Shown here: positions 1 through 64,000 of the stretch, one piece after another
Layout of the letters: the number at the start of each line of letters is the position of its first letter
Position numbering within the stretch: position 1 is the first letter of the stretch
Origin: Aquirufa aurantiipilula
GTDB lineage: Bacteria > Bacteroidota > Bacteroidia > Cytophagales > Spirosomataceae
DNA: 64,000 nucleotides
Direction: 5' to 3'
NCBI RefSeq assembly: GCF_019923745.1
Contig: NZ_JAANOG010000004.1
Span: 124,001 to 188,000, forward strand
Program-made: the position numbers and the translations under genes
Notes under the pieces: model-generated
Told to the model about the DNA's origin: nothing
What the model saw: only the letters and a program-made list of their open reading frames with translations
Database searches by the model: none

Positions 1-1
1 G

Positions 2-1603
2 CGATTTGGCATACCTGATTTGAGAAATATTAAATTAGCTTCATCTGCAGCTGATATCATGGGTAAAAAGCTGGTTTCTTGCGAAACAGCTACTTGGTTA
101 GGAAATCACTTTAAGGTTTCCTTATCCCAAGTGAAACCTATTATTGATGAAGTTTTTGTAGGTGGCGTGAACCATGTTTTTTACCATGGAGCTACTTATT
201 CTCCTCCTGAAGTGGCTTGGCCAGGTTGGTTGTTTTATGCGAGTACCAACTTTAACCCTCAAAGTCATTTTTGGGGTGCTTTACCTGAGCTAAATAAATA
301 CATCGAAACATGTCAAAGCATGTTGCAGAAGTATCCGACAGATTCTGACTTGCTTTTGTATTTTCCCATGGAAGATATTTGGCACCAAAGAAATGCATCT
401 GGTAAAACACATGCCTTGGATTTACATGCAAATAGTCGAGATTGGATGATTCAGACTCCTTTTGGGAAATGGTCTAATGCCTTGCAAAATCGTGGTTTTC
501 AAGTGGATTATGTGTCTGATTATTTACTAAGTACCTTGCAGGTTGTATCCCCTAAAAAATGGAAGGCTCCTTCAGGAAATACCTATAAAATGTTGTTGAT
601 TCCTCCAAGTACGCATTTGTCTTTAGAGACAATGGAATTGCTATCAACTTGGGTAAAACAAGGAATGCCAGTGTATTTTTTAGAGCATATTCCTTCAGTG
701 GCTAGTACTTGGAATTATACGGAGGAACAAAAAGAGCGCTGGAATAAGGCTAGAGAAAGTTTTCTCTTAAGAGTTTTATCTGATCCTGCCGATGCACTAA
801 CTCGTCATGCGGTAACAAAAGAGACTCTAGCTGAACAAGGGCTTTCTTTTATTCGTAAAAGAACAGAAAATGGTTTTGCCTATTTTGTAAGCAATTTATC
901 GAATCAATTTACAGAGGGTAATATTTCACTGGCTAAATCTAGTGCGAGTATAGAAATTCTGAATCCTTTAACTCAAGAAGTTAAGAAAATTAAATTGCCA
1001 AAATCAAAGCTACTTTCTCTTGTGTTAGCACCTGGTGAAAGTCGGATTATCCGTACTTCAAATACGTTTAAGGGAGGAGCTCTAACTGCATTAATTGAGA
1101 AAAGTGAAGTTGTCATTCAGCCTAGTAGTAAGATTCAAGTGGATTTTGTTCAAGGTGCACCCGCTTTGCCCAAGTCTCAGCAATTGGATGAGTTGAATTA
1201 TTGGACTAAAGAATCCTCCACGCATCAGTTTAGTGGAACCGCGAAGTATTCCTTTGATTTTGCAATGACAGCGGAAGAACTTAAATCAGCCAAGGTCCTT
1301 CATTTCGATCAAGTGCGTGACTGGGTCAAGGTGAAATTGAATGGAAAAGATTTGGGAATAGTTTGGTCTATTCCATTCCAAATAAGCATTCCTTCAGGAA
1401 TATTGAAAGAAGAGAATCATATTGAACTGGAAGTAACGAACGTGTCAGCCAATCGAATTCGGCAATTGGATAAAGAAGGGGGTAAATGGAAGAATTTCTA
1501 TGAAATTAATTTTGTGGATATTCGCTATAATCCATTTGATGCATCCAACTGGCCAATTACGGATAGTGGACTTCAAGGAAAACTATATTTCAGCAATCGA
1601 TGA
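2..1603 (+). CDS. GH106-like alpha-L-rhamnosidase family protein, 5'-truncated
   Basis: The reading frame is already open at base 2, so the gene starts upstream; 533 C-terminal residues are visible. The stretch PGWLFYASTNFNP followed by residues on writing out a large catalytic region, then a C-terminal jelly-roll with LNGKDLGIVW and a late asparagine/arginine-rich segment, resembles GH106 enzymes, which remove L-rhamnose from plant and algal glycans such as pectin. The C-terminal sandwich is like the accessory domain of GH2 and GH106 proteins. The N-terminus and any export signal lie outside the window. The stop overlaps the ATG of the next gene (ATGA). The family call rests on remembered similarity; another large Bacteroidota glycoside hydrolase of the same architecture is possible. 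Confidence 0.65.
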   Translation, partial: RFGIPDLRNIKLASSAADIMGKKLVSCETATWLGNHFKVSLSQVKPIIDEVFVGGVNHVFYHGATYSPPEVAWPGWLFYASTNFNPQSHFWGALPELNKYIETCQSMLQKYPTDSDLLLYFPMEDIWHQRNASGKTHALDLHANSRDWMIQTPFGKWSNALQNRGFQVDYVSDYLLSTLQVVSPKKWKAPSGNTYKMLLIPPSTHLSLETMELLSTWVKQGMPVYFLEHIPSVASTWNYTEEQKERWNKARESFLLRVLSDPADALTRHAVTKETLAEQGLSFIRKRTENGFAYFVSNLSNQFTEGNISLAKSSASIEILNPLTQEVKKIKLPKSKLLSLVLAPGESRIIRTSNTFKGGALTALIEKSEVVIQPSSKIQVDFVQGAPALPKSQQLDELNYWTKESSTHQFSGTAKYSFDFAMTAEELKSAKVLHFDQVRDWVKVKLNGKDLGIVWSIPFQISIPSGILKEENHIELEVTNVSANRIRQLDKEGGKWKNFYEINFVDIRYNPFDASNWPITDSGLQGKLYFSNR

Positions 1604-2259
1604 TAGTCCCAGTAGAGCATTTAGTTCAAAAGATGTACTCACTACGTCATGAGGAGAATGCGCATTGGATGAATAAATACATGCGGGAACAATATCCCTT
1701 TATAGGTATAAAGAAACCTCAAAGGAATCAGCTATTGAAAGAATGGTATGCCCATGAAGGAAAAGGCTTAGATTGGTTTCAAGTTTCCAATGAACTATTT
1801 CGATTAAAGGAAAGAGAATTTCAATACATCGCTTTGGATTATCTTCTGTTTGAGAAAAAAAATTGGGACGAACGTATTCCTCAATTGGTAGAAGATTGGA
1901 TAGGAGATCAATCTTGGTGGGATGTAGTGGATGTTTTAGGACCGCATGTGATGGGAATTTATATAATGAAACATCCAGAACAACGAGATTGTTGGATTCA
2001 GCGGTGGATGGCCTCAGGTAATTTTTGGTTGCAGCGGGTTTGTTTGTTATTCCAATTGACCTACAAAAAAAAAACGGACCTTAATTTGTTAGGGATTTTA
2101 ATCCAAGACCTGTCTAAAGAGAAAGAGTTTTTTATCCAAAAAGCCATTGGCTGGTCATTAAGGCAATATGCCCGGGTGGACGGTTTTTGGGTCAAGGACT
2201 TTGTTTTATCCCATGAATTGGCACCGTTGAGTAGGAGAGAAGCGCTCAAGCATTTATAA
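1600..2259 (+). CDS. DNA alkylation repair protein, AlkD family
   Basis: A 219-residue all-helical HEAT-like repeat protein. AlkD-type glycosylases excise 3- and 7-alkylpurines without flipping the base. The residues known to line the lesion site in the Bacillus enzyme have counterparts at nearly the same positions: W106/W107 and D111 in the WWDVVD motif, R146 in LQRV, and W185 in IGWSLRQYA. The length is usual for the family. Its start overlaps the upstream hydrolase stop by four bases, indicating translational coupling although the functions look unrelated. A run of ten A residues (2065-2074) lies inside the gene and encodes lysines. A strong hairpin terminator follows directly. Confidence 0.85.
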   Translation: MIVPVEHLVQKMYSLRHEENAHWMNKYMREQYPFIGIKKPQRNQLLKEWYAHEGKGLDWFQVSNELFRLKEREFQYIALDYLLFEKKNWDERIPQLVEDWIGDQSWWDVVDVLGPHVMGIYIMKHPEQRDCWIQRWMASGNFWLQRVCLLFQLTYKKKTDLNLLGILIQDLSKEKEFFIQKAIGWSLRQYARVDGFWVKDFVLSHELAPLSRREALKHL

Positions 2260-2299
2260 AAAAAGCCTTGTCGAGATAGTGAGTCCGACAAGGCTTTTT
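2260..2299. terminator. Bidirectional intrinsic terminator
   Basis: A perfect 13-bp stem (2261-2273 with 2286-2298) with a 12-base loop, A-rich before and T-rich after, sits between the converging alkD-like and glycogen synthase genes. It can terminate both strands. Confidence 0.85.
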
Positions 2300-2320
2300 A
2301 TTTTTATCCATTCAAAACTT

Positions 2321-4153
2321 TTAAGCTTTATTCCTTTTTTTCATCAAGGCCAATTCGTGTGCAGTATCGTAATAACTACGCAAATTCGACCAATCGAAGG
2401 TGTCGGAAATACTCTCCACCCGGTTTCTTTGAGTAATTCTTTCTCTTTGAGACTGCTGTGTGAATTTGAATAAATTGTTGGCCAACTGCTCCACAGACTC
2501 TTGATATGTTTGAGACTTGCGGTTGACAACACTAACACCCCATTGTTCATAATCACGCATGATTTGCATGATATAATCCCCGAAACCTGATAAATCAGAA
2601 GTTACAGTAGGTACACCTCTAGCCATACATTCTAGTGGAGTGTAGCCCCAAGGCTCATAATAGCTTGGGAATACTCCTAAATGACAACCACGAACGAATT
2701 GACTGTAATCTAATCCAAATAAGGGGTTTGTTGAAACAATAAAATCTGGATGATAAACAATTTTAACTTTGTCATCCGGGTTATTCAATAAATTAGTTCT
2801 GTGCAAATTTCGGATGATATCATCTTCTTGTTTCAATAAGTGGGTGACCACTTTAGGCCTTGAAGTAGACTTCCAAGTTTGAACAGTTCTTCTTAAACGA
2901 AGTCGCCAGTATTCATCCACAAAATTATTTAAATCAGGCAGTTGCAAATTGTTGGAAGAAGCAGCCGCTAAAAATAATTTTTCTCCTACTTCTTTTTCTA
3001 TGGCTGAGCAATTTTCTCTGATTTCATCCAAAACAGCTCTTGAATGTAATACTTCAGGGTCAATGGAATGATAAGGCTGCTTGGTCACAAAGAACATGAC
3101 CACAGTCTTTTTGGAACCAGAATCCTTCATTTTTTGATTTAAGGAAGCAAGTGCATCCAATGTAAGGTCATAGCCTTTATTGCTGTATTCAAATCTACCT
3201 GAGGTAAATAAGTATAAAGTTTGATCTAGGTCAAAAGCTTGACTTTGGAAAAAATGTCCCATGACAAATTCAGAAAGATTCTGTTTGTACTTGGAATGCA
3301 AATTTTGGTGTTCGTGTAATGCCGCGAAACGTTGAATGTTTAATCCATTCGGTAGGATGAGTTCAGGAATTCGACCTAAAAAATATTGACATTCCTTGGC
3401 TGTAATGTCACTAACTGTGGTTAGAACATCTGCTTTTTGGGCAGCTTGTCTTTCAAAGCTTGCTTGTGCCTCAATGCCATAATTGACGGCCTCTTTGTAC
3501 CAGTCAAAGGTGTCGATGACGTCATAGAAATTGGGTACATTGCCAGCTAAGTACCGCCCAAGCATGGTCGCATGCGTAGTGAAAACAGTTGAAATCTTAA
3601 CTTTTTCTTTCTTTAAATCAGGTAAGCAAGTGGAGGCCATCCATTCATGAAAATGAACGATTAGATCTTTTTTATTTTGATTTTCCTGAGCCCATTTACT
3701 GATGAAAAGACGAATTAATTCTCCCAAGGCAATGGTTTGATTCACCAATTCTTCTACGCCTAAAGTAGAAATCTTGTGGTTTTCCCAAATTCGACCTTTG
3801 ATCGCATTGATTTGATCATAGATAGAAGCTATATCAAAAAGGATGATTTTGGGTTTTCCGGTTATCAACCAATTTCCATAATGAACTTGGTAGCCTTGTT
3901 CTCTCATCCACAAAATAGCTCTTTCCATGGGAGTGTCTTCTCCTACAGGTAAAGCTTCAAATTCTGCAGCAGCCGTTTGGGGGAAATAGGGGCCTAATAA
4001 TGCATAATCTTCACCCCATTTTTCTACCATCGAGGGTACTTTGGTACGTATTACGGTATATATACCTCCAACCTGATTACATGTTTCCCAAGCTACTTCA
4101 ACTAAGAACTTCTTTTTAACTACGGGCTTTCTTGTTTTAACTTCGTTCGTCAT
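2321..4153 (-). CDS. Glycogen synthase, GT3 family (eukaryote-like)
   Basis: A 610-residue glycosyltransferase extending alpha-1,4-glucan from UDP-glucose. It matches the animal and fungal GT3 glycogen synthases rather than the bacterial GT5 GlgA: VEVAWETCNQVGGIYTVI near residues 18-35, FHEWMA, TTHATMLGRYLAGN, DVLTTVSDITA, PNGLN, and SYYEPWGYTPLEC with the catalytic Glu at about residue 500. The long N- and C-terminal phosphorylation tails of the animal enzymes are absent. GT3 synthases are known in Bacteroidota, so this is not by itself a sign of recent transfer. It lies 12 bases after the aspartylglucosaminidase gene and probably shares its transcript. No branching enzyme or ADP-glucose pyrophosphorylase is present in the window. 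Confidence 0.92.
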   Translation of the reverse strand: MTNEVKTRKPVVKKKFLVEVAWETCNQVGGIYTVIRTKVPSMVEKWGEDYALLGPYFPQTAAAEFEALPVGEDTPMERAILWMREQGYQVHYGNWLITGKPKIILFDIASIYDQINAIKGRIWENHKISTLGVEELVNQTIALGELIRLFISKWAQENQNKKDLIVHFHEWMASTCLPDLKKEKVKISTVFTTHATMLGRYLAGNVPNFYDVIDTFDWYKEAVNYGIEAQASFERQAAQKADVLTTVSDITAKECQYFLGRIPELILPNGLNIQRFAALHEHQNLHSKYKQNLSEFVMGHFFQSQAFDLDQTLYLFTSGRFEYSNKGYDLTLDALASLNQKMKDSGSKKTVVMFFVTKQPYHSIDPEVLHSRAVLDEIRENCSAIEKEVGEKLFLAAASSNNLQLPDLNNFVDEYWRLRLRRTVQTWKSTSRPKVVTHLLKQEDDIIRNLHRTNLLNNPDDKVKIVYHPDFIVSTNPLFGLDYSQFVRGCHLGVFPSYYEPWGYTPLECMARGVPTVTSDLSGFGDYIMQIMRDYEQWGVSVVNRKSQTYQESVEQLANNLFKFTQQSQRERITQRNRVESISDTFDWSNLRSYYDTAHELALMKKRNKA

Positions 4154-4165
4154 AGTGAAAATGAT

Positions 4166-5110
4166 TTAAGACATGTAAGAGGCACTTTCAATTACTTCCG
4201 TTTTACCATTTTTGGTAATAGTGAAATTAAAGCCTTTTTGGATAGCATAAGCGCCATATTCCCCTTTTTTATTCATGGCTAAATAGCCAACTTGAAATTC
4301 TTGATATTTATATCGCTTAACAATACGCATAATTGCCTCTTCGCAAGCTTGTTGTGGACTTTTACCTTGTCGCATGAATTCCACAATGAGAAATGAACCT
4401 AAGGTTTTCATAACAAATTCTCCAAGTCCTGTGGCGCAGGCTCCACCCACCTCATCGTCGCAAAATACGGCCCCACCTATGATGGGGGAGTCGCCAACCC
4501 GACCGTGCATTTTGAAAGCCATACCACTTGTGGAGCAGGCCCCTGCAATTTCGCCAGCTTTTCCTAATGCAAGTAAACCAATGGTGTCATGTCGTTCGAT
4601 ATTAACTTTTGGCTCATATTTGGCTTGTTTTTTCCATTCTAACCAAGCTTTCTTTGATTTTTCAGTCAATAAATCTTGCTTCTTGAATCCCTGAGATAAG
4701 GCAAATTCCAATGCTCCAGCTCCGGAGAGCATGACGTGAGGTGTTTTTTCCATTACAGCTCTAGCCACAGAAATTGGGTGCATGATATGTTCCAAAAAGG
4801 TAACTGAACCAGCATTACCTAAATGATCCATGATGCAGGCATCCAAGGTCACATGACCGTCTCGATCAGGATAACCTCCATAACCCACCGTTGTTTCATT
4901 AGGGTCAGATTCGGGTACCCACGCACCTGCTTCTACACCATCCAGCGCTTTACCTGTTTCCATGATTTTTTGGTAACCAGCTTGGGTTCCTTTTTCATTT
5001 TTCCAAGTAGCAATGATGATAGGTTCTGGGACGGTAGCTTGTTGTTCTAATAATGCCGGACTCGCTAGTCCTAACATTCCAGTAGTTTGTAAAAATGATC
5101 TTCTTTTCAT
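4166..5110 (-). CDS. N4-(beta-N-acetylglucosaminyl)-L-asparaginase family, Tat-type signal
   Basis: A 314-residue Ntn hydrolase of the aspartylglucosaminidase family, which splits the GlcNAc-Asn bond of N-glycan remnants or hydrolyses related asparagine derivatives. The nucleophile is Thr176 in HDTIG, exposed by self-cleavage of the chain before it. The downstream STSGMAFKMHGRVGDSPI and ATGLGEF segments are the substrate-binding loops of the family. The N-terminus begins MKRRSFLQ followed by a short hydrophobic stretch, which fits a twin-arginine export signal. The ATG at 5110 is the natural start. It is the first gene of the pair with glycogen synthase. Family assignment is firm; the natural substrate is inferred. 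Confidence 0.88.
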   Translation of the reverse strand: MKRRSFLQTTGMLGLASPALLEQQATVPEPIIIATWKNEKGTQAGYQKIMETGKALDGVEAGAWVPESDPNETTVGYGGYPDRDGHVTLDACIMDHLGNAGSVTFLEHIMHPISVARAVMEKTPHVMLSGAGALEFALSQGFKKQDLLTEKSKKAWLEWKKQAKYEPKVNIERHDTIGLLALGKAGEIAGACSTSGMAFKMHGRVGDSPIIGGAVFCDDEVGGACATGLGEFVMKTLGSFLIVEFMRQGKSPQQACEEAIMRIVKRYKYQEFQVGYLAMNKKGEYGAYAIQKGFNFTITKNGKTEVIESASYMS

Positions 5111-5149
5111 TCAAATTTTATGGCCTCGCCCTCGTAAGAAATAATTTTG

Positions 5150-5181
5150 TTTGTTGATTGAATAACAAATGTGTAAAATTG
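5150..5181 (+). promoter_or_regulatory. Candidate Bacteroidota promoter of the penicillin acylase gene
   Basis: TTTG at 5150-5153 and TAAAATTG at 5174-5181 are spaced by 20 bases, close to the TTTG-N19-TAnnTTTG consensus of the Bacteroidota primary sigma factor. Transcription would begin near 5188. Confidence 0.4.
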
Positions 5182-5242
5182 TCTTTCCAAAGTAAAAAAA
5201 AATCTTTGAATTTTCATCTTCAAATTCGTGCCCAACGCATCA

Positions 5243-7681
5243 ATGAGACAATTTAAATCCTTTTTCCCTTTAATCGTAACCTTGATTTGGACTTATGCAC
5301 TGCATACCAATTGGGGAACCTTACCCCCGATGGGTAAATTGTTAAGTCCTTTCCATGGTTTCTGGGTCAATGCAGAGAAAGCAGATGCTTCAGAACAAAC
5401 AGAAGAGAACCTACAAATCCCCGGACTAAATGAGCCAGTTCAAGTCTTGTACGATGAAATGGCGATACCTCATGTTTTTGCTAAAAACGACCATGACTTA
5501 TATTTGGCACAAGGATATTTGACTGCCAAAGACCGTTTATGGCAAATGGAATTTCAAACTCATTTTGCAGGCGGCAGAATTTCTGAAATTGTGGGTTCCA
5601 AAGGAATGGCTTCCGACCAATTTCAACGCCGTATGGGAGCAGTTTATGGTGCAGAACAGTCATTAAAAGGTATGGTAGAAGATCCTTTGGCGAAAGCGTC
5701 CTTAGAGGCTTATACAGCTGGGGTGAATGCGTACATTGAAAGTTTAACGGATAGAACTTTACCTTTGGAGTACAAATTGTTGAATTACCGACCAGAAAAA
5801 TGGGAGCCTTTAAAAAGTGCTTTATTTTTAAAGAATATGTCATTTGTTTTGGCATCTGGGACTGATGATTTAAGAATGACCAATATTTTAAGAAAATATG
5901 GTCGAGAAGTAGCGGAACATTTATTTCCCAATTATCCATTCGAAGAAAGTCCTATTATTCCAGAAGGAACACCATTGGATTTCAAACCATTACCTATTCC
6001 AGCTGCGCCTGCAGATTTTATTGGATTAGGAAGCACAATGAAAACTCCGGAAAAAGACCCAAACACGGGTTCGAATAACTGGGCGGTAGCTGGCAACAAA
6101 ACTATTTCTGGTATGCCAATTTTGGCCAACGACCCGCACTTAACCTTGTCTTTGCCATCCATTTGGTATCAAATGCAATTGGTAGCTCCAGGGATAAATG
6201 TCTATGGTTCCACCATGCCAGGTTCACCAAATGTCATTGCTGGTTTTAACAAGAACATCGCTTGGGGAGTTACCAATGTGGGTTCCGATGTGATGGATTG
6301 GTATCAAATCAAATTCAAGGATGCTTCCAAAAAGGAATATTGGCACGATGGCAAATGGAAAAAAACTACCATGCGCATTGAGCGATTTAAAGTAAGAGGC
6401 GAAGATGATTTTGTGGATACTGTATTTTTTACTCACCATGGTCCAGTCGTTTATTTAAGTCACGAAAAACCATTCCGTTCGAATATTCCAGTAGGACACG
6501 CATTAAAGTGGATAGCCTTAGAAAAATCGAGTGAGGTTTCAGCCTTTTATCAACTGAACCGTGCGGCTAATTACGATGAATATAAAGCTGCAATTACTCA
6601 TTTTTCTGCTCCTGCGCAAAACTTTGTATTCGCTAGTAATCAAGGGGATATTGCACTTTGGGTGAATGGTAAATTCCCTTTGAAATCAATTTTACAGGGT
6701 AAATATTTATTGGATGGCACGGATCCAGCGGCAGATTGGAAGGGCTATATACCCCATGATCACGATCCTCATGTAAAAAATCCTCCAAGAGGATTTGTAA
6801 GTTCAGCTAACCAGTTTTCAGTGGATAAGAACTATCCTTATTATTTGGGATGGCAATTTGCCCCTTCGGAACGAGGAAGAAGAATTAATGAACGCTTAAC
6901 TGCCATGAATAAAGCAACTGTCGATTCCTTGCGAGGATTGCAAAACGATAATTTCAACATTCGAGCTCGTCGATTATTACCCTTATTATTACCTCACATT
7001 AGCAATCCCACTCCTCAATTGGCAGCGGCTTTGGATGTGCTTAAAAAATGGGATTTGCAAAATTCCAAAGAGTCGATAGGAGCCACCATTTTTGAAAATT
7101 GGGTGATATTATTGCAGTCCTCACTTTGGGATGATGAATTCAATGCGGATGAAAAGGCCCCAATGAATATTCCAACAGTTGATCGTACGCTGAAATTAAT
7201 CATTGAAGAGCCGGGGGCAATTTGGTGGGATAACGTGAAAACCAAAAACAAAAAGGAAAGTATGGCTGATATCATTCGTGCCTCTTTTCAAGCAAATATA
7301 GACAGCTTAACCAAGCTTCATGGTCCTTTAGGGACTGATTGGGTTTGGTATAAACATAAACAAACGGGTGTTAGACACTTAATACCAGGTATGGATGCAT
7401 TGAGTAGATTGAACATCCCGATTGGTGGTGGAGGGTCTATTGTAAATGCCTCAACGACCAAAACGGGTCCATCGTGGAGATTGGTAGTGGAATTATCCAA
7501 ATCAGAAAACCCAAATGCTTATGGAGTTTATCCTGGCGGTCAGTCTGGAAACCCTGGTAGCTCTCACTATGATGATTTAATCGATACTTGGGCCAAAGGA
7601 GAATTAAGGCCGCTTTTATTTTTGAATCAAGCGGACCAAAAAACCAATCGAATTCGTAAAAAATTGATTTTAACTAAGTAA
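5243..7681 (+). CDS. Penicillin acylase family protein (Ntn amidohydrolase)
   Basis: An 812-residue precursor of the penicillin/aculeacin/acyl-homoserine-lactone acylase family. These are matured by self-cleavage into two chains, the second starting with the catalytic Ser. That Ser is in GSNNWAVAG at about residue 277. The later ANDPHL and GFNKNIAWGVTNV segments are also typical of the beta chain. A hydrophobic segment near the N-terminus suggests export to the periplasm. I prefer the ATG at 5243; an in-frame GTG at 5228 would add five residues. The substrate cannot be told from sequence; antibiotic, quorum signal and peptide amides are all known for the family. A small membrane protein gene follows after two bases. 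Confidence 0.9.
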   Translation: MRQFKSFFPLIVTLIWTYALHTNWGTLPPMGKLLSPFHGFWVNAEKADASEQTEENLQIPGLNEPVQVLYDEMAIPHVFAKNDHDLYLAQGYLTAKDRLWQMEFQTHFAGGRISEIVGSKGMASDQFQRRMGAVYGAEQSLKGMVEDPLAKASLEAYTAGVNAYIESLTDRTLPLEYKLLNYRPEKWEPLKSALFLKNMSFVLASGTDDLRMTNILRKYGREVAEHLFPNYPFEESPIIPEGTPLDFKPLPIPAAPADFIGLGSTMKTPEKDPNTGSNNWAVAGNKTISGMPILANDPHLTLSLPSIWYQMQLVAPGINVYGSTMPGSPNVIAGFNKNIAWGVTNVGSDVMDWYQIKFKDASKKEYWHDGKWKKTTMRIERFKVRGEDDFVDTVFFTHHGPVVYLSHEKPFRSNIPVGHALKWIALEKSSEVSAFYQLNRAANYDEYKAAITHFSAPAQNFVFASNQGDIALWVNGKFPLKSILQGKYLLDGTDPAADWKGYIPHDHDPHVKNPPRGFVSSANQFSVDKNYPYYLGWQFAPSERGRRINERLTAMNKATVDSLRGLQNDNFNIRARRLLPLLLPHISNPTPQLAAALDVLKKWDLQNSKESIGATIFENWVILLQSSLWDDEFNADEKAPMNIPTVDRTLKLIIEEPGAIWWDNVKTKNKKESMADIIRASFQANIDSLTKLHGPLGTDWVWYKHKQTGVRHLIPGMDALSRLNIPIGGGGSIVNASTTKTGPSWRLVVELSKSENPNAYGVYPGGQSGNPGSSHYDDLIDTWAKGELRPLLFLNQADQKTNRIRKKLILTK

Positions 7682-7683
7682 TT

Positions 7684-8052
7684 ATGGCACAACGTAAAAT
7701 GAATACAACTTTTGCCCTCACAGTAGTGCTCATCATGGTTATAGTAGGCGCTATTGTTCAAACATATTTGCCATGGTATTCCATGGGGATAGCCTTTGGT
7801 ATTATTTCCTTCTTTTTAGCATTGCCAAGTAAATCAGCCTTTTTGATTGGTCTAGGTTCAGGTTTTGTATTGTGGGCATTCGCTGCAGTGTGGATGGACA
7901 GTCAATTCCCAAGTACCTTACCTTCACGGATGGCCCAAATTTTACCTGTGGGCGGAAGTGTAGTAGTTTTATACTTGCTGACTGGAGTATTTGGTGGATT
8001 AACAGGAGCTTTATGGTCTTGGGCAGGTTCAAAATTGAGAGGAAATCATTGA
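7684..8052 (+). CDS. Small four-helix membrane protein, unknown function
   Basis: A 122-residue protein I do not recognise. After a basic start (MAQRKMN) it has about four hydrophobic segments, near residues 9-27, 31-46, 51-68 and 85-115, broken by short polar turns. The late part is glycine-rich. It begins two bases after the acylase stop, so the two are very likely cotranscribed and possibly translationally coupled. No cysteines or charged catalytic residues stand out. Small TIGR/DUF inner-membrane proteins of this sort are common in Bacteroidota and no function is proposed. Confidence 0.75.
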   Translation: MAQRKMNTTFALTVVLIMVIVGAIVQTYLPWYSMGIAFGIISFFLALPSKSAFLIGLGSGFVLWAFAAVWMDSQFPSTLPSRMAQILPVGGSVVVLYLLTGVFGGLTGALWSWAGSKLRGNH

Positions 8053-8089
8053 AAATTGTAATTTTTTAGGACAACTGAATAAGACCTTG

Positions 8090-8097
8090 TATCTTTA
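8090..8097 (+). promoter_or_regulatory. Possible -7 element before the OmpH-like gene
   Basis: TATCTTTA matches seven of eight positions of TAnnTTTG. No clear -33 TTG lies 19 bases upstream. Transcription would start near 8104, before the GTG at 8128. Confidence 0.3.
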
Positions 8098-8127
8098 CGT
8101 CCTAGTCATTTTTAAACATTATACCCC

Positions 8128-8709
8128 GTGAAAAATCTTCATTATGCTTGGTTAGTAGTTTTAACTTTTGCCATTGCTTATTTGTACTTTAAACCATCAG
8201 GTTCTTCAGCAGGAATTGGTGCGACAACCACTGACGGAAAGAGAATCGTTTTTGTTAATTCAGATTCATTGTTGAACAATTATCAATTTTACAAAGACGC
8301 TCAAAAAGAGTTTGAAAATAAAGGATATCGTTTGCAAGTTGATTTAGGTCAAAAAGAACGTGCACTTCAAGGTGAATTGCAAGCTATCCAACAACGTGCT
8401 TCTGCTATGACTCAAGCAGAATTGCAAGCAGCAGATATGACTTTGAAAAAGAAAGGAGCTGAATTGCAACAATATAGCCAGCAAAAACAAGCTGAGTTAG
8501 GTCAAGAACAGGCTAAGAAAAACGAAGAGTTATACAATAACATTCGTGAATATATCACTAAAGTGAACAAAGAGAACAAATACGAATTCGTTTTGGGTTA
8601 TTCTAAATTAGGTGGCGGTATTTTATTTGCTGATGCCTCTGTAGATGTGACTCAAAAAATGATTGAAGGTTTGAACAAAGAATACGCTGCCAAAAAAACA
8701 GGTAAGTAA
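8128..8709 (+). CDS. OmpH/Skp family periplasmic chaperone
   Basis: A 193-residue protein with an N-terminal hydrophobic anchor or signal (residues 5-21), then the OmpH fold. The segment KRIVFVNSDSLLNNYQFYKD is the usual start of the Skp-like domain. A long Gln/Glu/Lys/Ala-rich coiled coil follows at about residues 65-135, giving the tentacles that hold unfolded outer membrane proteins. The C-terminal part (GYSKLGGGILFAD, then VTQKMIEGLN) completes the small beta body. The start codon is GTG; no nearer ATG fits. In Bacteroidota several ompH copies often sit next to bamA, but here the gene stands alone ahead of smpB, with a terminator between them. Confidence 0.85.
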   Translation: MKNLHYAWLVVLTFAIAYLYFKPSGSSAGIGATTTDGKRIVFVNSDSLLNNYQFYKDAQKEFENKGYRLQVDLGQKERALQGELQAIQQRASAMTQAELQAADMTLKKKGAELQQYSQQKQAELGQEQAKKNEELYNNIREYITKVNKENKYEFVLGYSKLGGGILFADASVDVTQKMIEGLNKEYAAKKTGK

Positions 8710-8722
8710 TCTTTTAAACTCG

Positions 8723-8757
8723 AAAAAGCCACGCAGTGAATCTGTGTGGCTTTTTTA
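8723..8757 (+). terminator. Intrinsic terminator after the OmpH-like gene
   Basis: A stem from 8723-8736 pairs with 8742-8755, with one G-U pair and a five-base loop, and runs into T residues. It lies upstream of smpB, which must be read through or use a promoter I could not find. Confidence 0.75.
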
Positions 8758-8768
8758 TTTGTATTATT

Positions 8769-9230
8769 ATGGCAAGAGAAAAAATTCAAAAGAAAGTTGA
8801 AATCCAGAATAGAAGGGCTTCTTTTGAATATGCTTTTTTGGAAACCTGGACAGCAGGATTGGTTTTGACGGGTACGGAAATAAAATCCATTCGTCAAGGT
8901 AAAGCCAATCTAACAGATGCTTATTGCCTTTTTATGCAAGATGAATTGTATGTGAGAAATATGCATATTTCCACGTATGAGGAAGGAACGCATTTCAATC
9001 ATACACCACTTAGAGATCGCAAGTTATTATTGTCAAAAAGAGAGCTGAAGAAGCTTCAAAAGGAATTAAAGAATGTGGGTTTGACCATCATACCCACCCG
9101 TTTATTCATCTCGGATAAAGGATATGCCAAGTTGAACATTGCATTGGCAAAAGGTAAAAAGAGTTTTGATAAACGAGAAGATATTAAAGAAAAAGATGTC
9201 AAGAGAGAAATGGCTCGGCAATTGACTTAA
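8769..9230 (+). CDS. smpB: SsrA-binding protein SmpB
   Basis: A 153-residue tmRNA-binding protein that delivers charged tmRNA to stalled ribosomes for trans-translation. The OB-fold core is clear: NRRASFEYAFLE, then TGTEIKSIRQGKANL, then YAKLNIALAKGKK, and a basic C-terminal tail ending KREMARQLT that inserts into the decoding channel. The ATG at 8769 is chosen because the family starts near this point; an upstream GTG lies inside the preceding terminator. The stop overlaps the stop of the converging hemJ by four bases (TTAA). The tmRNA gene itself is not in the window. Confidence 0.97.
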   Translation: MAREKIQKKVEIQNRRASFEYAFLETWTAGLVLTGTEIKSIRQGKANLTDAYCLFMQDELYVRNMHISTYEEGTHFNHTPLRDRKLLLSKRELKKLQKELKNVGLTIIPTRLFISDKGYAKLNIALAKGKKSFDKREDIKEKDVKREMARQLT

Positions 9231-9769
9231 GCTTTATTTCGAAAGCGTTTAGCAATTTTTACGGCCGCCATAATGAGTATACCAAAGAGGGTAAAACCCA
9301 ATAAGCCATAAAGCCAATCCAGGCTATTTTTCCCTACCACCAAAAAGACCACCGATACCAATAAAATGGTCGCAATCTCATTGAATAGGCGTAGTTGTGG
9401 CCCAGAAAACATGAAATTCTGCTGCCGAAATTGATAGACAATGTGACGACAATAAAAGTGGTAGATGGTGATTCCAACAACAAAGGCTAGTTTTAGGTGT
9501 AACCAGGTATGCTGAGTAAATCCATCCCACCATTGGAAGTAAACCAAACTAAGTCCTGTTATCCAGGTTAAAAACATGGCAGGAATCATGATAGCATTGA
9601 ATAATACCTTCTGCATTTTTTCAAATTGCGTGGAAAGAATACTGCGTTCGGGCTCCTGTTTATCCTGAGATTCAGCATGATATACCAATAGACGGGGTAG
9701 ATAGAACAATCCAGCAAACCAGCTAACCACAAATATAATGTGCAGCGATTTTATAATTGGATAGATCAT
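9227..9769 (-). CDS. hemJ: Protoporphyrinogen IX oxidase HemJ
   Basis: A 180-residue membrane protein with about four hydrophobic helices. HemJ oxidises protoporphyrinogen IX to protoporphyrin IX in bacteria that lack HemG and HemY. The family signature LHIIFVVSWFAGLFYLPRL is at residues 9-27, carrying the conserved His10. The conserved Lys is K93 in HLKL. The start codon overlaps the stop of the mannosyltransferase gene by four bases, so it is translationally coupled as the last gene of tag-dpm-hemJ. No other haem biosynthesis genes are near. Confidence 0.9.
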   Translation of the reverse strand: MIYPIIKSLHIIFVVSWFAGLFYLPRLLVYHAESQDKQEPERSILSTQFEKMQKVLFNAIMIPAMFLTWITGLSLVYFQWWDGFTQHTWLHLKLAFVVGITIYHFYCRHIVYQFRQQNFMFSGPQLRLFNEIATILLVSVVFLVVGKNSLDWLYGLLGFTLFGILIMAAVKIAKRFRNKA

Positions 9770-10497
9770 GGTCTTTGGTAGCGTTTGAAAAAACTATTGA
9801 CTTTTAACTGAATGACGCCAAAGATAGCTTCTTTAAAAATATTGGCGGACATTTTACTTTCTCCTTTTGTACGATCGGTGAAAATGATGGGAACCTCCAC
9901 AATCTTGAAGCCATATTTCCAGGTCGTGAATTTCATTTCTACTTGGAATGCATAACCAATGAATTTGATTTCGTGAAGAGGAATGGTTTCTAGTACTTGT
10001 CTACGGTAACATACAAATCCTGCCGTAGCATCTTGGATGGGCATGCCAGTAATAAATCGAACATAAAAACCGGCAAAATACGACATCAAGACACGCCCAA
10101 TTGGCCAATTGACCACATTAACACCATTGATATACCGTGATCCAATAGCCATGTCTGCACCTTGATCACAGGATTGATATAATCGAACTAAATCATCAGG
10201 ATTATGAGAGAAATCAGCATCCATTTCAAAGATGTAATCGTATTTCTTTTCAATACAGTAATTGAATCCCGCAATGTAGGCAGTGCCTAATCCCAATTTC
10301 CCTTGACGTTCAATTAGGTGGATTCTTTCAGGGAAAGTTGATTGAATTTGTTTTACTACTTGAGCAGTCCCATCTGGAGAGCCATCATCTACAATTAATA
10401 AATCGAATAAGGGCTCCAGGCTCATCACCTTTTCGATAATGGCTTGGATGTTTTCTATTTCATTGTAAGTCGGGACGATGACAATCCTCGAATTCAT
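9766..10497 (-). CDS. Polyprenol monophosphomannose synthase-like GT2 glycosyltransferase
   Basis: A 243-residue cytoplasmic GT2 enzyme resembling Dpm1, which moves mannose from GDP-mannose to a polyprenyl phosphate carrier. Visible motifs are VPTYNE at residues 8-13, DDGSPDGT for nucleotide binding, MDADFSHNP as the DXD metal site, and GSRYINGV. The last part, KFTTWKYGF with VPIIFTDRTKGESKM, is typical of this subfamily. No transmembrane C-terminal domain is present, so it is the soluble form. It follows tag after four bases and overlaps hemJ by four. The sugar donor and acceptor are inferred from the family. Confidence 0.88.
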   Translation of the reverse strand: MNSRIVIVPTYNEIENIQAIIEKVMSLEPLFDLLIVDDGSPDGTAQVVKQIQSTFPERIHLIERQGKLGLGTAYIAGFNYCIEKKYDYIFEMDADFSHNPDDLVRLYQSCDQGADMAIGSRYINGVNVVNWPIGRVLMSYFAGFYVRFITGMPIQDATAGFVCYRRQVLETIPLHEIKFIGYAFQVEMKFTTWKYGFKIVEVPIIFTDRTKGESKMSANIFKEAIFGVIQLKVNSFFKRYQRP

Positions 10498-10501
10498 AAA
10501 T

Positions 10502-11068
10502 TTATTTTTTTGGGTAGCAAAAACATTCAGTAATATGGTCGTTAACTAGGCCCGCAGCTTGCATAAATGAATAGCAAATAGTTGGACCAACGAATTTAAA
10601 ACCGTGTTTCTTCAGGGATTTGCTCATGGCTAATGAGAGTTCCGTACTGCTAGGCAATTCTTGATGACTGAAGAAGTGGTTTTGTATGGGGGTGAAACTC
10701 ACAAATTCCCAAATGTAGCGGTCAAAGCTACCAAATTTTTCCTGAATTTTGATAAATGCTTGCGCATTCATTTTAACAGCCTGAATTTTTAATCGATTTC
10801 GGATAATTTTTGGATTTTCAAGACATTCCTGCAGTTTTTCATCGGTCCATTGGGCAATTTGATGAAAATTAAAATGGTCAAAAGCCTCTCTGAAATCCTC
10901 TCTTTTTCGCAATATAGTGATCCAGCTTAATCCAGATTGAAAACCTTCCAATATCAGTAATTCAAACAATTTTTGGTCATCATGAAGAGGAACTCCCCAT
11001 TCCGAATCATGGTAAGTTATATAAAGTGGGTCGGAAGAAACCCAGGCACATCGAGTAGGATTCGTCAT
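10502..11068 (-). CDS. tag: DNA-3-methyladenine glycosylase I
   Basis: A 188-residue HhH-superfamily glycosylase excising 3-methyladenine. It begins TRCAWVSSDPLYITYHDSEWG, colinear with E. coli Tag. The zinc snap is formed by the N-terminal Cys and His and by the C-terminal His and Cys in NDHITECFCY. ERLDILRKR-type alkyladenine pocket residues are recognisable in QSGLSWITILRKRE. The ATG at 11068 gives the usual family length; a TTG seven codons upstream is less likely. First gene of tag-dpm-hemJ. Together with the AlkD-like protein, the window encodes two alkylation glycosylases at separate loci. Confidence 0.95.
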   Translation of the reverse strand: MTNPTRCAWVSSDPLYITYHDSEWGVPLHDDQKLFELLILEGFQSGLSWITILRKREDFREAFDHFNFHQIAQWTDEKLQECLENPKIIRNRLKIQAVKMNAQAFIKIQEKFGSFDRYIWEFVSFTPIQNHFFSHQELPSSTELSLAMSKSLKKHGFKFVGPTICYSFMQAAGLVNDHITECFCYPKK

Positions 11069-11187
11069 TATTCTGGAATTAGGCTGCAAGCAAGTGAAAT
11101 TATAAGGATTTGCCTTGTTAAAAACTGATAAATTCTAAAAATCTGAATTCTATTTTAAGAAGGCCCAAAATCCTAGGAATTATTTTT

Positions 11188-11195
11188 TACCTTTG
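11188..11195 (+). promoter_or_regulatory. -7 promoter element ahead of the cobalamin riboswitch
   Basis: TACCTTTG is a perfect match to TAnnTTTG. It puts transcription start near 11201, immediately before the riboswitch. No convincing -33 TTG is visible at the expected distance. Confidence 0.5.
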
Positions 11196-11202
11196 GCATT
11201 AG

Positions 11203-11372
11203 ATAAGGGTGTGTAATCTTTTCTAAAAGATTGTCACTTAATAGGGAATTTGGTTTAAGCCAAAACTGTCCCCGCAACTGTAAGTTTTTGTAAAAACATT
11301 TATCCATCAAAAGCCACTGGAATTTCTGGGAAGGCAGATAAATGATGAAAACGAGTCAGGAGACCTGCCTTT
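11203..11372 (+). ncRNA. Cobalamin (B12) riboswitch
   Basis: The aptamer carries the conserved parts in order: an upstream GGGAA (11244-11248), the core ACTGTCCCCGCAACTGTAA around 11265-11283, the B12 box GCCACTGG at 11313-11320, GGGAAGGCAG, and the closing GAGTCAGGAGACCTGCC at about 11353-11369. It binds adenosyl- or other cobalamins and shuts off the downstream gene when B12 is plentiful. The gene it controls is a BtuB-like receptor, which fits. Confidence 0.93.
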
Positions 11373-11440
11373 TTCAATTCTTGATGTCGCATTACGGAGG
11401 ATGAGACGAGATCGAGCGTTCGAGTATTTTTTAAATTTTA

Positions 11441-11454
11441 TAGCCGAGAGGCTA
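11441..11454 (+). promoter_or_regulatory. Hairpin over the ribosome-binding region of the BtuB-like gene
   Basis: TAGCC and GGCTA form a 5-bp stem closed by a GAGA tetraloop that holds the purine-rich GAGAGG, seven bases before the ATG at 11461. It could be part of a translational switch driven by the riboswitch; this is inferred. Confidence 0.4.
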
Positions 11455-11460
11455 AACATC

Positions 11461-13419
11461 ATGTTTTATTTTAAATCGCAATGCTTGGCATTGGGGGCGA
11501 TTTTATTCCCTTGCGCCGTAGTATTTGCTCAGCAATCTGCTGAATCATCATTGTTGTCTGAGGTACAGGTAAGTGCACCAAAGTATCCTCAAAAATTAAG
11601 TCAAACTGGCAAAGTGATCAGTTTGATAAGTCGAGCCCAACTTGACCAAATGACAGGTAAAAGTTTGGCTGAAGTGCTGCAAAGTCAAGTGGGAATTTCA
11701 GTAAACGGAGCGCGGAGTGCACCAGGATCTAATCAAGAAATTTATGTTCGTGGAGCTAACACAGGCCACGTCTTATTATTGATTGATGGTTTTCCTGTCA
11801 ATGATCCATCGCATATTTCACAAGTGATGGATTGGAACTTGTTGGATATCAGTTCTTTGGAGCGGATAGAAATTTTGAAAGGAGGACAGTCCACTTTGTA
11901 TGGCTCAGATGCCATGGCTGGGGTAATCAATTTAGTGACTCAAAAAACCAGTACAAAGCAAGTGCAAGGAAATGTTCAAGTGCAAGCAGGAACTATTGGA
12001 GAGTTGAATACGACGGCACAAATACGAGGGTCAATTGCTAAGAATCAGTGGAATGTTCAGGTTCGAGATTTTGTAAGTCAAGGGTATTCTGCTGCGAAAG
12101 ACACTGTTGGAAATTATGAAAAAGATGGATTTCGACAGCAACAAGTACATCTTGCTTGGTCGCGACCTATGGGTCAAAAGTCATGGTTAGAGGTTTATTA
12201 TCAGTGGAATGGTAATAAGAGTAATTTAGATGCGGGCCCATTTGTCGATGAAAGAGATTACACAGCCAAGGCAAATTCAAGCTCCATTCGTTTACAATAT
12301 CAATATAGAGGATTGAATACCAGTTGGTATTTACGTGCATTCCATGAAATCATACACCGTGAATTTAAGAATGACTCCACTTTCATTGCAGCGAATGCCT
12401 GGACAAATTTTTCATTTTCTACATATCATGGTAAAAGTCAAGGGCTTGAATGGTATGGAAAGTGGTCCTTGGGGAATGAATTTGTATTGTTAGCAGGAAC
12501 GGAATATCGATACCAGAATACTTCACAATCGGATTATTCAATTAGCGCTTTTGGAAGGTATGATTCACCATCTTTAGCTCCTGAAAAAGCCAATCAATCC
12601 ATTTGGGCGACTTATGCTACGCTACAAAAGAATTGGCAAATGGGAGGAATAGAAGTAGGTACACGTTGGAATAAATCATCCAACTTTGGAGATTTTACTA
12701 CTTTTAACATCAACCCATATGTGTTTTTGTCGACAGAATGGAAATTATTTGCCAATGGTTATACAGGATTTAAGGTACCTTCTCTTTATCAATTGTATTC
12801 ACCTTATGGGAATAGTGCATTGAAACCAGAATTAGGGTCAACTATTGAATTGGGTATTTCTTATTTGAATGCTGATTGGTCGGCGAGGGTTGTGGGGTTT
12901 CAGAACCAGGTAAGAGATGGTATTGTTTTTCAATCTAAGAATGTAGATCCTTATGGTCAATATGTGAATGTATCAAAGCAAAGTACTCAAGGGCTAGAAT
13001 TAGAGGGAGCTTACCGTAGGGGGGCTTTTAATTCTTCCTTGAATTATACCTTTTTAGATGGTTCAATGACGAATAAGTTTGCTGGAAAAGATAGTACCTA
13101 TTCTTCATTGATTAGGCGGCCAGCACATGCCTTAGTATTGAATTTTGGACTTCGTTTAACCAGTCATTGGCAGGTTTCTTTATTGCACCATTGGCAGGCA
13201 AGAAGAACAGATTTTGTATATGATGAAGCATTGTTTTCAGTCGTAGCTAAGGAATTAAGTCCTTATGTTTGGGCAGAATTACAAAGTAGTTTTGAATTGA
13301 ATAAACACTTTCATGTCAATTTAATCATTAAGAATCTGTACAATCAAAAATTTATTGAATCTTATGGTTACGCGACCCAGCCATTGAATGCTGTTTTGGT
13401 GTTAAAATATAGGTGGTAG
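11461..13419 (+). CDS. btuB: TonB-dependent receptor, BtuB-like (vitamin B12)
   Basis: A 652-residue outer membrane receptor. The signal peptide ends FAQQ at about residue 25. The plug domain follows, with LAEVLQSQVGISV, then IYVRGANTGHVLLLIDG and YGSDAMAGVINLVT. The rest is a 22-strand barrel ending in Trp. Control by a cobalamin riboswitch makes corrinoid uptake the likely role; TonB supplies energy. I chose the ATG at 11461 because it opens directly into a signal peptide; an in-frame ATG at 11401 would add 20 charged residues and sits against the riboswitch leader. No BtuF, BtuC or BtuD gene follows: the gene is alone and is followed by palindromes. Confidence 0.9.
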   Translation: MFYFKSQCLALGAILFPCAVVFAQQSAESSLLSEVQVSAPKYPQKLSQTGKVISLISRAQLDQMTGKSLAEVLQSQVGISVNGARSAPGSNQEIYVRGANTGHVLLLIDGFPVNDPSHISQVMDWNLLDISSLERIEILKGGQSTLYGSDAMAGVINLVTQKTSTKQVQGNVQVQAGTIGELNTTAQIRGSIAKNQWNVQVRDFVSQGYSAAKDTVGNYEKDGFRQQQVHLAWSRPMGQKSWLEVYYQWNGNKSNLDAGPFVDERDYTAKANSSSIRLQYQYRGLNTSWYLRAFHEIIHREFKNDSTFIAANAWTNFSFSTYHGKSQGLEWYGKWSLGNEFVLLAGTEYRYQNTSQSDYSISAFGRYDSPSLAPEKANQSIWATYATLQKNWQMGGIEVGTRWNKSSNFGDFTTFNINPYVFLSTEWKLFANGYTGFKVPSLYQLYSPYGNSALKPELGSTIELGISYLNADWSARVVGFQNQVRDGIVFQSKNVDPYGQYVNVSKQSTQGLELEGAYRRGAFNSSLNYTFLDGSMTNKFAGKDSTYSSLIRRPAHALVLNFGLRLTSHWQVSLLHHWQARRTDFVYDEALFSVVAKELSPYVWAELQSSFELNKHFHVNLIIKNLYNQKFIESYGYATQPLNAVLVLKYRW

Positions 13420-13423
13420 AACC

Positions 13424-13456
13424 AACGCTGTCAAGGTTTTAAACCTTGACAGCGTT
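13424..13456. repeat. 33-nt palindrome, copy 1 (family P33)
   Basis: Two 15-nt arms, AACGCTGTCAAGGTT and its exact complement, enclose a 3-nt loop. It begins five bases after the btuB stop. Related copies occur at 13592, 27738, 49670 and 59517, with a more distant one at 45790. Confidence 0.9.
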
Positions 13457-13505
13457 AGGCAAATTTATCTTTTTTTCGCTTTTCAAGAAGGCGTAAAACT
13501 GATAA

Positions 13506-13543
13506 AATGTTCAAGATATCAATGAATTGATATCTTGAACATT
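13506..13543. repeat. 38-nt perfect palindrome
   Basis: Arms of 18 nt (13506-13523 and 13526-13543) pair perfectly around GA. Its sequence differs from P33. It lies between two P33 copies in the btuB to DUF4833 gap. No T-tract follows, so it is not a standard terminator. Confidence 0.85.
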
Positions 13544-13591
13544 AATCCAATAAATTGAAAGATTTATTAATATAAAATTGGCAATTTTACC

Positions 13592-13624
13592 AACGTTGTC
13601 AAGGTTTTAAACCTTGACAACGTT
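13592..13624. repeat. 33-nt palindrome, copy 2 (family P33)
   Basis: It has the same layout as copy 1, but the fifth base pair is T-A instead of C-G, changed in both arms. It ends eight bases before the stop of the converging minus-strand gene. Confidence 0.9.
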
Positions 13625-13631
13625 AAAGATT

Positions 13632-14228
13632 TTAAGGCTTAAAACGTTCATAAACATCTTTGCCAGAAACGGGATCTTTACCAAATAGTTCAATGTAATT
13701 TACGGAAGGCATGAATTTGCTTTCATCCACACTAACAAATACACGTTTTAGTACTTGCAGTCTACCATTGATGGGGAAAAGGGCAATAGGTGAGCCTTTG
13801 GGGTCAAGCTTTACAACAAATTTTCTTTTACGGTAAGCTAAAAAATAGCCTTCATAAGAAGGTTCTGTTTCGCTACTTATTCTATTTGTGTAAAGACCAT
13901 ATGCCAAGGTTTTTTGAATGGAAGATAATTCTTCTTGTTGACCTTTTTCAGCATATCGAATCCAATAGGTGTGAACGGGGTTTTTGGCATTCAAAGCTTT
14001 ACTTGCTGTTAAATTGGCATCATACACCACCACATTCGTATTTGAACTACGCTGAATGTAGAACAAGCGAATTGCGCTTTCTGGAGGAGTAGGAAATGTT
14101 TCCCGTGCAGCTAATGCAGGTAGTGTACCCCATATTAGCCACAGGAAAATGCGAATAAAAGCAGAAGGTAGGTTCAATGTAAAGCCTCGATGATAAGAGA
14201 AAGGATTATTGTTTTTCCATTTTTTCAA
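13632..14228 (-). CDS. DUF4833-like exported protein
   Basis: A 198-residue protein with a basic start, a hydrophobic segment (about residues 22-40, ending ALAA) and then a single globular domain. Segments RLFYIQRSSNTNVVVYD, HTYWIRYAEKG and LAYGLYTN resemble the DUF4833 family of Bacteroidota, as I recall it. Function is unknown. The long frame starts at a TTG at 14228 that overlaps the end of fabI by 23 bases; another TTG at 14177 would start nearer to the signal segment. It is evidently cotranscribed downstream of fabI. Two P33 palindromes lie beyond its stop. Confidence 0.65.
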   Translation of the reverse strand: MKKWKNNNPFSYHRGFTLNLPSAFIRIFLWLIWGTLPALAARETFPTPPESAIRLFYIQRSSNTNVVVYDANLTASKALNAKNPVHTYWIRYAEKGQQEELSSIQKTLAYGLYTNRISSETEPSYEGYFLAYRKRKFVVKLDPKGSPIALFPINGRLQVLKRVFVSVDESKFMPSVNYIELFGKDPVSGKDVYERFKP

Positions 14229-15021
14229 CGATTTCTTCTGAAATACCTACGCAAGAAAATCCTCCATCATGGAATAAATTTTGCATGGTTACTTTGCGAG
14301 TTAAATCGGAAAATAAGGTAATGACATAATCAGCACATTCATCAGCTGTGGCGTTACCAAGAGGAGACATCTGATTTGCATATTCATAGAATGCATTGAA
14401 ACCGCTAATTCCTGTACCTGCTGTCGTTTTAGTAGGTGATTGAGAAACGGTATTAATTCGAACACCTTTGGCTTTACCATAGTGGTAGCCATAAGAACGA
14501 GCAATCGATTCTAACATGGCTTTTGCTTGAGCCATATCTGTATAATCTGGGAATGAACGTTGTGCCGCAATGTAAGAAAGGGCTACTACAGAACCTCCTT
14601 GAGCAATAGCATCTTTTTTCTGAGCTACTTGAAGCATTTTGTGGAAGGAAAGAGCCGATACATCCAATGATTTTAAAAACCATTCGTAGTTCAAATCTCC
14701 ATACTCACGTCCTTTACGGATATTGGTACTCATTCCGATGGAATGAAGAACGAAATCGATTGGGCCACCTAAAAATTCGATGGACTCATCGTATAATTTT
14801 TCTAAGTCTTCAATCGAAGTAGCATCTGCACCGATTACTTTAGCACCGCATTTTTCGGCTAGGTTATTGATTTCGCCCATACGCATAGCGAGTGGTGCAT
14901 TGGTCAAGGTGAAAGTGGCTCCTTCTTCGTGAGCTCTTTCTGCAATTTTCCAGGCGATGGAATCTTCATTTAATGCGCCAGAGATAATACCTCTTTTTCC
15001 TTTTAGTAATTGATATGCCAT
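14206..15021 (-). CDS. fabI: Enoyl-[acyl-carrier-protein] reductase (NADH)
   Basis: A 271-residue short-chain dehydrogenase that performs the last reduction in each round of fatty acid synthesis. The glycine-rich start is KRGIISGALNEDSIAW. The catalytic pattern is Tyr150 in LSYIAAQRSFPDY, Tyr160 and Lys167 in YTDMAQAK, matching Tyr146, Tyr156 and Lys163 of E. coli. The TKTTAGTGISGF substrate loop is present. The ATG at 15021 gives the normal family start; the longer frame adds 30 unrelated residues. FabI is the target of triclosan-type inhibitors. The DUF4833-like gene overlaps its 3' end. Confidence 0.96.
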   Translation of the reverse strand: MAYQLLKGKRGIISGALNEDSIAWKIAERAHEEGATFTLTNAPLAMRMGEINNLAEKCGAKVIGADATSIEDLEKLYDESIEFLGGPIDFVLHSIGMSTNIRKGREYGDLNYEWFLKSLDVSALSFHKMLQVAQKKDAIAQGGSVVALSYIAAQRSFPDYTDMAQAKAMLESIARSYGYHYGKAKGVRINTVSQSPTKTTAGTGISGFNAFYEYANQMSPLGNATADECADYVITLFSDLTRKVTMQNLFHDGGFSCVGISEEIVEKMEKQ

Positions 15022-15135
15022 AAGAAGCGATCTAGATCGATTGAAATTTTGTGATTTTGCTTCCAAAGTAACGAATTTTTTCTCAGAATAGAATGGATTT
15101 ATCCATCTCAAATAGCATTCTATTTGCTGAATGGG
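15022..15135. promoter_or_regulatory. Upstream region of fabI with a short inverted repeat
   Basis: The spacer between divergent fabI and rimP holds CAAATAG (15109-15115) and CTATTTG (15120-15126) around four bases. It may be an operator or chance. I found no convincing fabI promoter. Confidence 0.25.
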
Positions 15136-15165
15136 TTGTTATTTAGAAAATTATGCGTAAATTGC
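15136..15165 (+). promoter_or_regulatory. Promoter of the rimP-nusA-infB operon
   Basis: TTG at 15136-15138 and TAAATTGC at 15158-15165 are spaced by exactly 19 bases, the Bacteroidota spacing. Transcription would start near 15172. Confidence 0.55.
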
Positions 15166-15184
15166 AGAGGAAATTTAAGAAATG

Positions 15185-15211
15185 AAGAGGGGTTTTTAAT
15201 CCCTCTTTTTG
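15185..15211 (+). terminator. Terminator-like hairpin in the rimP leader
   Basis: AAGAGGG (15185-15191) pairs with CCCTCTT (15201-15207) and runs into a T-tract. It lies between the promoter and the rimP ATG, so it would act as an attenuator or else end a very short leader RNA. Confidence 0.55.
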
Positions 15212-15228
15212 TTTTCAATTGAAAAAGC

Positions 15229-15705
15229 ATGGGTGATTTATCAGAGAAAATTAGGGAATGGTTGTTGGCTTACGTGGGAGAGGGTCCTATTTTTTTAGTG
15301 GATTTACAAGTTTCTCCAGGTAGTAAACGTAGTCTAGTTACGATATTGGTTGATACTTTAGAAGGAATATCCATTGATGAATGTGCCTTGTTGAGCCGTA
15401 AATTGGCTCATCATATCGAAGAAAATGCTTGGATTGAGGAAGCCTACAATTTAGAGGTATCTTCTCCGGGTTTAGATTTTCCATTAACGCAAGGTTGGCA
15501 GTTTCAGAAAAATATTGGTCGCAAGGTCAAAGTTTGGATGAAAAAAGAAGGGCAAGTAGAGGGGGCATTGCTGGCTTATAAGGAAGATTCAATAGAGATA
15601 TTAACAGAGAAAACGCTGAAACATCGCGTGATAGTGGCTAAGGAATCTACTTGGTTTCCTTTGGCAGAAATAGATAAAATTAAAGTACAAGTGTCATTTC
15701 AATAA
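15229..15705 (+). CDS. rimP: Ribosome maturation factor RimP
   Basis: A 158-residue protein needed for late assembly of the 30S subunit. The N-terminal alpha/beta domain carries LVTILVDTLEGISIDECALLSRKLAHHIE. The link SSPGLDFPL, followed by the C-terminal SH3-like barrel, is the family hallmark (VSSPGLDRPL in others). It is the first gene of rimP-nusA-infB, an order kept across most bacteria. Sixteen bases separate it from nusA. The start is the ATG shortly after the leader hairpin. Confidence 0.95.
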   Translation: MGDLSEKIREWLLAYVGEGPIFLVDLQVSPGSKRSLVTILVDTLEGISIDECALLSRKLAHHIEENAWIEEAYNLEVSSPGLDFPLTQGWQFQKNIGRKVKVWMKKEGQVEGALLAYKEDSIEILTEKTLKHRVIVAKESTWFPLAEIDKIKVQVSFQ

Positions 15706-15721
15706 AAAAAGAGAGATAGCA

Positions 15722-16969
15722 ATGAACAGTGTTGAATTAATTTCGTCATTTGCAGAGTTTGCTCGGGAAAAGAACATTGATAAGCCGTCGATGATTGCGG
15801 TTTTGGAGGATGTGTTTCGTACCATGATTCGTAAGAAATTTGGTTCCGATGAAAACTTCAATGTGATTATCAATCCCGAGAGTGGCGATTTAGAGATGTG
15901 GCGTACACGTGAAATCGTGGACGATAATTCAGAAGATATTTGGGATTTTGATAAAATTCCATTGTCAGAAGCGAAATTAATCGAGCCCGATTTTGAGATT
16001 GGTGAAGAGGTAGCTGAATTGATTAAACTAGAGGATTTCGGTCGTCGTGTGGTTCAAACAGCACGTCAGACTTTGATTCAAAAGATTAAGGATATAGAGA
16101 AGGAAAGTCTTTATGATAAATATAAAGATTTAGTAGGGGAATTGGTGAGCTCAGAAGTATATCAAATTTTGGGTCGTGAGTTAATCTTATTAGATAGCGA
16201 AGACAATGAATTGATTTTGCCAAAAACAGAAATGATTCCCAAGGATCGTTTCAAAAAGGGTGAAACAATCAAAGCGATTATTCATAAGGTGGAAATGGCA
16301 AATGGTACACCTCGTATCATTCTTTCCCGTATTTCACCTGTATTTTTGGAGCGTTTGTTTGAACAAGAGATTCCAGAAATTTATGATGGTACTATCACAA
16401 TTCGTAAGATTGTTCGTGAACCAGGTGAGCGTGCAAAAGTAGCTGTTGAGTCCTATGATGACCGTATTGATCCTGTTGGAGCTTGCGTGGGTATGAAAGG
16501 ATCACGTATTCATGGCATTGTTCGTGAATTGCAGAATGAAAATATTGACGTGATTAACTTCACTGACAATTTAGAGTTATTGGTAGCTAGAACTTTAAGT
16601 CCAGCTAAATTAAACTCAATGACCATTGATAAAGAGCGTAAGCGTATTTCGGTATTCTTAAACTCGGATCAAGTTTCCATGGCGATTGGTCGTGGTGGTC
16701 AAAACATTAAATTGGCAGGAAAGTTAGTGGGATATGAAATTGACGTCTTCCGTGATGTTCCTAAGGACGAACTAGACGAGGAGGATGTAGAATTGAATGA
16801 ATTCTCTGACGACATTGACGCTTGGATTTTGGATGAGCTACATAAAATTGGTTTGGATACAGCCAAGCAGGTTTTAGCTTTATCTAAAGAAGAATTGGAG
16901 CGTAGAACGGAGTTGGAAGAGGAGACGATCGAAGATATCTTATCGATTCTTCGTGCTGAATTTGAGTAA
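15722..16969 (+). CDS. nusA: Transcription termination/antitermination factor NusA
   Basis: A 415-residue RNA polymerase-bound factor that affects pausing, termination and antitermination. The N-terminal polymerase-binding domain covers about residues 1-130, the S1 domain about 135-200, and KH1 and KH2 about 205-345; the region VGACVGMKGSRI and the later MAIGRGGQNIKLA are the two KH GXXG loops. The acidic tail is short (about 346-415) and contains one helix-hairpin-like repeat instead of the two of E. coli. Middle gene of the operon. A terminator-like leader hairpin upstream makes autoregulation possible. Confidence 0.97.
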   Translation: MNSVELISSFAEFAREKNIDKPSMIAVLEDVFRTMIRKKFGSDENFNVIINPESGDLEMWRTREIVDDNSEDIWDFDKIPLSEAKLIEPDFEIGEEVAELIKLEDFGRRVVQTARQTLIQKIKDIEKESLYDKYKDLVGELVSSEVYQILGRELILLDSEDNELILPKTEMIPKDRFKKGETIKAIIHKVEMANGTPRIILSRISPVFLERLFEQEIPEIYDGTITIRKIVREPGERAKVAVESYDDRIDPVGACVGMKGSRIHGIVRELQNENIDVINFTDNLELLVARTLSPAKLNSMTIDKERKRISVFLNSDQVSMAIGRGGQNIKLAGKLVGYEIDVFRDVPKDELDEEDVELNEFSDDIDAWILDELHKIGLDTAKQVLALSKEELERRTELEEETIEDILSILRAEFE

Positions 16970-17010
16970 GTTGTAACACATTGAATGAATTATAGTATTT
17001 TGTAATTTTT

Positions 17011-19812
17011 ATGGCAGAAGAAAAGACAATGCGATTGAGCCTTGTAGCAAAACAAATAAACGTGGGGACGTCTACGATCCTTCAGTTTCTTTCTGCTAAG
17101 GGTCACAAAATTGATAATAACCCAAATGCCAAATTAAATTTTGAGCAGCTTAGCTTATTGGCTAGAGAGTATGATGCGAATCATATTTTGGAAGCCTCTG
17201 AAGCGCCTAAAAAAGCTGTTGAAGAAGTAGTTGCGCCTGAACCTGTTGTGGTTGTGGAGAAAAAACCTGAGCCAGCCCCTGTCGTAGAGGTTGTTGCTCC
17301 AGCTCCAGAACCCGTTAAAGTTGTTGAAGTTCCCGTAGTGGAGGTTGTGAAACCTGAACCCACTCCAGAAGAGGAACCTAGACCAATGGGTTTAAAAGTG
17401 TTGGGTAGAATCGATTTAGACAAGAAAGGCCATCCTATTGCGCCAAAGCCAGTTGAGAAACAAGTGGAGGCGCCGAAAGTAGTAGAAGAAAAAGTGGTAG
17501 AGCCTATTGCTCCAGTAGTACCTGAGGCAAAAGTAGAGCCCATCCAAGAAGTGGTTGAGCCTGTTAAAGAGGAAATTAAGCCTGCAGTAGTTCCTGTGGC
17601 AGCAGTTGTTCCTCCTGTAGTAGAATCAACAACTCCTGATATTGAGTTAATTGAAGCAAAAGGTGAGACTTTGAAGGGTCTTACAGTGCTAGGTAAAATT
17701 GAATTACCTACTCCAAGTGATCGCTCTGGTGATAAAAAACACAAGAGAAAACGAATCATTAAAGAAGAAAAGAGACCTGTTTCCAATGATACAGCGAATC
17801 GTCCGGCACCAGCAGGAGGAGGCGACTTCAAGAAAAAGGATTTCGGAAAGAAACCAGCAGCCCCAGGTGCTAAACCAGGAGGACCCAAGGAAGAGCTTTC
17901 TGATAAAGATATTCAAGAGCAAATTAAGGCTACCATGGCTCGCTTGCAAGGTGCAACCAACAAGCAGAGTTTTGGAGCAGATAAGAGACGTGTTAAGCGT
18001 AGAGAGCGAGCAGAAGCAGATGAAGCTCGTCAATTAGCTGAAGACGAAGAATCAAAAATCTTAAAAGTAACTGAATTTATTTCAGCAAGTGATTTAGCTT
18101 CTTTGATGGATGTATCTGTCAATGAGGTGATTTCAACTTGTATGAGTTTAGGTATGTTCGTTTCGATTAACCAACGTTTGGATGCCGAAGCGATTACTAT
18201 TATTGCTGATGAGTTCGGGTTTGAAGTGAGTTTTATTTCGGCAGAAGAAGAAATTGATGCTGTTGAAGTTGAAATCGAAGATGATCCAGCTGATTTAGTT
18301 CCAAGAGCACCGATTGTAACCATCATGGGTCACGTAGACCACGGTAAAACATCTTTATTGGATTATATCCGTCGGGCTAAAGTGGCAGCTGGTGAAGCAG
18401 GAGGTATTACCCAACATATTGGTGCTTATTCAGTTCAAACAGAATCAGGTAAGAAAGTTACTTTCTTAGATACACCAGGTCACGAGGCGTTTACTGCCAT
18501 GCGTGCTAGGGGAGCTAAAATTACTGACGTTGTAATTATTGTTATTGCGGCAGATGATTCTGTGATGCCTCAAACAAAGGAAGCTATCAACCACGCAATG
18601 GTAGCTGGAGTACCAATCGTATTTGCTTTCTCTAAAGTAGATAAGGATGGAGCCAATCCAGATAAAGTTCGAGAGGAATTAGCGGCTATGAATATGTTAG
18701 TGGAAGATTGGGGCGGTAAATACCAATGTCAAGAAATTTCTTCTAAATCTGGATTAGGTATAGATGATCTTTTGGAAAAGGTATTGTTGGAAGCGGAGTT
18801 ATTGGATTTAAAAGCAAATCCAAATAAAAAAGCAGTTGGTTCTGTTATTGAAGCAGAATTAGATAAAGGCCGTGGATATGTAACTACGCTATTAATTCAA
18901 GCTGGAACATTGAATATTGGTGATATGATGTTGGCTGGAGATAATTATGGTCGTGTTAAGGCTATGTTTGACCACCACGGTAATAAAATTAAAAAAGCAG
19001 GTCCTTCTACACCAGTTCAAGTATTAGGTTTGAATGGAGCTCCTCAAGCTGGAGATAAGTTACTTTGTTTAGAAAATGAGCGTGAAGCTCGTGAAATTGC
19101 TAACAAGCGTGAGCAAATTTTACGTGAGCAATCATTACGTACTAGAAAACACATTACTTTAGAAGAGATTGGTCGCCGTAAGGCAATCGGAACTTTCCGT
19201 GAGTTGAATGTGATTGTAAAAGGTGACGTGGACGGTTCCGTAGAAGCTTTGTCTGACTCTTTATTGAAGTTATCTACAGAAGAAGTACAGGTTAGAATTA
19301 TTCATAAAGGGGTGGGTCAGGTTTCTGAATCTGATGTGGCTTTGGCTTCTACCTCGGATGCTGTGATTATAGCATTCCAAGTTCGTCCATCGGTGAATGC
19401 CCGTAAATTGGCTGAAGCTGAGCAAATTGAAATCAGAAACTACTCCATTATTTACCAAGCGATTGATGAAATCAAGGCTGCAATGGAGGGAATGTTAGCT
19501 CCTACCTTTGAAGAAGTCATTACTTCGAATATTGAAGTGCGTGATGTATTCAAAATTTCTAAAATTGGTACAGTTGCAGGTTGTTACGTATTGGATGGAA
19601 CGGTGAAACGTGCTAATAAGATTCGTGTCATTCGTGACTTTGTAGTGGTTCATGAAGGTGAAATTTCAGCCTTGAAACGTTTCAAAGATGATGTAGCTGA
19701 AGTTAAGTTTGGTTACGAATGCGGTTTATCCGTTAAGAACTTCAATGACCTAGAAGTAGGAGATACCATTGAATGTTACGAAATGAAAGAAGTTAAGCGA
19801 ACTTTGAAATAA
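17011..19812 (+). CDS. infB: Translation initiation factor IF-2
   Basis: A 933-residue GTPase that places initiator tRNA on the ribosome. The IF2-N motif (residues 5-55) is followed by a low-complexity Pro/Val/Glu/Lys region to about residue 330. The G domain has G1 GHVDHGKT at 440-447, G3 DTPGHE and G4 FSKVDK in place of the common NKID. Domains II, III and IV end at KEVKRTLK. The G4 Ser is unusual against the textbook NKXD but the reading frame is intact and the rest is standard. Last gene of rimP-nusA-infB, followed by a strong terminator. Confidence 0.97.
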
Positions 19813-19835
19813 ATAGTAATTTCAATACATGGGAT

Positions 19836-19875
19836 AAAACAAAAGGCCGATTCGAAAGAATCGGCCTTTTGTTTT
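19836..19875. terminator. Bidirectional terminator after infB
   Basis: A perfect 18-bp stem (19836-19853 with 19858-19875) with GAAA loop, A-rich on one side and T-rich on the other. It separates infB from the converging Wzz-like gene. Confidence 0.9.
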
Positions 19876-19900
19876 AAAAACTTGCTGTGCTGTAAGAATC

Positions 19901-20998
19901 TTATGATAATATTTGTTTGATATTAGCTGTCTTAAGGAACACAATTACCAACGAAATAAATAGTCCAAAAAATAAGAATCCAAAAGTAATTAAACTTCTT
20001 TTTGGTTCAGATTTTTCAAGGGCAATCTGAGCTGGCTCCAACACTTTAAAAACAGGTGTTTCTCTTTGTATTTTAACGGCTGCATCAGCCATTTGAGTAC
20101 TAATGCTTGAATAGATGTTAAAAGCTAAATCAACTTCATATTGTAATTTTTTTTCTTGGTCTTTAGCTACCTGTAAAAAAGTATTCCTATGCTGGTCTTT
20201 GTATGTTGATAATCTACTCAAAGCATTGTCATATGTTTTTCGAGATTCTTCATGACGAGCTTGCAGAAATTTTAGTTCTTTTCTTGCTTTTTCAGTTCGG
20301 TAATTGGTAACGTATCTAGTTAAATAAGTTTGAGTAAAACTAGTTAAAGTGGCAGCAGCTACAGGGTCTGTTAATTTAACAGTTATAGTTACCATTCCAT
20401 TCTTTTTGTCTGTCTCAGCTGAAATTCTATTTTTCAAATTAAGTATTCCAGCTAATTCTTTTTTATTTAATTTGATTAATTCGGACGATAAACCTTCTTT
20501 TGGGAGAGCAGTGCCCATTTCATCTACATTATTTTCTTCAGATTTAGAAGCAAATAATTGAATAGGAGGTAATTCAGGAGAAGTAATTAAATAGTCATAT
20601 ACGCTTAACCATTTCTTCCGTTTTTGAACATAAATATTACTTTTTAGAGCTTCTTGAAGAAAAGGAGTACTCTGTAGTACACTAGGATAAATTTCTGGTC
20701 TAATGACATCTACTCCTGATCCGCTGCCTAAATCAACTCCTGCTAAACCAGCCAAGGATTTAAGCCCACCAAGATTGCCCCCTCCTGACTTTGAATCTAT
20801 TTCGGGTAATAGTTTTACAGTGGAGACATATTCGTTAGGTTGAGTTAATGAGTATACTGCTCCAAGGGAGGTAAATATTACAGTAGTAATAATAATTAAA
20901 ATATAATTTGATTTTAATGCTTTTATGATTTCTCCTATATTAATGGAGATTTCGTCCTGACTATCCATTAAATTATTTGTATCGTTTCCTTCTCTCAT
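19901..20998 (-). CDS. Wzz-like polysaccharide chain-length/co-polymerase protein
   Basis: A 365-residue inner membrane protein of the Wzz/GumC type. One helix at about residues 34-52 and another at about 336-358 flank a large periplasmic domain with a coiled coil around residues 215-270. The N-terminal GEIIKALKSNYILI and PNEYVSTVKLLPE are typical. No kinase domain is fused. Such proteins set the length of, or help export, surface polysaccharide together with a Wza-type outer membrane protein, which is encoded just upstream (nine-base gap). No glycosyltransferases or flippase accompany the pair here. Confidence 0.85.
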   Translation of the reverse strand: MREGNDTNNLMDSQDEISINIGEIIKALKSNYILIIITTVIFTSLGAVYSLTQPNEYVSTVKLLPEIDSKSGGGNLGGLKSLAGLAGVDLGSGSGVDVIRPEIYPSVLQSTPFLQEALKSNIYVQKRKKWLSVYDYLITSPELPPIQLFASKSEENNVDEMGTALPKEGLSSELIKLNKKELAGILNLKNRISAETDKKNGMVTITVKLTDPVAAATLTSFTQTYLTRYVTNYRTEKARKELKFLQARHEESRKTYDNALSRLSTYKDQHRNTFLQVAKDQEKKLQYEVDLAFNIYSSISTQMADAAVKIQRETPVFKVLEPAQIALEKSEPKRSLITFGFLFFGLFISLVIVFLKTANIKQILS

Positions 20999-21007
20999 TA
21001 ATTAGGC

Positions 21008-23566
21008 CTATTTAGATAATTGATTAACCAATGTAATGATGGTAAAAGTGAATGAAGCTAAACTAGAAGTTAAACCGATTACTTCAGCTGTTGTTAATCC
21101 CTTTTTTGCCCCTGGAGGTATACCTTCTACAATTATTTCTGAACCTGGAAGTACTTTTGGATATATTTTAAAGAATAAGAATTTCTTAGTTTTACTTGAA
21201 ATTCCATTGGGATTTTTAACGTAAACAAGTTTTTTTATGGCATTTGAAGCAAACCCCCCTGCTTCAGATATGTAATCGTCTAAAATATATTTTTCTTTAT
21301 AAGTTACTGAAATGGGATTTTGTACTGCTCCAGAAAGCTTAACAGTTTGATTTATTCTCGGAATGAATAGAGAATCCATTGCCATTAAATACATGTTATT
21401 CTTGGAATTAGGATTTTGCATAATTTCCTTTAAATCAATACCAACTACTTCTGAATTTCGGTAAAATTGTGCACCTTCTAAAAATGCACCATCTTTAAGT
21501 CCTCCAGCTAAATCAGCAAAATCAGAAATTCTTTTATTATTATTTTTCAATGCATAAACCCCTGGATAATTGACCATTCCTTGAATGGAGATATATCGCT
21601 GGTCTTCATAGTCGGGAGATCTACGAATAGACAAGATATCAAATGGAGTTAGGGTAAACTGATTTCCTTCATCGGAAAGTTGAAGATTTCCGTCGATATT
21701 AAAAGTTTTAATATCAATTTTCTCATCGGAAATATTTCCAACACCATGAGTTACAACCCTTCGAGCTAATTCTAATTTTGAATAACTGGCTCCATCTTTG
21801 AATCCTTTTGCCAATAAAATTAAATCACCCACTTTCATTCCCTCCTTAAATTCGAACTCACCTTCTTGATTCACCTCACCAAAAACACTGACAGTTCTTT
21901 TTTCTTTTAAACTTGAAACGGTAAATACTTTGATAATATCTTCTCGCTGAAGTGGTACATCGGCCATTTCACCACGTAAAATTCTTCCTAAATCAATGGA
22001 AATAATTTGAGGTTCAAAATTTTCTTGTCGGCGGGTAATCGTAGCTCTATTTAAAAAAGCATCTTCTCTTGTTCCTTCAGCTCTTTTGATTAATTCTTTT
22101 ACGGTATTAACTCCAGATTCCAAGGCATACATTCCGGGTCTGAATACAGCTCCTTCAATTTCTACTCTATTTTCAAATCTTTCTATAATAGCACCAATAA
22201 CGTATTTATCGCCATTTTGAGGTAAAAAACTTGAAACTTCATCTTGAGTAATATTCAATAGTTTTAACTCTCTAGATGTGTTACGGGTGACAGGAATCGA
22301 ATAAGTATATGCCTTGTTGGTAAATCCACCAGCAAAGCGTAATACATCCTTCAATGTTTCTCCCTTGATTGTTTCGAATATCATAGGTCGCTTTACTTCA
22401 CCAATGAGTTCCACTCGGGTTTCATAATCCGAAATACGGATAATATCTTGATCTTGTAAATGGATGTTATCCTTTTGGTCAGCCTTGAGCAAAAAGTCAT
22501 ATAAGTCTAAAGTTCGAATGACTTTATTAGCCCGGATAATTCGAATATTTCTATAAGAACCATTGGTACTGGGCCCGCCAGCTAAATATAATGCATTAAA
22601 AACAGTGGCAAGAGAAGATACCGTATAACTTCCAGGAAACTTTACTTCACCAGTTAAAGTAACTTTGATACTTCTTACGTTTCCTAAAGTAACTTGTGCA
22701 GATGATCCGCTTCCTGGTTTATTTAATCCTTGGTATAATTGACGAAGCCTTCCAATGATTCTATTGGATGCAGCCTCTATACTTAAGCCATTGACATAAA
22801 TTGGGCTTAAATTTAAGATTTTTACTGTTCCTTCTGTACTAACTTTAACTTTGAAATTATCTAACACATCCCCAAAAATATCAATATTTAGCTCGTCTTC
22901 AGGACCCAATAAGTAATTGCTTGGAGTGGCTATTTTAAGATCAGGTTCGAAGTTTAATGATTCAACATCAAATAAATCAGACCCAAAAATCTCTTTTTCT
23001 AAAGCTAATGACCTTTTTAATTGTAACTCTTTATACAACTTAACTAAACTATCATTATATACATTTAAGGGTTGAGCAAGAAAAATTCTTTCTTCCGTTG
23101 TGAAAATTTGCTCCTCGATCGATTTTTTACCATTAGAATTTTTATTAACGTTGAGATCGTCTTTGTTCGAAGTATTTTCTTTCGAATCAATACCGTTTTT
23201 ATTTTCCTCTTTTTTCGATTTACTCAATTTCCCATTGGTTACTCTTTTTCCTGGGTTTTCCTGTGCTTCAAGTTTATTTCCTGTTTTTGAATTCGAGCTA
23301 TTGGTAAGATTATTTATCTTTTCTCTCATTTTTGCAATGTCGGAAGCTGTATATCCTTGAGCTATTGCTGCTTTTTCAATTTGTGCTTCAGACATTCCAC
23401 TTGCTTGAGCCTTTTGATAAAAAGCTGCAATTTGATCCTCTGTTAAATCTTCTACATTCTTTTTGCCTTGTGTTGTTGTTTGGGCAAATGCTGCATGATT
23501 AACAAAGCAAAATAAAAGCAATATGACGAATAGGAATTTTTGTCGTGTTTTTTCTAATAATTTCAT
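21008..23566 (-). CDS. Wza-like polysaccharide export protein with multiple SLBB domains
   Basis: An 852-residue exported protein with signal peptide (MKLLEKTRQKFLFVILLLFC, ending FAQ), a charged low-complexity stretch (about 85-150), a poly-export domain beginning LLGPEDELNIDIFGD, and about six SLBB repeats recognisable by GEV-F/R-PG-Y and a trailing AGG (for example GEVKFPGSYTV, GEVKRPM, GAVFRPGMYAL, GEVNQEGEF, GMVNYPGVYAL). A hydrophobic C-terminus (TSSLASFTFTIITLV) may cross a membrane. It likely forms the outer channel for polysaccharide. It is longer than E. coli Wza (379 residues), as usual in Bacteroidota. First of two genes with the Wzz-like protein. Confidence 0.88.
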   Translation of the reverse strand: MKLLEKTRQKFLFVILLLFCFVNHAAFAQTTTQGKKNVEDLTEDQIAAFYQKAQASGMSEAQIEKAAIAQGYTASDIAKMREKINNLTNSSNSKTGNKLEAQENPGKRVTNGKLSKSKKEENKNGIDSKENTSNKDDLNVNKNSNGKKSIEEQIFTTEERIFLAQPLNVYNDSLVKLYKELQLKRSLALEKEIFGSDLFDVESLNFEPDLKIATPSNYLLGPEDELNIDIFGDVLDNFKVKVSTEGTVKILNLSPIYVNGLSIEAASNRIIGRLRQLYQGLNKPGSGSSAQVTLGNVRSIKVTLTGEVKFPGSYTVSSLATVFNALYLAGGPSTNGSYRNIRIIRANKVIRTLDLYDFLLKADQKDNIHLQDQDIIRISDYETRVELIGEVKRPMIFETIKGETLKDVLRFAGGFTNKAYTYSIPVTRNTSRELKLLNITQDEVSSFLPQNGDKYVIGAIIERFENRVEIEGAVFRPGMYALESGVNTVKELIKRAEGTREDAFLNRATITRRQENFEPQIISIDLGRILRGEMADVPLQREDIIKVFTVSSLKEKRTVSVFGEVNQEGEFEFKEGMKVGDLILLAKGFKDGASYSKLELARRVVTHGVGNISDEKIDIKTFNIDGNLQLSDEGNQFTLTPFDILSIRRSPDYEDQRYISIQGMVNYPGVYALKNNNKRISDFADLAGGLKDGAFLEGAQFYRNSEVVGIDLKEIMQNPNSKNNMYLMAMDSLFIPRINQTVKLSGAVQNPISVTYKEKYILDDYISEAGGFASNAIKKLVYVKNPNGISSKTKKFLFFKIYPKVLPGSEIIVEGIPPGAKKGLTTAEVIGLTSSLASFTFTIITLVNQLSK

Positions 23567-23596
23567 AGAGGGATGAAAATGAACTTCTATATTTTA

Positions 23597-23604
23597 CAAA
23601 TTTA
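23597..23604 (-). promoter_or_regulatory. -7 element of the Wza-Wzz-like operon
   Basis: On the minus strand this reads TAAATTTG, a perfect TAnnTTTG match. Start of transcription would be near 23590, about 24 bases before the ATG. No TTG is seen at -33. Confidence 0.42.
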
Positions 23605-23662
23605 AGTCTTTTTTTATTAGAGAAGGCCCATTTAAATTAGTATTTACTTAAAGGTTTTTTGT

Positions 23663-24742
23663 TTAAAATTTCGGACAAGCCAAAGTTCTTTTAATTTTTA
23701 GATAAGGTTTTTTCAGGGATATATCCCAATCAAATAAGTAGGCTACCGAAATCTCATGGGCTCCTCCTGAAGGTAAGCCCAGTTTTGAAATGGTTAAATC
23801 ATAAGAATATCCTACCGAGAAATTATCTTGTCGGTAACCAACCAAAGCCACTATGGATTCCCGACTATTCATGATTCCATCACTACTTTTTTTAATAGGT
23901 ACTCCTCGGTACCAAGCTCCCAATACAATAGGTGAGAGGGTTAGGTAAGCTCCTACATCCAACTGATCAAAAGTACCTTGATGCTTGTAATTCAATACAG
24001 GACTGATGCTTTTTTCTGTATTTCTAGCTCGATATGAATTTTGCTCAAAATAACTATCCTCCAACTTTATTTTCGTTCCAACCTGAATACTGAATTTCAT
24101 AGCTACAGGTGAGTTGATGGTAGAAGTTCTACTAGAAAGTGATTGATTAGGAGTATTTAAATGATGTACCGATAAGCCCACCCAAGAGTTTCTTAGATTT
24201 AACATGGTGCCAGTTGAAAAGTCCAAGTAATTGGTAGAAGCCCCATTTTTTTCCCAATTTTTTAAAATAGGGTCATCGCTATTTTGGCTTATACTCCCAT
24301 TGACAAACTGATCTCCAAAAATTAAATTGGAATAATCTAATCCTCGATTGACATAGGAGCTTTGAATACCGACCGATATGGAACTTTCTTCTGCCAAATT
24401 AATGTGATAGGCATACTGTAAACCAATCGAAGTCGTTTGAAGATTTGAAAATTGCTTATCGGTGGTCATAACCAAGCCTACGCCACTATTGATGCTAGAA
24501 AAGTTGATATCAGCTGTTAAAGAGGAAAATTGGTAACTTGAACTAAGATTAGGCCATTGGTTACGGTGATTGAAATTAACCTTTGACGTATTATTAATAC
24601 CTGCAAATGCTGGTGAAATTAATAGCGGTGCAGAGTAAAATTGAGAAAGCTGTGGATCTTGTGCAAGCATTTTCACAAGGCCCATGAAAAATGCGCCTAA
24701 TAGGTATAATAAATTACGGTATGATCCGAGTTTACGTCGCAT
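23663..24742 (-). CDS. PorP/SprF family type IX secretion membrane protein
   Basis: A 359-residue outer membrane protein of the PorP/SprF family. It opens with a hydrophobic signal, then QDPQLSQFYSAPLLISPAFAG, the family hallmark that follows the signal peptide. The remainder is a beta-barrel with many aromatic strands and phrases such as SVGYSYDLTISKLG and HEISVAYLFDW near the end. In Flavobacterium, SprF helps the T9SS place SprB on the surface; genes of this family usually sit beside the cargo they serve. Here the large T9SS cargo gene lies divergently, 85 bases away. Confidence 0.9.
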   Translation of the reverse strand: MRRKLGSYRNLLYLLGAFFMGLVKMLAQDPQLSQFYSAPLLISPAFAGINNTSKVNFNHRNQWPNLSSSYQFSSLTADINFSSINSGVGLVMTTDKQFSNLQTTSIGLQYAYHINLAEESSISVGIQSSYVNRGLDYSNLIFGDQFVNGSISQNSDDPILKNWEKNGASTNYLDFSTGTMLNLRNSWVGLSVHHLNTPNQSLSSRTSTINSPVAMKFSIQVGTKIKLEDSYFEQNSYRARNTEKSISPVLNYKHQGTFDQLDVGAYLTLSPIVLGAWYRGVPIKKSSDGIMNSRESIVALVGYRQDNFSVGYSYDLTISKLGLPSGGAHEISVAYLFDWDISLKKPYLKIKRTLACPKF

Positions 24743-24827
24743 AGCCTAGCAATTTAGTACTTAGCTTTTCAAAAACCAATATTTTACGTTATTTTGTGCT
24801 TAATACACATACTTGCCTACCTCTTAA

Positions 24828-27656
24828 ATGATTAAAAAGTATCTGTTCCTTTTTCTGGTTTGGCTAGTTTCTTTCCGTGCTTTTTCGGATCCAAAAATTG
24901 TTTTTCGCAATAATTGCCTTACTCAATGTGCTAGTTGTGAAAAAGGGTCAAATCCAGATATGGCGACAGTCTTCGAATTGACGGAGCATTTTCCCACTGG
25001 TACCACTTTTACATGGGATTTTGGAGAACCTTCTGCGCCTGGGGATAAGAAAAGTTCGGCTACCGGAGTGCACCAATATTGTTCTCCAGGAACATATACT
25101 GTCAAAGTAACTATTCAAAGCCCCCTTCCGAATACCCCTCCTTTGATTTTAACTGAAAGGGTTATTATTGGACAATTACCCAACATCTATTTAGGGAAGG
25201 ATACTTCGGAAGTAAAAAAAACGATTTGTTTAGGTCAAGAACTCGTTTTGAATGCATTTCAAAAAGTAGGTAGACCTTCCTATCCCATTGAAGTTTTGTG
25301 GTATCCCAAAGGGCAAACTACGGACACCATCAAAGTTAGAGAATCAGGTTGCTATTCCGTGAAGATTACCGAACCTCAATCTGGATGTTCTGCCGAAGCG
25401 AAAATGCAAGTGGAAATTTGTGGCGAAACTGATCCCAATCAAGTTTTATTAAAAGCTCCACCAGCTTGGTATTTTGGAAGTAGTGCAGGGGTAAAATTTG
25501 AAAATCCGGATAATCCAACGCCCACAACCGGCCGTATCAATGTACCAAACGGTGTGGCTGTCATGACAGATCCTACCAACAGCATCATTTACTATACGGA
25601 CGGACAAAAGGTTTTTGATCGAGATAATAATCCAATAACTTATACCAAAGATCCTTCGGTATTAATCAATGGGGATATTACGAATTCTCAAGGAGTGACT
25701 ACCATGCCCAAAACGTCCTGTAAGGGATGTCAATCTGAGTATTATATCTTCACATTGAAGAAAAATGCAGCCAATGAAAATCAGATTTATTACAGTATTG
25801 TGGATATGAAGCTAAATAAAGGTAAGGGAGGGCTTTCTGTAATCAATCAATTGTTGAGTCCAGTTCCCAGTACCGAACGTTTAGTTGCCTCCCAAGGTGG
25901 ATCAGGTTTTTATTGGTTGATTTCTCAAGATGCCAATAGCAATACCATCCGCACTTTCAAGGTTTCAGATGCAGGAATTTCTGCTCCAACCATTACGAGC
26001 CCATCGGGATCAACCAGCCTGACTAGTTCCGCGGGGTATACCAAAATCTCTACAGATTGGAGTAAAATGGCGGTTGTTGTACCGGGTCCGCCAACCAACA
26101 AATTGGATTTGTTTGATTATGATGCTTCAGGAGATGGAAAACCTACCTATCTGACCACACTTAACTTAGGGGCTTCACCACCTACTATTTATGGTGTGGA
26201 ATATTCCCAAGATAAAAAAGTGCTGTATGTATCTATGCAAGGAGATGGTCGTGCAATTCATTCTCAAATTTTGCAATTTAATATTTCCACCAACAATGCC
26301 GATACCATTTTGGCATCCAAGAAAGTACTTTTAGATACGGTAGCTAAAATAGGAGCTTTGCAAATTGATCCTGTATATAATACCATCATTTTCGTTGCTA
26401 TCGAAGGGAGCTCTACATTAGGTAAAATCACACAAACCAATGGATTGTTGTCAAGTACAGACACGTTAAAAAGAGCCAAATATGAACCTAATGCGGTTAC
26501 TTTTCCTACCAACGTAACTAGTCAATTAGGCCTTCCTCCTTCCATTCCTTCACCACCAAATCCGAGTAGTCCGCCGAGCATTAAGCAATCCTGTGATGGA
26601 ACGACTTTTAGTTACAAGGTTGATAAAAAACTTTGTGATCCGATGAACAATGACAAAATTGTTTGGAAAATTTATAAAACAACTTTAGATCCTTTTCCCA
26701 CAAGCACGGGCTTAACGGTGCCTTTGAACCCTGCTGGGACACTTTATTATTCGTATGAAGGGGATGTCATGAAGCATAAATTCAAAGATGCTGGTAAATA
26801 TGTGATAACTGCGTCTATTTCTAATGTTTGTGTGAAGGATTTTCTATTGGATGCGCAGGAATTTGATATACAAATCATGGAGCCTCTGAGCTTAAAAGAA
26901 GAGTATAATAGTATTTGCAAAGACAATGCAAAAGTCAAATTAGATAAGCTTCCACCCCAAAAAACCTTGACTTTCGAATGGAGTTCAAAAGACAAGACTC
27001 CAGAAATAGTAGTTCCTAAACCTGGAGGTTCTTATGAAGTAGTAGTAACAGACACGGCTACTGGTTGTTCGGTTACGAAGAAAACGCAAGTCAATTTCTT
27101 AAGCAATGAGTATTTCTTTCCTAAAAAGGATTATTTCATTTGTATGGATGAAGTGAATCCTCAAACCATCTTACAAATAGCTGGGAATAGCCGAGATTTT
27201 ACTTTTGCCTGGACTCCTAATTCCGCCATTATTAGCCCCTTGAATTTAAATTATGCTAAGATCAATCGAAATGGTACCTATCAGGTCGAAATCAAAGATG
27301 CTGATGGTTGTTTAACATCCAGTACCTACGCGGTACCCGATAAATGCGAACCATTGATATTTGCCCCATCTATTTTTACGCCCAATGGTGATGGAAAAAA
27401 TGATACCTTCAATCCAATTCCTAAAAATCCAGCAAGAACCCAGATTGTGAATGTTCAAATATTTAACCGCTGGGGAGAAATGCTTTTTTCAAAGCAAAGT
27501 TCTAATTCAGCAGAATTATCGTGGGATGGAAAATTCAATGGACAATTAGTTCCTCCCGATACTTATGCCTGGGTAATTCAATACCAATCTACTCCCGAAA
27601 ATTTCCCAGAAAAAGGAATTATGACCATGCGAGGAGCCGTGGTAGTGGCGTATTAA
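24828..27656 (+). CDS. Large T9SS cargo with PKD, propeller-like and gliding-motility C-terminal domains
   Basis: A 942-residue secreted protein. After the signal peptide there is a cysteine-containing PKD domain (about 30-115, with FTWDFGEPS and GTYTVKVT), a second Ig-like segment (to about 195), a long beta-propeller-like part (about 205-560) and two more PKD/Ig-like segments. The C-terminal 90 residues are the type B T9SS sorting domain: FTPNGDGKNDTF, then FNRWGEMLF, then WDGKFNG and DTYAWVI. The domain directs export by T9SS; cell attachment or carbohydrate binding is a guess. The divergent PorP/SprF gene is its probable secretion partner. Confidence 0.9.
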   Translation: MIKKYLFLFLVWLVSFRAFSDPKIVFRNNCLTQCASCEKGSNPDMATVFELTEHFPTGTTFTWDFGEPSAPGDKKSSATGVHQYCSPGTYTVKVTIQSPLPNTPPLILTERVIIGQLPNIYLGKDTSEVKKTICLGQELVLNAFQKVGRPSYPIEVLWYPKGQTTDTIKVRESGCYSVKITEPQSGCSAEAKMQVEICGETDPNQVLLKAPPAWYFGSSAGVKFENPDNPTPTTGRINVPNGVAVMTDPTNSIIYYTDGQKVFDRDNNPITYTKDPSVLINGDITNSQGVTTMPKTSCKGCQSEYYIFTLKKNAANENQIYYSIVDMKLNKGKGGLSVINQLLSPVPSTERLVASQGGSGFYWLISQDANSNTIRTFKVSDAGISAPTITSPSGSTSLTSSAGYTKISTDWSKMAVVVPGPPTNKLDLFDYDASGDGKPTYLTTLNLGASPPTIYGVEYSQDKKVLYVSMQGDGRAIHSQILQFNISTNNADTILASKKVLLDTVAKIGALQIDPVYNTIIFVAIEGSSTLGKITQTNGLLSSTDTLKRAKYEPNAVTFPTNVTSQLGLPPSIPSPPNPSSPPSIKQSCDGTTFSYKVDKKLCDPMNNDKIVWKIYKTTLDPFPTSTGLTVPLNPAGTLYYSYEGDVMKHKFKDAGKYVITASISNVCVKDFLLDAQEFDIQIMEPLSLKEEYNSICKDNAKVKLDKLPPQKTLTFEWSSKDKTPEIVVPKPGGSYEVVVTDTATGCSVTKKTQVNFLSNEYFFPKKDYFICMDEVNPQTILQIAGNSRDFTFAWTPNSAIISPLNLNYAKINRNGTYQVEIKDADGCLTSSTYAVPDKCEPLIFAPSIFTPNGDGKNDTFNPIPKNPARTQIVNVQIFNRWGEMLFSKQSSNSAELSWDGKFNGQLVPPDTYAWVIQYQSTPENFPEKGIMTMRGAVVVAY

Positions 27657-27737
27657 ATCAGTTAATTGATAAAGATTTTTAGGGGACAATATGGAAGGAA
27701 TCTCATTCGTTCTTTTTCAAAATGTCTGAAAAAAAAC

Positions 27738-27770
27738 AACGCTGTCAAGGTTCCAAACCTTGACAGCGTT
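27738..27770. repeat. 33-nt palindrome, copy 3 (family P33)
   Basis: Arms identical to copy 1 with loop sequence CCA. It lies between the convergent T9SS cargo and purF genes, 19 bases from the purF stop. Confidence 0.9.
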
Positions 27771-27789
27771 AAGCATTTTAAACAAAATT

Positions 27790-29706
27790 TTAATAAGCTC
27801 TCACTTCAATTCCTTTCATGAAATTGACGAATGCTTTATTTACAACTTGATTTCCTCCAGGGGTAGGGAAATTACCCGTAAAATACCAATCACCTAAATG
27901 ATTTGGACAAGCAACATTTAAGTTGTCCACTGTTTGGTAGATCACTGAAACTTCTGCTTTGATATTTTTAGGACGAACAATGTCTGCGATTTTATTGGAG
28001 ATTTCTTGGTCCGTAAATGGAGCATAAATGGCCTTTACAAAGTTTTCTGTGTGGGCTGTGCCATTTTCTAAAGCAACCAAACACTTCAAGTTTACTTCAT
28101 CTAGAATACTTTCCAATCCTCGCTCTTTTAAAAGTGCTAAAGCCGCTCTAAAAGCAACAAATTCTTTCATCTTCGACATGTCAATACCATAACAATCTGG
28201 ATATCGAATCTGTGGAGCAGAAGAAACAATCACTATTTTCTTAGGAGATAATTTATCCAATAAACTCAAAATGCTTTTTTCCAAAGTCGTACCTCTTACT
28301 ATGGAATCATCAATCAAGACCACGGAATCAACCCCTTTATTAATCACCTCATAGGTCGTATCATACACATGAGAAACCATGTCGTCTCTTTGTTCATCAC
28401 TGGTAATAAACGTACGTACCTTGACATCTTTTGAAATCAATTTCTCAACTCTTGGGCGGAAAGTTAACATCTCTTCCAATTCCTTTTCAAATAGGATACC
28501 ACCCATAATGGCCTGCTTTCTCTCTTTCGCTAAATGGTCTTCTAAGCCATCAATCATCCCTAAAAATGCAGTTTCAGCCGTGTTAGGGATGTAGGAGAAT
28601 ACAGTATTTTTCAGGTCATTGTTTACCTCTTCTAAAATTTGAGGAATCAATAATCGACCTAATTTTTTACGCTCTGAATAAATATCTGGATCTGAACCTC
28701 GGGAGAAATAAATGCGCTCAAAGGAACATGATTTTTGTTCTAAACGATCAATGAAAGGGGCTTCTTTTACTGAACCATCCATGTCAATAACCAAGGCTGA
28801 ACCAGGAGTTATTTCTTGAATCTGGTCATACGCACAATTGAAGCTGGTTTTAATGGCCTGCTTTTCAGATGCCACTACTACCACTTCTTCATCCATGTAA
28901 TAATATGCTGGACGAATTCCTGCTGGATCACGAGCTACAAAGGATGCTCCATAGCCAGTTAAACCCACCATGGCATAGCCACCATCAAAATCTTTGCAAG
29001 AACGTTCTAAGACCCGCACTAAATCAATTTGCTCAGCAAGAATATCCGATAATTCGGGATTTTCATATTGGTCGCGGTATTTCAAAAATTGTCTTTGGTT
29101 TTCTTCATCCAAAAAGTGACCAATCTTCTCCATCACCGTCACTGTATCTACTTTCTCCTTTGGGTGCTGCCCTAAAGAAACTAATTTGTCAAATAAATCA
29201 TCTACGTTGGTCATGTTGAAATTACCCGCCATCACCAAATTGCGACTTCTCCAATTACTTTGACGTAACATCGGATGACAGTTTTCTATTTCATTTTGTC
29301 CATGTGTACCATAGCGTAAATGGCCTAATAATACTTCTCCAGTAAAAGCCACATTTTCTTGCCACCAAGCTGCATCATGACTCGGGTCAATGCCCGTTTC
29401 ACGTTTCACATCTTTGGCTAATTTTTGTGCTTTCCTGAATTTCTTGTTGATTTTTCCGAAGATATCGGCTACTGCTTGTGGCTCTACTGAGCGGTACCGA
29501 CTGATGTATCGGTTTCCTGGGTTAACATTGATTTTGATATTGGCGACTCCTGCTCCGTCTTGACCTCGATTGACTTGTTTTTCCATCATCAAGTACAATT
29601 TGCTTAGGCCATAGGTCGGCGTTTTGTACTTGTCCAGATAATACTGAAAAGGCTTGCGCAATCGAATAAGGGCAATTCCACATTCGTGCTTTATTGAATC
29701 AGACAT
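27790..29706 (-). CDS. purF: Amidophosphoribosyltransferase, Bacteroidota long form
   Basis: A 638-residue enzyme joining a class II glutamine amidotransferase to a PRPP-binding domain; it makes phosphoribosylamine, the first step of purine synthesis. The catalytic Cys is residue 9 in HECGIAL, so a propeptide of eight residues must be removed. The glutaminase region has VNRGQDGAG, LLGHLRYGTHG and GNFNMTNV. The PRPP loop VLIDDSIVRGTT is near residues 460-472. The length is greater than E. coli PurF (505) and matches a paralogue type found in Bacteroides. It stands alone; no other pur genes are nearby. Confidence 0.88.
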   Translation of the reverse strand: MSDSIKHECGIALIRLRKPFQYYLDKYKTPTYGLSKLYLMMEKQVNRGQDGAGVANIKINVNPGNRYISRYRSVEPQAVADIFGKINKKFRKAQKLAKDVKRETGIDPSHDAAWWQENVAFTGEVLLGHLRYGTHGQNEIENCHPMLRQSNWRSRNLVMAGNFNMTNVDDLFDKLVSLGQHPKEKVDTVTVMEKIGHFLDEENQRQFLKYRDQYENPELSDILAEQIDLVRVLERSCKDFDGGYAMVGLTGYGASFVARDPAGIRPAYYYMDEEVVVVASEKQAIKTSFNCAYDQIQEITPGSALVIDMDGSVKEAPFIDRLEQKSCSFERIYFSRGSDPDIYSERKKLGRLLIPQILEEVNNDLKNTVFSYIPNTAETAFLGMIDGLEDHLAKERKQAIMGGILFEKELEEMLTFRPRVEKLISKDVKVRTFITSDEQRDDMVSHVYDTTYEVINKGVDSVVLIDDSIVRGTTLEKSILSLLDKLSPKKIVIVSSAPQIRYPDCYGIDMSKMKEFVAFRAALALLKERGLESILDEVNLKCLVALENGTAHTENFVKAIYAPFTDQEISNKIADIVRPKNIKAEVSVIYQTVDNLNVACPNHLGDWYFTGNFPTPGGNQVVNKAFVNFMKGIEVRAY

Positions 29707-29748
29707 TTGGTATGCGTTTCAGAAGAGGTTTTTACTCAAAATCGAATA

Positions 29749-29778
29749 CAAAACTAAGTAATAAAAATGATGGCTCAA
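29749..29778 (-). promoter_or_regulatory. Promoter of purF
   Basis: Read on the minus strand, TTG (29778-29776) and TAGTTTTG (29756-29749) are spaced by exactly 19 bases, the full Bacteroidota consensus. Transcription would start near 29742, about 36 bases before the ATG. Confidence 0.65.
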
Positions 29779-29802
29779 CGGAAATGTACATTATTTATTT
29801 CC

Positions 29803-31284
29803 TTATTTCAAGAAATTCCAAATAGCCGTAGGGGCCAAGAAACTACTTAATATAAATACCACCAATACCGCGTAAACCCACATATTTCCTTTTTCGTTCC
29901 AAATAATCACTTGATCATCTTGCGTATTTTTCTTGAAATAGAGTTGGTAAGGAATCTTTAAATAATAGAAAATTCCCAAAGCTGTGGTAAAAATAGCCGT
30001 TACCAATAAAACCAAGGTTAAAATTTGAGAGCTATTTTGATATTTTTCCCATAAAAATGAAAAATAAGTAACCTTCGCAATGAAGCTTCCAGCAGGAGGT
30101 AAGCCAGCTAAAGCCACCATTCCAATCAATAAAAATAAAGATGCTAAGGGTCTACTTTTAGCCAAGCCACTCCATTTTTGTAAGTCACTGGATTGATAAG
30201 GGCTAGAAGGAGCTTCATCAATTAAATAAAATACTAAAAGGGTACTCAGTCCATATATCAAAGAATAGAATAATAGAACTTCGGTGGCTTGCTGAATAGG
30301 AAATAACCAAGCCATGGCCATAAAACCTCCATGAGCAATACCTGAATAGGCAAGTAATCGCTTTGAATTTCTTTGTCCCAATGCACCTAAATTTCCTACC
30401 AATAAAGTTAAAATAGCTAAAAAAGCTATGGGTACTTCCAATGATAGAGGTATAAAATGCAACAACCGAATCCCCAAAAATGTAACTGCAATTTTAGGGG
30501 CCGTTGATATCCAAGTCATCCAAGAGGCTGGTAAACTCTCAATCACATCAGGGCTCCAAGGGTGAAATGGTACCCAAGCTAATTTGAATAGGAGGGAGCT
30601 AGCCACCAAGGTGAGTGCTAATCCTACTATATATGGATCTGAAGTAGATAATCCTCGACTAAATTCAGGACTGTTGATGTGCATCGTTCCCGTGATGCCA
30701 TATACGAAGGAAATTCCATACAATAAAAGGGCTGTACTTGCCAAACCAAATAAGACATAGGGTAATATAGCTATGGAACCTTCAGCATCTTTTCGTATAC
30801 CTACTAGCAAATAGGTCCCTAAGGAAATCCATTCAATACTCAAGAATATACTGAGCCAGTGACTACTAATGGAAACCAACAATGCACCAGCTAAAACGGA
30901 TAAAAAACCCATTTTTTCTTCAAACTGGAAGCTTTTTTGTTGGGCTTGATTAACTAAAATTAAAATGATAGCCAAAAATAGAAGCAAAGCATTGATGGAA
31001 TTACTTCCGGCATTAATCCAAAATAAAGAAAAAGAGGCATATCCTGACATGCCCGTGTACATGCGTTGAATGGCCAGGACAAAGGCTAGTAACAAACCAA
31101 TTTGGGTAATGAAATACCGCCAAGAAGTTGAAAATTTAGTTGTTTTTCCGTGAAGAAATAACTCAGCAAAAATCCCAACTAAAATCCAAACACAAAGAAG
31201 CAACTCAGGTATCATCAGGTAAAGTCCTTGGCTGATACCTTCAAGTTTTTGTGGTAGGGATTGCAGTATTTCAGGGGAAAACAT
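29803..31284 (-). CDS. nuoN: NADH-quinone oxidoreductase subunit N
   Basis: A 493-residue antiporter-like membrane subunit of respiratory complex I with about 14 hydrophobic helices. Proton-channel residues appear in LSIEWISLGTYLLVG (Glu of TM5), FKLAWVPFHPWSPDVIE (Lys of TM7 and downstream charged helix) and the later GGFMAMAWL and AGLPPAGSFIAKV. The family is normally last in nuoA-N, but here the gene follows uvrA after nine bases and no other nuo genes are within the window. It is complete. Another antiporter-like subunit (MrpD type) is less likely given length and motifs. Confidence 0.88.
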   Translation of the reverse strand: MFSPEILQSLPQKLEGISQGLYLMIPELLLCVWILVGIFAELFLHGKTTKFSTSWRYFITQIGLLLAFVLAIQRMYTGMSGYASFSLFWINAGSNSINALLLFLAIILILVNQAQQKSFQFEEKMGFLSVLAGALLVSISSHWLSIFLSIEWISLGTYLLVGIRKDAEGSIAILPYVLFGLASTALLLYGISFVYGITGTMHINSPEFSRGLSTSDPYIVGLALTLVASSLLFKLAWVPFHPWSPDVIESLPASWMTWISTAPKIAVTFLGIRLLHFIPLSLEVPIAFLAILTLLVGNLGALGQRNSKRLLAYSGIAHGGFMAMAWLFPIQQATEVLLFYSLIYGLSTLLVFYLIDEAPSSPYQSSDLQKWSGLAKSRPLASLFLLIGMVALAGLPPAGSFIAKVTYFSFLWEKYQNSSQILTLVLLVTAIFTTALGIFYYLKIPYQLYFKKNTQDDQVIIWNEKGNMWVYAVLVVFILSSFLAPTAIWNFLK

Positions 31285-31293
31285 AGCGTAAAC

Positions 31294-34149
31294 TTACGGC
31301 TTTTTGCCTATTATTTTTTGACTTAAATAATACGCTGTGGGATTATTTTCCAATTTGACCATTTCTTCAGGACTTCCTTCAAAACAAATTTGACCACCTG
31401 CTTCACCTCCATCAGGTCCTAGATCAATGATATGGTCAGCGCATTTAATCACTTCCATATTATGTTCAATAATAATAACACTATCTCCTTGCTCCACCAA
31501 ATCATTCAGGGCTTTCAACAATTTCTTGATATCATGAAAGTGTAATCCCGTAGTAGGTTCATCAAAAATGAACAAGGTTTTTCCTTTGTTTGGATTTCCT
31601 TTTCCTAAAAAACTAGCCAATTTCACACGTTGGGCTTCACCTCCAGATAAGGAATTCGACGACTGGCCTAATTTGATATAGCCGAGTCCAACTTGAAACA
31701 ATGGATCAATTTTTTCCGCGATTTTAGGTGTTTTGCTTTTGAAAAACTCTACACCTTCCTCCACTGTCATGTCCAGAATTTCGGCAATATGCTTGTCCTG
31801 GAATTTTACATCCAATATTTCTTGTTTAAACCTGCTGCCCTGACATGATTCACAGACCAATTTAATGTCGGCCATGAATTGCATTTCAATGGTAATTTCA
31901 CCTTCACCTTGGCAAGTTTCACAACGGCCCCCTTCCACATTGAAAGAGAAATGAGAAGGTTTATATCCCCTTGTTTTGGCTAAAGGTAATTCAGCATACA
32001 GAGCACGTATGGCGTCATAGGCTTTGATGTAGGTGACTGGATTAGAACGTGAAGATTTACCAATGGGCTGTTGGTCTACCATTTCCACACCTGCAATCTG
32101 CGAAACACTCCCTTTTAATTCTTTGAATTTACCTGTTTCTTCAGTACCCAATTGCAATTGGCGCAATAGGGCAGGATATAAAATCTTACGAATCAATGTC
32201 GATTTACCTGATCCGCTGACTCCAGTAACCACTGTCAAAATCCCCAATGGAATCTTGACAGATACATTTCTTAAATTATTTTCACTGGCTCCTATGATTT
32301 CAATATGGGCCAGGCTCTTTCTTCGGAAACTAGGAATTTCGATGCGATCTTTTCCTTGCAAGAATTGCATGGTATGACTGCTGAGGTCATGTCTTGTCAA
32401 GGCTTCTTCTAAATTTCCTTGGAACATCAGCTCTCCACCATGTCGACCAGCTTCTGGACCAATATCAATGATTTGATCTGCCGCCCTCATGATATCTTCT
32501 TCGTGCTCTACAACAATAACTGTATTGCCCATTTGTTTGAGCATCAGTAAAACCGAAATTAGTCTTTCCGTATCTCTTGGGTGCAAACCAATACTTGGTT
32601 CATCTAAAATGTACATGGAACCAACCAAGGCACTTCCTAATGAGGTGGCCAATTTAATGCGTTGAAATTCACCACCAGACAAGGTAGAGCTCAGTCGGTT
32701 TAGTGTTAGATACCCTAAACCTACCCGATTCATGTAGTCCAATCGATTTTTAATTTCAATTAATATACGGCGGGCGACTTGTTGGTCTGCTTCACTGAAT
32801 TGTACTTCATCAAAAAAGCTTTTGACCTTAGATATGGGCCAAAGTACCATATCAATGATGGAATGGCCATGAATTTTAACATAGGCCGCATCTTTTCGTA
32901 ACCTTGATCCTAAACATTCAGGGCAGTTTGTCTTGCCTCGGTAACGTGAAAGCAAAACACGGTATTGGATTTTATAGGTTTCTTTTTCTAAATGGTCAAA
33001 GAATTGAGTTAATCCGGCAAAGTATTTATTTCCTGTCCAAAGTAACTGTTTTTCTTTGTCCGTCAGGTCTTTATAAGGACGATGAATTGGGAAATCAAAG
33101 CTCACTCCATTGCGAATCAATGGGTAAAGCCATTCACTCATACGTTCACTTCTCCAAGGCGCTATGGCCCCTTCATAGATAGAAAGTTCTGAATCAGGAA
33201 AAACTAAATCAGGGTCTAAGCCTAATACTTTTCCATAACCCTCGCAGTTTTTACATGCGCCGTAGGGATTATTAAAAGAGAATAGATTGAGACTTGGTTC
33301 TTCAAAAGCGATGCCATCCAATTCAAATTTGTCGGAGAAAACTTTTCTATTTTGACCTTCTAATTCAACCCAACAAATCCCTTCTCCTTCAAAATAAGCC
33401 GTTTGAACTGAATCGCCTAAGCGAAATTGAGTTTCTTCATCATCGGCCTTACTAATTAGGCGATCTACCAATATGGCCAAATCGGACGAATTTTTATCTA
33501 TTTTTTTCAATAAAACATCGTCTTCCACCAAGTCTTCCAAATTCAAAATATCATCGCCTAATTTTAAACGCGTATATCCTTTTTGAATTAAAAGCTGACA
33601 TTCATTCTTCAAACCACGTCCTTCATGACGCAGCAGGGGAGCCAGGATAATGACTTTCTTTTGAGGGAATTGCATAATCCAATCCACAATGACCGAAACA
33701 GAATCTTTTTTAACTTCTAATCCAGAAATAGGAGAATAGGTCTTCCCGATTCTGGCAAAAAGTAATTTGAGGTAATCGTAAATTTCGGTGGTTGTACCAA
33801 CAGTGGATCTTGGGTTTTTGGTATTGACTTTTTGTTCAATGGCAATGGCTGGTGAAACACCGCGAATATAATCTACGGCAGGTTTTTCCATACGGCCTAA
33901 AAACTGACGGGCATAGCTATTGAGACTTTCCACGTACATACGTTGGCCTTCTGCAAAAAGCGTATCAAAAGCCAAAGAAGATTTTCCTGAGCCAGATAAT
34001 CCTGTAATAACCACTAATTGATTACGAGGAATGGCGACATCCAAATTTTTTAAATTATGGACACGGGCACCTTTGATGATGATGTGTGTTCTAGGGTCTA
34101 AATTTTCTATTCCCTGCTTAGCTACCAAACTCGAATTCGGATGATTCAT
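31294..34149 (-). CDS. uvrA: Excinuclease ABC subunit A
   Basis: A 951-residue nucleotide excision repair protein with two ABC ATPase modules. The first Walker A is GLSGSGKSS at about 50-58; the second, GVSGSGKST, is near residue 645. The two signatures are LSGGEFQRIKLA and LSGGEAQRVKLA. Zinc-binding cysteines appear in CKNCEGYG, CPECLGSR, CETCQGEG and CESCQGSR. The insert CxxC before ALPLAKTRGYKPSHFSFN is standard. Full length. nuoN lies nine bases downstream. An inverted repeat containing a -7 element for each strand lies upstream. Confidence 0.97.
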   Translation of the reverse strand: MNHPNSSLVAKQGIENLDPRTHIIIKGARVHNLKNLDVAIPRNQLVVITGLSGSGKSSLAFDTLFAEGQRMYVESLNSYARQFLGRMEKPAVDYIRGVSPAIAIEQKVNTKNPRSTVGTTTEIYDYLKLLFARIGKTYSPISGLEVKKDSVSVIVDWIMQFPQKKVIILAPLLRHEGRGLKNECQLLIQKGYTRLKLGDDILNLEDLVEDDVLLKKIDKNSSDLAILVDRLISKADDEETQFRLGDSVQTAYFEGEGICWVELEGQNRKVFSDKFELDGIAFEEPSLNLFSFNNPYGACKNCEGYGKVLGLDPDLVFPDSELSIYEGAIAPWRSERMSEWLYPLIRNGVSFDFPIHRPYKDLTDKEKQLLWTGNKYFAGLTQFFDHLEKETYKIQYRVLLSRYRGKTNCPECLGSRLRKDAAYVKIHGHSIIDMVLWPISKVKSFFDEVQFSEADQQVARRILIEIKNRLDYMNRVGLGYLTLNRLSSTLSGGEFQRIKLATSLGSALVGSMYILDEPSIGLHPRDTERLISVLLMLKQMGNTVIVVEHEEDIMRAADQIIDIGPEAGRHGGELMFQGNLEEALTRHDLSSHTMQFLQGKDRIEIPSFRRKSLAHIEIIGASENNLRNVSVKIPLGILTVVTGVSGSGKSTLIRKILYPALLRQLQLGTEETGKFKELKGSVSQIAGVEMVDQQPIGKSSRSNPVTYIKAYDAIRALYAELPLAKTRGYKPSHFSFNVEGGRCETCQGEGEITIEMQFMADIKLVCESCQGSRFKQEILDVKFQDKHIAEILDMTVEEGVEFFKSKTPKIAEKIDPLFQVGLGYIKLGQSSNSLSGGEAQRVKLASFLGKGNPNKGKTLFIFDEPTTGLHFHDIKKLLKALNDLVEQGDSVIIIEHNMEVIKCADHIIDLGPDGGEAGGQICFEGSPEEMVKLENNPTAYYLSQKIIGKKP

Positions 34150-34150
34150 A

Positions 34151-34177
34151 TAACAAAATTATCCTTTAATTTTGTTA
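34151..34177. promoter_or_regulatory. Inverted repeat with divergent -7 elements (uvrA / outer membrane protein)
   Basis: TAACAAAATTA and TAATTTTGTTA form a perfect 11-bp inverted repeat with a five-base gap. Each arm contains TAATTTTG, a perfect -7 element, one facing each gene. The uvrA copy would start transcription almost at the ATG (34149), so only the plus-strand copy (start near 34180) is easily believed. Confidence 0.4.
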
Positions 34178-34235
34178 ATCGTATTTTCAACATCATAATC
34201 CACGGATTTTTTCGTTTTTACTCAAAAAAATATTC

Positions 34236-34841
34236 ATGAAACATATATTCTTACTTTGTTTTTTAATCTGTGTCGGTGTGGTATTTGAGTCTCAGGCTCA
34301 AGATCCCGTGGTTATCAAAGAAGATGGTGCCAAAGGTGATTTGGATGTTGAACCCGATGTGAGCGAGTTAACCTTTCGTCAACGTTTACATTTCGGAGGT
34401 GGATTGTCAGGTTTGAGTTTTGGAAACCCGACCAGTATTGGTGTTTCACCCATGGTAGGCTATCAATTGGCCAATAATACCATAGCTGGTGTAGGTTTGA
34501 CTTATCAGTATTATTCTGTCAATTATGGAGGAAATATTGGAAAACTAACTAGTAATCTCTTGGGAGAGCGTATTTTTATCAGACAGTATATTCCAACTTT
34601 GACAGCCTTATTAGGTCAAAGTTATTTAGTAGGTCAAGTGGAAAACTATTCCAATTTATCAGATAGCAATGCCAGTAATTATTATGGATATTCCAATCCT
34701 GTTTTAGTGGGGATAGGGATAGGTTCTAAGTTGGGAATTAACCTATCTGTTATGTATGACTTAAATTATAGCTCATCTTCGGGTAAAGTATCTCCATATG
34801 GTTCCGCATTAGTAGTTCAAGTGGGAGGTTTTTTCTTTTAA
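34236..34841 (+). CDS. Outer membrane beta-barrel-like protein, unknown function
   Basis: A 201-residue protein with signal peptide (MKHIFLLCFLICVGVVF, cleavage likely after SQAQ). The mature part begins with an acidic segment (EDGAKGDLDVEPDVSE), then alternating hydrophobic/polar strands rich in Gly, Tyr and Ser and a C-terminal aromatic end (VQVGGFFF), as in small outer membrane barrels. I do not recognise a specific family. It is a single gene, with its own terminator, divergent from uvrA. Confidence 0.75.
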   Translation: MKHIFLLCFLICVGVVFESQAQDPVVIKEDGAKGDLDVEPDVSELTFRQRLHFGGGLSGLSFGNPTSIGVSPMVGYQLANNTIAGVGLTYQYYSVNYGGNIGKLTSNLLGERIFIRQYIPTLTALLGQSYLVGQVENYSNLSDSNASNYYGYSNPVLVGIGIGSKLGINLSVMYDLNYSSSSGKVSPYGSALVVQVGGFFF

Positions 34842-34903
34842 TTTCCAAAACATTTTTAAGATTTAAAGGTATACTAGCTTGAAATAGGCTATGCTGAAAG
34901 AAT

Positions 34904-34946
34904 CTGAGAATTTTCATTTTTTTAATGATGATTCTCAGTTTTTTTC
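34904..34946 (+). terminator. Intrinsic terminator after the outer membrane protein gene
   Basis: CTGAGAAT (34904-34911) pairs with ATTCTCAG (34931-34938), with further pairing inside, and is followed by an eight-T tract. Confidence 0.75.
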
Positions 34947-35001
34947 TCGCATAAATGCTTAATTTCGAACTAATGTTTTACCCTAATCATCCAACCTTAC
35001 A

Positions 35002-35967
35002 ATGACTGAACCTCTTTTGGTTGAAGACCCCAACCGATTCGTACTTTTCCCAATTAAACACAACGATATTTGGAAGTTTTATAAACAAGCGGAAGCTTCT
35101 TTTTGGACTGCAGAGGAAATTGATTTACAACAAGATTTAGCGGATTGGAAGAAAATGAATGACGGAGAACGTCATTTTATTTCCCATGTATTAGCATTTT
35201 TCGCTGCTTCTGACGGAATTGTGAATGAAAATCTAGCCAACAACTTTTTGAAAGAGGTTCAATATGCGGAGGCTAAATGTTTTTATGGTTTTCAAATCAT
35301 GATGGAAAACATTCACTCGGAAACCTATTCCTTGTTAATTGATACCTACATTCAAGAACCAAAAGAGAAAGATCGTTTGTTGAGAGCTATCGAAACTATC
35401 GATTGTGTTAAGAAAAAAGCGGAGTGGGCATTGAAATGGATTGAGAGCGAAAGCTTTGTGGAGCGTTTGATTTCATTTGCTGCTGTGGAAGGTATCTTCT
35501 TTTCAGGATCATTCTGTTCCATTTTCTGGTTAAAGAAACGTGGTTTAATGCCAGGTTTATCGTTCTCTAATGAGTTGATTTCTCGTGACGAAGGCTTACA
35601 CTGTGATTTTGCGTGTTTATTGTACACCGATCACATAAAAAATAAAGTATCTCAAGAGCGTGTTTATGAAATTATCACGAATGCGGTAGAGATTGAAAAG
35701 GAATTTGTAACAGTAGCATTACCTGTTTCCTTGATCGGTATGAATGCAGATTTGATGTGCCAATACATTGAATTTGTAGCAGACCGTTTGTTGGTTTCAC
35801 TTGGATGCAAGAAGTTTTACAATGCCACGAACCCATTTGATTTCATGGAAATGATTTCTTTACAGGGTAAGACTAATTTCTTTGAAAAACGTGTGGCTGA
35901 ATACCAAAAATCAGGTGTTATGTCAGATAAGGACACCATGTCTTTCAGCTTGGACGAAGATTTTTAG
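35002..35967 (+). CDS. nrdB: Ribonucleoside-diphosphate reductase beta subunit (class I)
   Basis: A 321-residue radical-generating subunit of aerobic ribonucleotide reductase. The diiron ligands are all visible: Asp41 in FWTAEEIDL, Glu102 and His105 in MENIHSETY, Glu163, Glu197 and His200 in SRDEGLH. The radical Tyr is Y109. The pattern follows the eukaryote-like R2 branch ([17 protein letters not shown]), also found widely in Bacteroidota. The tail SFSLDEDF is the peptide that docks on the alpha subunit. nrdA is not next to it, unlike in most bacteria; it must lie elsewhere. A terminator follows. Confidence 0.95.
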
Positions 35968-35991
35968 TCGATATATCTTTTAATTCAAATG

Positions 35992-36022
35992 AAATGCCTC
36001 TCTTTTGGGAGGCATTTTTTTT
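35992..36022. terminator. Terminator between nrdB and the HupE-like gene
   Basis: AAATGCCTC (35992-36000) pairs with GAGGCATTT (36009-36017), followed by T residues. It serves nrdB and could also serve the converging gene. Confidence 0.8.
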
Positions 36023-36602
36023 ACCATCTTTCCAAAATCATCGGAATAACTAAGCCTATAACGATTCCTGAAATGACGAGCACCCATGAAGACATTTTGA
36101 TTTTGCTAAGTCGAATTAACAAACTTGAAATGATTAAAATACTGATAACTACTACGATTTGACCTATTTCTAAGCCTATATTAAAGGCAAATAAGGGGCC
36201 AACGATGGAGCTTTCTTTTCCTAATAGGCTTTGTAAGTAATTGGAAAAGCCTAAGCCATGTATTAATCCAAAAATACCCACCAACACGTATTTTAAAACA
36301 GAATTCTCTTGTCTTTTAAGTCCAGAATCTTTGAAACTGAAATTTCCGATGGCAGAAAGTAAGATGGTACAAGGAATCAAGAATTCAATCCAATGCATGG
36401 AAACATGAATCCAACCTAAGGTAGCTAAAGCCAGCGTCAAGGAATGGCCTAAAGTAAAAGCTGTGATAAGAAAGAAGAGGTTTTTACTGTCGGAAAATCG
36501 ATAAATGCAGGTAAGAGATAGGATGAAGAGTAAGTGATCTAAAGCTTGAATATTTAATATATGCTGAAGTCCAAGAGTTAAATAGGTATTAAAATAGGTC
36601 AT
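36021..36602 (-). CDS. HupE/UreJ family membrane protein
   Basis: A 193-residue protein with six or seven hydrophobic helices and histidines placed as in the HupE/UreJ_2 group: LGLQHILNIQALDHLLFIL, AFTLGHSLTLAL and FGLIHGLGFSN. HupE and UreJ move nickel or cobalt in some bacteria, so metal transport is a family-based suggestion only. There are no urease or hydrogenase genes in the window. It is a single gene, divergent from the GMC oxidoreductase. Confidence 0.75.
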   Translation of the reverse strand: MTYFNTYLTLGLQHILNIQALDHLLFILSLTCIYRFSDSKNLFFLITAFTLGHSLTLALATLGWIHVSMHWIEFLIPCTILLSAIGNFSFKDSGLKRQENSVLKYVLVGIFGLIHGLGFSNYLQSLLGKESSIVGPLFAFNIGLEIGQIVVVISILIISSLLIRLSKIKMSSWVLVISGIVIGLVIPMILERW

Positions 36603-36668
36603 TATTGCGTGGTTTTTGCGTAAAATTATTGAAATTCAGGAAAATAATACCAATCGACCTATTTAAAT

Positions 36669-38279
36669 ATGTCTAGTTTTGACTACATCATTGTGGGTGC
36701 AGGAACAGCAGGTTGTGTTTTAGCCAATCGCCTATCTGCCAATCCCAATAATACGGTTTTATTAGTAGAGGCAGGGATTAATAACCGTGATCCTCGAGTG
36801 GAAATGCCTTCTGCTTATTCCTTGCTGCAAAAGAGTCATTTGGATTGGAATTTTTACACGGAACCTCAAGCCATGCTAGGGGGGAGAAAAATTTACCAAC
36901 CAAGAGGAAAAACCATTGGAGGAAGTAGCGCCATCAATTGCATGGCTTATATCCGTGGCAATGCGGCTGATTTTGATGATTGGGCGGCAGGAGGATGTGC
37001 AGGTTGGTCTTACAAGGACTTATTGCCTTACTTTAAAAAATCAGAAAGAAATACATTTTTTAAGAATGAATACCATGGTCAAGATGGACCCGTAACTGTC
37101 AGTAATGCGGTACATATTAGTCCTTTTGGTAAGGCATTTGTGGAGGCTTGTCAAGAGGTGGGTATTCCTGAAAATATGGATTTTAATGGAGAAAAGCAGG
37201 TCGGGGCGGGTTATTTTCAATTCAATATCCAAGATGGTGTGCGAAGTTCAGCTGCTAAAGGCTTCATAGAACCCGCATTGAAAAGACCTAATTTAAAAAT
37301 CATCAGTCAATTTCATGTAGCCTCTTTGCTAATTCAAGGAGAAACTGTAGTTGGAGTTCAGGGCTATTATCGGGGAGGAAAGAATTTGACAGAATACCGA
37401 GCCAGTAGAGATGTTATTTTGTCAGCTGGATCTTTTCAAAGTCCACAAATCATGCTTTTGTCGGGCATAGGAGATGAAGCTTACTTAAAATCTTTTGGCA
37501 TAGCCTGTCGACATCATGTAGCCCAAGTGGGTCAAAACCTTTCGGATCATGTGTTTATTAATATGAATACTCGAGCCAATACACAAGGTGAATCCTATAA
37601 TATGGCATTGAATTTGAAGAATTTTGCTACTTATTTGATGAGTCATCAAGGTCCATTGTCATCTAGTCCATTAGAAGCCTGCGCTTTTTTTGATTCTGTA
37701 CATCAATCTCCAAGACCTGATTTGCAATTTCATTTTTCCTCTGCTTGGGCTTATGATTTGTATGATAAAAATAATCTGCCATTGTCGGATGGATTTACGG
37801 TGTTGCCCACTTTGTTGAAACCTAAAAGTAGGGGATATGTCGGCTTACGTTCGTCTAATCCATGGGATGCACCATTGATTGACCCACAGTTTTTGACTGA
37901 TAAGGGAGGAGAGGATTTAGCCACTTTGGTGAGAGGAGTTAAAATGGCCAAAGATATCATGTTATCCCAGGCCTTTGCACCCTTACGTTTACAGGATCAA
38001 GTTAATTATCCAATTGGATCGGATTGGTCGGAGGAATTTATTTTGGCACATATTCAGAAGGCGTTGGAATGTGTCTATCATCCGGTGGGAACCTGTAAAA
38101 TGGGAAATGATCAAGACGCGGTGGTTGATTCATCGAATATGCGCGTACGTGGTTTGAAGGGACTTCGAGTAGCGGATGCATCGGTGATGCCGGAATTAGT
38201 AGCTGGTAATACCAATGCTGCTGTCATGGCCATTGCTGAAAAAGCTGCAGATTTGATTTTAGATTTTGATTTTGAGTAA
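36669..38279 (+). CDS. GMC family FAD-dependent oxidoreductase (choline dehydrogenase-like)
   Basis: A 536-residue flavoenzyme that oxidises an alcohol. The FAD-binding motif YIIVGAGTAGCVLANRLS opens the protein. PRGKTIGGSSAINCMAYIRG is GMC signature 1; GSFQSPQIMLLSGIG is signature 2. The active-site His lies in YHPVGTCKMG at about residue 471 and the C-terminal Asn in AGNTNAAVMAIAEK. It resembles BetA-like choline dehydrogenases, but no betB or glycine-betaine genes are adjacent, so the alcohol is unknown. A DUF4440-like gene follows. Confidence 0.9.
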   Translation: MSSFDYIIVGAGTAGCVLANRLSANPNNTVLLVEAGINNRDPRVEMPSAYSLLQKSHLDWNFYTEPQAMLGGRKIYQPRGKTIGGSSAINCMAYIRGNAADFDDWAAGGCAGWSYKDLLPYFKKSERNTFFKNEYHGQDGPVTVSNAVHISPFGKAFVEACQEVGIPENMDFNGEKQVGAGYFQFNIQDGVRSSAAKGFIEPALKRPNLKIISQFHVASLLIQGETVVGVQGYYRGGKNLTEYRASRDVILSAGSFQSPQIMLLSGIGDEAYLKSFGIACRHHVAQVGQNLSDHVFINMNTRANTQGESYNMALNLKNFATYLMSHQGPLSSSPLEACAFFDSVHQSPRPDLQFHFSSAWAYDLYDKNNLPLSDGFTVLPTLLKPKSRGYVGLRSSNPWDAPLIDPQFLTDKGGEDLATLVRGVKMAKDIMLSQAFAPLRLQDQVNYPIGSDWSEEFILAHIQKALECVYHPVGTCKMGNDQDAVVDSSNMRVRGLKGLRVADASVMPELVAGNTNAAVMAIAEKAADLILDFDFE

Positions 38280-38319
38280 GAAAATGCTGAATATTGTTTT
38301 TATGTTTAAAACACGAATT

Positions 38320-38754
38320 ATGAAAAACCTATTATTAACATTCGCGTGCTTTTGCACGACCTTTTACCTTATGGCACAGAAAGCTGATGTGAACTCTTTG
38401 AGAGAGGCGGAATTGAATCGATTTAAAATTATGGTAGCCCAAGATGGTGCAGGATTAGACAAAGTATTGCATAAAGACTTGGTCTATATTCATTCCTCGG
38501 GAACCCAAGATACAAAAGCTTCTTACATTGAATCCATCGTTTCTCAAAAAACCATTTATGCGATCATTGAACCAGAAGAATTCACGCAACGTGTGTATGG
38601 AAATATTGGTATCAATACGGGTATAGTTAATGTAACTAATAAAAAGGATGGAGCCTTTTTACCTGTCAACCGTTTGAAATTTACCGATATTTTTATCTTT
38701 GAAAATGGCCGTTGGCAAATGCTTTCTTGGCAATCCTTGAAGATTAATAAGTAA
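38320..38754 (+). CDS. Exported NTF2-like / DUF4440 protein
   Basis: A 144-residue protein with signal peptide (MKNLLLTFACFC, ending LMAQ) and a small cone-shaped NTF2-like fold: LREAELNRFKIMVAQDGAGLDKVLHKDLVYIHSSG, then a repeated NTGIVNVTNKK strand and a final WQMLSWQSLKI strand. The ATG at 38320 is chosen because it starts the signal peptide; earlier starts overlap the GMC gene. Members of this fold include enzymes and binding proteins, so function is open. Its stop codon region overlaps the end of bioA by 11 bases in convergent orientation. Confidence 0.78.
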   Translation: MKNLLLTFACFCTTFYLMAQKADVNSLREAELNRFKIMVAQDGAGLDKVLHKDLVYIHSSGTQDTKASYIESIVSQKTIYAIIEPEEFTQRVYGNIGINTGIVNVTNKKDGAFLPVNRLKFTDIFIFENGRWQMLSWQSLKINK

Positions 38755-40051
38755 TTCGCAGTTCTTCTGCGAATGCTTCCAAAGCTTGATAAATGAGATT
38801 TAATTCCTCATTTTTTATGCAATAAGGAGCCAAAATATATAGTGTATTTCCTAGGGGTCTTAATAAGATCCCTTTTTTTATGAAATATTGGTAGGCAATA
38901 TCACGGAGCGGGTGCATGTAGCCAGTGGCTTCTCCAACCTGTAAATCCAAGGCTAGGATGGTTCCCTGTTGCCGAATATTGTGTAAAATTGGATGATTGC
39001 GCTGTGAATCAGCCCAATGTTTATGCGCGAGCATGATTCGTTCAATATTGACCCAAGTTTCTTCTTTTTCCATTAAGTCCAAACTTGCATTAGCCGCAGC
39101 ACATGCCAGTGGATTGGCCGTGAATGAGTGGGAGTGAAACAAGGTCTTTTTGCGGTCGTTGGACAAAAAGCTATCAAATAATTCATTAGAGCAACAGGTT
39201 ACTCCCATGGCCATCATGCCTCCTGTAAGGCCTTTTGATAGACAAACGATATCTGGTTTTTCTTGCAAATAATCCATGGCAAACCATTTTCCCGTCCTGC
39301 CAAAACCCGTCATGATTTCATCGGCTATGCATAATAAACCATGCTGATGGGCTAGTTGGATTAATGTATCTAGAGTGCTAGGCTCATACATCAGCATTCC
39401 ACCGGCACCTTGAACCAAAGGTTCAAAAATAAAGGCGGCATATTCATCAGGAGCTGAGGCTAATTTGGATTTCATATCCTCAATACAGGCTTCTGGGTTA
39501 TTCGGTTGGGTAATGAATTCCACTTCGAAAAGCATGTCTTGGAAGGGAGCATTGAAAGAGCTGGGAGCTCCCAAACTCATAGCACCGAAGGTATCTCCGT
39601 GGTAAGCGTCTTGTAAAGCTAGGATTTTTCTTTTTTTGGTATTTCCTTGATTGTGGAAAAATTGCAGTGCCATTTTGATACCTACTTCCACGGCCGTACT
39701 TCCATTATCGGAGAAAAATACTTTTTGGAAATGCTTCGGCAAATGTCCTAGGAGTCTTTCCGACAAAGTAATGGCTGGTTCATGGGTGAATCCAGCAAAA
39801 ATTACTTGTTCTATTTTAAGAGCTTGTTCGTAAATCTTTTGGGCCATGTAGGGATGCCCATGTCCATGGATGTTTACCCACCATGAACTGATTGCATCCA
39901 AGTATTTTTCTTCATTTTCTCCATACAACCAGCATCCTTCTCCTCTAGTAATGGGAATGGAAAAGGGTTCTATTTGGTGTTGAGTGAATGGGTGCCAAAT
40001 GACGGCTGCATCCCTTTGAACGTATGAATTATAAATGGACTTGTTGGGCAT
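38744..40051 (-). CDS. bioA: Adenosylmethionine-8-amino-7-oxononanoate aminotransferase
   Basis: A 435-residue PLP enzyme converting KAPA to DAPA in biotin synthesis. HPFTQH near residue 20 and GEGCWLYGENEEKYLDAISSWW are characteristic of BioA. ADEIMTGFGRTGKWFA and the Lys in LSKGLTGGMM hold PLP. The start overlaps bioD by 23 bases. Last gene of bioF-bioD-bioA. bioB, and the early pimelate genes bioC/H, are not in the window. Confidence 0.95.
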   Translation of the reverse strand: MPNKSIYNSYVQRDAAVIWHPFTQHQIEPFSIPITRGEGCWLYGENEEKYLDAISSWWVNIHGHGHPYMAQKIYEQALKIEQVIFAGFTHEPAITLSERLLGHLPKHFQKVFFSDNGSTAVEVGIKMALQFFHNQGNTKKRKILALQDAYHGDTFGAMSLGAPSSFNAPFQDMLFEVEFITQPNNPEACIEDMKSKLASAPDEYAAFIFEPLVQGAGGMLMYEPSTLDTLIQLAHQHGLLCIADEIMTGFGRTGKWFAMDYLQEKPDIVCLSKGLTGGMMAMGVTCCSNELFDSFLSNDRKKTLFHSHSFTANPLACAAANASLDLMEKEETWVNIERIMLAHKHWADSQRNHPILHNIRQQGTILALDLQVGEATGYMHPLRDIAYQYFIKKGILLRPLGNTLYILAPYCIKNEELNLIYQALEAFAEELRITY

Positions 40052-40640
40052 AATGATCTATAGCAGCTTCATTGATGGATTGCTCTTCATTGACGCGTAA
40101 AAGTAAAGGCAATTGCGTGTAATTGAGAATAAATTTTTCTCCAGATGTATTTTCTGGACCATTAAATACAATACCTAAAACAGGTATGTCTTTTTGTTTT
40201 AGCAATTCAAAACTCAATAAAGTATGGTTGATGCTTCCCAAATAATTTTTGCTGACTAAAATAACAGGAGCATTGAAGGATTTTATTAAGTCGATGTTGG
40301 TTTGTTGATCGTTGATAGGGACCATTAAACCTCCAGCTAATTCAATCACCAATGAATTTGAGCTTTCGGGTTTTTGGAATTGGTTTAATTCAATGGTAAT
40401 TCCATCCAATTCTGCGGCAGTATGAGGAGACAGAGGTTGGCTTAGTCGGTAGGTAGAAGGCCAAATCGTTAATTTGGGGTGTTTTACCCATTGCTGAATC
40501 CAATAGGCATCTCCTTGGTCCAAATCTCCAGATTGAATAGGTTTCCAATAATCGGCCTTGAGGGCTTTCGTTAAGATAGCGGAAACAACAGTTTTTCCGA
40601 TTTCTGTTCCAATTCCAGCTACGATGATAGTCTGACTCAT
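40029..40640 (-). CDS. bioD: Dethiobiotin synthetase
   Basis: A 203-residue ATP-dependent carboxylase that closes the ureido ring of biotin. The P-loop is GIGTEIGKTVVSAIL. The substrate segment WKPIQSG and the later VELAGGLMVPI are diagnostic. The start overlaps bioF by four bases and the end overlaps bioA by 23, so all three are translationally linked. Slightly shorter than E. coli BioD (225). Confidence 0.94.
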   Translation of the reverse strand: MSQTIIVAGIGTEIGKTVVSAILTKALKADYWKPIQSGDLDQGDAYWIQQWVKHPKLTIWPSTYRLSQPLSPHTAAELDGITIELNQFQKPESSNSLVIELAGGLMVPINDQQTNIDLIKSFNAPVILVSKNYLGSINHTLLSFELLKQKDIPVLGIVFNGPENTSGEKFILNYTQLPLLLRVNEEQSINEAAIDHYAQQVHL

Positions 40641-41779
40641 ATATTTGATTCTAATAATTGAATTAAATCAAGCATGTCCTGTTCTTGTGTAAGGGCACTT
40701 AAGGTAATCCGAATGCGTTCTTCACCCTTAGGAACAGTTGGATATACAATTGGTTTTAATCCGAAGCTTTTTTCTTGTGCTATTTTGGCTATCCGCCTGA
40801 CTTCTTGATTGCCTGGAACGATGAACGATTGAATGGCACTTTGACTTTTTCCCCAATGAGGATGTGAACAATGTTTTTGAAAAAAGGCGATGTTTTTTTG
40901 TAGTTTCTCCCGAAGTTCATCCTGTTGTTGGATGAAGTGCATGCTTGTAATTAAAGCAGAAACATGAGCTGGGCTAGGGGCTGTGGAATATATGAAGGAG
41001 CGTGCAAAATTAATGAGGTATTCCCTTAAAGCTTGAGAACCTAAAACCACGGCACCAGCATTTCCCCAAGCCTTACCAAAAGTTATCACACGAGCGAAAA
41101 CTTGATCGACAAGGCCTAGTTCCTGGACTAATCCAGCACCTTTATGCCCATATACTCCACCTGAATGGGCTTCATCAATGATTAATTCGAAATCGTAATT
41201 TTGTTTTAGTTCAACTATTTGTTGAAGCGGAGCTTGATCACCATCCATAGAATAAATGGATTCTACCACCACCCATTTGGTTTGATTTGGGTATTTAGCC
41301 AATTCAAGGGCTAATTCCTTACAGTCGTTGTGTTTAAATATGACTTTTTTACCTTTCCCTAAACGAATACCATCGATGATGCTGGCATGTAGAAGTTGAT
41401 CACAAAATACCACATGATCTTCTTGGCTGATGGAAGAGAGTAAGCCTAGATTGGCTTCAAACCCAGACCCAAAGAGAAGAGCGGCTTCCGCTTGGTGCAT
41501 TTGAGCACAGTCATTCTCAAATTTTTCGATGAGTGAATTATTGCCAGATATTAGTCGAGAACCGCTTGCTCCATTGATGGGAATTTGTCCATTATTTTGA
41601 GCTAAGAAATTTTCAAAATCTTTGATAATCAATTGATTTAGATCTTGATTTTTGGCGAGACCGAGGTAATCGTTTGAGCAAAAATCGATGAAATGATCCA
41701 CGTGTTGAAGGCTGCGTAAAAGGCCATTTTCGCGACGGATTTCTAATTGATCCAATAAATATTGTTGGATGTTGCTCAT
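40637..41779 (-). CDS. bioF: 8-amino-7-oxononanoate synthase
   Basis: A 380-residue PLP enzyme that condenses pimeloyl thioester with L-alanine. FCSNDYLGLA near the N-terminus, GSGFEANLGLLSSI, DEAHSGGVYGHKGAG and FGKAWGNAGA (PLP Lys) are the standard motifs. I place the start at the ATG at 41779; a longer frame would begin inside the likely promoter. First gene of the operon. Confidence 0.95.
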   Translation of the reverse strand: MSNIQQYLLDQLEIRRENGLLRSLQHVDHFIDFCSNDYLGLAKNQDLNQLIIKDFENFLAQNNGQIPINGASGSRLISGNNSLIEKFENDCAQMHQAEAALLFGSGFEANLGLLSSISQEDHVVFCDQLLHASIIDGIRLGKGKKVIFKHNDCKELALELAKYPNQTKWVVVESIYSMDGDQAPLQQIVELKQNYDFELIIDEAHSGGVYGHKGAGLVQELGLVDQVFARVITFGKAWGNAGAVVLGSQALREYLINFARSFIYSTAPSPAHVSALITSMHFIQQQDELREKLQKNIAFFQKHCSHPHWGKSQSAIQSFIVPGNQEVRRIAKIAQEKSFGLKPIVYPTVPKGEERIRITLSALTQEQDMLDLIQLLESNI

Positions 41780-41800
41780 GATATTCAGGCAATAAAAGTA

Positions 41801-41808
41801 CAAAAATA
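41801..41808 (-). promoter_or_regulatory. -7 element of the biotin operon
   Basis: On the minus strand this is TATTTTTG, a perfect TAnnTTTG match, giving a start near 41794 and a leader of about 15 bases. The -33 element is unclear. It supports the ATG at 41779 as the bioF start. Confidence 0.42.
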
Positions 41809-42088
41809 ATGAGCCCTAGCGGGTAAATACTAAAGATATCCCCCAATTTTGTCCAAAATATTGATTAAACGTGTAAAAAACTTAGAAAAGGCTTGACAAA
41901 TTCAGCGATGTGACGTAGTATTGCACTGCGCTTCAATATCGTAAGCGCTCTATTCAATATTCCAGATTCCATTCCATCTATTGTTTGTTTCAAAATTTTG
42001 TAGATAATCTGCTTTTAGGCATATCACAAAATCCTTTTGAAAAGGAATCGGGACTGTTATTCATTTAAGATTCATCATTTCCCATTTT
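41809..42088 (+). promoter_or_regulatory. Leader and promoter region of rho
   Basis: A gap without genes. TTG at 41893-41895 and TAGTATTG at 41916-41923 lie 20 bases apart and fit a Bacteroidota promoter; the same site also reads TTGACA-N17-TAGTAT. A 6-bp hairpin (41928-41933 with 41943-41948) lies just after the start point. That leaves a leader of about 160 bases before rho. No ORF or known riboswitch was recognised. Confidence 0.42.
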
Positions 42089-43606
42089 ATGGAAGAGAAA
42101 CCGATCAGGAGAGTAAAAAAAGTACAAGAAGATTTACCTGCTACTGAGCGCCCGAAAAGGCAAAGAATTAAAAAAACTGGAGAAGATCAAGATGCTTCAA
42201 CACCTAGTTTTCAACTAGATGATGCTGCACCTGTTGTCAATACACAACCAGAACAAACTACAACACCTGTTGCCACACAAGTAGAAGAACCCATTGAATA
42301 CGATGCCATCATTCCTGCGGATGAATTTTTGGTAGATACTTCATTTGTTACTGGTGAAGAAAATGGGGCTGAGGCTCGTTCGGCACAAGGAAGTCCAGAA
42401 GATTTAAAGAAATTGCCTAAAGAGGAGGCGCCTGTTACTCCACAGCCACATTTCAAACGTTCGAATTACAATCAAGTTATCAAGGAATTGGATGGTTTGA
42501 TTGAAAATGAGGGAGTTTTAGAAATCATGCAAGAGGGGGGATACGGATTTATGCGTTCTTCTGACTACAATTACTTAGCTTCTCCAGATGATATTTATGT
42601 ATCACCTTCACAAATCAAAATGTTTGGTTTGAAAACAGGAGATACCATTAAAGGGAGTATTCGTCCACCTAAAGAGGGAGAAAAATATTTTGCTTTATTA
42701 AAGATTGAAACAGTTAATGGTAAGACCACGGATGAAATTCGTGATCGCATCAACTTTGAATATTTGACCCCTTTATTTCCAGAAGAAAAGTTGAATTTGT
42801 CTACTTCGGCAGATAATTATTCTACACGTATTTTGGATTTATTTGCCCCAATTGGTAAAGGGCAGCGTGGTATGATTGTGGCACAACCAAAGACCGGTAA
42901 GACAGTCTTATTAAAGGATATTGCCAATGCCATTTCTCGTAACCATCCGGAAGTTTATTTGATCATTTTATTGATTGATGAGCGCCCTGAAGAGGTAACG
43001 GATATGCAACGTTCCGTACGTGCCGAGGTAATATCTTCTACTTTTGATGAGCAAGCGGAGCGTCACGTGAAAGTAGCTAGCATTGTTTTGGAAAAAGCAA
43101 AACGTATGGTAGAATGTGGCCATGATGTGGTTATTTTATTGGATTCAATCACTCGTTTAGCCAGAGCGTACAATACCGTGGTACCTTCTTCTGGTAAGAT
43201 TTTATCAGGTGGTGTGGATGCCAATGCTTTACATAAACCGAAGCGTTTCTTTGGTGCGGCTCGTAATGTGGAGAATGGAGGTTCTTTAACCATCATAGCT
43301 ACCGCATTAATTGAGACTGGATCAAAAATGGATGAGGTGATTTTTGAAGAATTTAAAGGAACGGGTAATATGGAATTACAGTTAGATCGTAAATTGTCTA
43401 ACCGTCGTATTTATCCTTCTATTGATGTTACGGCATCGGGTACCCGTCGTGAAGACTTATTAATGGATCCAGCGGTATTACAGCGAGTTTGGATTTTGCG
43501 CAAGCATATGTCGGATATGAATTCGGTGGAGGCTATGGAATTCTTGCAACAACAAATGAAAGGTACCAGAACGAATGAGGAGTTCTTGGTATCGATGAAT
43601 CGATAA
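42089..43606 (+). CDS. rho: Transcription termination factor Rho
   Basis: A 505-residue hexameric RNA helicase that ends transcripts. The N-terminal 125 or so residues are a charged, disordered extension absent from E. coli Rho (419 residues); such inserts occur in Bacteroidota. The RNA-binding domain has [23 protein letters not shown]. Walker A is VAQPKTGKT near residues 264-272; the Q-loop and R-loop region is [17 protein letters not shown]. The Rho signature RNVENGGSL is complete. One base separates the stop from the next gene. Confidence 0.97.
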
Positions 43607-43607
43607 G

Positions 43608-44435
43608 ATGACTATACTGCCTAAGGAATTATTTTCTTTGGAAAAAACCAATCACATACAGCCTGTCTGGTTTGTAGGTCATGGTAGTCCAATGAATGCA
43701 TTGGCTGATAATCCTTTTACGCAACATTTAAATCAATTAGGAAAGACCGTTTTGGAGCAAAATACTCCCAAAGCGGTCTTAATTATTTCTGCCCATTGGT
43801 TAACCCGAGGGACTTTTGTACAAGCTAGTGCAAAGCCTAAAATCATTTATGATTTTGGGGGATTTCCTCCAGCATTGCACACTTTTCCTTATCCTGCTGT
43901 AGGAGATTCGGAAGAGGCTAACTTGTTGGCTACTCACAGTGGAAAGATTCATGCAACAACTGAGTGGGGCTTAGATCATGGGGCATGGACTGTTTTATGT
44001 CATTTATTCCCTAATGCGGAACTTCCTTGTTTTGAGGTTTCTATAGATTATGGACAGCCTTTGGAATACCATGTCAGTTTAGCACAAGAATTACAGTTTT
44101 TGCGAGAAAGGGGTGTTTTGATATTAGGTAGTGGGAATATCGTTCATAACTTAAGAGCAAGTATGGCCAATTTGGGAAATGGACGTGAAGCTTTTGGCTA
44201 TGATTGGGCACAGGAATTTGATGCTTGGTCAAGTCAAAAAATCCAAGATAAGGATTTGAAAGCCTTAATAAATTACGAAGGAGCACCGGGTGGGATGGAA
44301 TCAGTTCCAACACCAGACCATTATATACCGATGTTATATTCCTTGGCTTTAGCTAGAAAAGGAGAAGATGTCCATTTTACCTATGATGAATTGGTTTATG
44401 GAGGGATTTCTATGCGTTGCTTTGAAATCAAATAA
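43608..44435 (+). CDS. Class III extradiol dioxygenase, YgiD/LigB family
   Basis: A 275-residue metal enzyme like E. coli YgiD and plant DOPA 4,5-dioxygenase. The metal-binding histidines are in VGHGSPMNAL, SAHWLTRG and LGSGNIVHNL; LDHGAWTVLCHLFP and PTPDHYIPMLY are also conserved. Enzymes of this group cleave catechols; the true substrate in bacteria is uncertain. It starts one base after rho, so it is presumably cotranscribed, a link without an obvious functional meaning. Its stop lies three bases from the converging rocD stop. Confidence 0.88.
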   Translation: MTILPKELFSLEKTNHIQPVWFVGHGSPMNALADNPFTQHLNQLGKTVLEQNTPKAVLIISAHWLTRGTFVQASAKPKIIYDFGGFPPALHTFPYPAVGDSEEANLLATHSGKIHATTEWGLDHGAWTVLCHLFPNAELPCFEVSIDYGQPLEYHVSLAQELQFLRERGVLILGSGNIVHNLRASMANLGNGREAFGYDWAQEFDAWSSQKIQDKDLKALINYEGAPGGMESVPTPDHYIPMLYSLALARKGEDVHFTYDELVYGGISMRCFEIK

Positions 44436-44438
44436 ATA

Positions 44439-45662
44439 TTACGATTTCCAGTTTGTGAAAGTCTGCTCAATAATGTGGCAGGCTTTTTTTATGTCCAATT
44501 CGCTAATACAAAGAGGAGGAGCTAGACGGATTTTATTTCCATGAGTGGGTTTTGCCAATAAGCCGGATCGCATCATGGATAAACAGATTTCCCAAGCGAT
44601 TGGGCTTTCCTCATCCGTATTGATTTCAATGGCACAAAGTAGACCTTTTCCTCGTACGTCTCGAATGAGTGGACATTTTTGGGATAATTCCTGTAAAAAG
44701 CTCATCAATTGAAGGCCTCTTATTTGGGCATTTTGGACTAAATGCTCATCTTCTAGGATATCAATGGCCTCGGAAGCAATTGCACAGGCAAGGGGATTCC
44801 CTCCAAAGGTAGAACCGTGCTCTCCTGGTTTTAGCGTTAGCATAATTTCATCTCGACAAAGCACGGCCGAAACAGGCATGAATCCACCGGAAAGAGCTTT
44901 TCCGAGAAGTAATATATCGGGTTTTACATTTTCATGATCACATGCTAGCCAAGCGCCAGTTCTACCTAAACCAGTTTGAATTTCGTCAGCAATGAATAAA
45001 ACATGGGCAGCTTGACAAAGGTCAAAGGCCTTTTCTAAATAGCCATCATCCGGTAAAATGACGCCTGCCTCACCTTGAATGGGTTCGACCATAAAACCTG
45101 CTACATTGGGGTTTTTTAGAGCAGATTCCAACGCAGATAAATCATTGTAAGGAATTTTGATGAATCCAGGTAAAAATGGCCCAAAGTTGGTATAGCTTTG
45201 TGGATCATTGGATGCTGAGATAGCGGCTAGGGTTCTACCCCAAAAATTCCCTTCTGCTACAATGATTTGAGCTTGATTACTAGGTATTCCTTTTACTTCA
45301 TAACCCCATTTACGGGTTAGTTTGATGGCAGACTCTCCGGCTTCAACACCTGTATTCATGAATAAGACTTTGTCGTATCCAAATAAATCAGCAAGCTTTT
45401 TTTCAGCTAAGCCTAGTTGGTTATTATGAAAAGCTCTTGAACTTAAGGTTAATTGTTGTGCTTGTTTCATCATGGCATCCAATAATCTCGGATGGCAATG
45501 ACCTTGGTTGACAGCACTATAAGCAGAAAGGAAATCAAGGTATTCATTTCCATCCACATCCCAAACCAAAGAACCTTGACCTTTTTCTAAAACAACAGGA
45601 AGTGGGTGGTAGTTGTGAGCGCCGTATTTTTCTTCTAAATCAATGAATTGTTGGCTGGTCAT
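44439..45662 (-). CDS. rocD: Ornithine--oxo-acid aminotransferase
   Basis: A 407-residue class III aminotransferase that moves the delta-amino group of ornithine to 2-oxoglutarate, yielding glutamate semialdehyde. [19 protein letters not shown] and [23 protein letters not shown] are specific for ornithine aminotransferases. The PLP Lys is in [16 protein letters not shown], preceded by [12 protein letters not shown]. Single gene; arginase and proline genes are not in the window. Upstream is a 297-base gap rich in repeats. Confidence 0.92.
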
Positions 45663-45789
45663 GGAGAAATGTGGTTGTTGTTAATTGGAACTGGATTTGA
45701 TTGTACTTACTTGTGGTCTTTGCTTGGTATTAATTAGTTTGAATTGAATTTGGTTCTATTCGGATGGTTTGAATTTGGTTATTCTGCTC

Positions 45790-45822
45790 AGATTTGACAA
45801 CTTTTAAAAAGTTGTCAAATCT
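45790..45822. repeat. 33-nt palindrome with diverged sequence (P33-like)
   Basis: Arms AGATTTGACAACTTT and its complement enclose TAA: the same 15-3-15 layout as P33 but only the TTG(A/T)CAA core is similar. It could be a distant member or an independent palindrome. Confidence 0.6.
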
Positions 45823-45872
45823 AAGTGCCAAACTTTAATGCAAGATCTAAATGCTAAACCTTAATGTTAAAT
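45821..45872. repeat. Two tandem imperfect 26-nt repeats
   Basis: CTAAGTGCCAAACTTTAATG and CTAAATGCTAAACCTTAATG begin the two adjacent units. Six positions of 26 differ. They follow directly after the P33-like palindrome. Confidence 0.6.
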
Positions 45873-45883
45873 CTCAAATCTCA

Positions 45884-45927
45884 TTTTATAAAACAAAGGT
45901 TCCATTTTAATTGCTAAAATGGAACCT
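45884..45927 (-). terminator. Terminator of the fadA operon
   Basis: A perfect 13-bp stem (45897-45909 with 45915-45927) around a five-base loop. On the minus strand it is followed by TTTGTTTTAT. It lies 32 bases beyond the fadA stop. Confidence 0.75.
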
Positions 45928-45959
45928 AAAACTTGATATTCTTAATCAGTTAATTGAAT

Positions 45960-47135
45960 TTATAATAATTCATAAATCCCTGCGACTCCTTGTCCACCAC
46001 CAACACAGGCAGTGACCATCCCGTATTTTTGATTTCTACGTCGCATTTCATTGAATAACTGAATGGATAATTTAGCGCCAGAACATCCTAGTGGGTGACC
46101 TAAGGCAATTGCACCACCATTAACATTCACACGACTAGGATCTATTCCTAGGGTTTTGATAACAGCTAATGATTGCGCAGCAAAGGCTTCATTAAGTTCA
46201 ATTTGGTCAATATTGTCTAAAACTAATCCTGCCTTTTTTAAGGCAATAGGAATTGATTCTACTGGGCCAATTCCCATCAAGCTTGGTTCTACACCTGCCG
46301 TGGCATAGCTGACCATTCGGGCTATTGGCTGTACATTTAATTCTTTGAGGAATTTTTCAGAAACGACCATAACAAATGCCGCTCCATCGGATGTCTGAGA
46401 AGCATTTCCAGCGGTTACTGTTCCACCCATCGCAAAAACCGGTTTCAATTTTGCTAATGCTTCTAATGTTGTATCTGCTCTTGGTCCTTCATCTTGACTG
46501 ACAATGGAAGTACGCGTCTTTTTCTTTCCTTCTTTGGCATCGAAATAATTTTCTGTTACACTGATTGGAACAATTTCCGAAGCGAACCTGCCATCTTTGA
46601 TAGCTGCTAAGGCCTTAATGTGCGATTGATACGCAAAGTTGTCTTGCTCTTCCCGCGTAACTTCATATTTTTTACTTACCGCCTCAGCCGTTAATCCCAT
46701 ACCAATGTAATAATCGGGATGTTCCGAAGCAAGGTCATAATTCAAAACCGTTTTATGACCTAACATAGGTAACATAGTCATGGATTCTGTTCCTCCAGCA
46801 ATGACACAGTCGGCCATGCCTGAACTCACTTTTGCTGAAGCTAGCGCAATCGCCTCTAGGCCAGAACCACAATAGCGATTGATGATAAATCCTGGTACAT
46901 TTTTAGGCAATGACAAAAGAGATATGTATCTCGCCATTTGCATTCCTTGTTCTGCCTCAGGTATAGCATTTCCTACAATAAGGTCATCTACCCGACTAGG
47001 GTCTAAGTTCGGAATCTGAGCTACAAGATGCTTTATAACTTCAGCAGCTAATGTATCAGGGCGAACGGTACGAAAACCTCCTCTATTGGCTTTGGCTACA
47101 GCTGTTCTGTAACCAGCAATGATATATGCGTTCAT
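45960..47135 (-). CDS. fadA: Acetyl-CoA acyltransferase (3-ketoacyl-CoA thiolase)
   Basis: A 391-residue thiolase, the last step of beta-oxidation. The acyl-binding Cys is in NRYCGSGLEAIALA; the second catalytic pair is in NGGAIALGHPLGCSGA and CVGGGQGVA. The ATG at 47135 is the better start; the longer frame adds two residues from a TTG. It lies 21 bases after the FadN-type gene, so the two form an operon. A biosynthetic thiolase would be shorter and lacks this context. Confidence 0.93.
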   Translation of the reverse strand: MNAYIIAGYRTAVAKANRGGFRTVRPDTLAAEVIKHLVAQIPNLDPSRVDDLIVGNAIPEAEQGMQMARYISLLSLPKNVPGFIINRYCGSGLEAIALASAKVSSGMADCVIAGGTESMTMLPMLGHKTVLNYDLASEHPDYYIGMGLTAEAVSKKYEVTREEQDNFAYQSHIKALAAIKDGRFASEIVPISVTENYFDAKEGKKKTRTSIVSQDEGPRADTTLEALAKLKPVFAMGGTVTAGNASQTSDGAAFVMVVSEKFLKELNVQPIARMVSYATAGVEPSLMGIGPVESIPIALKKAGLVLDNIDQIELNEAFAAQSLAVIKTLGIDPSRVNVNGGAIALGHPLGCSGAKLSIQLFNEMRRRNQKYGMVTACVGGGQGVAGIYELL

Positions 47136-47156
47136 AATCAATTGATTTTGAATGGA

Positions 47157-49562
47157 TTAATTTCTTGGTGGTTTTCCACCGTTTAATAGACTACTGATAC
47201 GTTCTAATGTTTTCTTCTCTCCTGAAAGTGACAAGAATGCTTCTCTTTCTAGATCTAATAAATATTGCTCTGTCACCAATTGAGGACTATCCAAATCACC
47301 GCCGCAAATGGCATAAGCTAATTTGTTGGCAATTAATGAATCGTGTTCAGAAATATAATTTCCCATTTTCATGCTGAATATTCCTGCTTTGAAAAGTGCT
47401 AAGCCTTGTTTTCCTTCTACCCAAACATCCGAACGTTGTTGTTTTTGAACATATCCTGCATCTGCTAAAGCTAAAGCTTCTTTTTTGGCTTCGGCAATGA
47501 GTTGACTACGGTTCAAAACGATACGATCAAAAGGACGTATGTAATTCATTTCTTTTGCCTCATAAGCGGAAGTACTAACCTTTGCTGTTGCGATATTCAT
47601 AAAGGCCTGTTGCAGTCGATTTAATTCAACATCTCCAGCTTGACGAGCATCTCCCATGCGCATGGCCATTTCTTTGGTTCCACCACCTGCAGGAATTAAA
47701 CCTACACCAACTTCCACTAAGCCCATGTAAGTTTCTGCATGTGCCACTAATTTATCTGCATGTAAGCTGATTTCACAACCACCTCCTAATGCTAAAGTAT
47801 GAGGAGCCACCACCACTGGAATGGATGAATAACGTACGCGCATCATGGTGTTTTGGAATACCGCAATCATGTTGTTGACCTCATCAAATTCTTGATTAGC
47901 TGCAAACATGAATAACATACCCAAATTAGCCCCAGCAGAAAAAGCTTCAACACCTTCGTTCCCAATCACCAATCCACGGTAGTTTTTCTCAGCTAGATCG
48001 ATGGCCTTTTGAATTCCCTCCAAAACACCTTGACCCATGGTATTCATTTTCGAATGAAATTCTAGGCATATGATTTCATCACCTAAATCAACAATGGTAG
48101 CATCGTCGTTTTGATATACAATCTTATCGGGCTTTAAGCTGCTTAGGAAAATTTGGTTTTCTATTCCCTCAATAGCTCGGTAATTTTTTGAGCTAAGGTC
48201 ATAGTATAAACGTTTTCCTCCTTCATTTTTATAGAAAGTGGTGAACCCATTTTTTACCATTTCTAAGACCCAATCCGCTGCCTCCATGCCATTTTCGTGC
48301 ATCATGTCTAGGCCTTTTTGTACCCCAAGTGCATCCCAAGTTTCAAAAATGCCCATCTCCCAACCAAATCCTGCACAAATGGCTTGATCTATTTTTACCA
48401 AATCATCTGCAATTTCTGGGATTCGATTGGATGCATAACGGAAGCCATCTAAAATGGTTCTTCTGTAAAATTCACCAGCCAAATCTTTGCCAGAAAGAAG
48501 TATTTCAAAACGCTTAGGTAAAGCGTCAATGGCTTTGGAGCGATCTAATGTTTCGAAGGATACTTTTTGAGCAGCTCTATATTCAAATGTTTGCAAATCA
48601 AGGCTCAAAATTTCTGTTTTACCTTGAGCATTTTTTATTTTTTTATAAAAACCTTGTCCCGTCTTATCTCCCAACCATTTGTTCTCCATCAATTTCTGGA
48701 GCATCTTGGGTAAGATAAAAATATCTTTGCTTTCATCATTCGCTACGGCTTTGTATAAATTATTTGCTACATGAACCGTTGTGTCCAAACCTACTACGTC
48801 CGATAAACGGAATGTTCCTGATTTTGGACGCCCTACCACTTTAGAAGTAAGTTTATCAACCTGCTCCACGCTAAGACCTAATTCTTCCACCACTTTCATT
48901 GTTTGCATCATGGAATAAACTCCAATCCGGTTGGCAATAAATGCTGGGGTGTCTTTACATAGTACAGTAGTTTTTCCTAGATTAGTTTGACCAAATCCCA
49001 ATAAGAATTGAATGACATCGGGGGAGGTGTGTGGAGTAGGAATAATTTCTAATAATCGTAAATAGCGTGGCGGATTAAAAAAGTGTGTGCCACAGAAATG
49101 TTTTTGAAAGTCCTCACTTCTTCCTTCTGCCATCAAATGAATCGGGATTCCTGAAGTGTTGGAGCTGATCAAAGTTCCTTTAGTACGGATAGCATCCACT
49201 TTTTCGAACAAGGATTTTTTAATGTCCAAATTCTCCACAATAACTTCCATGATCCAATCTGCCGAAACGATATCTTGTAAGTTATCATCAAAGTTTCCAA
49301 GTTTGATTCGTTTAGCGAAATCATTCACGTACAAGGAAGCTGGCTTCGATTTTAACGTTTGTTGAAATGCTAAATTGACAATCCGATTTTTTACGAGTGG
49401 ATGTGTCAAACTCAGGCCTTTGGCTGTTTCTTCAGCAGTTAGTTCTTTTGGCGCAATGTCCAGAAGCAATACATCTACACCAATATTGGCAAAATGACAT
49501 GCAATTCGGGAACCCATGATGCCAGAACCTAAAATGGCAACTTTTTTGATCGAACGATTCAT
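47157..49562 (-). CDS. fadN: 3-hydroxyacyl-CoA dehydrogenase / enoyl-CoA hydratase, FadN type
   Basis: An 801-residue fusion with the dehydrogenase first and the hydratase last, opposite to E. coli FadB and like Bacillus FadN. The NAD-binding motif VAILGSGIMGSRIACHFANIG is at residues 8-28; SSNTSGIPI and FCGTHFFNPPRY mark the catalytic part. A second dehydrogenase C-terminal region follows. The crotonase domain lies at about 490-700, with VEAFSAGANLGML and ALGGGCEISLHAD as oxyanion-hole segments and LVEVGVGLIPAGGGT. Coupled in operon with fadA. Acyl-CoA synthetase and dehydrogenase genes are not adjacent. Confidence 0.92.
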   Translation of the reverse strand: MNRSIKKVAILGSGIMGSRIACHFANIGVDVLLLDIAPKELTAEETAKGLSLTHPLVKNRIVNLAFQQTLKSKPASLYVNDFAKRIKLGNFDDNLQDIVSADWIMEVIVENLDIKKSLFEKVDAIRTKGTLISSNTSGIPIHLMAEGRSEDFQKHFCGTHFFNPPRYLRLLEIIPTPHTSPDVIQFLLGFGQTNLGKTTVLCKDTPAFIANRIGVYSMMQTMKVVEELGLSVEQVDKLTSKVVGRPKSGTFRLSDVVGLDTTVHVANNLYKAVANDESKDIFILPKMLQKLMENKWLGDKTGQGFYKKIKNAQGKTEILSLDLQTFEYRAAQKVSFETLDRSKAIDALPKRFEILLSGKDLAGEFYRRTILDGFRYASNRIPEIADDLVKIDQAICAGFGWEMGIFETWDALGVQKGLDMMHENGMEAADWVLEMVKNGFTTFYKNEGGKRLYYDLSSKNYRAIEGIENQIFLSSLKPDKIVYQNDDATIVDLGDEIICLEFHSKMNTMGQGVLEGIQKAIDLAEKNYRGLVIGNEGVEAFSAGANLGMLFMFAANQEFDEVNNMIAVFQNTMMRVRYSSIPVVVAPHTLALGGGCEISLHADKLVAHAETYMGLVEVGVGLIPAGGGTKEMAMRMGDARQAGDVELNRLQQAFMNIATAKVSTSAYEAKEMNYIRPFDRIVLNRSQLIAEAKKEALALADAGYVQKQQRSDVWVEGKQGLALFKAGIFSMKMGNYISEHDSLIANKLAYAICGGDLDSPQLVTEQYLLDLEREAFLSLSGEKKTLERISSLLNGGKPPRN

Positions 49563-49669
49563 TTGAATTATGTTTTTATTAAAAACGAAAGCGCGTAAAG
49601 TTAATTAAATTTCGAAATGTTATGCAAGCATACTAATTTTTTTTGATAAAAAAATCCACCCTTCCGCTA

Positions 49670-49702
49670 AACCTCGACAGCGTTTTAAACGCTGTCGAGG
49701 TT
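49670..49702. repeat. 33-nt palindrome, inside-out copy (family P33)
   Basis: Here the arms are in reverse order: AACCTCGACAGCGTT, a 3-nt loop, then AACGCTGTCGAGGTT. One base pair differs from the other copies (G-C for A-T), in both arms. It lies just beyond the gcvP stop, between two minus-strand genes. Confidence 0.85.
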
Positions 49703-49719
49703 AACGAAAAAATAAAAAA

Positions 49720-52602
49720 TTATTGCTCCATATAACTGGTAATCGGTTCGCAAGCACAGACTAAGTTGCGATCACCGTAGGCCGAATCAATGCGAGATAC
49801 GCTTGGCCAAAATTTATTTGCTTTCACATAAGATAATGGGAAAACGGCTTTTTCTCTGCTGTATGGGCGATTCCATTCACCTACCAACACCACACTTTGT
49901 GTATGTGGCGCATTTTTCAATACATTATTGAGCTTATCAGCTTGTCCATCTTCAATTTCTTGGATTTCCGCACGAATACTCAACAAGGCATCACAGAAAC
50001 GATCTAACTCTTCTTTGTTCTCTGATTCTGTTGGCTCAATCATCAATGTTCCAGCTACTGGAAATGAAAGGGTAGGAGCATGGAAACCATAATCCATTAA
50101 TCGCTTGGCAATATCCTCTGCTTCTATCCCTACACTAGCTTTGAAAGGTCTACAATCCACAATCATTTCGTGGGCACAACGTCCATGTGAACCGGTGTAC
50201 AGAATAGGGAATTTAGATTCTAAACGCGCTTTAATGTAATTGGCATTTAGTATGGCTGTTTCAGTCGCACGAGTTAACCCTTCTCCACCCATCATCGCAA
50301 TGTAGGCATAAGAAATGGCTAAGATACTTGCGGAACCCACAGGACCAGCAGAAACAGCACCATGACTGCTAGCCTCAACCGAGTCTGTCATCACGTGGCC
50401 GGGTAAAAACGGTACCAATTGCTTCGCTACACCAATAGGTCCCATGCCAGGTCCACCACCACCGTGAGGAATACAGAATGTCTTGTGTAAATTCAAGTGA
50501 CAAACATCCGCACCAATCGTCGCAGGAGAAGTTAATCCTACTTGCGCATTCATATTGGCACCATCCATGTACACTTGACCTCCATTTTCATGGATGATTT
50601 CACAAATTTCTTTGATGGACTCTTCAAAAACTCCGTGGGTACTTGGATAAGTGACCATCAAGCAAGCTAAATCATCTTTGTGTTCAATAGCTTTAGCTTT
50701 CAATTGTTCAACATCAATATTACCATTGGCATCACATCCCGTAACAATCACTTTCATTCCCGCCATCACAGCTGATGCAGGATTGGTTCCATGAGCTGAA
50801 GAGGGGATTAAGGCTACATTACGGTGTGAATCCCCACGAGAAGCGTGGTAAGCACGAATAACCATTAATCCAGCGTATTCACCTTGAGCTCCTGAGTTTG
50901 GTTGCATGGACATGGCAGCAAATCCTGTGATTTCACATAACCAATCATTTAATTCCATGATTAATCGTTGATAACCCCGAGTTTGACTGGCTGGAGCAAA
51001 TGGATGCATTTTTCCAAGTTCAGGCCATGTAACAGGAATCATTTCCGTAGTAGCATTTAATTTCATGGTACATGAACCTAATGAAATCATGGAATGCACC
51101 ATGGATAAGTCTTTGGATTCCAAGGATTTTAAATAACGCAACATACCATGTTCGGAATGATAGCGATTAAAAACATCATGACTTAAAAAGGTAGATTGAC
51201 GAGTTAATTTTGCAGGAATTCTCCACGTGATGCTCATCTCTTCTCCTCCAATACCTTCCATTTTAACGCGTTGGAAGAAACCTAGAATTTCAACGACATC
51301 TTCTTCTTGCGTGGTTTCATCCAAAGCAATACTTAATTTGCTATTGTCGTTTCTGAAATAGCGGAAATTACGCTCAGAAGCTTCTGCCAATTCTCTAATT
51401 TCTTCGGTTAAATCCCCTGTATTGATTGTAATTGTATCAAAATGATGCGTGTTTTCTAAAGTAAAACCTAACTTCTGTACACCCGCAGCAAGTAATTCTG
51501 TTAGACCGTAAATTTTTGTGGCTTTATTTTTCAACTCCTCTGGACCATGGTAAATAGCATAGGCTGCAGCCATGATGGAAAGGAGTACTTGCGCTGTACA
51601 AATATTGGAAGTTGCTTTTTCTCGACGAATATGTTGTTCGCGTGTTTGAAGCGCCATACGCAAAGCCCTATTTCCTTCGGAATCGATGGACACTCCAATG
51701 ATGCGGCCCGGTATATTTCTTTTGTACTTTTCTTTGGTCGCAAAGAAAGCGGCATGTGGTCCACCAAATCCCATGGGTACGCCAAAACGCTGAGAACTAC
51801 CCACTACTACATCGGCTCCCATTTCACCTGGAGGAGTTAGTATCGTTAGGGCTAATAAATCAGCAGCAACCACCACTTGAATTCCATTTTCTTTAGCGGA
51901 TTCAATGAGTGCGGTATAGTCAAATACCTCACCATTACTGGCAGGGTATTGTAAAACGATGGCATAATATTGCGCATCTGTTACATCAATTTGTAAGTGA
52001 TTACCTACCACTACATTAATTCCGAGAGGTTCAGCTCTCGTCTTAAGAACATCAATGGTTTGCGGTAAGCATAACTCAGATACAAAAATCGATTCTGCTT
52101 GATTTCTTTCTGCAGGTCTTTGTCCATGTAACATGGTCATAGCTTCTGCAGCAGCAGTTCCTTCATCCAATAGAGAGGCATTCGCCAATTCCATTCCAGT
52201 CAAATCTATGATCATGGTTTGGTAATTCAACAACATCTCTAAACGTCCTTGCGCAATTTCCGCTTGATAAGGTGTATAAGCAGTATACCAAGAAGGGTTT
52301 TCTAAGATATTCCGTAGAATAACAGAAGGTACGATGGTGTCATAATATCCTAAGCCTATATGGCTTTTGAATATTTTATTTTGTCCCATAATTTGTTTGA
52401 AATCACGTAAAAATTCAAACTCTGTTTTGGGATTTGGTAGTCGTAAACCTTGCGCTAAACGTATAGGTTGAGGAACAGTTTGTTGAATTAAAGTAGTCAG
52501 ACTATCTACGCCAATGGTTTTTAACATGGCCGCGATATCAGTTGGATTAGAATTGTTGTGACGCAATGAAAAATCTTCCCTGTATTTGAAATTGGGGATC
52601 AT
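49720..52602 (-). CDS. gcvP: Glycine dehydrogenase (aminomethyl-transferring), P protein
   Basis: A 960-residue full-length P protein of the glycine cleavage system, the single-chain form (N- and C-terminal halves fused). It removes CO2 from glycine and passes the aminomethyl group to lipoyl-GcvH. The PLP Lys is in [16 protein letters not shown] near residue 705; IGLGYYDT and [21 protein letters not shown] mark the N-terminal half and [14 protein letters not shown] the C-terminal half. gcvT and gcvH are not adjacent, and no glycine riboswitch is seen in the short upstream spacer. Confidence 0.97.
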
Positions 52603-52706
52603 AGGATGAAGGCGAAATTTGTGTGAAAAAACGTTGTAAAATTAAACTTTTTATGGGATTTATTTTTCAATTCTTATCTTGCGAACTTAATTTTTTCCTC
52701 AACAAA

Positions 52707-54308
52707 ATGAAAAAGACTTACTATTCGGTTTTAGCACTTTTTTTAGTTGCAAAACTTATTCCTTTGAGCCTCTTTGCTCAATCAAATCCAGTGCCATATG
52801 CCTATACGATTAAGGCTGAAGATTTGAAAAAACATTTGACTTTTATTGCTTCTGATAGCTTGAAAGGAAGAAATACGGGTTCAGCAGAACAAAAAGTAGC
52901 TGCCAATTACATCGCCAATCATTTTAAGGCAGTTGGATTAGCTCCAGTGCAAGGCAGTTATTTTCAAAAAGTTGATTTAGTCAATCGTGCTTGGACAAAT
53001 GTAACAGCCCAAATCAAAGGGAAATCCTATGGCTATTTATCTGATTTTATGGCCTATGCTTTAGCTCCAGTTGCCGCAGGCTCAAAGATTCCAACTGTTT
53101 TTGCAGGATACGGTGTACAACAAGGCGCCTTTACCGATTTTGATAAGTTGAAAGCCAAAGGATCCATGGTCGTAGTTATTGATGGTGAAGCCAAAGATCA
53201 AGCAGGAAACTATATACTTTCTGGATCTAAAGACCCTTCCCCATTCGGTAAGGCAACAGGCTGGAGAGAAAAAATGAAATTAGCTCAAGCGGCTGGTGCT
53301 ACAGGTTTGATTGTCATTACGGATAAGGATGAGAAAACATTTAGTGCTCAGGTAAATCAGCGTCAGGCTATGATGAAACGTTTTGGTAACGAGCGTATGG
53401 TTTTCAAAGAAGTTACTCCAAATAAAGATGCCGAATTCCCTGTGATTTTGATTTCATCAGCTATGGCCGCTCAATTATTGGGAACGGATGTAGCGGCACT
53501 TGAAGGTTTTAAAACCAAAGTTTCAACTGAAAAAAAATCAGTAGCTAGTAAATTTAAAGCTGGAACCATTGAGTTGAGAATAGAAAATACGGAAAGCCCC
53601 GTTGACACCTACAATGTAGTGGGATTTTTAGAGGGAACGGATAAGAAATCGGAGGTAATTGTGATTACCGCCCACTATGACCACATTGGTATTTCTGCTG
53701 ATGGTCGTATCAATAATGGAGCAAATGATGATGGCTCAGGTACGGTTACTGTGATGGAATTGGCTGAAGCTTTTGGTAAAGCGGCAGCGGAAGGGCATCG
53801 TCCACGTAGAAGCATCTTGTTTATGACCGTTACAGGTGAAGAGAAGGGTTTGTTAGGTTCTGAGTATTATTCGAACCACCCATTGTTTCCTTTGGCAAAT
53901 ACTGTTTGTGATTTGAACATTGATATGGTGGGTCGTTATGATGATGAGCATGTGGGTAAACCAGATTATATCTATGAGATTGGCTCAGATAAATTATCAT
54001 CTCAGTTACGTGCGGTATTGGAAGAGCAAAACAAGAAGCACATTGGTTTAGATTTGGATTATAAATACAATGACCCTAATGATCCGAATCGTTTTTATTA
54101 TCGTTCTGATCATTACAACTTCGCCAAGCATAAAATTCCAGTGGCATTTTTCTTCAATGGCGTTCATGATGATTATCACCAACCAGGTGATGATGTAGAG
54201 AAAATTGAATTTGACCAAATTCAAAAAGTAGGTCGATTAGTTTTCTACATGGCTTGGGAAATTTCTAACAGAGAACAACGCTTGCCAGTGGATTCTAACA
54301 AACCATAA
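52707..54308 (+). CDS. Secreted M28 family zinc peptidase with PA domain
   Basis: A 533-residue exported aminopeptidase-like protein. The signal peptide (MKKTYYSVLALFLVAKLIPL, ending LFAQ) fixes the ATG at 52707. A PA domain covers about residues 115-260. The M28 catalytic core has the zinc ligands in TAHYDHIG, ANDDGSG, GEEKGLLGSEYY and NIDMVGRYD, and a last His in the BDDYHQPGDD-like segment HDDYHQPGDDVEKI. Proteins of this type trim peptides from the N-terminus outside the cell; the substrate is unknown. Single gene with its own terminator. Confidence 0.9.
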   Translation: MKKTYYSVLALFLVAKLIPLSLFAQSNPVPYAYTIKAEDLKKHLTFIASDSLKGRNTGSAEQKVAANYIANHFKAVGLAPVQGSYFQKVDLVNRAWTNVTAQIKGKSYGYLSDFMAYALAPVAAGSKIPTVFAGYGVQQGAFTDFDKLKAKGSMVVVIDGEAKDQAGNYILSGSKDPSPFGKATGWREKMKLAQAAGATGLIVITDKDEKTFSAQVNQRQAMMKRFGNERMVFKEVTPNKDAEFPVILISSAMAAQLLGTDVAALEGFKTKVSTEKKSVASKFKAGTIELRIENTESPVDTYNVVGFLEGTDKKSEVIVITAHYDHIGISADGRINNGANDDGSGTVTVMELAEAFGKAAAEGHRPRRSILFMTVTGEEKGLLGSEYYSNHPLFPLANTVCDLNIDMVGRYDDEHVGKPDYIYEIGSDKLSSQLRAVLEEQNKKHIGLDLDYKYNDPNDPNRFYYRSDHYNFAKHKIPVAFFFNGVHDDYHQPGDDVEKIEFDQIQKVGRLVFYMAWEISNREQRLPVDSNKP

Positions 54309-54324
54309 ATGCATAATAAATATG

Positions 54325-54360
54325 AAAATAGCCTCAAATATCATTTGAGGCTATTTTTTT
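54325..54360 (+). terminator. Terminator of the M28 peptidase gene
   Basis: A perfect 15-bp stem (54325-54339 with 54343-54357) with a three-base loop and a run of T residues. Confidence 0.85.
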
Positions 54361-54511
54361 TTGATGTGTTATCAATATGTCAATGCATGAAAAAGGTAGG
54401 TCGTATTCAAGTATTGACAAATTTTTCTTTATTTCATTAACAATGTTGGAATAATACTTTTCATCGTGTTTCTTTTTTTTCATAAAAAAAATAAAAAAAA
54501 ACAGAAGAAAT

Positions 54512-54670
54512 AAGGTTAATCCTAAGACGAATTCTGCTTCGCAGAATCGATTTTCTCTCCGCTTACGGCTTAAATCTTTGACGCTTTCGCACATTTCCAA
54601 TGCGCAAGGTCAAATATCCGCCTGCCGCTTCGCTCAAGCTCCGTTCAAATCTTTCGTTGGGATTAACCTT
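54512..54670. repeat. Structured element with 11-bp terminal inverted repeats
   Basis: AAGGTTAATCC (54512-54522) and GGATTAACCTT (54660-54670) are exact inverted repeats about 137 bases apart. Inside are a 7-bp hairpin with a 3-base loop (54531-54547) and a long hairpin (TTTGAC and CTTTCGCA at 54577-54591 with TGCGCAAG and GTCAAA at 54601-54614). The GC content is higher than its AT-rich flank. It looks like a miniature mobile element or a structured RNA. Confidence 0.6.
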
Positions 54671-54693
54671 TACAATGTAGAATAATTCATCAT

Positions 54694-56850
54694 CTATAAT
54701 CCAGAATGTATAATTTTCTGGACAAAGGCTTCATGTGTCTTCTGCGCCTGAATGATAAAATCATTCTCTTTCCAATCTCCAATCACGTTTTCCATTTCTT
54801 TTTGGTTATGGAACATGGCTTGTCGGAAAGGATCTTGGAAATCTTTGGCACGTGAACTTTCAATGCCCTTAGCAATGAATCCAGATACTTCGATAGCCTT
54901 ATTTTTCCATTTCAAAATGAATGCTGAATCAACTATATTTTCTGTTTCAATGATTTGTAATGCAGCTAAGGCATTTTGGAATTTAAGGTCAGGATACTGC
55001 TCTGCCTGATCTTGGTAAAACTGATGTACTTGGCTCCAGGCATTAATTTTACCTGAACGAATATTTGATTTCAACATATCAACAGCCTTGGAAGGGAACA
55101 ATTGTCCACCAAGATTTTCCCAAGAAGATATTGATTTATTAGAAGCATTCTCTAAGAGCGTAATGGCAGATATCGAGGGATTTCTTTCTTGTGCTAAGAG
55201 CCATTCTTGAAAGGCATGATACTGGATTAAATCCTTAAAAATATGGTAAGCGCGATAACTTTTGGCAATTTTACTCTTGCGTTTGGAGTTTTCAATTCCA
55301 GTTGCCCAAACATCTAAATTGACGTTTTCGTTGGCTGGGTTTTCTAACCAATTTTTACCTGCTGCTTGCGTCTTTTCTGGAAGAGCATCGCCCACCCAAG
55401 TTTCTAATAAGGTTAAGGCTTTTAATATTTCTTCGATGGTATCTGGCGCTAGGAAATCATATTCCAATAGCATGTTTTTGTTAATCCTTTGATCGCGGTT
55501 GGCAAATTTCCAGGCATTCCTTGCTAAAGCATAGAGATTATACTGGAACCAATAAGCGGCAATGATTAATAAGCCTCCCGAGGCATCGTCGTTGCCAATC
55601 AAAGAAAAAGGCAATGGGTTTTGAATTTCCGCTGGATAATTTCCCTTTGAAATAAGATTGAAACTTGCAAATTTAGAATTATGCTTTAAGCTAATGGAAA
55701 GACCTGGCCAAAAACCTCTTCCTGCTTGTAATTCCCCATCTGCACCCCGACTGTTATGGTTGGAACCCAGCGTAGCACCAGCCGCCATATTGCTTTGTCC
55801 TTTGATGATTGCCGCACAAAGAAAGGAATTGTTATGGTGCTGTTCATGAGCAGGGAAAATAAGTGCATTCAATACCTCACAGCAGGAAATGGTCGAATTA
55901 CTACCTAAAAAAGAGTTAATTAATCGGGCCCCGTATTTCAACTGAGAATGGGCAGCTAAAATAAATCGGACTGCTTTAACACCGTAAAAAATCCGGCAAC
56001 CCTCGTGAATGATTCCATTGACAAGTTCACAACCTTCTCCAATTTGAGTATTGGCTTCAGGGTATGAAATGATGGTCAAGTTTTTTAATTTATTGGCACC
56101 CTTAATGTAGGTGTCAGAACCCATGTTCACATCCTTGATGATCCCTGTATTTTTAATCACAGTACGGTCTCCAATTTGACCGTAATAGCCCCTTTTACTA
56201 GAAAATTCAGCTTGAGTCAATGCTTTATATTGTGCTTGAAGCACTTCATCATCCCGATCTTGGGTCCATAAATAGGCATCCGCAGGTCGCATGCCCACAA
56301 ATGGAATCACTTTTCTACCGCCGTTTTCATTTCCTAGTTCTAACCAAATTCGGATACGTTCCTCTTCTCCTTCCTTCACAATACCATTTCCAAACTTGGC
56401 GGTTGGCGTAGTAGCTAATTCATTAACTTGCAAAATCATGACTTCATTTCCAATTTGATAATTGGACAATAAATTTACCCGGTCAATACTGACATTGTCG
56501 CCAATATCACTACTGATGATGGTGCTGTTATAAATACCAACAGGCATTCTCAGGTTTTTAAATTCCAGATAGACATGTTCTAAAATACCAATTCGGATGA
56601 TGCCAAAAAACCGACAATTTTTAATGAGGTGCGGGTTAAATCCGGGTTTCACCTGGATATCTTTCCAGTTTTCTGCTTCGTTAAAATTAGCTTCTAAGAT
56701 TTCAATTTCACGAGCAGCCAGAGGGCGGTAGTCGGAAAGATTGATATTTTTATTGCGTAGATCGAATTCACTTTCTCCCTCTTTCAAATAGGTTTTATTG
56801 ACAAATTCGTAGCCTAAATGGGCTATGGGTTTCTTCTCTATTCGATTCAT
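54694..56850 (-). CDS. DUF4954 family protein (left-handed beta-helix)
   Basis: A 718-residue protein of the DUF4954 family, common in Bacteroidota and of unknown function. Residues about 75-400 show many short repeats of hexapeptide type (for example IGDNVSIDRVNLLSNYQIG, IGDRTVIKNTGIIKDVN, KGANKLKNLTIIS, IGEGCELVNGIIHEG) that build a left-handed beta-helix, as in sugar nucleotide pyrophosphorylases and acyltransferases. The remaining part (about 450-718) is helical. No signal peptide. It overlaps the VOC gene by four bases and is the last of a coupled three-gene operon with GH130. A role in sugar metabolism is a guess. Confidence 0.82.
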   Translation of the reverse strand: MNRIEKKPIAHLGYEFVNKTYLKEGESEFDLRNKNINLSDYRPLAAREIEILEANFNEAENWKDIQVKPGFNPHLIKNCRFFGIIRIGILEHVYLEFKNLRMPVGIYNSTIISSDIGDNVSIDRVNLLSNYQIGNEVMILQVNELATTPTAKFGNGIVKEGEEERIRIWLELGNENGGRKVIPFVGMRPADAYLWTQDRDDEVLQAQYKALTQAEFSSKRGYYGQIGDRTVIKNTGIIKDVNMGSDTYIKGANKLKNLTIISYPEANTQIGEGCELVNGIIHEGCRIFYGVKAVRFILAAHSQLKYGARLINSFLGSNSTISCCEVLNALIFPAHEQHHNNSFLCAAIIKGQSNMAAGATLGSNHNSRGADGELQAGRGFWPGLSISLKHNSKFASFNLISKGNYPAEIQNPLPFSLIGNDDASGGLLIIAAYWFQYNLYALARNAWKFANRDQRINKNMLLEYDFLAPDTIEEILKALTLLETWVGDALPEKTQAAGKNWLENPANENVNLDVWATGIENSKRKSKIAKSYRAYHIFKDLIQYHAFQEWLLAQERNPSISAITLLENASNKSISSWENLGGQLFPSKAVDMLKSNIRSGKINAWSQVHQFYQDQAEQYPDLKFQNALAALQIIETENIVDSAFILKWKNKAIEVSGFIAKGIESSRAKDFQDPFRQAMFHNQKEMENVIGDWKENDFIIQAQKTHEAFVQKIIHSGL

Positions 56851-57248
56851 CTTTCGTAAAATTCAATGGGTAAAAGATCAGGGTCACTGGTGAAGGTAAA
56901 GCGTTTTCCTGTAAATTCATCGATTCGGATATCTTCACAGATAAGGCCTTTTTGTTGTAAAATATGCACCGTATCATCCAAATTAGATACTTCAAAGGCA
57001 ATATGTCTTAAACCGCATGCCTCAGGTCTAGATATACGAGCAGGAGTTTCTGGAAAGGAAAATAACTCGATGAAATAGACTCCTTGAAAGCTCAGATCTA
57101 GCTTATACGAATCTCTTTCTTTTCGGTATACTTCTCGGATCTCCTCAAATCCTAAAATTTCCGTATAAAACTGTTTGGATAGTTCATAATTGGAGCAGAT
57201 AATAGCCACATGATGAATGCCAATAAGGGGGATTTTTTGATTCATCAT
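56847..57248 (-). CDS. VOC family protein (YaeR/YwkD-like)
   Basis: A 133-residue vicinal-oxygen-chelate protein made of two beta-alpha-beta-beta-beta modules. IHHVAIICSNYELSKQFYTEILGF and RPEACGLRHIAFEV are close to the YaeR/YwkD subfamily of glyoxalase-like proteins. Metal ligands are His residues in the first and second modules and Glu in ELFSF and IEFYER. Substrate is unknown. Its start overlaps GH130 by four bases and its end overlaps DUF4954 by four. Confidence 0.88.
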   Translation of the reverse strand: MMNQKIPLIGIHHVAIICSNYELSKQFYTEILGFEEIREVYRKERDSYKLDLSFQGVYFIELFSFPETPARISRPEACGLRHIAFEVSNLDDTVHILQQKGLICEDIRIDEFTGKRFTFTSDPDLLPIEFYER

Positions 57249-58342
57249 CTTTGGGGACTAGTTGCAACGGCAATTTTTGAATCAGCGGTACCATAATATA
57301 AAAACCAGCGAGATTTAAAGGGAACCAGGCCTTCCACAAAACAGACTTCATTCACTTCTCCTATTTGTTCATACACTTTATTTGGCCAAATGAAGGGCTT
57401 ATTAGAGCGCTGAATCAACTGGTATGGCCTTTCTAAATGGAATAAAGCTTGGGCTGCGCTATAGGTGAATTTGGGTAATTTAGTATCATTGAAATTAGCC
57501 GCATTACTGCTATTATAAATCAATAAAATACCTGATTTTTGCATTAATGCATAGGGGCCAGGTTCCACTAAGCGACTGTCGAAATAGCCTTTTCTAGGTT
57601 GCAGTACCGATATTCTTTGTTTGTTTTCAGCATCTTCCAATACATTCCATTGAATTAGGTCTTTGGATTGAGCCATGAATAAATCGGTATCACCAAAGTA
57701 CATCCAGTAGGAGCCATTTATTTTCGTGGCAATCATTTTTGAGCCTACTTGTTTGACAACGATGGCGCCAGATTTCGACCAAAGGTCAATGTATTTAGGA
57801 TCTTTCAACATGGGGCCCATTTTTTTCCAATGGATTAAATCAGTCGAAGTGGCAAAGCATAAACGGGCTGTTTTTCCGTCATAAGAAGTATAGGTAATTA
57901 GATAGCTTCCTTCTTCTGTTTGAACAATACGCGGATCTTCAATTCCTCCCGGCCATTCGTATTTTTTAAATGCATCTTGTTCTGGGAAAAGAATGGGTTG
58001 AGGCATTTTTTTGAAATGAATACCATCATCACTAATGGCTAAGCCGATGCGGGAAGTACCTAAAGAATCTTGGGCTCTGTAAAGTAAATGCACTTTTCCA
58101 TCTTTTATTAAAGCTGTAGGATTGAGTACATTTTTATTTTCCCAGCCAACTGTTTTGCCTTGAACGGGGCAAAAGAACTGCTGTTTTAAGTCAGGTTTTA
58201 GGATGGGATTCGCCGCATCTTGCTTGGTGAAATTAGTTATTTGCCAAGTATTTGTGCTTTTATTTTGTCCCAAAGAAATAAGGGAACAAAGATAGATGGA
58301 TAGTCCAAAAATATAAGAAGGGATTTTATAGAGTAGATTCAT
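57245..58342 (-). CDS. Secreted GH130-like glycoside hydrolase/phosphorylase
   Basis: A 365-residue five-bladed propeller enzyme. The signal peptide ends around LISLGQ. WENKNVLNPTALIKDGKVHLLYRA, GGIEDPRIV (with the family Asp) and EVCFVEGLVPFKSRWFLYYGTADSKIAVA are GH130 landmarks. GH130 enzymes act on beta-mannosides; the exported forms without phosphate-binding residues are hydrolases, but I cannot decide this by eye. GH43-like enzymes are an alternative. First gene of the coupled GH130-VOC-DUF4954 operon; a sugar isomerase-like gene lies divergently. Confidence 0.8.
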   Translation of the reverse strand: MNLLYKIPSYIFGLSIYLCSLISLGQNKSTNTWQITNFTKQDAANPILKPDLKQQFFCPVQGKTVGWENKNVLNPTALIKDGKVHLLYRAQDSLGTSRIGLAISDDGIHFKKMPQPILFPEQDAFKKYEWPGGIEDPRIVQTEEGSYLITYTSYDGKTARLCFATSTDLIHWKKMGPMLKDPKYIDLWSKSGAIVVKQVGSKMIATKINGSYWMYFGDTDLFMAQSKDLIQWNVLEDAENKQRISVLQPRKGYFDSRLVEPGPYALMQKSGILLIYNSSNAANFNDTKLPKFTYSAAQALFHLERPYQLIQRSNKPFIWPNKVYEQIGEVNEVCFVEGLVPFKSRWFLYYGTADSKIAVATSPQR

Positions 58343-58537
58343 GTAGTATGGTGAGAGTTTAAATTTACTAAAATGCCTGTTGAAACGTATATTAAAAGGT
58401 AATTTTCGGCAAATTATTACCGAATGCTTCTTGTCAAAGAAGCCTACAGGTCAGCATTGACCGTAAATTTCTAATGAATTCATGCATTTGATCAAAGGAA
58501 AATTTTAAATTGGGTTATCATACCTATAAACATAAAA

Positions 58538-59461
58538 ATGGAAAGACGAGATTTTTTACAATCCTCCTTATTGACAGGCTTAGCCACGGGCATGCCCTCA
58601 ATTCAAGATAAAATTTTGGCACCTAAATTACAGCCAAAAATTAAGTTAAGTGTTTCCAGTTATTCTTACTGGCATTTTAAGGGCGATAAATTTCCGATTG
58701 AAAAGGTGATAGATGATGCGGCAGCTTTGGGATTGGAAGGGATTGATGTCTTACACAGACAAATGGAAAGTGAAGACAATGCCTATTTGCAAAAAATCAA
58801 GAAGCATGCATTTTTAAATGGAATAGCCTTGACTTGTTTATCCATTCATCAGGGATTTGTAACTCCCGATAAAGAGGAATTAAAAAAACATGTAGATCAT
58901 ACGATTCATTGCATTGAATTGGCCTATAAAATGGGTATCCCTTGTTTGCGTTTAAATACGGGACGGTGGAATACCATTAAATCCTTTGATGATTTAATGA
59001 AAAATAGGGGTATAGAGCCTATTTTGCCAGGTTATACGGAAGATGATGGATATAAGTGGTGTGTGGAAGGTATTCAACGATGTTTAGCGAAGGCAGAGGA
59101 ATGTGGAGTGTTGTTGGCACTTGAAAACCACTGGGGATTAGGGTCAACGCCTGAGGGAATGTTGCGAATCCATGATACGGTTAATTCTCCTTGGTTGGGT
59201 TTATTGATGGATACTGGAAATTTCTTGGAAGATCCTTATGACAAATTGGAGAAAATAGCTCCAAAAGCAAGTTTCGTTCAGGCTAAAACCTATTATGGAG
59301 GAGGCGAATGGTATTCTTTGGAATTAGACTACAAGCGAATTATCAATATCTTAAAGAAAGTAAATTACCAAGGTTATATTTCCATCGAATTTGAAGGCAG
59401 AGAAAATGCCTATTCGGGTGTTCGAAAAAGTGTTGAATTACTCCGAAAAGCATTAGGATAG
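58538..59461 (+). CDS. Sugar phosphate isomerase/epimerase-like TIM barrel, Tat-type signal
   Basis: A 307-residue xylose isomerase-like TIM-barrel protein. It begins MERRDFLQSSLLTGLATG, a probable twin-arginine export signal. Metal ligand candidates are Glu in LALENHWGL, Asp in LMDTGNF, His and Glu in the later strand FVQAKTYYGGG and in YISIEFEG. Similar proteins act on sugars, inositols or hydroxypyruvate. The substrate here is unknown. It lies divergent from GH130 and may share a sugar-use theme. A P33 palindrome follows its stop. Confidence 0.82.
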   Translation: MERRDFLQSSLLTGLATGMPSIQDKILAPKLQPKIKLSVSSYSYWHFKGDKFPIEKVIDDAAALGLEGIDVLHRQMESEDNAYLQKIKKHAFLNGIALTCLSIHQGFVTPDKEELKKHVDHTIHCIELAYKMGIPCLRLNTGRWNTIKSFDDLMKNRGIEPILPGYTEDDGYKWCVEGIQRCLAKAEECGVLLALENHWGLGSTPEGMLRIHDTVNSPWLGLLMDTGNFLEDPYDKLEKIAPKASFVQAKTYYGGGEWYSLELDYKRIINILKKVNYQGYISIEFEGRENAYSGVRKSVELLRKALG

Positions 59462-59499
59462 TTATCAATATCTTGGACAACAAATCACTTTTTAAATCG

Positions 59500-59562
59500 T
59501 TCGCTCTGAGACGCGCAACGCTGTCAAGGTTCCAAACCTTGCCAGCGTTAGGCCGGAGCGAA
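59500..59562. repeat. 33-nt palindrome, copy 5, inside a second inverted repeat
   Basis: The P33 copy at 59517-59549 has one mismatch (T opposite C). It is enclosed by TTCGCTC (59500-59506) and GAGCGAA (59556-59562), forming a nested two-layer palindrome between convergent genes. Confidence 0.85.
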
Positions 59563-59565
59563 GGT

Positions 59566-59889
59566 TTATTTTTTCAAAACCAAGGTGTAAGAATCCGAAA
59601 TCATCTCTTTCAATGTGGCGAAAGCGATTTGACCATTGACTACAATGGTATTCCAATGCTTTTTATTCATGTGGTAACCCGGTAACACACTATCTGGGAA
59701 TTCTTCTCTTAGATCAATAGCCCGATCAGGGTCACATTTAACATTAAATTTCACTGGGATTTCATCCAAGGAAAGTAGCAGAAACATTTTATTGTTGACC
59801 TTGAACACCAAGTTGTCTGGGCCAAAAGGAAGACTTTCCTCTGTATTGGGTAAACTCAGTGCGTAATCACGAATTTCTTCTAGGTTCAT
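59566..59889 (-). CDS. MmcQ/YjbR family protein
   Basis: A 107-residue CyaY-like alpha/beta protein. It starts MNLEEIRDYALSLPNTEES and has LPFGPDNLVFKVNNKMFLLL, then a PVKFNVKCDPDRAIDLRE stretch and GYHMNKKHWNTI, as in the MmcQ/YjbR family. The group may bind DNA, but function is unproven. The ATG at 59889 is the usual start and overlaps the flavin reductase gene by 23 bases. Last gene of the five-gene ABC exporter transcript. Confidence 0.88.
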   Translation of the reverse strand: MNLEEIRDYALSLPNTEESLPFGPDNLVFKVNNKMFLLLSLDEIPVKFNVKCDPDRAIDLREEFPDSVLPGYHMNKKHWNTIVVNGQIAFATLKEMISDSYTLVLKK

Positions 59890-60511
59890 CAGGTGCATCT
59901 GCCAAAACCTTGGCATAAGGGAGTTGGGCCAATTTTTTTATTTGATAATAAGTGTCCAATCCTCCTGCACTTACACTTTGGGCTAGCTCCAAATCAATAT
60001 GTCCATCAGGCAGAAGAATGGAATCTTGAATGGAAATATATTGGATTTTGCCGACTAATAAAACGGTTTGGTTTGATTTGATCAAATGTTCTTCTTCCCA
60101 AGTTAATCCAATTTTGACTAAACTATTCTTCACAAAAGGTCCATCAAATTCAGGGATGCACTCTTCTTCTATGCCACAGGCATCAAATTCAGATTTTCCC
60201 CAAGGATATCTAGCAGATGTCTGATGAGCCTGCGGGACCATGGAAAGTGGAATTTGATTTAGAGTAAATCGCTTATTGGCTTGAATGTTTTTATAGCTAT
60301 GACTATCAGCACCAACAGGTCTAAACAAAACGCCCATCATGGCAGGATTCGCCCCAATGTGGATCACATTACTAAAAATGGCCAAATTGGATTGATGTTG
60401 TTCATTGTATGTTCCCATTAAATGAACCGCCTTAGCACCAGTTAGATGATTAATCAAGTTCGTCCGAAACGACTTATCCATCGACTCGATGTCGGCTAAA
60501 TGGGCTATCAT
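59867..60511 (-). CDS. Flavin reductase family protein
   Basis: A 214-residue FMN-binding split-barrel protein. VIHIGANPAMMGVLFRPVGADSHSYKNI and KRFTLNQIP fit the flavin reductase-like fold. Proteins of this group use NAD(P)H to reduce FMN or act as bound-FMN reductases; the partner is unknown. It starts four bases after the LolA-like gene and runs into the MmcQ gene, so it is part of the same operon. Confidence 0.82.
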   Translation of the reverse strand: MIAHLADIESMDKSFRTNLINHLTGAKAVHLMGTYNEQHQSNLAIFSNVIHIGANPAMMGVLFRPVGADSHSYKNIQANKRFTLNQIPLSMVPQAHQTSARYPWGKSEFDACGIEEECIPEFDGPFVKNSLVKIGLTWEEEHLIKSNQTVLLVGKIQYISIQDSILLPDGHIDLELAQSVSAGGLDTYYQIKKLAQLPYAKVLADAPDEPRRNS

Positions 60512-60515
60512 GAGT

Positions 60516-61202
60516 TTAATTTTTGAAAATGGAGGACGCTATTCCTTGATTGATCTTGTAATTAGAAAATTTCACTGTGATATCGCCGGTTTTAGCTACT
60601 TGTTTTTGCGTATCTACTGTTTGGGTTTTATTGATATCTACCACAACGCCTTTGGGAACTTTGAATTTTTTGACATCCACCGTAAAAATAAGTTGCTCTG
60701 GTAAACCCCATTTGGCCTCTGTACCGTAAGCATAATCCGTACTTACTGTTCCATTACTTCTCGATGTGATTTGAGATTTCAAGACCAAGTTATTGTTTTT
60801 ATCTATCCACAATTTGGCCAAAATAACATCTTCGCTTTCTCCGTTGGGTAACAAAGTGATGATTTCCGTTTCCTTGTTTTTAATCAATTCTTTGCCTGTA
60901 CTGATGGCGTTGAATTGATCTTGATGAGCCAACAATTGAGCTAAATCTCCAAAACCTTTTTTAGGTAAAATGGCTATGCCCTTTGATTTTAAATGAAATT
61001 GATCTTTTTGTTTAAAATACAATGTTGCATTGACAGGAAGAATCTTGATCAAAGGGATATTCGATTTGATATTCAGATCAACTGAATAATCCTTGACTAG
61101 GCTCCATTTTTGTTGAAGTGCCTGAATGGTTTTTTGCGCATCTTGTCCTATGACTTGGAAAAGCGAACAGATATAAAGACAGATGGTCAATAGAATTTTC
61201 AT
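60516..61202 (-). CDS. Periplasmic LolA-like protein
   Basis: A 228-residue exported protein (signal peptide MKILLTICLYICSLFQVIGQ). The mature part alternates beta strands with long charged loops, typical of the half-barrel LolA/LolB-like fold that binds acylated or hydrophobic ligands: QQKWSLVKDYSVDLNIKS, LPVNATLYFKQKDQFHLKSKG, and the last strand TVKFSNYKIN. Exact family not certain. The start codon shares a base with the permease stop (1-base overlap). It may take a ligand from the ABC exporter in the same operon. Confidence 0.62.
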   Translation of the reverse strand: MKILLTICLYICSLFQVIGQDAQKTIQALQQKWSLVKDYSVDLNIKSNIPLIKILPVNATLYFKQKDQFHLKSKGIAILPKKGFGDLAQLLAHQDQFNAISTGKELIKNKETEIITLLPNGESEDVILAKLWIDKNNNLVLKSQITSRSNGTVSTDYAYGTEAKWGLPEQLIFTVDVKKFKVPKGVVVDINKTQTVDTQKQVAKTGDITVKFSNYKINQGIASSIFKN

Positions 61203-62044
61203 TAGGCGCTGATGTCTTTTTTGTTGAAGGTATACATGGAAATGCCTAAGAAGAGCAAAATATGAGCTACCAAAATAATGACAGATTTAATGATTTCCGT
61301 TTTGGGTAGTGGCTCTTCAAAAAAGTTTCTCCAAGAAGCCATGTGGGTCGTAAATAAATAGGGACGAATGGAGTCAAATACAGAAACTTCTAAGGTACCA
61401 ATGATGGTGAAAAGTATGATAATGGACATGGTTGCCACAATGGGGCCAATGGAGTTTTCTGAAAAACAAGACAAACATATCGACAAAGATGCGACTGTCA
61501 ATAAGGCCAAAAATGCCACCGCAAATCCGCTGAGGTACCTCCATAGGACATCGTGCTCTTGTAAAATCACTAGGCCGTCGGTATTCAAAACTATCAAATC
61601 ACCTGTTCCGAAAAATATTCTTCCAAATATCAGGGCCATAATACCTAACCAAATGATGATGCAGGCCGTATAAACAGCTCCAGCAATAAACTTAGATAGT
61701 AGGAGTGTAGTCCGTGAAATGGGTTTCGTCATCACAATACGGATGGTTCCCATGGCAAATTCTCCAGAAATCAAGTCGCCGGTGACCAAGGCCACCAATA
61801 AGGGAATTTGAACCAAAAGCATTTGTAAGATGATGAAGGCTATCAGATTTCCATTAAGCAAGTTGCCTTCAAAACTTAAGGTTTGTTCAAATGAGGATGT
61901 GACAAATGATAAAATCGATAATCCATCCGATTTTAAGGCGAATAAAATGACCCCTACCAACAGCGTAATTGCCCCTATTCCCAAATAGCTTCTGGGTTTG
62001 GCAGCAATCTTGATGAATTCATTATATACGCTTTTAAATAGCAT
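61202..62044 (-). CDS. ABC transporter permease
   Basis: A 280-residue membrane protein with about six helices and an ABC-2-type layout: FKSVYNEFIKIAAKPRSYLGIG at the start, SGEFAMGTIRIVMTKPISRTTLLLSKF in a cytoplasmic loop (typical of export permeases), and hydrophobic segments to the end. I place the start at the ATG at 62044; a TTG at 62056 gives four more residues. It overlaps the ATPase gene by 11 bases. Two copies should dimerise with the ATPase. Confidence 0.85.
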   Translation of the reverse strand: MLFKSVYNEFIKIAAKPRSYLGIGAITLLVGVILFALKSDGLSILSFVTSSFEQTLSFEGNLLNGNLIAFIILQMLLVQIPLLVALVTGDLISGEFAMGTIRIVMTKPISRTTLLLSKFIAGAVYTACIIIWLGIMALIFGRIFFGTGDLIVLNTDGLVILQEHDVLWRYLSGFAVAFLALLTVASLSICLSCFSENSIGPIVATMSIIILFTIIGTLEVSVFDSIRPYLFTTHMASWRNFFEEPLPKTEIIKSVIILVAHILLFLGISMYTFNKKDISA

Positions 62045-62954
62045 CTTGTTGGACAATTTTAATGAAATAATCTTCCAAACTGCGTTTGGACTCTAAGGAG
62101 TAAATGGCAATTTCATGTGAATTCAAGAGCTGACTGATGCTTGGCACTTGATTTCGATTCAAATGAAATTCTAATTGATTTTCTCCTTTTACTTGTATTG
62201 GAATATCAGGAAAAGCATTTTTCAGTACTTCCAATGCTTTTTGTTGCGGTTCAACCTCCAACCGAATGAAGAGGTTTTCTGTAGACATGAGTTCTTTCAC
62301 GGAACCTTCTACGATGGATTTTCCTTTGTTGATGATGACCATCCGATTAGCAATCATTTCGATTTCACTTAAATCATGTGAAGAAAGCAAGATGGTTTTT
62401 TGATGTTCTTCTTTTAATCTCAAAATCAAGTTTCTGATATCTATGATGCCTTGGGGATCTAATCCGGTGGTTGGTTCATCCAAGACGATCAAATCGGGAT
62501 TGTGCAATAGCGTTTGCGCTATTCCTAACCTTTGCTTCATACCATGAGAAAAACCTCCCACTTTGTCGTGTTCTCGACCATTCAATCCCACAAAATCCAA
62601 CATGGCATATATTTCTTTTTTGCTGGAATAGGTTCCTGAAATTCGGGCAAAAATATCCAGATTTCGGTAAGCGCTTAGGTATTTATAAAAATCGGGTTTT
62701 TCGACTATGCTGCCCGTCCTGCGTAAAATTTCTTCACGATGGTTTTTGATAGGCAAATCAAATAAACGAATATCTCCTGAATCGGCTTTTATTAAGGATA
62801 ACATGCAGCGCATGCTCGTGCTTTTTCCAGCCCCATTGGGTCCTAGAAATCCAAAAACATCACCTTTGAAGACCTGAAAGCTAACATCCTTCACCGCTTG
62901 GAAAGTGCCAAAGCTTTTGGAAAGATGTTGTATGGATATGATGGACTCAGGCAT
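62034..62954 (-). CDS. ABC transporter ATP-binding protein
   Basis: A 306-residue ATPase of the export type. Walker A is FLGPNGAGKST near residues 35-45, signature GFSHGMKQRLGIA, Walker B DLIVLDEPTTGLDP. The C-terminal 90 residues form the accessory domain of ABC-2 drug/lipid exporters (CcmA-like). First gene of an operon with the permease, LolA-like protein, flavin reductase and MmcQ genes. The exported substrate is unknown. Confidence 0.92.
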   Translation of the reverse strand: MPESIISIQHLSKSFGTFQAVKDVSFQVFKGDVFGFLGPNGAGKSTSMRCMLSLIKADSGDIRLFDLPIKNHREEILRRTGSIVEKPDFYKYLSAYRNLDIFARISGTYSSKKEIYAMLDFVGLNGREHDKVGGFSHGMKQRLGIAQTLLHNPDLIVLDEPTTGLDPQGIIDIRNLILRLKEEHQKTILLSSHDLSEIEMIANRMVIINKGKSIVEGSVKELMSTENLFIRLEVEPQQKALEVLKNAFPDIPIQVKGENQLEFHLNRNQVPSISQLLNSHEIAIYSLESKRSLEDYFIKIVQQDAI

Positions 62955-63000
62955 GTAGGATGGAATATGCTTTTCTAACTAGCATTCCCTTGATATTGTT

Positions 63001-64000
63001 TTAAGAATCAAATTCTACAACCGCCTTGATGACTGCTTGCGCAGGATCTAAAAAGGATTCAAAATGAGTAGATACATCTTGAAATTTAGTGCGATGAGTA
63101 ATGAAGTCTTTGGTATGTATTAAACCTTTTTTCATACAATCCATCACCCATTCAAAATCGCTTCGTGTGGCATTTCTACTACTCATCAAAGTTCCCTCTC
63201 GCTTGTGAAATTCTGGATGGGAGAATTGAACATGGTCTAATTGTAAACCTACCAGAATGTATTTACCTCCGTGAGCCATGTACTGAAAACTAGAATCAAT
63301 AGCTTTTTTATTTCCTGTGGCATCAATGATGACTTGCGGCATATCACCCTGAGTGATTTCTTGCAAACGCGCCATCACATCCTCTTGACCCACTTGAATC
63401 GTATGTGAAATTCCCACTACATTTCTACTGAATTCCAATCTGCCTTCATTCACGTCTAAAGCAATCACTTGTCCGCCCGCAATGCGCGCCATTTCCATCA
63501 CTCCTAATCCAATAGGTCCAGCACCCACCACCAAGACCCAATCATTCTTTTTTATGTCTGCTCGTCGAACCCCATGGGCACCGATAGACAAAGGTTCTAA
63601 TAAGGTATATTCGTCTAGGCTGAGTTGTTCGTCATAGACCAAAGCTTCAATAGGAACTTGCAAATATTCTCGCATAGCGCCATCTTCATGTACGCCTAGT
63701 ACGCTAAGTGTCTGACAGCAATTGGTTTTACCTTGTCGACAAGCCACGCATTTTCCACAAGAATAGTAGGGAATGACACTAACGTTGGCTCCGATGGGAA
63801 TTTTAGATCCAGAACTAATCTCCACGATTTCACCTACAAATTCATGTCCTAAGATACGAGGGTAGGAAAAAAAGGGTTGTGTCCCTTCAAAAGCATGCAA
63901 ATCTGTTCCACAAATACCCACTTGTTTAATCTTAAGAATGGCCATGCCATCTTTCAATTTGGGTCTTTCAGACTCTTGGTATTTCCATTCAAATGGGGTG
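63001..64000 (-). CDS. Zinc-dependent sugar/polyol dehydrogenase, MDR family, truncated at the window edge
   Basis: The frame stays open to the right edge, reading TPFEWKYQESERPKLKDGMA ahead of the family core, so the start lies just outside. 333 residues are visible. The catalytic zinc site is in GICGTDLHAFEG and GHEFVGEIV; the structural zinc site has the four Cys in CGKCVACRQGKTNCC. The NAD motif is VVGAGPIGLGVMEMA. It resembles RspB and L-galactonate/fuconate-type dehydrogenases (HPEFHKREGTLMSSRNAT is typical). A sugar-acid or polyol substrate is inferred. Confidence 0.85.
   Translation of the reverse strand, partial: TPFEWKYQESERPKLKDGMAILKIKQVGICGTDLHAFEGTQPFFSYPRILGHEFVGEIVEISSGSKIPIGANVSVIPYYSCGKCVACRQGKTNCCQTLSVLGVHEDGAMREYLQVPIEALVYDEQLSLDEYTLLEPLSIGAHGVRRADIKKNDWVLVVGAGPIGLGVMEMARIAGGQVIALDVNEGRLEFSRNVVGISHTIQVGQEDVMARLQEITQGDMPQVIIDATGNKKAIDSSFQYMAHGGKYILVGLQLDHVQFSHPEFHKREGTLMSSRNATRSDFEWVMDCMKKGLIHTKDFITHRTKFQDVSTHFESFLDPAQAVIKAVVEFDS

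Follow-up and report, generated by a model that had tools for sequence, protein, structure and literature searches.

The interiors of miniature inverted-repeat elements (MITEs) are generally regarded as filler. MITEs are typically under 500 bp long (PMC10969869), and among other intergenic repeats of bacteria the REP/BIMEs of the GTAG and CGTC families are palindromes that build up mosaic arrays (PMC3733652). Here we describe a folded sequence of Aquirufa aurantiipilula, module A, which is very probably the internal hairpin block of non-autonomous, MITE-like elements of about 0.5-0.9 kb that derive from the IS3 family and belong to one Aquirufa clade. A search of the open-access literature for Aquirufa and repeats returned no published account of these elements.

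The window, by which we mean the whole stretch of 64,000 nucleotides that was analysed, carries module A at 54512-54670, in an AT-rich spacer between what we take to be an M28-family peptidase gene (end 54308) and a convergent, presumably DUF4954-like gene (stop codon 54694). The module is bounded by exact 11-bp inverted repeats, AAGGTTAATCC (54512-54522) and GGATTAACCTT (54660-54670), and contains the hairpins ATTCTGC-TTC-GCAGAAT and TTTGACGC...GCAAGGTCAAA. Compared with dinucleotide shuffles, 54512-54670 folds well both as RNA with its flanks (z = -2.65) and as DNA (z = -4.21, with 1 of 200 shuffles equally good). An earlier note on this DNA had described exact inverted ends, strong internal folding and an AT-rich spacer that no ORF explains, and on all of these points it was right. 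The sole ORF of at least 80 aa overlapping the module encodes 88 aa on the minus strand from a TTG start, and none of the ORFs of that size makes a plausible gene here; a coding role was rejected because the ORFs vary among copies, with stops and indels (alignments judged by eye). When the window was scanned against Rfam, no family matched at 54512-54670, and no promoter above chance was found at the element. The only Rfam match in the window is a cobalamin riboswitch at 11190-11386 (102.6 bits). The parts of module A are:

54512-54670, plus strand: module A, a hairpin unit with an 11-bp closing stem (repeats, folding and copy alignments)
54512-54522, plus strand: 5' arm of the closing stem (pairs kept at 98% in 68 copies)
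54531-54547, plus strand: hairpin 1, ATTCTGC-TTC-GCAGAAT (both bases of a pair changed, C-G to T-A, in 19 of 68 copies)
54577-54614, plus strand: hairpin 3, TTTGAC...GTCAAA with an inner stem (outer stem near-invariant across A and B)
54660-54670, plus strand: 3' arm of the closing stem (exact complement of the 5' arm; pair counts in copies)

Roughly 70 arrays containing this module were mapped in six Aquirufa species. Copy alignments revealed a second module, B, that has the interior of A but unrelated and still self-complementary ends: A reads GGTTAATCC...GGATTAACC and is about 159 bp long, and B reads GTCGTTCAGC...GCTGAACGAC and is 147 bp long. A palindrome, P (GGYATTTCTTTTTTT..AAAAAAAGAAA), precedes each of A and B, and in the usual block, P-A-B-P, the two modules lie tail to tail over a degenerate 7-base-repeat spacer, and heads face one another over C segments of roughly 70-110 bp, which comprise some 20 end types, many of them common to unrelated loci. 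The full element runs from a left end (TGT..CCTGAtATAGGTTGAC) through C, P, A, the heptad-repeat spacer, inverted B, P and C to the right end. P-A by itself, the form present in the window, is frequent among the arrays, and no B was seen among them without A or an A fragment nearby. Intact P occurs 9-54 times in each of five tested carriers; five non-carrier genomes gave none, as did a reversed control pattern. The idea that the C segments are integron-like cassettes was dropped, as the outer ones run into IS3-type ends. Degenerate repeats of 7-base period (TAGAATG, TTTATAA, TTAGTTA) also stand in many other Aquirufa spacers, even where a genome lacks the A/B elements, and serve as insertion sites for IS3-type elements (L009 2140-2345; L014 3150-3240; L048, L049, L051).

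This architecture changes how the 11-bp repeats are to be read. The earlier note took them for the ends of a miniature element, but they form the closing stem of an internal hairpin, a stem whose sequence is wholly different in B. Copies are alike well beyond these repeats, with P on one side, and B keeps the same interior between different ends. Since the inverted ends form the foot of a hairpin rather than the termini of a transposon, the 159-bp unit on its own is no MITE. The mobile, MITE-like origin that the note had suggested is supported by many copies, outer IS3-type ends and insertion polymorphism.

The transposon ends lie outside A and B and are of IS3 type (TGTCTTGTCCTGATATAGGTTGACA), with TG...CA as their outer limits. 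Of 65 arrays, 21 have inward-pointing ends of this type no more than 250 bp away, compared with 45 of 14,974 random placements (0.3%). A recognisable end is present on both sides of 5 of the 65 arrays, most others being truncated or without IS ends. Complete elements include L012 (G000, 795 bp), L090 (G020), L063 (two in tandem, G033) and, in A. beregesia (G024), L188 and L194. These last two, 895 bp long and 99.33% identical end to end with A and B inside, are bounded by TG...CA and sit at unrelated loci, with different neighbour genes and diverging sequence outside; the only ORF in them is one of 64 aa, and a transposase gene is absent. Ends of the TGTCTTGTCCTGATATAGGTTGACA type lie at both sides of L188/L194, of L012 and of L191, a single-P form without A or B. 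At MoxR-thyA, the spacer that holds L194, four of five relatives (G000, G020, G033 and G016) have only a short sequence free of the element, and A. rosea (G005) has an unrelated IS-end remnant. Similarly, the hemE spacer has an array in G020 and G024 and is empty in G033, G005 and G016, with a contig break at this place in G000.

A possible source of transposase is L189 (G020), a complete IS of about 1.3 kb whose OrfB matches rve (E = 5.7e-26) and whose right end is TGTCCCGTCCTGAAAAAAGTAGACA. Its left end is 92-95% identical to the outer right end of L188/L191 over about 115 bp and 76% identical to the L063 end over 96 bp. A complete IS3-family element and the gene-less elements thus agree in their ends and have about 97-115 bp of subterminal sequence in common, the stretch shared with the left end of L189 ranging from 25 to 115 bp when L188/L194, L012 and L191 are all considered. 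A second IS3-family IS, L070 (HTH_Tnp_1 and rve), is inserted into one array with a TTA duplication. As for target-site duplications of the gene-less elements, which the earlier note had proposed to look for, a plausible 3-bp TTC flanks the outer ends of L191, but none was seen at L012, L188 or L194. Judged by their sequences, the complete copies appear to agree with IS3-derived MITEs in every respect that could be compared, except for consistent target duplications.

With these ends in hand, the window copy can be followed to the left of module A:

54378-54402, plus strand: decayed IS3-type left terminal repeat, TGTCAATGCATGAAAAAGGTAGGTC (BLAST to the left end of the L070 IS)
54403-54467, plus strand: subterminal segment C, type 3 (recurs in copies at other loci)
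54468-54494, plus strand: degenerate T/A palindrome P, consensus GGYATTTCTTTTTTT..AAAAAAAGAAATRCC (copy alignments)
54495-54511, plus strand: A-rich linker joining P to A (copy alignments)

The BLAST match begins at 54378 and at base 1 of the complete L070 IS (5881) and is 78% over 36 nt, and over the 25 bases of the terminal repeat the identity with the IS end is 80%; the copy has no right end. The earlier coordinates, 54512-54670, thus delimit the hairpin module correctly but not the mobile element, which starts further left, at about 54378. The type-3 C segment also stands in the left flanks of copies such as L062, L067, L079, L080 and L101, and in clusters 2 and 6. At the same locus, A. 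ecclesiirivi (G033) has the element too, with TATCAATGCCTGAAATAGTTTGGTC as its counterpart of 54378-54402 and with the inner part replaced by heptad sequence; in A. nivalisilvae (G020) the left end and some of C remain, with P-A gone; and A. beregesia (G024), A. rosea (G005) and G016 have short spacers from which the element is absent. The window copy looks like an old remnant in which C, P, A and the left end survive but the spacer, B, the right end and a second P have probably been lost. The simplest history would be a single old insertion followed by decay, with P-A apparently lost later in A. nivalisilvae.

Further copies, which the earlier note had proposed to search for, are numerous within a narrow range, and the outcome that the note named as refuting it, with neither copies nor conservation elsewhere, did not arise. 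The host genome (3.08 Mb in 70 contigs) has 16 matches, and 5 of 36 other Aquirufa genomes carry the module with 6-19 matches each, whereas none of 22 genomes from other genera of the same order does. Those that carry it are most closely related to the host, their flanking protein being 94-98% identical compared with at most 89% in the others. A degenerate pattern searched in 84,980 species gave 33 hits, all in Aquirufa (A. beregesia, A. nivalisilvae, A. ecclesiirivi and A. rosea) except for one Cytophagaceae MAG, and the viral contigs, plasmids and phages searched gave no match. In each of the six carrier species, A/B arrays occupy the spacer at a YgiQ-like radical SAM gene, with copy number and order differing each time (L064 3650-6002; L009 12343-13296; L092 9967-10925; L088 4829-5943; L071 4830-5668; L096 10826-11024), and at the TerC locus (L158-L162, L013), one orthologous spacer, arrays are reversed or have other C segments between species. 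Other repeats are also present in these genomes: a palindromic repeat, TTCGACATGACCCTnnGGAACATGTCGAA, in several spacers (L077 5945-6000; L082 5320-5440; L086 5460-5530); another, GTTGGCTTCGAGAGCCTCAGCCAAC, adjoining arrays and spacers (L064 4240-4400; L069; L161); and tandem fragments resembling the 3' part of a tRNA (GGCCCCAGCGGGAATCGAGTCG...) beside an apparent tRNA gene (L166; L010 2900-3100).

Whether the fold is maintained was assessed by mutual information between column pairs and by pair counts, those for A covering 68 copies; RNAalifold alone missed two covarying helices, both of which mutual information detected. In A, 97.5% of cells are paired, and three helices contain pairs in which both partners have changed in compensation, namely 24/33 (19 copies), 42/138 (30 copies) and 53/127 (24 copies). 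They amount to 74 double-changed cells, compared with 32 in shuffles and at most 6 in slid controls, and in B to 38 cells at five pairs, compared with 13 in shuffles, although the shuffle comparison overstates significance because the copies are related. The covariance that the earlier note had proposed to look for is therefore present. The minimum-energy DNA fold of the window copy agrees with the covariation-supported structure, and paired columns are less variable than unpaired ones. The compensatory changes in these alignments show that the folds of A and B are being preserved, as DNA or as RNA. In one B copy (L066 5492-5622), the left arm is now the exact complement of the right arm (GTCGTACAGCCCTGCG/CGCAGGGCTGTACGAC), which suggests that one arm may have been corrected by the other via hairpin templating.

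The structured non-coding RNA suggested in the earlier note would be a small RNA or cis element with a selected fold, the transposon explaining its spread only; the double changes (three well-supported pairs in A, one in each of three helices, and five in B), the restraint on paired columns, and the closing stems of A and B, unrelated yet self-complementary, are all what this reading expects. A DNA hairpin would yield the same covariation signal. On the plus strand, A-C departures outnumber G-T (62 and 30 sequences; 25 and 17 distinct types, p = 0.28), so that the G-T excess to be expected of an RNA transcribed from this strand is lacking; these counts fit both a DNA hairpin and a minus-strand RNA. 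With no Rfam match at the element, a promoter not above chance, similarity confined to one clade of one genus, and copies in convergent, divergent and tandem spacers alike, we consider a functional RNA improbable. Placement also bears on a role as a bidirectional terminator or insulator between genes, since convergent and divergent spacers are over-represented relative to tandem ones (24 convergent, 17 divergent and 15 tandem for arrays; 75, 68 and 291 for pairs of adjacent genes from those stretches). A regulatory role would explain this bias no better than would insertions being tolerated where they fall outside operons. A T-rich tract does follow the fold on the minus strand, but it begins more than 10 bases past the stem and not directly at it, and a simple terminator was rejected for this distance. 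Moreover, the upstream gene carries its own terminator (54324-54358) and related species do without the element at this site, making such a role very unlikely.

One argument against the IS3-derived reading comes from the interior: A and B occur with several end types, and P-A-B-P could be independently mobile and have entered a number of MITEs. It might be a mobile repeat of second order, or one like REP/BIMEs, that enters a MITE at P and duplicates P, IS3-type elements only carrying it. The single-P MITE L191 agrees with L188 on either side, and its only P can be aligned with each of the two in L188; A and B form heterodimers of alternating orientation, as REP dimers do (PMC3733652); and one core is carried by several end types. 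Yet the L191 alignment would be expected equally from recombination of two palindromic Ps, no A-B block was found without P or C context, and in the flanks of about 1.5 kb around the Y1_Tnp genes found, A, B and P are all missing. A Y1/RAYT enzyme as mobiliser was accordingly rejected, there being a single or few such genes, none adjoining A, B or P, and none found in the carrier G005. A measures 159 bp, compared with 20-40 bp for REPs. We regard this form of the idea as rather unlikely. A variant to which we give somewhat more room, though still as a doubtful one, sees P-A-B-P as hyperparasitic: two covarying hairpins would insert into the central palindromes of different IS3-type MITEs, or be swapped between them, and their fold as single-stranded DNA or RNA would take part in the copying or recombination of arrays; one folded core would then travel with many different transposon ends.

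For the IS3-derived elements that we favour, we propose that the OrfAB transposase of an autonomous IS3-family IS recognises the TG...CA ends and would move the gene-less element in trans, and that recombination between P palindromes could delete, invert or swap the inner block. Such P-P recombination may account for the single-P copies, the reversed arrays at one orthologous locus and the exchanged C segments. These elements would add an IS3-derived MITE family to a common freshwater Bacteroidota genus. It is unusual for the interior of a MITE, besides its ends, to be held as a precise fold by compensatory changes, because such interiors are usually taken as filler. Two types of closing stem, palindromic junctions and exchangeable outer segments make the modular evolution of a non-autonomous element testable.

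Among described systems, REP/BIMEs look similar in being palindromic and intergenic, in alternating orientation, and in forming mosaic arrays with head-to-head and tail-to-tail heterodimers (GTAG and CGTC families, PMC3733652). The Aquirufa element is nevertheless not a REP/BIME, given its size and lack of RAYT association: A (about 159 bp) and B (147 bp) contrast with a GTAG- or CGTC-tagged palindrome of 20-40 bp, and the Aquirufa unit is bounded by IS3-type ends. A MITE of Porphyromonas gingivalis with an internal minisatellite (PMC4596501) is comparable, going by its description, as a Bacteroidetes MITE with internal repeats. The closest likeness is to IS3-family IS and MITE derivatives, with which the element shares TG...CA ends, terminal repeats of about 25 bp, a partner with OrfA and OrfB (rve), the absence of a transposase gene of its own, intergenic AT-rich targets and frequent truncated copies. 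It departs from usual MITEs in measuring 0.5-0.9 kb when complete, compared with typically less than 500 bp (PMC10969869), and in holding a conserved pair of folded modules and internal T/A palindromes, a core common to several end types.
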